Virus record (IMG/VR): IMGVR_UViG_3300018048_000070
Coordinates: 1 to 22,816 of that record
From: a virus
Length of the DNA: 22,816 nucleotides
Direction: 5' to 3' (one strand)
Positions within the stretch are counted from its first letter, which is position 1, and every line of letters starts with the position of its first letter. The notes below the pieces were generated by a model. That model was given only the letters and a program-made list of their open reading frames with translations. It made no database searches and was not told the origin of the DNA. A program made the position numbers and the translations under genes. Positions 1 to 22,816 of the stretch are shown piece by piece.

Positions 1-2125
1 CTTTCCACTGCTTTGTAACTGTACCTAAGTCATAAGAGTCATCAATATTTGGAATGATACTTGAGTTAACATCAGCACCAAAGACAACATTATCTGCATC
101 TCCGTCACCAAGTTCAATTGTACCACCGTTAAACGCCGTAGTACCAACAACTACTAAGTTGTTATTAATTGTTGTAGTACCAGTTGCCGAACCAATGCTA
201 ATTGCTGTACCTGCACCTGCAATATTAACTGTTGTAGCGTTATCATTAACTAGGCTAATAGAGGTCTGTGTAGTATCTAGGTTACCGCCATTTAGATTAA
301 TATCTCCAGCAACAGTAACTTCGCCAATTGAGGAAGTACCATCAATTGAGAGTGTAGTACCTCCTGTAAGATTTAGCTCACCAGCATCAATATTAATTGT
401 TGATCCGCCAGTTGCTGAGTATGAAGCAGCAGAACCTGATGCAACCAATGGACCTAAGATTGTACCGCCTGATGCTGCATTAACAAAACCATCAACATAT
501 TGCTTAGTAGCAGCATGCAAAGGATCTGTAGGATCGGCATAAAGAGTGAGCATACCAAGCATTGAGTCGCCGTCTTTCGACAGGAAGCCTTCAGCGCCTG
601 TTGCAAAGTTATCCCATTCTGGAAGAACCGCAGATGCAGGACTATCACCACCAATAATATCTTGGTTTGCAATATAAGAAGATGAACCAGCTTTAACTAC
701 GTCATCTTTAAAGTATTGTGTGCCTGAATCCCAGACTCCTCTCCAGCGTATGCCAGAGTTAAACTTTTGCCACTTACCTGCAGCTAAATCGACGTTAAAG
801 TCTGCGCCTGCAGCGTGGGGAAGTAGTACGATATAAGTGTTACCACCATATGTAACTACTTCGTCTGTAGCATATTCTGTTAATGTTGCCCATGGACCAG
901 TGCTCTTAATGCCTGGTACGATCTTATCCCATGTAGCAGTAGTTGTAGGATTAACCGCAGTATTAGTTGACTTAGCTTGGTATAATGAACCACCGTAGCT
1001 AATAACTTGACCAATAAAATATTCTGTACCGCTAGACCAAACTCCTAAGTAAGAGAAGCCAGCAGAGTAAATTGACCAGAAACTTTCGTTTGTGGGTACT
1101 TCGCCTGTAGACTCTGCAGTATTAAGGTATACGTTACCACCATAATTGACTAAGTCGCCAATGTAATAAGTAGTAGCGTTAGAATATATGCCTTTATAAT
1201 CTGTTGCACCAGCTTGTAGTACCCAATCAACTAAATCTGTTGGATTAGTACCAAGTGTAGTTACTATAGCACGGTAAGAATTATTACCATATACGACGAT
1301 ATCGCCAATGTAATACTGTGTAGCAACGTCCCAGTTCCCAGAATAGTTAACACCGCCAGTAAGCAATTCCCAGCCAGCTTCGACTGTAGGAAGTACATTT
1401 GATTGTGTTTCACGTGATCGGTAGATTGAGTTACCGTAAACAACCAAGTCATTAACGTAGTATTCTGTAACTGCAGAGAATGTGCCTTGGAACTTAATAC
1501 CACCAACATACAATTCCCAGTATGTTTCATTTGACGGTACATTACCGGTTGTTTCTAATTTAGCACGATAGATGTTAGCGCCATATGCCACCAAGTCGTT
1601 AGGTACATAAGCTGTAGCATCGTTATAAACACCTTTAGGACTTACACCTTCTACGAACTTATCCCAGAATGTAGCATTAGTTGGTAAGTTACCAGAGGTA
1701 TCTTGCTTAGCAATATAGATTGAGCCACCGTAGTTAACTACGTCGCTCTTTTGATAGATGCCTGCATCGTCATAAATGCCTTCATACTGAATACCATCAA
1801 GGAATTTGCTCCAGTATGTTGCATTAGGAGGCGTAGTATTAACTGAATCTAGGATAGCTACGTAGACCACACCACCGTGTGCCACCGTATCACCAACCTT
1901 ATAGTTAACTGCTACATCAAATTCACCCTGGAACTTGAAGCCTTCAATCATTAATGCCCAGCGAGAAGAGTCAGTAGGGAGTGTACCAGCAGATTTTAAT
2001 GCATAGGTATAGACATATACATTACCACCGTACTTAACAATGTCATTCGACTCGTAGGTTGTTCCGGAAGCCCAGTCACCTGCAAAGTGAAATCTTAATT
2101 TACCTAAATCTATTAGTTGTGTCAT
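1..2125 (-). CDS. Large tail fibre with ten carbohydrate-binding-like repeats (C-terminus cut by window edge)
   Basis: The frame is open from the ATG (2125-2123) to the left edge, giving at least 708 residues. The start MTQLIDLGKLRFHFAGDW overlaps the previous gene by four bases. Residues about 12-508 are ten repeats of 47-52 residues, of the form GxWxxxTxYxxGDxVxYGGxxYxA, then GxxPTxxxxWxxxxxG. These resemble the chitin-binding-type modules (CBM5/12) found in glycosidases and in phage fibres, so binding of a surface polysaccharide is likely. Next is MLGMLTLYADPTDPLHAATK, ending QYVDGF (523-547), a common fibre shaft element. A Gly/Thr-rich beta region follows (550-688), then IIPNIDDSYDLGTVTKQWK (690-708). 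That last motif usually precedes a peptidase S74 chaperone, which would lie just outside the window. Confidence 0.85.
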   Translation of the reverse strand, partial: MTQLIDLGKLRFHFAGDWASGTTYESNDIVKYGGNVYVYTYALKSAGTLPTDSSRWALMIEGFKFQGEFDVAVNYKVGDTVAHGGVVYVAILDSVNTTPPNATYWSKFLDGIQYEGIYDDAGIYQKSDVVNYGGSIYIAKQDTSGNLPTNATFWDKFVEGVSPKGVYNDATAYVPNDLVAYGANIYRAKLETTGNVPSNETYWELYVGGIKFQGTFSAVTEYYVNDLVVYGNSIYRSRETQSNVLPTVEAGWELLTGGVNYSGNWDVATQYYIGDIVVYGNNSYRAIVTTLGTNPTDLVDWVLQAGATDYKGIYSNATTYYIGDLVNYGGNVYLNTAESTGEVPTNESFWSIYSAGFSYLGVWSSGTEYFIGQVISYGGSLYQAKSTNTAVNPTTTATWDKIVPGIKSTGPWATLTEYATDEVVTYGGNTYIVLLPHAAGADFNVDLAAGKWQKFNSGIRWRGVWDSGTQYFKDDVVKAGSSSYIANQDIIGGDSPASAVLPEWDNFATGAEGFLSKDGDSMLGMLTLYADPTDPLHAATKQYVDGFVNAASGGTILGPLVASGSAASYSATGGSTINIDAGELNLTGGTTLSIDGTSSIGEVTVAGDINLNGGNLDTTQTSISLVNDNATTVNIAGAGTAISIGSATGTTTINNNLVVVGTTAFNGGTIELGDGDADNVVFGADVNSSIIPNIDDSYDLGTVTKQWK
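602..2092 (-). repeat. Ten protein-coding repeats of about 141-159 bp in the large fibre gene
   Basis: The translated fibre contains ten consecutive units with shared W, Y, GDxV, YGG and PTxxxxW positions; for example units seven and eight contain YYIGDLVNYGGNVY and YFIGQVISYGGSLY. Units differ clearly at the DNA level, so the array is old or has diverged under selection. Units nine and ten have insertions before the last Trp (for example GADFNVDL). The first unit lacks the entry Gly-Trp pair of the others. Confidence 0.85.
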
Positions 2126-2379
2126 ACGATTTTAACCTGTAAATGTCCGTTAGTGCTCCATTGGAATTGAAGTGCATTTTGAGACCACACCCAATGCTTA
2201 TATGCGTATTTATCAATGATTTCATCTTGTAAGTTTGGTAGTTGAACAGCTTCTGAATCATCGTCGATCATGTTAACTTCTAAGTTACCATTATCAGGAT
2301 TCAATCTAAAACCATAGAATGTCTTATCTGCAAGGTCTAATCCTTCCGGATAACCATCTGCGCCTTCGATACCAGCCAT
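2122..2379 (-). CDS. Small conserved-looking protein upstream of the large fibre gene
   Basis: An 85-residue acidic protein (MAGIEGADGYPEGLDLADK) with a beta-like middle (FYGFRLNPDNGNLEVNMIDD). A Trp-containing segment (YAYKHWVWSQNALQFQW) is followed by a final strand (GHLQVKIV). It has no signal peptide, membrane segment or Cys. I do not recognise its family. Its ATG overlaps the previous stop by one base and is preceded by AGGAG. Its own TGA overlaps the ATG of the large fibre gene (ATGA, four bases). Such tight coupling on both sides suggests a partner or adaptor of the large fibre, for example at its base. Confidence 0.6.
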   Translation of the reverse strand: MAGIEGADGYPEGLDLADKTFYGFRLNPDNGNLEVNMIDDDSEAVQLPNLQDEIIDKYAYKHWVWSQNALQFQWSTNGHLQVKIV

Positions 2380-2696
2380 TAATTAACTCCTGTTAATAGT
2401 GATAGAACTACGTCAACCGATGAATCAATAGAAGCAGAAGCTTTAATTGAATCTCCTACTTCTAATACTATCTTATTGCCCTTCATAATTTCATCACTAA
2501 AACCATTCTCTATTCTGAAATTCTTTTTAATGTATACGTCGTTAGATCCGTCATTAAATATAAGGCTAACTGGAACGATCTGATTGATGACATTTGACAT
2601 GTTACAGCCGATTACTACAGTTTTTTCTGTAGCTGTAAAAATGGTACTTGGTGTAGTTCCAATACCTACTGCTGAAACGTTCGAGAATGCTGACAT
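2379..2696 (-). CDS. Small beta-rich virion protein
   Basis: A 105-residue protein beginning MSAFSNVSAVGIGTTPSTIF, followed by EKTVVIGCNMSNVINQIVPV and DVYIKKNFRIENGFS. It ends with KIVLEVGDSIKASASIDSS and a strand VDVVLSLL. This alternation (VxIGxxxxN, then xxYIxKNxxI, then KxVLxxGDxI) recurs in small structural proteins of T4-like marine phages. The fold is probably a small beta-sandwich, suitable for virion decoration or fibre attachment. It has an exact late promoter with a 28-base leader and TAGGA before the ATG. Its stop shares one base with the next ATG (TAATG), coupling it to the 85-aa gene and through this to the large fibre gene. Confidence 0.65.
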   Translation of the reverse strand: MSAFSNVSAVGIGTTPSTIFTATEKTVVIGCNMSNVINQIVPVSLIFNDGSNDVYIKKNFRIENGFSDEIMKGNKIVLEVGDSIKASASIDSSVDVVLSLLTGVN

Positions 2697-2729
2697 AAAT
2701 CCTACTTTAAGATCTTAGTATATAGATAC

Positions 2730-2737
2730 TATTTATA
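2730..2737 (-). promoter_or_regulatory. T4-type late promoter TATAAATA, upstream of the 105-aa gene and large fibre
   Basis: Exact consensus in the 47-base gap after the Mtd_N-like fibre gene; the leader is about 28 bases with TAGGA before the ATG. It probably drives the coupled 105-aa, 85-aa and large-fibre genes. Confidence 0.8.
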
Positions 2738-2743
2738 CGAATT

Positions 2744-3280
2744 CTAACCTAAAGCTATGGCATAAGTGATAACATCGTCCTCAAAAGCTGCCAATCGTGT
2801 CTCTACCCATTGTCTATCAACAGGTATATGTGATTTCCACGTAGATCCATTGTAAACAAGATCTACCCTTACATTACCAACATCCAGATCAATAGTACTA
2901 CCTGCTAAATCCCCATCTATAGAAGACGTACCAGGGTCAATAATAAGAGGATCTGTTGTCCAGGAGCCACCGTCAAATAATGTAACAAATGCACCAGTAG
3001 TAGGAGATGATGGGAGGGTTAAAGTAAATGCCCCAGCTGAGGTATCTGCGAGAAGAAAGTCTCCGGCGGATGCTACAAAGTTACTTGATATTCTGGTAAT
3101 TGTTATACCAGATGCACCACCAACGGCTTTACGGGCAATAATATCAATGGCACCTGCATTATTTTTATAATACAGTATACCGTCATCATAGTTAATAGCA
3201 AGCTCACCATACTCAAGATCTGAAACTTCTGGCTGACTCGTTGGAGTCGAAGATTTTTTAAGTATAATTTTTGCTGCCAT
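2744..3280 (-). CDS. Fibre protein with Mtd_N-like head-binding start
   Basis: The 178-residue product begins KIILKKSSTPTSQPEVSDLE, then YGELAINYDDGILYYKN. This matches the common phage fibre N-terminus of the form LKRSSTPGSxPxxSDLxxGELAIN, related to the N-terminal domain of the major tropism determinant (Mtd_N), which anchors the fibre. The rest has a beta-rich module: FLLADTSAGAFTLTLPSSPT, then GSWTTDPLIIDPGTSSIDGD and VDLVYNGSTWKSHI, often seen in phage receptor-binding tips. It ends with a short helical segment (WVETRLAAFEDDVITYAI). AAAGGAT precedes the ATG. The gene starts ten bases after the zinc-ribbon stop and is probably on the same transcript. It is likely a short, separate fibre. 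Confidence 0.72.
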   Translation of the reverse strand: MAAKIILKKSSTPTSQPEVSDLEYGELAINYDDGILYYKNNAGAIDIIARKAVGGASGITITRISSNFVASAGDFLLADTSAGAFTLTLPSSPTTGAFVTLFDGGSWTTDPLIIDPGTSSIDGDLAGSTIDLDVGNVRVDLVYNGSTWKSHIPVDRQWVETRLAAFEDDVITYAIALG

Positions 3281-3289
3281 GGGTATCCT

Positions 3290-3490
3290 TTATTCTTCGG
3301 TTATATCTTTAACCTCGATCTTCTCCCATTTACCTATCGGGCATCGAGCTCCAGATAATCTCGTTTTGGCTGGCATAAAGCAGCCACACTTTTTACATAC
3401 GTTTATATTAGGTATAAGATGGACGCATCTTCCACAAAGAGCAATTCTTCTTGCTACTTCGGGATGTCCTTTACCTTCTACTATCGACAT
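3290..3490 (-). CDS. Small zinc-ribbon-like protein (DUF6171-like)
   Basis: A 66-residue protein with six Cys: CGRC at 19-22, CKKCGC at 32-37 and Cys50 in CPIGKW. Two CxxC pairs ten residues apart are a classical zinc-ribbon arrangement. The ending CPxGKW after a third cluster is like small phage proteins classed as DUF6171. Zinc binding is inferred from the spacing; no DNA- or RNA-binding role is known to me. The gene has its own exact late promoter 19 bases before the ATG, so it is expected to be made late with the virion genes. AAGGA lies about eight bases before the ATG. The predicted transcript begins at or next to this site. It could be a minor virion component or a late regulatory factor. 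Confidence 0.7.
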   Translation of the reverse strand: MSIVEGKGHPEVARRIALCGRCVHLIPNINVCKKCGCFMPAKTRLSGARCPIGKWEKIEVKDITEE

Positions 3491-3508
3491 AAAGAAAGTC
3501 CTTACTTG

Positions 3509-3516
3509 TATTTATA
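3509..3516 (-). promoter_or_regulatory. T4-type late promoter TATAAATA, upstream of the zinc-ribbon gene
   Basis: Exact consensus just after the stop of the glycosyltransferase-like gene. The predicted start site is about 13 bases before the ATG, so the RNA would begin at or next to the AAGGA ribosome site. Confidence 0.75.
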
Positions 3517-3518
3517 AT

Positions 3519-4562
3519 TTATTTATTTCCAGGCACAGCTTTAACTGGTAATTTTTTAGCACCCCTATCGATATCTCCCCTTCCTTGTGACAGCGGCCGA
3601 TATAACTCACGAAGCTCCTGGGTTTTCTTAAAGTAAGCATCCATTCTTTCTTCGACGTCATCTTGCCAATTGAAGTATAAACCTGACCATTTACATGCTA
3701 GTATGTTACCTAGAAGTCTTTTTGCTTCGTCGATTCCGTGGCGTCTTTGAGCTATAGTTAATACACGGGAAAATGGCTGGTATACCCCAGCGCCCTCTGA
3801 CTGATATTTGGAAATATTTGTAACAACTTTACCGAGAGCAGCTCCAGTAATAGAGAATTCTGATGCAGTTGTAGTATAAACGTGTGTGCAATTCTCAAGT
3901 AGTTTTACACCGGAAGCATCCTTTGGTAAGATTTTATTCCATCCAACCCTACCAGCTAATCCGTGTACTGCATCTCCTACTGTTAAAGGATGTGGCTTAA
4001 GATAAACATCATCTGTTTCATTTATAAGTCTTAATACATAATCAACATCAGCTAGGTCTAAAAGATTATGGCCCGGCATAAAAACAACATGATTTATCCC
4101 CTGGTATTTTTCTTCTAGATCAAGTAGATCATACTTGTCGCATAAGGCATCAACAAAGTGAGAAAGAGCTTTCTCTCCTTCTTCCCCAGAATCTTCTTTA
4201 GATGCAAAATCAATTATTCTAGAGTTAATCTCTCTTGATTGAGTAGCAGAATAAAGACCACCTCCTGGGAATTCAGTATAGGTGTATTCTGAAAAGTTAT
4301 TAGGTTGATTTGCTGAAACGTCGTAGGAGATGTAATAGAAATCCGGGCACTTACTACGGAGAGTAGCCTCCTGATCAGTAGCCCAGTTATTTCTTTTAGA
4401 CCTTGAGATATAAGGACCTATCTTACCAGAACCAAATGTCTTTTCATCAGACATAAGCTGGTCAGATAGACGAGGAGCAATCTTAGGTTCGACCTTTGGC
4501 TCTTTTTCTCCGCTTGCTGGGGAATAGTTTGCATACTGGTCTAGATTTGTTTTTACTTCCAT
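3519..4562 (-). CDS. Capsule-biosynthesis / glycosyltransferase-like protein
   Basis: A 347-residue protein unlike its structural neighbours. Residues 157-250 resemble the second half of bacterial capsule-polysaccharide proteins of the KpsC/KpsS (PF05159) type and other GT-B enzymes. DDVYLKPHP (184-192) contains the KPHP motif. It is followed by LLENCTHVYTTTASEFSITG and AALGKVVTNI, in the place where such enzymes have a Ser/Thr-rich loop, an acidic residue (Glu235 here) and a small-residue GxPV segment. VFMPGHNLLDLADVDYVL precedes it. The N-terminal 60 residues are polar and probably disordered; the C-terminus is basic. If active it could transfer a sugar from a nucleotide-sugar donor, for example to a fibre or to host surface glycan, but neither donor nor acceptor can be read. 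The start has AAGGT before the ATG. It might also be an inactive fold used structurally. Confidence 0.5.
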   Translation of the reverse strand: MEVKTNLDQYANYSPASGEKEPKVEPKIAPRLSDQLMSDEKTFGSGKIGPYISRSKRNNWATDQEATLRSKCPDFYYISYDVSANQPNNFSEYTYTEFPGGGLYSATQSREINSRIIDFASKEDSGEEGEKALSHFVDALCDKYDLLDLEEKYQGINHVVFMPGHNLLDLADVDYVLRLINETDDVYLKPHPLTVGDAVHGLAGRVGWNKILPKDASGVKLLENCTHVYTTTASEFSITGAALGKVVTNISKYQSEGAGVYQPFSRVLTIAQRRHGIDEAKRLLGNILACKWSGLYFNWQDDVEERMDAYFKKTQELRELYRPLSQGRGDIDRGAKKLPVKAVPGNK

Positions 4563-4593
4563 AGTATTACCTTATCAAAACAACAAAAACATT

Positions 4594-5103
4594 TTATTCT
4601 ATAGTTATGGTACTAGCATCAATTAAGAATGGATCTTCATTAGAATCTGTAATATCAGCTAATTCTTGAGCCTTAGCATATAGAGTATCTATATTGTCTG
4701 TAGGAGTGAGTCCTAGAGCAGCCTCTCTTTGATTTCTAAGTACCATCCAATCTATTTGTCTAAGAACACGGTCGCGACGAGTGCGAAGGTAGTTCCACCG
4801 AGCTGAAAGGCGTGGCAATTTAGCTGCTTCGGGCACTTCTTCTAGTCCATAAGTTCTTACCCATTTACCTGTTTCAGGATCTTTTGAACAAGAAACTGCT
4901 TTAATAGCCATTTCTGCAGTTGCTTGAACATCGATTTCATCAGGACCCAATGGTGGAACCATAACATAGTCTGTACCAGCTAGAGTCATTTCAGTAATTC
5001 TAGCTGGTAGTGTTGTATTAACAAGAGAGTCGCGAAGCTCCTTCTCTGTCAACGGAAACTCTAAAACCTCATCAGTTTCTTTGTTTACTCTTGCGTATAG
5101 CAT
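4594..5103 (-). CDS. Possible tail-fibre or tail assembly chaperone
   Basis: A 169-residue protein starting LYARVNKETDEVLEFPLTE, a style of start seen in small phage proteins related to tail-fibre assembly. Residues 101-124 are ARWNYLRTRRDRVLRQIDWM plus a few more. That is, WxxLRxxRDRxLRxxDW, which resembles the core of the phage tail assembly chaperone family (PF16778) and other fibre assembly proteins. The C-terminal segment is helical (LYAKAQELADITD). If the match is right, it would help fold or attach one of the nearby fibres, probably the Thr/Tyr-rich protein encoded immediately upstream, and might not remain in the virion. The start has AAGGAG at good spacing. A gap of 31 bases follows before the next gene. 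A short structural protein is the main alternative. Confidence 0.5.
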   Translation of the reverse strand: MLYARVNKETDEVLEFPLTEKELRDSLVNTTLPARITEMTLAGTDYVMVPPLGPDEIDVQATAEMAIKAVSCSKDPETGKWVRTYGLEEVPEAAKLPRLSARWNYLRTRRDRVLRQIDWMVLRNQREAALGLTPTDNIDTLYAKAQELADITDSNEDPFLIDASTITIE

Positions 5104-5113
5104 AGGATGCTCC

Positions 5114-6820
5114 TTATTGCGTGAACCAGGTCGTAGACCTAGAAGTCGTAAATGATGTTGTTACGTTATCGTCCGTGAGCCAAGATGTAATAACCTCTGT
5201 ATCTCGCGACGTCTCCCTTTGAGTTAGGTAATCTGTATCATATGTAGTCGTAGTTTCACGAGTAGTCGGAACTTCATATGAAGTAGCACCAGTATTCTGT
5301 AAGTACGTAGTCGTAGTTGTACGAGAGGTACTCTGTGTAGTTGTGTAATCAGTATCCCTATATAATGTCGATATACCTGACTCGGTTGGATATGTAGTAG
5401 GTTCTAATTTAGAACTGAAAGTAGTTGAAAAACTAGTATACTGTGTTGTACCTGGAGTAAGAACAGTATACTGTGTCGGGTAAGTTGTAGATCCAGTATA
5501 TTGTGTTACCCTGTTATTATATCCCTCACCCTGTGTAGGAACATAATACTCACTATCATAGGTGGTAGTCCCAGGGGTATACTCAGTAACAGTTGTGTTA
5601 TCGTATATAGTATCCCTAGAGTAGATCGTAGATCTTGAGCTTGGGGGTACATACCCGCCAGATGGATTAGCCTCTACTACGGTTTCTGTAGTATTACAGA
5701 TCAAAGAGCAATCCTGACATGCCGATGACAAATAAGAAACGTCTGTATATTGGTCAAGGGTATATCCTGAATTATAAAACACAGTAGAAGATACTGGGAA
5801 ATTCTGGTAAGATTCATTAATTACAGTAGTATAAAGAGGCACTTGGCATGGTTCACACCGAGATTCGACATCTTGACAATATGCAACTACGCCTGGGTCC
5901 GAAGATGGATAACAGTCAAAGACCCCATTATCTGGATCAGTTTGACCGGACCCATAACCAGCAAATTCAGTTGTGGTAGAAAATGAAGTTACTGTAGAAA
6001 CATACTGAGAAACATAAAAGGTTGGTTGACTATATGAATAAGCAGTTAGTCTCTGTCCGGGACTATAATAATTTACAGCAGGAGAGCATGATACAATTGA
6101 GCAGTTACCCGGTATAGAGTCCTGCCCAATAAGACTACCATTTACATCGTAGTAGTAACATCCTGATGCAGAAGACGGATAGTTGTACGATGTAGTTGAT
6201 GTACTATATGTAGTAAAGAAATACCCAGTAACAGTTGTATTTTGGTCATAGTCTGTTGGTCTGGTAAGAGGTACAACAGTATAACTAGTATACGTAGTTG
6301 GACGTGTAACTGGTACACTATATAAAGTAGGATACGTATAGTAATAAGTGACATCAGTATTTGTTGGAGTAAATACAGTATACGCCGTTGGTGTAGGAGT
6401 ATAACTAGTATACGCCGTTGGTGTAGGGGTATAACTAGTATACGCCGTTGGTGTAGGAGTAAGTACTGTATCAATCGACGTATTATAATTACCTTTAAAC
6501 GTATCATTACTAGTCGGAGTATATAATGTAGTTACATCATATGCGGTTGATACAGCATAAACCCAAGATGTAGGAAAATTGGTAACAAAACTGCTTGAAT
6601 ACTCAGTATCTACACCAGGATCAGTAAATAGGGTATCGAAGGTAGTAGTAGTTATATTCGACGTAGGTGTAGGTGTATACCACTGGGTTATATAAGTGGT
6701 AGGAGACAGCGTAGGAGCTGAAGTAGTAAAACTAGTATTAGTTAGCCTAGATGTAAGAAAGCTAGTAATAGCTGACGTGTACTGTCCTTTTGGAGTACCT
6801 AACCAGAGTCTACGTGACAT
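5114..6820 (-). CDS. Thr/Tyr-rich repetitive virion protein with cysteine-rich centre
   Basis: A 568-residue protein of very biased composition, dominated by Thr, Tyr and Ser, with Pro, Val and Asp. After a short start (MSRRLWLGTPKGQYTSAITS) come imperfect repeats of about 8-10 residues of the form TPTxYTxYT, including three near-identical decapeptides TPTPTAYTSY at about residues 118-148. Residues 221-375 form an island with ten Cys (for example CQDVESRCEPC and CQDCSLIC) plus Gly and Asp. Residues 376-568 return to Thr/Tyr repeats (TTYPTQYTVL, TRETTTTYDTDYL). I recognise no catalytic motif and no named family. The alternating pattern would fit extended beta-structure, as in a fibre shaft. 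The start is good: AAGGAA lies just before the ATG. Its place among fibre genes implies a virion or fibre role, but this is inference. Confidence 0.6.
   Translation of the reverse strand: MSRRLWLGTPKGQYTSAITSFLTSRLTNTSFTTSAPTLSPTTYITQWYTPTPTSNITTTTFDTLFTDPGVDTEYSSSFVTNFPTSWVYAVSTAYDVTTLYTPTSNDTFKGNYNTSIDTVLTPTPTAYTSYTPTPTAYTSYTPTPTAYTVFTPTNTDVTYYYTYPTLYSVPVTRPTTYTSYTVVPLTRPTDYDQNTTVTGYFFTTYSTSTTSYNYPSSASGCYYYDVNGSLIGQDSIPGNCSIVSCSPAVNYYSPGQRLTAYSYSQPTFYVSQYVSTVTSFSTTTEFAGYGSGQTDPDNGVFDCYPSSDPGVVAYCQDVESRCEPCQVPLYTTVINESYQNFPVSSTVFYNSGYTLDQYTDVSYLSSACQDCSLICNTTETVVEANPSGGYVPPSSRSTIYSRDTIYDNTTVTEYTPGTTTYDSEYYVPTQGEGYNNRVTQYTGSTTYPTQYTVLTPGTTQYTSFSTTFSSKLEPTTYPTESGISTLYRDTDYTTTQSTSRTTTTTYLQNTGATSYEVPTTRETTTTYDTDYLTQRETSRDTEVITSWLTDDNVTTSFTTSRSTTWFTQ
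6378..6467 (-). repeat. 30-bp tandem DNA repeat, three copies
   Basis: On the plus strand the unit starts GTATACGCCGTTGGTGTAGG. Copies lie at 6378-6407, 6408-6437 (one mismatch) and 6438-6467 (first 25 bases match, then it diverges). Each encodes a decapeptide of the type TPTPTAYTSY. The near identity of copies suggests recent slippage or unequal recombination within the Thr/Tyr-rich gene. Confidence 0.9.
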
Positions 6821-6829
6821 TATATTTCC

Positions 6830-7210
6830 TTATGCGTTTTGACGCCAAGCCTGAACACCCAACCAATTCGATCCATTATCGTATGTTTCTAAAATGATTA
6901 AAGTCTTGCCAGAAGCATTAAGAATAGGATAATTACCTTTGTCCCAAGTAGTTGTTGGTGGCCAGGTAATAGTTCCTTGACCAGGATTAGTTAGGTAAAA
7001 GTAAATAGTATTTACGGATCCGCTTACAAGATTTGTAGCAGTGAATGTAGTATTGCCGGTAATAGTTGCTGTAATAGTCTCACCAGCATTTAAGTCTAGG
7101 GATCTAACACCAGAGATGCTACCTAGATCTTGTTTTCTACCCCTGACATTGGCGTCGACGATATTACGATCATCATCGATAATCGTATTGCCTGATACCT
7201 TTATTGCCAT
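6830..7210 (-). CDS. Small tail-fibre-like protein
   Basis: The 126-residue product begins MAIKVSGNTIIDDDRNIVDA, a start resembling those of many marine myophage fibre proteins. The rest is a beta-rich module: SLDLNAGETITATITGNTTF, then SGSVNTIYFYLTNPGQGTIT and a C-terminal WPPTTTWDKG and LIILETYDNGSNWLGVQAW. The pattern (an expectation-type strand, a Trp-Pro turn and a final aromatic strand) recalls small jelly-roll receptor-binding heads of phage fibres. The ATG follows GGAGA at a normal distance. It sits between the S74 fibre and the Thr/Tyr-rich protein, so it could be a separate short fibre or an adaptor. No late promoter directly precedes it. The family name is not certain; the fibre-like reading is moderately sure. 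Confidence 0.65.
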   Translation of the reverse strand: MAIKVSGNTIIDDDRNIVDANVRGRKQDLGSISGVRSLDLNAGETITATITGNTTFTATNLVSGSVNTIYFYLTNPGQGTITWPPTTTWDKGNYPILNASGKTLIILETYDNGSNWLGVQAWRQNA

Positions 7211-7246
7211 CTTCGTATCTCCTAGAGAAACTCGGCTATAGGTCTT

Positions 7247-8203
7247 TTACTTGACTTTAGCTGATAACTCTTTAATTGCCTCGATGAGTATAGGAATAAG
7301 AGAATCATAGGATACTCTCTTGATCCCATCTGAACCTGTGTTAACAACAACTGGAACCACATCTTCTACCTGTTGAGCAATTACACCTATAGCAGGCTTA
7401 GAAGAATCTTTCCATTCAAAGTTTACGCCTTCTAATCTGTTTACCAGATCTAAAGCATTTTCTATAACGCTCACGTTTTTCTTTAAACTAATATCTGATG
7501 TTGAATTAAAATCTGTTGCTGATATTGTTGATCCAGCAATTGGGGCTAATGCAAAGCTAACGTGGCTCGTATCAATATCGATACCGGCAGAAGGCTCTGG
7601 GGTATATCCTTGATAGAATTTCCATGTACCCCCGTCTGTAGCATCACGGAATACACCAGTGTGTGCATACCCAGCAGCAGTGCCATCAGTATTATAACCC
7701 CCAGCTAATCCTAAGTCTAGATTGACATATGTCTTAGCATAGGTAGAACCGCCAGAGACGTAGGTGTCTGTGTTAGTAGAAGCAACTGTAACTGATGTTT
7801 CTGTTGTTGCAATAATTTCAGCACCATCTATATTAAAAGATGATGGTGTTACACCTTGAACAACAAGGAAATCCCCAACTACATAGTTATTATCAACAGT
7901 GTATGTTACGTTAGTTCCGTCACCAGATGCTGCAGTTAGAGTACCTGCAGTTCTTTGATTCACGTAAATCATGGTATCAGCAACACCAAGATTCTGTACG
8001 TTTACAAAGGTAGTTGTACCTGATACTTCTAGGTCACCATCAACAGTCAAAGCACCAGTAAACTGACCTGAGCCAGTAAACACAGGGTTATTAATAGGGG
8101 CTTTAAGATCAAGCTCAGTACTAATATTAGTAAAGTTGGTATCTACCTCGCTATTTAATAGCCGGGTACCTTTTACACTACGAAGTGTGAGTGCTACAGA
8201 CAT
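7247..8203 (-). CDS. Tail fibre with C-terminal peptidase S74 (endosialidase-type) chaperone
   Basis: A 318-residue fibre. Residues 1-35 (LRSVKGTRLLNSEVDTNFTN) match the sort of N-terminus used for attachment in phage fibres. KAPINNPVFTGSGQFTGALTV with later VSGTTTF is typical of shaft starts. Residues 236-318 form an intramolecular chaperone of the peptidase S74 type: SDISLKKN, GVNFEWKD, AIGVIAQQVEDVVPVVV, then YDSLIPILIEAIKEL. In this family the chaperone folds the trimer and then cleaves itself off before the Ser, using a Ser-Lys pair five residues apart. Here Ser236 and Lys241 have that spacing, so cleavage between Thr235 and Ser236 is predicted, leaving a mature fibre of 235 residues. 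The start has AGGAA before the ATG. A late promoter lies 70 bases upstream, inside the preceding gene. Confidence 0.88.
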   Translation of the reverse strand: MSVALTLRSVKGTRLLNSEVDTNFTNISTELDLKAPINNPVFTGSGQFTGALTVDGDLEVSGTTTFVNVQNLGVADTMIYVNQRTAGTLTAASGDGTNVTYTVDNNYVVGDFLVVQGVTPSSFNIDGAEIIATTETSVTVASTNTDTYVSGGSTYAKTYVNLDLGLAGGYNTDGTAAGYAHTGVFRDATDGGTWKFYQGYTPEPSAGIDIDTSHVSFALAPIAGSTISATDFNSTSDISLKKNVSVIENALDLVNRLEGVNFEWKDSSKPAIGVIAQQVEDVVPVVVNTGSDGIKRVSYDSLIPILIEAIKELSAKVK

Positions 8204-8211
8204 TGTGATTC

Positions 8212-8466
8212 CTATTCTTTATTTACTAAAGCAGTAAGTAAATTCTTGATGTCAGATAAATCGGTCTTTATATTATTTATATCCGATTCTACATCTACCA
8301 TCTTGGTTTCCATATTATATTTAAAAGCTTCTTCTTCTTCTATTTTATTTCTTTTTTGAATATAATCAGAAAAAGCCTTATTGTCTTCGTTAATCACGGC
8401 TTTATTTCTTGTGTCTTTTAAAAGATGTTCGTGCCCGTCAAACGGTTTTACTTTAACTAGTGACAT
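8212..8466 (-). CDS. Small coiled-coil protein of the tail-fibre cluster
   Basis: An 84-residue charged protein whose ATG shares a base with the previous stop (TAATG), so it is probably translationally coupled to the 600-aa virion protein. Residues 1-30 are polar (VKVKPFDGHEHLLKD). From about residue 30 on it is predicted helical with a heptad-like pattern of hydrophobic residues (KMVDVESDINNIKTDLSDIK, ending NLLTALVNKE), consistent with a coiled coil. No Cys, membrane segment or signal peptide is present. I do not recognise a named family. Coupling to a structural gene and placement before a fibre gene suggest an oligomerising connector or a fibre-assembly helper. The second half of the gene contains a late promoter for the next gene. 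Confidence 0.6.
   Translation of the reverse strand: MSLVKVKPFDGHEHLLKDTRNKAVINEDNKAFSDYIQKRNKIEEEEAFKYNMETKMVDVESDINNIKTDLSDIKNLLTALVNKE
8274..8281 (-). promoter_or_regulatory. T4-type late promoter TATAAATA, upstream of the S74 fibre gene
   Basis: Exact consensus inside the small coiled-coil gene, 70 bases before the fibre ATG. In this AT-rich coding stretch (NNI codons) a chance match is possible, so confidence is lower. Confidence 0.5.
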
Positions 8467-10268
8467 TATGCTAACGCTATAATCCTTAGATTCTTACACT
8501 TAGGTACAATTGCAGAATCTGTTGATGTAAATGCAATCTTAAATACGATGCTTTCAAAAGGGGGAAGATCGAGTAGCTCTACTTCTACCTCTTGGAATTT
8601 CTTATCTAGAGATACAGGCATAAGAGATACTAATTCATCAATCTGCTGGAATTCGTTTTCCTCGATATTATCGGATTCACCAACTAGACTTGTTTTATAG
8701 AATACTTTAATATTTGATCCCGCTGGTCGATTAACGTCCAACCTGAGGTTAATAGAGGTAGAGGGATTAACAAAGTCAATTTTACGAGTAATATACTTAG
8801 AGTATACCGAACCACCCGAAGGAGCTTCTTCAGCAACAAAGTTTCTACCGATTACAATAGTATATGTACCAGTATTTGTAGCACATGTACCACCCGAAAT
8901 TCTAGTAAAAGATATTTCATCAGCATTAGAAGATATAGAGGATATACGATAAGTTCCGCTATTAGTAGTATTGGAATCTGTAATAGTTGCTATTGTTCCA
9001 GGTACTAATTTGAGTGCAGCATCCTGTTGTGCCAATGGGACTGTAAGTATACCAGAGGTTGACGTAGTAGATGTAAAAGTTACAGAAGAAACAGCAGTCA
9101 TAAAATTCGTATAATCTTCTGCTAGAGCATTCTCACTTGATTCGTCAGGATTGTTTATTAGATTCTGCGCTGTTAGTACACCAAGCTGCTGTTGATCAAT
9201 TACAGGAGATAACCTAGTATTTTGAGACGATAGACCAATCCTATAACTAAACGAATCTGCTCCAGATAGGTTCTCTGCTTTAGTAACAGCGTTAGCAATA
9301 ATTCGGGATTTAGCTAGTTCTGTTGTTCCAGGATCAAGAACTGTATAGTCTAAATCCTGAGAATAATCGGAGTAGGTACCTTTAAACAAATGCTGTACCT
9401 GAGTAGTTGTTTCTTCAATTTTAGCTGTAATAGGATACAGTGCATTAACTACAATATTTTCAGTAGCGGTTACACGAGTTCCACCAAATCTAGCATCAGC
9501 ATTAGCTGCTGTCGGAAGAGTAACAGTATAACCATTAAGACTAGCATTCGATATAGCTAGAGGAGTATTCAATACGTTTGTAAAGTCCACCCCGTGTATA
9601 GTACCAGTTGTACCAAACACTTTATCTACTTCTGCTATTCCAGATAGCTTAACAAATGAACCATTAGTCATACCATGGTTAAAGTGATATACCCTCATGT
9701 TAGTAGATCCGGAAAAGGTCTGGCATGGATCTTCTTCTAGAACTTGTGTTTCCATAGCTGCAGTATTAACATTAAAGTTAATATTACCAGCTGCGGTTGT
9801 ATCAAACTTAGCGCGGAAGATAGAAAACTTAAGATCCTGCTTTTGCTCTGGTGTCCAGGTTGAAGTATTCTGTGACTTGAATAGGGATCCAAGATAAGGC
9901 TGCTTAATAATTCTTTTACCAGTAATTAGATCTGTAGTATCTAGCTCAGATATAAACACGGTGTACTTCTTTGAATCGGATCCGAGACAAAGAGCATATT
10001 CACCCTTTTTTAAGAAAACTGGGCTATCAAATCTTACAATAGTACCAAGAGAGCCATCGGCTGAAGTTGATATATTTTTAGGATATACAAATTTATCCGA
10101 TAAAGGAATAATATAATCCCCAGGGAATCCATCCTTCATTTCTCTAATCTGGATCCTCATTGGGGTCTTTCTGTCTATATTCTTAAAGAATAATTCTACC
10201 TTAGTAATTACACAGGTCTTCTCAACAAGAAATGATTGAGCTAAAGGATCTACGACATTATACGACAT
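8466..10268 (-). CDS. Virion structural protein, probable partner of the DUF4815 protein
   Basis: The 600-residue product opens with DPLAQSFLVEKTCVITKVEL, then FFKNIDRKTPMRIQIREM and FDSPVFLKKGEYALCLGSDS. From recall, this arrangement (PLAQSF, KVELFF, IQIR, GEYA) is seen in the C-terminal part of large virion proteins of T4-like marine phages. It suggests a beta-sandwich presenting outward from the baseplate. The middle (residues about 270-480) is Thr/Ser/Asn-rich. The C-terminus returns to a conserved-looking segment (KYITRKIDFVNPSTSINLRL, VFYKTSL, LPPFESIVFKIAF). An exact late promoter lies in the end of the preceding gene, giving a leader of about 41 bases. Its stop overlaps the next ATG (TAATG). 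The protein could be a separated C-terminal portion of the DUF4815 protein. No enzymatic motif is visible. Confidence 0.65.
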   Translation of the reverse strand: MSYNVVDPLAQSFLVEKTCVITKVELFFKNIDRKTPMRIQIREMKDGFPGDYIIPLSDKFVYPKNISTSADGSLGTIVRFDSPVFLKKGEYALCLGSDSKKYTVFISELDTTDLITGKRIIKQPYLGSLFKSQNTSTWTPEQKQDLKFSIFRAKFDTTAAGNINFNVNTAAMETQVLEEDPCQTFSGSTNMRVYHFNHGMTNGSFVKLSGIAEVDKVFGTTGTIHGVDFTNVLNTPLAISNASLNGYTVTLPTAANADARFGGTRVTATENIVVNALYPITAKIEETTTQVQHLFKGTYSDYSQDLDYTVLDPGTTELAKSRIIANAVTKAENLSGADSFSYRIGLSSQNTRLSPVIDQQQLGVLTAQNLINNPDESSENALAEDYTNFMTAVSSVTFTSTTSTSGILTVPLAQQDAALKLVPGTIATITDSNTTNSGTYRISSISSNADEISFTRISGGTCATNTGTYTIVIGRNFVAEEAPSGGSVYSKYITRKIDFVNPSTSINLRLDVNRPAGSNIKVFYKTSLVGESDNIEENEFQQIDELVSLMPVSLDKKFQEVEVELLDLPPFESIVFKIAFTSTDSAIVPKCKNLRIIALA

Positions 10269-10285
10269 TTATTAACTAGCCTCGT

Positions 10286-13200
10286 TTATATTAAGCTTCC
10301 GCCTTCGACTGTATTATTTATAAGAAGCCTAACAGCCTCTTTTGCCCAGCTTTCATCAATGCCAGGGTTGTCGATCTGTGTAGCATATGTTACCGCTTGA
10401 ATTGCAATTTGATTAGAGATGTCTTCTACATTAGAGCCTTCGACAGTATTTAGATAGTTTGTTACAGATGCATCAGAGTCTGCACCATATCCTCTAGCAA
10501 CTCCAACCTCGATCATAGTCTTAACTGCAAGTCCTAGCTTTTCAGCATCTTCGTTATATGCGTCAGGAACTTGGGTTGCATCAGCATATCCATCGATAAT
10601 GTTAGATCCAGATGTTGTAGCATTTGCTAGGGTTTCTGCTGTAATACCTTGTGCAGCAAGATATGCTTCTGCTTCTATTCGATCCGATTCTGTCATATTA
10701 GAACCAAATGCATAGTTAAATATACCGTTAATATATCCAAGTGTATCTACTACTTGAGATCTTGGAGGATCTAGATCTCCATCATCGTCATCATCAGGAT
10801 CAAGATCTACGTAAGTTTCGATGTAGATTGTATCCTTAGGAACTGTGTAGTTACAGTAGTACTCTGAATCGGATTCTATTAGAACTGCAGATTCTCCCCA
10901 GTTGCCATCAGCTATCATTTCATAGTAATCATAACCACGACACTCATAACGGTTATGAGTACCAGCTGCAATAGGATCGGTAGGATCGTATGTTTCAGCA
11001 AGATCTTTTTCTTCCTGTGTAACGACTTCACCCTCACTTTCACGCTCAGCAAGTACTACCGGGGTTACATATCCGCATTCTTCTGAACCGTATTCTTCAA
11101 CGTTCTTATATGTTCCCCCGACCCCATCGTGATATTCTACATACTTAATAAATCCTGGCTGGAAGCATTCGGTATTACCAGTAGGAGTACCAGCAGCTGG
11201 TACATCATCTACATACTTACAATCTTCAACGTTATTTGCTTCGATTAAGGATTGGTAAGTATTACAGTCTCCTGTAATATAGTTATATGTACCATCGAAA
11301 TATTGTCCATATAAATCTGTTCCATTCTTACAGAAAGTTTGTGCTAATGTTCCAGCAACGTCGCATGGGTTAGTAGGAACACACTGACTAGAACCTGTTT
11401 CGGTAATAACAGTTGTTGTTGTACAATCACCATTACCATCAGGACCCGCAGCAACTGTTGCCATTAGATTAAAGCTAACATCATCACAGTAAGTATCAAG
11501 TATGGTTCCACCTGGTGGACAAGTTTGCGTAACTGGTGGAACTGGTGGTTCTTGCGGGGTTCTTGTTACAGTGGTAGTCCCGGTCCCAGTTGTAGGCACA
11601 GGAGTCTTGTATCCGCATACCCCAATATTTTTTGCTTCTATTAGAGTTTCATATGTACCGCCAGATCCATCATAGTATTCGCCATATAGATCAAATCCTT
11701 TGCAAGATTTACCCTTAAGCTTACCACCTTCGAAGTAGTTTGTTCTTGAAGAACTTTCAATAACAGGCTTACTTGTAACAATGGCGTTTCTTGTTGATAC
11801 GATCTCGTTTTGTATATTCTGGAGTTCGCCAGAAGAGGTAAACGTCATTTCTGCAGAGGTAAACTCGTAAGTAGGATTGTTTTCAAAATCATCTGTCATT
11901 CTGATAATATATGATCCGGTATTAAAGTTATACTTTTCTGCAGAGTAATGGAATGTACCCTTGAGCTTTCCATTATCATCGGTAGCAATCATTCTTCCTT
12001 GTTGACCTATAGCATTAATAGTAGTCCTGGTATCCCCATTTACAAGATCATGCTCATATAGCATAGTTGATTTACAATCTGCTGTAACATCAATATTATT
12101 AAAGAAGATATACATGCGAGTATCAGGCATTAACCCCTCAGCCTCGAAGTTAATAGCAACATCGCGCATCTTAGCTATAACAGAGGAAGATCTAACAATA
12201 TCATGTCTTGTTTCAGTTGTAATCTCTTCTGTATAAGTTGTTTCGGTACCGACTCGAGTCCCGATTTCTTGTGTACCTTGATATGTACCAAAGTGAACAG
12301 TTTCCCATGCTCCCCAAACTGTTCCATATGTACCTTTTGCTTTTGCATCAGCAGTAAGCGACGAATAGTTATCAACGGATACCGGGAGGTCAGGAAGGCG
12401 AATAGTATCAATCCATATATCAGATTGCTTACCTTTCATCTTACCGCGGAACGACACTACATCGTATGGATTTAGATTTTCTACTTTAGAGGATCTGTTA
12501 TTAGAGATCATCCTTTCTTCCGTATATGGAAGGGTGTAAAGATCTCCAGTTTTAGCATATCCAGCAGCTGTTCTTTCAGCGTCTGTGGTTGCAACCTCTT
12601 TTAAAGTAAATGCTTCGGTCTTACATAAAGGTCTAAGCTCTTTCTTATCATAATCGATTGCAACACCGTAGTCAGGATTATACACATCGCCAATACCATG
12701 ACCTTGGAATGAATCTACAACAAAGCCATTCTTAAACTTATCAAATCCATTAATATCTTTAATCTGATAGTTTTGTGTATCAACCTCAAGCTGGTTAAGA
12801 GAGGTATAATATTCGATGTTCTTGATTCTATTCTCAAGTTTACCAATCTGACGCATTGTAAATCTACGGTTATCGATCTTAATAATATCAATATCAGTTG
12901 ATAAGTTAAATACGTATGGCTTTTGCTTAAGAATATAGAGAGCCATTGAATCTTCAGGGGTAAGAGGCTCTTTAGCTTCAAATCCGCTTTCACCCTTAAT
13001 TACTTTAATACGTCCATCGCGATTAATAACAATCTTATCTGTTCGAGGTAGGTAATAATCATATGATGTAGTAATATCATTTTCAAAGTCTGGGAATTCC
13101 CCTACACTTGCTCCAGTGCCAGAAAATCCAGTACCTGCATCGTTAATCTTAGGACGGAAATCCAAACAATCTCGAAGTACGTACTCATTACCACCTAAAA

Positions 13201-15556
13201 TAAGGGTAGGAATATCCTTATAATCAATAGAATATGAATCAACAGAGAAGTAGTCTCCTGTTCCATGTGTAAAGTAATCGAAGGTAATACGGATTGGCCC
13301 AGTAGGAGCATTTGATCCTCTCTTCAATCTAAGAGAACCTAATCCATAGTATGTTGCCTTTTGACCATTGTCAAGAGTATATCGATTAGTGATATCTACT
13401 TCTGTTGTGCTATTATATGTTGGATCTCCAAATACGCCAGTTGTAGTCATCTTAACAGATACTAATCTATAGATGTCTGCTTTACCTAGAGAGATACTCT
13501 GAGCTGTAGATGTTGCCTCAGATGTAATGTCAAGCTGGTGGTTAGACACTAAGGTCTTAATCTTCTTATCAGCAGCTGATCCATTCTTTGAGACAGTAGT
13601 AACTAGCATAACTGTTTCAGTAGTATATCCTTTAGCTGACACATCAACTGTAAGTACAGAGTTAGATGCTCCTGAAATAGTTACATCACCCGAAATATCA
13701 ACTACATCGCCATTGGCAACATACATTTGCATATTATCAAAAGAGAATGATGAGAATGATTCGTTAACACCAGCATCTACCTGAACTACGCCGTTTGTAA
13801 GTGTTCTCTCGAATATTCTTCGTGTCTGATATATGGTATCTACGCCAGTAGGGTCAATTGACTTAACAATATTAACTGGTAACGGGAATATGTAAGAATT
13901 CTTATCAGTATCCCACAACTTAGATTTTACAGATGAGAATATCGAGCCAATCCGATCTGCATTAGCTGCAGGAGATACGCTAATTGTTGTATCATTTGTA
14001 ACAGCGGTAACCCTGTGTGTGGAACCACCAACGTTTATATAGTTACCTATAGCTAGTTCTGTAAGGAATCGCGTACCAATACCCTGAATTGTATTAGAAG
14101 CATTAGTAGTTGAAATAGTACCTGTTAAATTAGCTAGCTCCTCAACTACATCAGCGGTAAAGTCAGAAGAGTATACTGAATTAATATAGACTATTTGCTT
14201 GGCATCGTTTGTAAACGAAAATCCAGTTTTCATCTTAATATCAAAGAGATAAATGTTATACTGAGCAGTAGTTGTCCCTGGTGTACCAGAGAAGAATTCT
14301 GTATGACGAATACGAGCAGTACCGATTGCTACTCCCTCAGGTACACCCGGGGTAGAAGTAAATTGGCTGTATATTTGTACTTCAGGAAGATTGTCTATTT
14401 CTTCTGATACGCCATTAAGATTGGTAACACGAACGTAATTACCAAATGGGACATAGACTGATCCTGATTCTACTGTTGTAAAATCTCTTGCTTTATCTGC
14501 CGGTATAGCTGCGGTCTTAAGATTATCAATCTCATATCCTTTAACATAAGCCTTACCAGGAGAGATCTTATTAATAAACTTATTTGCATCACCACCTTCT
14601 GCAGCGGTATAATATCCATCGTTTTTAGAAAGAGAAGTTCTTTTATGTTCTAGTAGAGTAAGATCATATGGGCGAACTACATAGTCTCCTGACTCATCGT
14701 ATGTGCGACGAGCGAGTGTGTCGCCTAGAATATTGTAAGCAGTACTCGTTATAGCAGATATAACTTTTTTATTCTGTATACGAGCGATCTCTACAAAATC
14801 CGGATCAACTATGTCATCTGCTTGGAAAGGCCTGCTTGTAATAGTAAGGGTTACATTAAGACGATCAGCACCTGGAGCTGCATAGTTATAAGATCCATTA
14901 GCTGGATCATTTAGGCTAGCATCATCTGTAAATTGTTTAATAGATTGCTTAACATCAAAGCCAACAATAAGAGATGTGATTGGGCCATACTTGTTTAGGA
15001 TTGCTGTTTGATCAGCAAAGTATACAAAGAATCCGCCAACGTAAACTATTCCGCTTGTTACAATATATGCTGTTCCCACAGCGTTAACAGATGTTGCTGC
15101 TGTTGTAACAGAAACTGTTTTATCTTCGCTCCATATTAGCTCAGATTGGGCAAAGCCAGATTTCTCTTTGCTTTTACCAGAGTTCAAATATTTAATATAG
15201 ATTGTAGGTGGATCGCCAGATTCTGTAGCCTGGGTTGCATTTATAACCTTTGCTTTTAAGCCCGACTTTACCCCATATACATCTTGACCGATTAATGACA
15301 ATACACTAGAATCTGCATCAGCGGCTAGCTTAACTGAGTGATACTGATTATCCAAGGTCTGATGACCTCCCTGAATAAGAGCACCTTCTTTAAAGATATT
15401 GTCACCAAAAGATTTAATCTGATCCTGAAGAATAGATTGAATCTGCGTCAATTCTCTAGCTTGTACAGCAACACCTGGCTTAAATAAGATCTGATGAAAC
15501 CCTTTGGTCTTATCAAAGTCATCATAATACGGATCAGTGTTTAGATTTATTGCCAT
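10286..15556 (-). CDS. Giant baseplate/tail structural protein with N-terminal DUF4815-type region
   Basis: This 1756-residue protein is the largest product here. Its N-terminus (NTDPYYDDFD, GVAVQARELTQIQSILQDQI, FKEGALIQGG) is typical of the DUF4815 family found in T4-like marine phages. It continues to about residue 900 with FLVEIARIQN-like and CLDFRPKINDAG segments and the helical LENRIKNIEYYTSLNQLE. DUF4815 proteins are virion components; baseplate-rim attachment is inferred from gene order, where T4 has gp9-gp12. Residues about 1285-1570 hold cysteine-rich repeats described separately. An Asp-rich linker DLDPDDDDDGDLDP near 1580 precedes a helical, Cys-free tail of about 170 residues. 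The start has AGGAA eight bases upstream, and an exact late promoter sits 34 bases before the ATG. The family call is good; the role of the C-terminal third is unknown. Confidence 0.82.
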   Translation of the reverse strand: MAINLNTDPYYDDFDKTKGFHQILFKPGVAVQARELTQIQSILQDQIKSFGDNIFKEGALIQGGHQTLDNQYHSVKLAADADSSVLSLIGQDVYGVKSGLKAKVINATQATESGDPPTIYIKYLNSGKSKEKSGFAQSELIWSEDKTVSVTTAATSVNAVGTAYIVTSGIVYVGGFFVYFADQTAILNKYGPITSLIVGFDVKQSIKQFTDDASLNDPANGSYNYAAPGADRLNVTLTITSRPFQADDIVDPDFVEIARIQNKKVISAITSTAYNILGDTLARRTYDESGDYVVRPYDLTLLEHKRTSLSKNDGYYTAAEGGDANKFINKISPGKAYVKGYEIDNLKTAAIPADKARDFTTVESGSVYVPFGNYVRVTNLNGVSEEIDNLPEVQIYSQFTSTPGVPEGVAIGTARIRHTEFFSGTPGTTTAQYNIYLFDIKMKTGFSFTNDAKQIVYINSVYSSDFTADVVEELANLTGTISTTNASNTIQGIGTRFLTELAIGNYINVGGSTHRVTAVTNDTTISVSPAANADRIGSIFSSVKSKLWDTDKNSYIFPLPVNIVKSIDPTGVDTIYQTRRIFERTLTNGVVQVDAGVNESFSSFSFDNMQMYVANGDVVDISGDVTISGASNSVLTVDVSAKGYTTETVMLVTTVSKNGSAADKKIKTLVSNHQLDITSEATSTAQSISLGKADIYRLVSVKMTTTGVFGDPTYNSTTEVDITNRYTLDNGQKATYYGLGSLRLKRGSNAPTGPIRITFDYFTHGTGDYFSVDSYSIDYKDIPTLILGGNEYVLRDCLDFRPKINDAGTGFSGTGASVGEFPDFENDITTSYDYYLPRTDKIVINRDGRIKVIKGESGFEAKEPLTPEDSMALYILKQKPYVFNLSTDIDIIKIDNRRFTMRQIGKLENRIKNIEYYTSLNQLEVDTQNYQIKDINGFDKFKNGFVVDSFQGHGIGDVYNPDYGVAIDYDKKELRPLCKTEAFTLKEVATTDAERTAAGYAKTGDLYTLPYTEERMISNNRSSKVENLNPYDVVSFRGKMKGKQSDIWIDTIRLPDLPVSVDNYSSLTADAKAKGTYGTVWGAWETVHFGTYQGTQEIGTRVGTETTYTEEITTETRHDIVRSSSVIAKMRDVAINFEAEGLMPDTRMYIFFNNIDVTADCKSTMLYEHDLVNGDTRTTINAIGQQGRMIATDDNGKLKGTFHYSAEKYNFNTGSYIIRMTDDFENNPTYEFTSAEMTFTSSGELQNIQNEIVSTRNAIVTSKPVIESSSRTNYFEGGKLKGKSCKGFDLYGEYYDGSGGTYETLIEAKNIGVCGYKTPVPTTGTGTTTVTRTPQEPPVPPVTQTCPPGGTILDTYCDDVSFNLMATVAAGPDGNGDCTTTTVITETGSSQCVPTNPCDVAGTLAQTFCKNGTDLYGQYFDGTYNYITGDCNTYQSLIEANNVEDCKYVDDVPAAGTPTGNTECFQPGFIKYVEYHDGVGGTYKNVEEYGSEECGYVTPVVLAERESEGEVVTQEEKDLAETYDPTDPIAAGTHNRYECRGYDYYEMIADGNWGESAVLIESDSEYYCNYTVPKDTIYIETYVDLDPDDDDDGDLDPPRSQVVDTLGYINGIFNYAFGSNMTESDRIEAEAYLAAQGITAETLANATTSGSNIIDGYADATQVPDAYNEDAEKLGLAVKTMIEVGVARGYGADSDASVTNYLNTVEGSNVEDISNQIAIQAVTYATQIDNPGIDESWAKEAVRLLINNTVEGGSLI
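10315..10322 (-). promoter_or_regulatory. T4-type late promoter TATAAATA, upstream of the 600-aa virion gene
   Basis: Exact consensus inside the last codons of the DUF4815 gene, 46 bases before the next ATG; predicted leader of about 41 bases. It would allow expression independent of the giant upstream gene. Confidence 0.65.
10847..11704 (-). repeat. Cysteine-rich repeat region of the DUF4815-type protein
   Basis: Residues about 1285-1570 contain at least four related units, each bounded by a pair of Cys about 28-37 apart. They contain DLYGEYYDG-GGTY and IEAxNxxxCGY-like elements: CKGFDLYGEYYDGSGG, CKNGTDLYGQYFDG, CFQPGFIKYVEYHDGVGG and CRGYDYYEMIADGNWG. Between the first two units are Pro/Thr linkers and further Cys pairs. 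The number of units is judged by eye. Confidence 0.75.
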
Positions 15557-15589
15557 TAACTTATTCCTAAAATTAAGTCTTATACCAAA

Positions 15590-15597
15590 TATTTATA
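15590..15597 (-). promoter_or_regulatory. T4-type late promoter TATAAATA, upstream of the DUF4815 gene
   Basis: Exact consensus in the short gap after the gp8 stop; the predicted leader is about 28 bases and carries AGGAA. It lies in non-coding DNA and is the clearest late promoter in the window. Confidence 0.82.
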
Positions 15598-15598
15598 A

Positions 15599-17158
15599 TT
15601 AAAATTTGATGAATGATCTGAATGTTACAGTTTGTTCCTCAGAAGATGTAAATGCTAATCTATTATCAACGAATAGTATTTCACCGGTTCTTTTATTTAC
15701 TTGAGGATCTGTTACAGCAGTAATTGTAAAGTTAGCAGTATCTGCTTTGTTATTAAAGATATCACCAATTACTGGTATTGTTCCATCTAACGATTGTACA
15801 AGCAATTTGTTATCTTCGCTTGATACAGTTCTAAGAGATTTAGTCCCTGAATCGTTTGAAATAATATCATCTTCTGGGAAAGAATCACCAACTAATGTAC
15901 CTTCTATAAGGTAACAGGCTGAACCAGATGCAGTAATATAATAACGTTTAGCATCAAATTGCTCAATGTCTTTTATAATACCAAACTGTCTATATTGGTT
16001 ATTAACTAGCATACCCTGGTTTAATTCATTTTCAAATGAAGTATAGAAACAAAGAGTATCTGCAATTAACTCTCTAGGAGCATTAAATCCGTGGCCATAC
16101 TGAGGAGAAATAACCGCGCGAGCTGCTGCGGTTTTTAGACCTTCTGAAGCTATTGATACATCTGCATAGGTATATCCAGATCCCCTATTATTAAGGGTAA
16201 TTTTAGAAACTGCTCCATTAACGTTTAATGTTGCAGTTGCAGTCGCTCCAGTTCCATCACCTGTAATAGTAACAACAGGAACAGAAGTAAACTGGGTACT
16301 CGATCTGGTAACAACAATCTGTGATATATCACCATCTACAGTAAGGGTCTCGACGTCTGCTTGCTGAGAATCTAGATCTCCCGGAGAAGAAAGGACTAGA
16401 TCAATATCAGCACCAGTACCTGGATCGAGAGGGCCCTTTGTTACAGATAGTGTTGCAGTAGTATAACCTGTACCAGCATTATCAATTATTAAAGCAGTAA
16501 TTTGACCATCTTCTATAACAAGTGAAGCTGCACCGTCTTCGCCATCACCCTGAATAACAGCATACGTTTCATCAGGATCATAATCTTGGCCAGAGTCATT
16601 TAGGATATAGCCAGCAATAGTTCCAGCAGAATAATACTGGTTCTTTACTTTTTTAATAACTGGCATATAGTTCGTTGTTAAGAACTTATTGCGAAGAGCC
16701 AAAGGAAGATAATACATAAACTTCCAGATATACCCATCTGCTGTTGTTATATAATCAACGTCATATCCGCTTGGCTTAACTGTTGATATACCACCGCTAT
16801 TATTTTCTATGCACTTGTAAACATTAAAATCTTCTGTTAATACGTAGAAATCTTCTTCTTCCATAATAACATCAGTATCGTCATAGGCATCAAATACTCT
16901 TGAAGTCCAATCGATACGACGAGTAATAAAAGAAACGTCATTAATGTTTATCTGCTTAATCCCGATCATGTTGTTACGGGATTCATTTTCTTCATCCATA
17001 TTATTTAATGGATTAGGTGCATCCGCAATAGATCCTTCAAAATCCCATGGCAAAACCTTACCAAGATAGTAATGGTAGTTTGCCGATCTATTCTGAATCT
17101 TTTCGTAGATCGATTCAGCCATCGTATGATGGAAGTTGGGTCTAATTACAGCAGACAT
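15599..17158 (-). CDS. 8: Baseplate wedge subunit gp8, enlarged by an internal repeat domain
   Basis: T4 gp8 (334 residues) is a dimeric wedge protein that binds gp7 and gp10. This 519-residue homologue keeps both ends of the family. YKCIENNSGGISTVKP and ADGYIWKFMYYLPL (about 114-152) match the T4 VYRCLDV and DGYVWEYLFEIPP segments. The last 28 residues (GEILFVDNR, then a hydrophobic FRSFIKF end) match the T4 GEMIYMENR and INILFTF end. Between residues about 180 and 350 there is extra sequence made of roughly three related units of the type DGxITxIxIxNxGxGYTxAxVxI (for example GQITALIIDNAGTGYTTATL and GAVSKITLNNRGSGYTYADV). Such units look like small beta repeats and are absent from T4 gp8. 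The ribosome site is weak (AGAG about 11 bases upstream). The gene ends directly before a late promoter. Confidence 0.88.
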   Translation of the reverse strand: MSAVIRPNFHHTMAESIYEKIQNRSANYHYYLGKVLPWDFEGSIADAPNPLNNMDEENESRNNMIGIKQININDVSFITRRIDWTSRVFDAYDDTDVIMEEEDFYVLTEDFNVYKCIENNSGGISTVKPSGYDVDYITTADGYIWKFMYYLPLALRNKFLTTNYMPVIKKVKNQYYSAGTIAGYILNDSGQDYDPDETYAVIQGDGEDGAASLVIEDGQITALIIDNAGTGYTTATLSVTKGPLDPGTGADIDLVLSSPGDLDSQQADVETLTVDGDISQIVVTRSSTQFTSVPVVTITGDGTGATATATLNVNGAVSKITLNNRGSGYTYADVSIASEGLKTAAARAVISPQYGHGFNAPRELIADTLCFYTSFENELNQGMLVNNQYRQFGIIKDIEQFDAKRYYITASGSACYLIEGTLVGDSFPEDDIISNDSGTKSLRTVSSEDNKLLVQSLDGTIPVIGDIFNNKADTANFTITAVTDPQVNKRTGEILFVDNRLAFTSSEEQTVTFRSFIKF

Positions 17159-17176
17159 AGCTTAGTCTCTATTCTA

Positions 17177-17632
17177 TTAAGATATTGTAATTGTCCAGGT
17201 AATAACCATTGAGTCATCCACAGCCTTATTTACAACAAGGAAAGTTGTTCGGCAAAGCAGATCACCAAGGTTTGCACCAGCATCATTAAAGATACCAGCT
17301 TCAGTAATTGCACCAGTACCTGTACCAGGCGGATATGTAGCAACATATGTAATTACGTTATCTACGATATCGTCTGAATCAAGAGCAACACGAGTAAGCT
17401 CAGTTCCTAGAACAGTATCAGAAAGAGTAGCTGCAACTGAACCAGAACCTACAGCCATATGGCTCATAACTTGGATCTGTGCATCATCGTTCATACGTGA
17501 GGCAATATAGTTCCGTCCGGTCTGTACGACCAGGTTTGGAATGTTTACCTTATCCTTAAGTTTACCGTCTGGGCTAAAGATCTCAATAGCGACCTGACCC
17601 TTAGGGCTAACTTGCTCGTTCATTAATGGCAT
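17177..17632 (-). CDS. Small virion protein, fibre-like
   Basis: A 151-residue protein lies between gp7-like and gp8, where T4 has no gene. It begins MPLMNEQVSPKGQ, followed by a beta-rich segment (VAIEIFSPDGKLKDKVNIPN). A helix-like NYIASRM and the glycine-rich HMAVGSGSVAA come next, then ITEAGIFND, a motif that recurs in phage tail-fibre and tail-collar proteins. It ends in two beta-strands (TFLVVNKAV and MVITWTITIS). I cannot name a family with certainty; a baseplate-attached fibre or decoration protein is the best reading from composition and position. The start is well supported: AGGAG sits six bases before the ATG and overlaps the stop of the preceding gene. No late promoter of exact consensus lies directly before it, so it is probably read through from gp25-gp6-gp7. 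Confidence 0.6.
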   Translation of the reverse strand: MPLMNEQVSPKGQVAIEIFSPDGKLKDKVNIPNLVVQTGRNYIASRMNDDAQIQVMSHMAVGSGSVAATLSDTVLGTELTRVALDSDDIVDNVITYVATYPPGTGTGAITEAGIFNDAGANLGDLLCRTTFLVVNKAVDDSMVITWTITIS

Positions 17633-17641
17633 TTTCTTCTC

Positions 17642-19222
17642 CTAGGTAAATGAAGTTAATCCTTCGGAATAATCTTCAGCAAAATAATCTTCAGCGTAGA
17701 TATCACCTAATATCTCTATTACGCCGGAATCATTACTATTTATGACTTCTGTAAGCGGTTTTGCGTAACTAACTATAGCAAGTTCTGATATAGCTAAATT
17801 CTCTATTAAAGCCTTAAACTTAGTGATTGTATATGTTAGTTCGTCAGCTGTAAGTGCTGTATCACCCAGAACTTTATAAAAATCTTTATATTCTGAATCT
17901 GGTTGATTTACGATTTCTGAAACGTTCTTATAGAAATCGTAGAACCAATCAGTAGTTGAAGCGTAAGCTACATCCTCGCGAGGCTTATATAATGTCCAAA
18001 TGTTTAGATCAATTGTATCGATAACATCTTCTTCGCGATTGGTAAAGTAACGACGTAAGAGCTCGAACGCACGAGACATATCGAAAGAATTATTAATCTC
18101 AAACTCACCGAACATAGCCATGCCAGACGGGTGAACTGTCTTATTAACGATATCTTTATAGTTGTCAAACTGTTGAGATGATCGGATAAGATAAGAGAAC
18201 TGCTGATAAAAGAAGTTATCCTGAAGATATATATCGTCCGATAAGAAACCATTATTTGTAGAATACTCACCACGATACTCTGCCAGCACCGACTCAGAGA
18301 ATTTTATAATAGCTCGTGTTGGATAGGTAACCTTATCAGCATCAGGATCTGTTGAGATAACAAGATCAACCCCACCCACAATTTCTGATCGGGGAACAAT
18401 CATTGCATAGAACTCAGCAGAGTATCCTACTCCAAAGTTAATAAATTTAATATCAGCGAGCTCGCCTGTTAAATCATTTACCTCAGTTACTTTAATCTTA
18501 ACGCCTTGCCCAGCTGATTCTAAAATATCGACGAACTGAGCAGTCTCAAAACCTGAACCTGGATGATATATCTCATACTTGTTAAGGGAGTTAACAACTG
18601 TAGCCTTAACACCATACTGATCTATTGTTGCTAATTCAGTAACTCGAAGGGTGTTATTATCTTTTGTTATAAAGATCTCATAAAAAGCCGTTTCTTCAAC
18701 TCGGCGTATTCTTTCTACTTCGACCTTAACAACTCTATCTGGGGTAGTTACATCAACAATGTTAGCAAAAAGATCAAAAGGATTACCTTCAGTAACCTCA
18801 ATAAAGATTGAATTTTGTTGGATCCATCTACCATCTGATGCTACAAGAATTTTTTCCTTAGGAAAGGATATATCGATATCGGTATCATATAAGAGTCTAA
18901 AAAGAAGCTTAAATGATTCGACTGAGCCTTTCGCTTGATAAAACTGAACTATATTTTTATATAGGTTAGCCTTATCAGCTGTTAATTGAGTAGTAAAGCC
19001 AGCGCCAATTTCTTTTTCTACCAAAGATATAAAAGCATCAACAACTGTATCAACGTCTCTATTAGAAAGGATATTATCTATTACATAAGAAGGACCTTGC
19101 TCCTCATGCATAAATCTATAATATTCTTTTATAAACTCGATCATTCCTCCTGCATCAGCTACAAGCTGGCGCGGGATTAGCGATTCGATTTTACTCGATT
19201 CTATATTAGATCTTTTAGTCAT
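17642..19222 (-). CDS. 7: Baseplate wedge subunit, gp7-like, reduced to the C-terminal part of T4 gp7
   Basis: In T4, gp7 (1032 residues) is the large wedge component linking gp6, gp8 and gp10. This product has only 526 residues, but its N-terminal portion matches the C-terminal third of T4 gp7. IEFIKEYYRFMHEEQG (29-44) resembles the FCEAYIQYLSDGYG stretch of T4, and FYQAKGSVESFKLLFRLLYD resembles FYSTKGIEASYKFLFKVLYN. HPSGMAMFGEFEINNSF corresponds to the T4 HPVGFGFI segment further on. The first roughly 600 residues of T4 gp7, a multi-domain beta region, have no counterpart here. Position between gp6 and gp8 fits the T4 order. The start overlaps the gp6 stop (TAATG), and the TAG stop lies inside the ribosome site of the next gene. 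The assignment rests on recalled T4 sequence, not on a computed alignment. Confidence 0.8.
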   Translation of the reverse strand: MTKRSNIESSKIESLIPRQLVADAGGMIEFIKEYYRFMHEEQGPSYVIDNILSNRDVDTVVDAFISLVEKEIGAGFTTQLTADKANLYKNIVQFYQAKGSVESFKLLFRLLYDTDIDISFPKEKILVASDGRWIQQNSIFIEVTEGNPFDLFANIVDVTTPDRVVKVEVERIRRVEETAFYEIFITKDNNTLRVTELATIDQYGVKATVVNSLNKYEIYHPGSGFETAQFVDILESAGQGVKIKVTEVNDLTGELADIKFINFGVGYSAEFYAMIVPRSEIVGGVDLVISTDPDADKVTYPTRAIIKFSESVLAEYRGEYSTNNGFLSDDIYLQDNFFYQQFSYLIRSSQQFDNYKDIVNKTVHPSGMAMFGEFEINNSFDMSRAFELLRRYFTNREEDVIDTIDLNIWTLYKPREDVAYASTTDWFYDFYKNVSEIVNQPDSEYKDFYKVLGDTALTADELTYTITKFKALIENLAISELAIVSYAKPLTEVINSNDSGVIEILGDIYAEDYFAEDYSEGLTSFT

Positions 19223-21066
19223 TAGTCGTGTCTGCTAAAGGTGGTGTAAGAGGATGCTCCGACCGAACCGAGTGTAGCAATAGTATCTTCTTCTCCCACC
19301 ACAGTAATGCCAGGGGTTTCATCTTTCTCAATAGATACTAATTGGTTAAACTTAGGTGCTATATCATTTGAATCCGGATCTACGAAGATAAGGATAACTC
19401 CTATAGAATCTATTTTAATCTGTGTTAGGTCAACCATACCAGTAGTAGGCGTGATTGTTCCTGCTGAAGGATTTATAATAGCTTTTGTTGAAGCATTACG
19501 TATCTGCACGATTCGATTTGGATATACATCAGATGGTATATCAGTTAACTCACACTCTTGGCCAGAATAAGTAAACTTGGAAGAGGATATAGTCTGCTGT
19601 GTTGTAGATGTCTTGTATATCGGGGAAGAGAACTTAATAGCATAATCTCTAGTATCCCCTGTTATAGGTGCAACATGCTTGTGCATCTTTAAACGAACAG
19701 TAGAGTTTAATATACCTTTATCAGCATTATCAATTGCTTTAAGCAACTTAGAAAATCTAAGCACACCATCAAATTTTTCTAGATTAACATCGTTATAATT
19801 TATAATTGCATCTTTAACTGCTATTTCTAGTTGGGATTTACTTCGAGAAGTATTATTTGGATTGTACTTAAAGAACACATCCATTGTAATATATGTAAAG
19901 TCTGGGTTAACAATTTCTGTTGTAATTGATCCTACATTTTTAGTAGAAAGAAATCTATTTACTATACCTTTAGTAGTAGTCGATAAATAGTCCCCGGTTT
20001 TTGGTTTAATTGATATAAACACTTTACCGTATGTTGGAGGCTCATTTACTTCTCCACCCCATACAGCTATATCCTCAATGAAATCATATTCCAGTTTAAG
20101 TATAGCATCGTAGTCAATAGATGTTACTGCACGATTTTGACTCTGGAAAGCTTTAGGAGCATTAAATCTAATTGAATCTATGTCCTCCCGATCTGCCCCA
20201 GAGAATGTTTTAGTAAATCCTTCAGATAGAGTAGCTGTTGCTCCGGAGAATCCGTTAATAGTAGCGTCAGTAGTAAACGATGATGCACCGTTTGCCTCTT
20301 CACCATTAGTTTTAATATAAGCTATATCTACTACGTTACCTGTATCTGGTTTACGACCTATAACATCATCTCCAAAGTATACTTCATATTCCCCAGAATA
20401 TCCTTCCTGTAAGAAATATACACGAGAATCAGATTTAACATCCAATATATTATTAAAATGAGTATAGACCTCGGAAACTTCTGATGTTGCTGACTCTCGA
20501 ACAGCAACTACGAGGGTAGAGGTGTCAACCTTATTTGTAGGTATTTTAAATTTTTGATTTGGGATCTGTCCATTTACTCGATATGTAAAGGTTTCGATTT
20601 CACCCTCAAAGATTGATACGTTCTCGAATACATAACGATTAGTAACATTCTTAGATGCAGTATAAGACTCGTTAGTTACAAAGGTATACTGCTTAGATCC
20701 GATTAAGCCAGAAAATACAGTTCCACGTGGCATAGTAGCAGTTGTAGAAGAAGTAGAACTACCAATAACAGTAACGTCAATTTTTGCTTCAGAGGACTTT
20801 GCAGAACTTGGCACATATCCTAATGACTTAGCATGGGATACCACGTTAGCGCGCATCTGTGCTGTATCTAGGAAAGCCTCATTTGCATTCGCGTGGGCGA
20901 GCAATGCATTATATTGAGTATTATATGCAAGAATATCAAGTAGTACTGCCATACCTGATCCATCGAAATCATAGTCAGCAAACTTATCTTGTCCTGAAAG
21001 ATAAGCCTTTAGATTGACCTTAATTTGGTCAAAATCTAATTCAGTTACGTTCTTAATGTTCGCCAT
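19222..21066 (-). CDS. 6: Baseplate wedge subunit gp6
   Basis: gp6 forms the ring that joins the six wedges of the T4 baseplate and belongs to the baseplate J-like superfamily. The product has 614 residues, close to T4 gp6 (660). The N-terminal segment has the features of this family in T4-like phages: ELDFDQIKVNLKAYLSG, then DFDGSGMAVLLDILAYNTQYN and a region describing contacts with neighbours (NEAFLDTAQMRANVVSHAK), ending near residue 90. The middle has RVYFLQEGYSGEYEVYFGDD, and later FNAPKAFQSQNRAVTSIDYDAI, typical of J-like proteins. Its start overlaps the gp25 stop by one base and its stop overlaps the next gene's ATG in the same TAATG manner. This suggests translational coupling and matched synthesis of wedge subunits. 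Order and length support the call as strongly as the motifs. Confidence 0.93.
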   Translation of the reverse strand: MANIKNVTELDFDQIKVNLKAYLSGQDKFADYDFDGSGMAVLLDILAYNTQYNALLAHANANEAFLDTAQMRANVVSHAKSLGYVPSSAKSSEAKIDVTVIGSSTSSTTATMPRGTVFSGLIGSKQYTFVTNESYTASKNVTNRYVFENVSIFEGEIETFTYRVNGQIPNQKFKIPTNKVDTSTLVVAVRESATSEVSEVYTHFNNILDVKSDSRVYFLQEGYSGEYEVYFGDDVIGRKPDTGNVVDIAYIKTNGEEANGASSFTTDATINGFSGATATLSEGFTKTFSGADREDIDSIRFNAPKAFQSQNRAVTSIDYDAILKLEYDFIEDIAVWGGEVNEPPTYGKVFISIKPKTGDYLSTTTKGIVNRFLSTKNVGSITTEIVNPDFTYITMDVFFKYNPNNTSRSKSQLEIAVKDAIINYNDVNLEKFDGVLRFSKLLKAIDNADKGILNSTVRLKMHKHVAPITGDTRDYAIKFSSPIYKTSTTQQTISSSKFTYSGQECELTDIPSDVYPNRIVQIRNASTKAIINPSAGTITPTTGMVDLTQIKIDSIGVILIFVDPDSNDIAPKFNQLVSIEKDETPGITVVGEEDTIATLGSVGASSYTTFSRHD

Positions 21067-21509
21067 TATCGGATTCTCTCTAAGTAAATATCTATATCCA
21101 CTAGATCAGGTACGTTTAATATCTTAACTGTTACCGAAACAAATACAGCATTTTCATCTGATTTGTCTGTTATGGATATGTTTGCAAGTGCTACCCTAGG
21201 TTCGTGATAACGGATAGTCCGAGCAATCGATTCGTTCATAGCTGCAACTGTAACAGGATTAAAGTTTTCAAATAACTGATCGGTGATTCCACAGCCTATA
21301 GTCGGTTGAAAAAGTCTTTCACCATATCCAGTAAGAATAAGGTTTCTTACAGAGTTCTTAATAGCAGCTATATCTCTTAATGGCACCAAATCACCTAAAT
21401 TAGGATGGGCCTTAAACCGAAGGTCTAGATCTGAAAAGTCCCGCGTACGTGCGACGACGGATGCGCGTTCGTTCTCTAAACTTTTATCTGATAGAATTTG
21501 TGTGCTCAT
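21066..21509 (-). CDS. 25: Baseplate wedge subunit gp25
   Basis: gp25 is a small wedge protein that, with gp6, ties the inner baseplate together and helps nucleate the sheath. The 147-residue product has the family pattern: AAIKNSVRNLILT (48-60), then GERLFQP (63-69), ITDQLFENFNP (75-85) and the hallmark EPR motif in YHEPRV (101-106). T4 gp25 has the equivalents IKNSLLGIITT, RPFDPEFGC, LSDQLFENMTP and YEPRI. The protein has about 15 more N-terminal residues than T4 gp25. It lies directly after gp5, and its TAA stop shares one base with the gp6 ATG (TAATG). No good Shine-Dalgarno precedes the ATG; instead an exact late promoter TATAAATA ends seven bases upstream, so the transcript may be leaderless. 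There is no other plausible in-frame start nearby. Confidence 0.95.
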   Translation of the reverse strand: MSTQILSDKSLENERASVVARTRDFSDLDLRFKAHPNLGDLVPLRDIAAIKNSVRNLILTGYGERLFQPTIGCGITDQLFENFNPVTVAAMNESIARTIRYHEPRVALANISITDKSDENAVFVSVTVKILNVPDLVDIDIYLERIR

Positions 21510-21515
21510 AGTATC

Positions 21516-21523
21516 TATTTATA
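21516..21523 (-). promoter_or_regulatory. T4-type late promoter TATAAATA, upstream of gp25
   Basis: Exact TATAAATA on the minus strand, followed by GATACT and then the gp25 ATG. In T4, transcription starts about six bases after this box, so the RNA would start at about 21510, directly at the start codon. Confidence 0.65.
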
Positions 21524-21529
21524 CCTATT

Positions 21530-22804
21530 TTATCTATTTCCGCCTGGAGCTGTTGATCTTCCTGTTGTATCATGTCCAAAGTGGAAGTGAGTCGCTAATG
21601 TTGGATTTGCTCCAGCAGAAGTAGACACGTCACCGACAGAGTGCGTTGTACCCTGAATATTAAGGTTACCAGTAATGTTAACGTTGTTATTAATTGTAGT
21701 ATGGTTCGATGCTGTTGTAGATTGCGCACCGCTAATTGTTTCGGTAAGATTCGATCCAACATTTAAATTCATATAAGAACCAATCGTTTGTTCAAAGTAT
21801 TGGCCGACGCTGTGCGTCATGTAACCATCAATCTGATGTATAGCATTTTGCTTAACCGTTTTAAACTCAGAGCCATGAATAACCTGCGTTGAGTTACCAT
21901 AGATGTGTTCTTCTTTGTTACCCTGTATCTCAGTATTGCAGTTACCTACAACAAAGAGATTACAGTCACCTTCTACAGTTACACGTGATGTACCTTTGAT
22001 ATTCACGTACTCATCGCCAAGCGTTACTTCATAGTTATCCTTAACAACTTTAAGCACACGTGATCCATCAGGATGTATCTCATAGAACGTGCCTGATCGA
22101 TGATGCTCTTTAATACGTTGATAGTCAGCAGTATCGTCTACTTCAAAGACGTGACCTGACTCTGATTCTGTAACTTTGTTAAATGGATATTGTGGTTTAG
22201 CTGGTGAAGGAGGTTCATCAAACTGAAATATATTAACAGGATCGGTGTCTTCACTTGCTTCAAGAGCAAAAGGTTCTGCCTTTGATTTGGCTTCAACATA
22301 ACCTAATGTTGTATTTGCATCTGAGTTAGCTACTTTACCTACACGAATAGTCTCTTGATTTAAATTCGCCTGTGTAGCTAATCCACGAGCTGCTTTATTA
22401 ACATCAGACTCGTTTAAATAGTTTGTCTCGGTCTTATCAGTTTTCTTAGGATATAGTCCAGCAGGATCAAAGAAGCCAGTAGACGTATTCGCCTCGACCG
22501 TATTTAAAGAAGCAATAGAGCCTAAGACAATAGGATCTTGTGCATCGGTACCATCCCTAAAGAATCCAACTACCCATGATCCTTCAACTAATCCATGGGG
22601 TGAACGACCTACCCCAGATGTACCAGAGTCTGTTGTTGGCATCATTATAGTTGCCCAGGGAAGATCAGCAGTTGGCAGTAACTCTTTATTTGCTGTATGA
22701 TAACCAAAAGCACGTATGCGTACTCTATTTAAATAGAGAGGATCTGCTCGGTCTTCCACAACACCGTGGAACCAAACAAACTTTGTATCCATAAAATTAT
22801 TCAT
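21530..22804 (-). CDS. 5: Baseplate hub / central spike protein, gp5-like, without lysozyme domain
   Basis: T4 gp5 forms the trimeric needle at the centre of the baseplate that pierces the outer membrane. Residues about 8-97 match the gp5 OB-fold: WFHGVVEDRADP, then RVRIRAFGYH and PIVLGSI. A second gp5 block follows at about 206-262 (VTESESGHVFEVDD, IHPDGSR). Residues about 265-385 are a short-period repeat rich in G, N, V and T (for example VEGDCNLFVVGNCNTEIQGN), as expected of the triple-stranded beta-helix. The T4 lysozyme domain between OB-fold and helix is missing; only a linker of about 100 residues is there, so the protein has 424 residues against 575 in T4. The C-terminus carries HFHFGH (406-411), like the HxH metal-binding tip of other phage spikes. 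The chosen ATG puts the conserved Trp at residue 11, close to its place in T4. However, the frame stays open to the window edge and no ribosome site is visible, so the true start could lie upstream; Met5 at 22792 is another option. Confidence 0.93.
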   Translation of the reverse strand: MNNFMDTKFVWFHGVVEDRADPLYLNRVRIRAFGYHTANKELLPTADLPWATIMMPTTDSGTSGVGRSPHGLVEGSWVVGFFRDGTDAQDPIVLGSIASLNTVEANTSTGFFDPAGLYPKKTDKTETNYLNESDVNKAARGLATQANLNQETIRVGKVANSDANTTLGYVEAKSKAEPFALEASEDTDPVNIFQFDEPPSPAKPQYPFNKVTESESGHVFEVDDTADYQRIKEHHRSGTFYEIHPDGSRVLKVVKDNYEVTLGDEYVNIKGTSRVTVEGDCNLFVVGNCNTEIQGNKEEHIYGNSTQVIHGSEFKTVKQNAIHQIDGYMTHSVGQYFEQTIGSYMNLNVGSNLTETISGAQSTTASNHTTINNNVNITGNLNIQGTTHSVGDVSTSAGANPTLATHFHFGHDTTGRSTAPGGNR

Positions 22805-22816
22805 CGCTTGTGCACC

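Follow-up and report, generated by a model that had tools for sequence, protein, structure and literature searches.

A Thr-rich, length-variable fibre-like protein of a T4-like phage and its recurrent pairing with a putative glycosyltransferase gene

The window analysed here, 22,816 nt of IMG/VR virus record IMGVR_UViG_3300018048_000070, is part of the genome of a T4-like myovirus similar to the pelagimyophages. In gp6 the nearest isolates, 37-38% identical, were Methylophilales phage Melnitz and Pelagibacter phages HTVC008M and Mosig. Read in the order of transcription, the minus strand carries a gp5-like hub gene, gp25, gp6 and baseplate wedge genes (a gp8-like one among them), followed by a VrlC-type protein in two genes (1756 and 600 aa), an 84-aa structural protein, a 318-aa S74 protein, a 126-aa fibre-like protein, the 568-aa Thr/Tyr-rich protein which is the subject of this study (P0001), a 169-aa chaperone-like protein, a 347-aa protein, small genes and finally a fibre with chitin-binding-type modules. 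The block after VrlC is the counterpart of the pelagimyophage host recognition cluster, as that cluster is described in passages of PMC7029224. Searches made to place the host found no psbA in the fragments, and a gp23 query gave no match in any control. The features discussed below are collected in Table 1.

Table 1. Features of the P0001 locus, in window coordinates.
Feature	Position	Strand	Basis or remark
Thr/Ser/Tyr-rich fibre-like protein P0001, 568 aa	5114..6820	-	ORF, ATG start, TAA stop
Conserved N-terminal part of P0001, residues 1-117, starting MSRRLWLGTPKGQ; candidate attachment part	6470..6820	-	Identity to relatives
Three 30-bp copies (TPTPTAYTSY units), residues 121-150; length-variable tract 1	6371..6460	-	Alignment gaps
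Ten-Cys island, residues 221-375	5696..6160	-	Every Cys kept in six relatives, the most distant at 43% identity
Core of the Cys island, residues 276-345	5786..5995	-	Recombination exchange between relatives (dS pattern)
TPGTTQYT, one-unit (30 bp) length difference to L002; length-variable tract 2	5435..5458	-	Alignment
Conserved C-terminal part, residues 479-568, ending TSRSTTWFTQ	5117..5386	-	93-96% identity to L003 and L004
169-aa tail-fibre-assembly-chaperone-like protein	4594..5103	-	PHROG 8716 and 4912, weak Phage_tail_APC (PF16778)
347-aa putative glycosyltransferase	3519..4562	-	PHROG 26179, 'unknown function'
K-P-H-P motif, residues 189-192 of the putative glycosyltransferase	3987..3998	-	Alignment of 36 clusters
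66-aa six-Cys protein	3290..3490	-	Beside the Thr-rich/enzyme pair in 10 of 37 loci

Some further observations were made on the neighbouring genes. The split of the VrlC-type protein (8466-15556, minus strand) is found likewise in the covered parts of two related IMG/VR contigs, L002 and L004, whereas VrlC is one long gene in HTVC008M, Mosig and Syn33; Cys-rich repeats of the form C(R/K)GFDLYGxYYDG occur in the 1756-aa part. The last fibre gene (2-2125, minus strand) encodes several CBM5/12 modules (E 6.5e-32) and is truncated by the end of the contig. The 66-aa protein follows the pattern CxxC..CxxCGCFMPAKxRL..CPxGKW.

P0001 contains 138 Thr (24.3%), 70 Ser (12%), 62 Tyr (11%) and 41 Pro, and exactly ten Cys, at residues 221, 240, 245, 303, 315, 322, 325, 368, 371 and 375. 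This agrees with the first-pass annotation, which had described a product dominated by Thr, Tyr and Ser, interrupted by a ten-Cys island and carrying three nearly identical 30-bp repeats. The repeat array spans 6362-6462 with 3.4 copies at 90% match and is the sole tandem array within the window; copies 1 and 2 are one base apart, and copy 3 deviates only in its last two codons. The proposed period of 8-10 residues held in part, as the Thr autocorrelation peaks at lags 10 (1.55x) and 8 (1.36x) but also at lags 4 (1.38x) and 3 (1.35x), giving a mixed periodicity. An AlphaFold2 monomer model (pLDDT 26) has a weak beta core and is otherwise without confident structure, and it was not used for fold searches.

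No match to P0001 was found in Pfam, PHROGs, NCBIfam, PDB or INPHARED, the PDB also being searched by profile, hence the earlier remark that no named family has this design stands and there is no confident match to a fibre family. A tblastn search of INPHARED with the whole protein, in which low-complexity filtering limits what can be found, returned nothing, and nor did searches with the N-terminus, the Cys island and the C-terminus separately, two of which had been proposed as checks. An HMM of P0001 found no relative among the ORFs of HTVC008M, Mosig, Melnitz, Syn33 and BUCT-ZZ01, and these phages have no Thr-rich ORF in the stretch examined. No relative was found in the cellular genomes searched.

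Relatives of P0001 were detected in IMG/VR only. They are 492-654 aa long (L003 558, L002 578, L004 588, the four contigs L009-L012 654, and L025 and L026 492), with conserved ends and variable repeat tracts, which bears out the suggestion of a length-variable protein; a scan with the C-terminal motif for further relatives returned only loci already known. Identity to P0001 is 89% for L003, 80% for L004, 66% for L010 and 43% for L025, and within the N-terminal part it reaches 100%, 97% and 77% for the first three. As L025 is 60-89% identical in six neighbouring genes, P0001 evolves faster than its neighbours. We considered that the frame might be an artefact of antisense low-complexity DNA and dropped this explanation, since codon conservation and dN/dS argue for a protein: the frame is kept in five further non-identical genomes with low dN/dS at both ends, and is therefore a real gene. 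Against L003 and L004 the N-terminal 117 residues give dS 0.06 and dN 0-0.011 (dN/dS 0 to 0.19) and the C-terminal part gives dN/dS 0.07-0.11, while the first repeat tract shows dN 0.34-0.40 and 6-10 gaps.

The first-pass annotation had proposed comparing the repeat number in related genomes, and it differs among the relatives. Along 10,039 aligned bp, the contig of L002 and the window are separated by 3 mismatches and a single 30-base gap, and this sole indel is one unit (TPGTTQYTGS) within the P0001 gene, present once more in L002, with the reservation that contig assemblies of tandem repeats can err. The change of copy number demonstrated here, by one 30-bp unit, lies in the second repeat tract, near residue 455, and not in the three-copy array that had been singled out, which is identical between the window and L002 and differs in the other relatives.

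The Cys island is in part exchanged between phages. Between L004 and L010, residues 276-345 give dS 0.10, against 0.34-1.5 in the rest of the gene and the neighbouring genes, and between the window and L004 the pattern is the reverse, with dS 1.55 in the same residues against 0.06-0.70 elsewhere in the gene. These opposite patterns identify an exchanged module inside the island. Further, the dS of 0.06 for the N-terminal 117 codons to L003 and L004 is well below the 0.18-0.58 of the flanking genes, which suggests that this segment was recently replaced.

The Thr-rich gene sits directly upstream of the chaperone-like gene, and the two are linked in all nine contigs in which they were found. Its place in a tail-fibre cassette beside such a gene favours a tail-fibre reading, in line with the fibre-type role first proposed. 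The gene two positions downstream was absent from that account, and its link to Thr-rich proteins, with the motif described below, is added here.

A profile built from five divergent members of the family of the 347-aa protein retrieved 124 IMG/VR loci, 80 of which were kept and, with the window and nine isolate loci, formed 36 enzyme clusters at 80% identity. The family is phage-specific, with weak but consistent signals of a glycosyltransferase. In the alignment of the 36 clusters the K, the H and the final P of K-x-H-P are invariant. Among the 36 cluster members, Pfam reported PF05159 in four (best E 6e-4), GT52 in one (E 6e-4) and polysialyltransferase in two (E 0.05), while the window protein itself matched none of these and gave no KpsC family-level match. 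A profile of all 36 members had a single match in the PDB up to E 10, namely KpsC (E 0.22), which aligned at the K-x-H-P and S-E blocks. AlphaFold2 gave a poor model (pLDDT 39) with which Foldseek ranked many GT-B enzymes at the top, none of them significant. GT29 sialyltransferase-like genes (PF00777) lie near the pair at L090:2730-3482 (+, E 5e-9) and L112:6652-7275 (-, E 2e-9), both above the cut-off, and a PHROG 28018 gene occurs close to each of them.

The HP motif of bacterial sialyltransferases takes part in binding CMP-Neu5Ac, and enzymes mutated in it are less active (PMC2169525). The present family resembles the CMP-sugar enzymes KpsC, GT52 and GT38 in its conserved HP motif and its weak profile similarity, and differs from them in its restriction to phages, its weak family scores, and in that neither the catalytic D/E-D/E-G of sialyltransferases nor the QxxxD of KpsC was identified by eye in the 36-cluster alignment. 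Taken together, the invariant HP, the weak profile matches, the Foldseek ranks and the GT29-like neighbours favour a GT-B enzyme using a CMP-sugar, with putative catalysis.

The PHROG 26179 relatives in Caulobacter phages Lullwater and Cr30 each adjoin a Thr/Tyr/Ser-rich ORF; in Lullwater the enzyme is gp42 and the Thr-rich protein gp41, and the Thr-rich protein of Cr30 is AGS81089.1. Using the rule of at least 17% Thr and at least 36% Thr, Ser and Tyr together, with thresholds set after the first loci had been seen, we found a qualifying ORF 5' of the enzyme gene in 33 of 36 clusters, at positions from a 21 bp overlap to a distance of 878 bp. None of the 297 remaining ORFs of the representative loci passed this rule, nor did any of 234 ORFs in segments of five T4-like isolates. 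A scan of 84,980 cellular genomes for the enzyme gave one locus, on a phage-like contig in an Alteromonadales MAG, and this locus is also paired (a 302-aa ORF with 29% Thr and 24% Ser, ending beside the enzyme gene), which brings the pairing to 34 of 37 clusters. In L095 a qualifying ORF is present but overrun by the start codon chosen for the enzyme, and in L067 the contig reaches no more than 678 bp beyond the 5' end of the enzyme gene. Stenotrophomonas phage DLP_6, with the enzyme and no Thr-rich ORF in its record, is a real exception, which we count against a glycosylated fibre. Fisher's test gives 2e-43, a value that overstates the evidence because the enzyme gives the loci a common descent and the thresholds were set post hoc; the argument for the pairing is carried by the zero background and the variety of phages.

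The carriers are T4-like (L010, L085 and L092 by gp6, and also Cr30), Autographiviridae of the T7-like kind (Lullwater, Quill_5.2 and BL198) and Straboviridae (KVP40 and related Vibrio phages); the pair is further found in a phage with an SU10 adaptor (L087), in one with an internal virion protein (L095), and beside the tape measure gene of the siphovirus-like L124. A relative of the chaperone-like protein occurs in 16 of 37 enzyme loci, where its gene usually separates the Thr-rich ORF from that of the enzyme. Two observations concern the composition of individual loci. The loci L103-L140 encode giant Thr-rich proteins of 750-1535 aa with 34-39% Thr, starting MAIYVNDSGTLRQI (for example L134:57-4661, plus strand), followed by the enzyme gene and a second gene of unknown function, of about 313 aa. 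The second gene after that of the enzyme is a QueC-like PP-loop gene in Vibrio phages and at two further loci (L149:6091-6744, L126:6464-7135 and KVP40.0258).

The Thr-rich partners are mostly without recognisable homology or confident alignment, yet they have a common period of four. Thr is enriched at lags 4 and 8 and depleted at lag 2, with the unit T-[S/T]-[R/F/Y/W]-x. Motifs were counted against shuffled sequences in 24 partners, with the giant MAIYVNDSG group left out, and in 65 other ORFs of at least 12% Thr as controls. TSR was observed 109 times against 10.9 in shuffles (10x) in the partners, and 8 times against 10.9 (0.7x) in the controls; for T[ST][FWY].T the counts were 210 against 27 and 4 against 11.5. 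P0001 alone has 4 TSR against 0.4 and 13 T[ST][FWY].T against 1.9. Several partner groups have in common a short basic N-terminus (MSRRxW, MLRRW or MSRRI) and a C-terminus TSR[ST]TxW[FI]T, and the C-terminal motif of P0001 recurs in L070, L075 and L077-L079.

The conserved enzyme link and a tetrad motif common to Thr-rich proteins of unrelated phages change the most likely identity of P0001. On balance we think it somewhat probable that P0001 serves a T4-like marine myovirus as a tail fibre or fibre-like adhesin and is the likeliest target of the glycosyltransferase-like enzyme two genes downstream, thus probably O-glycosylated. To the wider proposal we give about an even chance: that a phage-specific HP-motif family (PHROG 26179 and relatives) and a Thr-tetrad fibre form a widespread mobile two-gene module, in which the enzyme would O-glycosylate the fibre with T-[S/T]-[R/aromatic]-x as acceptor, so that several morphotypes would carry sugar-coated, length-variable fibres.

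The enzyme might instead alter a surface polysaccharide of the host, changing its serotype or excluding competing phages, with P0001 an ordinary unmodified fibre shaft that is merely co-located in the host-recognition region. This would fit the families hit by the weak matches (PF05159, GT52 and polysialyltransferase), which belong to capsule and LOS synthesis, and the published reading of the pelagimyophage glycosyltransferases between VrlC and the neck genes, which passages of PMC7029224 take as modifiers of host LPS and which we count against a glycosylated fibre. Co-location alone, however, would not predict that a single uncommon kind of protein recurs in 34 of 37 clusters where no other ORF of the same loci qualifies, ordinary fibres included; moreover, the pair is also found in T7-like and siphovirus-like phages without such a region, and cellular genomes contain almost no members of the enzyme family. 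Hence we regard this explanation as unlikely. It seems still less probable that the 347-aa protein is a partner for folding, trimerisation or other processing needed by Thr-rich fibres and not a glycosyltransferase. A tight pairing needs only a specific partner, and the enzyme signals are weak, with no catalytic base identified, but the invariant K-x-H-P and the existing matches point to GT-B enzymes, 16 of 37 loci already encode a distinct chaperone-like protein, and GT29-like genes join the cluster in two.

That P0001 is a largely disordered, length-variable non-virion or surface protein outside the tail would agree with the lack of confident structure beyond the weak beta core in AlphaFold2, yet the gene lies inside the baseplate-fibre block beside the chaperone-like gene, in an order kept in every relative, and we hold this to be very improbable.

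If P0001 is a glycosylated fibre, its conserved ends may serve tail attachment and chaperone-assisted assembly, and its middle would consist of Thr/Ser/Tyr repeats that gain and lose units, with a Cys module, possibly stabilised by disulphides or metal, that is swapped between phages. The enzyme would place a sugar on Thr or Ser of the repeat tetrads in the host cytoplasm before assembly, the donor possibly being a CMP-activated 2-keto acid sugar such as Kdo or a nonulosonate, and the glycan-coated fibre would then fold with the help of the chaperone and be attached to the tail. Three roles of the coat are compatible with the data: it could lend stability to an extended shaft, protect against proteases or mediate binding. 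Repeat gain and loss along with module exchange would tune fibre length and binding.

Phage fibres typically vary at the receptor-binding tip. P0001, with both ends conserved and a variable middle, is unlike them, and it shares with the long tail fibres of T4-type phages the place among baseplate and fibre genes and the chaperone-like gene alongside, without sequence match to any fibre family. Bacterial serine-rich-repeat adhesins are hydroxyl-rich repeat glycoproteins encoded beside their own glycosyltransferases. The present pair resembles them in joining a gene for a hydroxyl-rich repeat protein to that of a putative glycosyltransferase, and differs in having Thr tetrads instead of Ser-rich repeats and a phage tail context; no Pfam family of GtfA/GtfB-type glycosyltransferases was among the matches of the 36 enzyme members.

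Virion glycosylation by phage enzymes is already known from mycobacteriophages, in which phage glycosyltransferases modify virion proteins (Freeman et al. 2023, as cited in PMC12619734 and PMC10877033). As far as these citing accounts describe that system, its targets are the C-termini of capsid and tail tube subunits, whereas the candidate target here is a Thr-rich repeat fibre, and the putative enzyme was reached through a different family. The pelagimyophage host recognition cluster has the same place in the genome, after VrlC, and the same mix of fibres and glycosyltransferases, and the passages of PMC7029224 on it name no pairing with a Thr-rich fibre. Nor did we find the pairing described in the open-access papers covered, most subscription journals being outside the scope of that search.

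The recurrence of the pairing in very different phages suggests that many phages may coat Thr-rich fibres with sugars. If so, the finding would assign a role to a PHROG family that has none so far and account for a group of low-complexity phage proteins that masking hides from searches, and glycosylated fibres may be widespread among T4-like, T7-like and siphovirus-like phages. The claim is testable in cultured Caulobacter phages. It would also reopen the view that host-recognition glycosyltransferases of marine myophages act on host LPS, as for enzymes of the PHROG 26179 type the fibre itself would be the better-linked candidate target.
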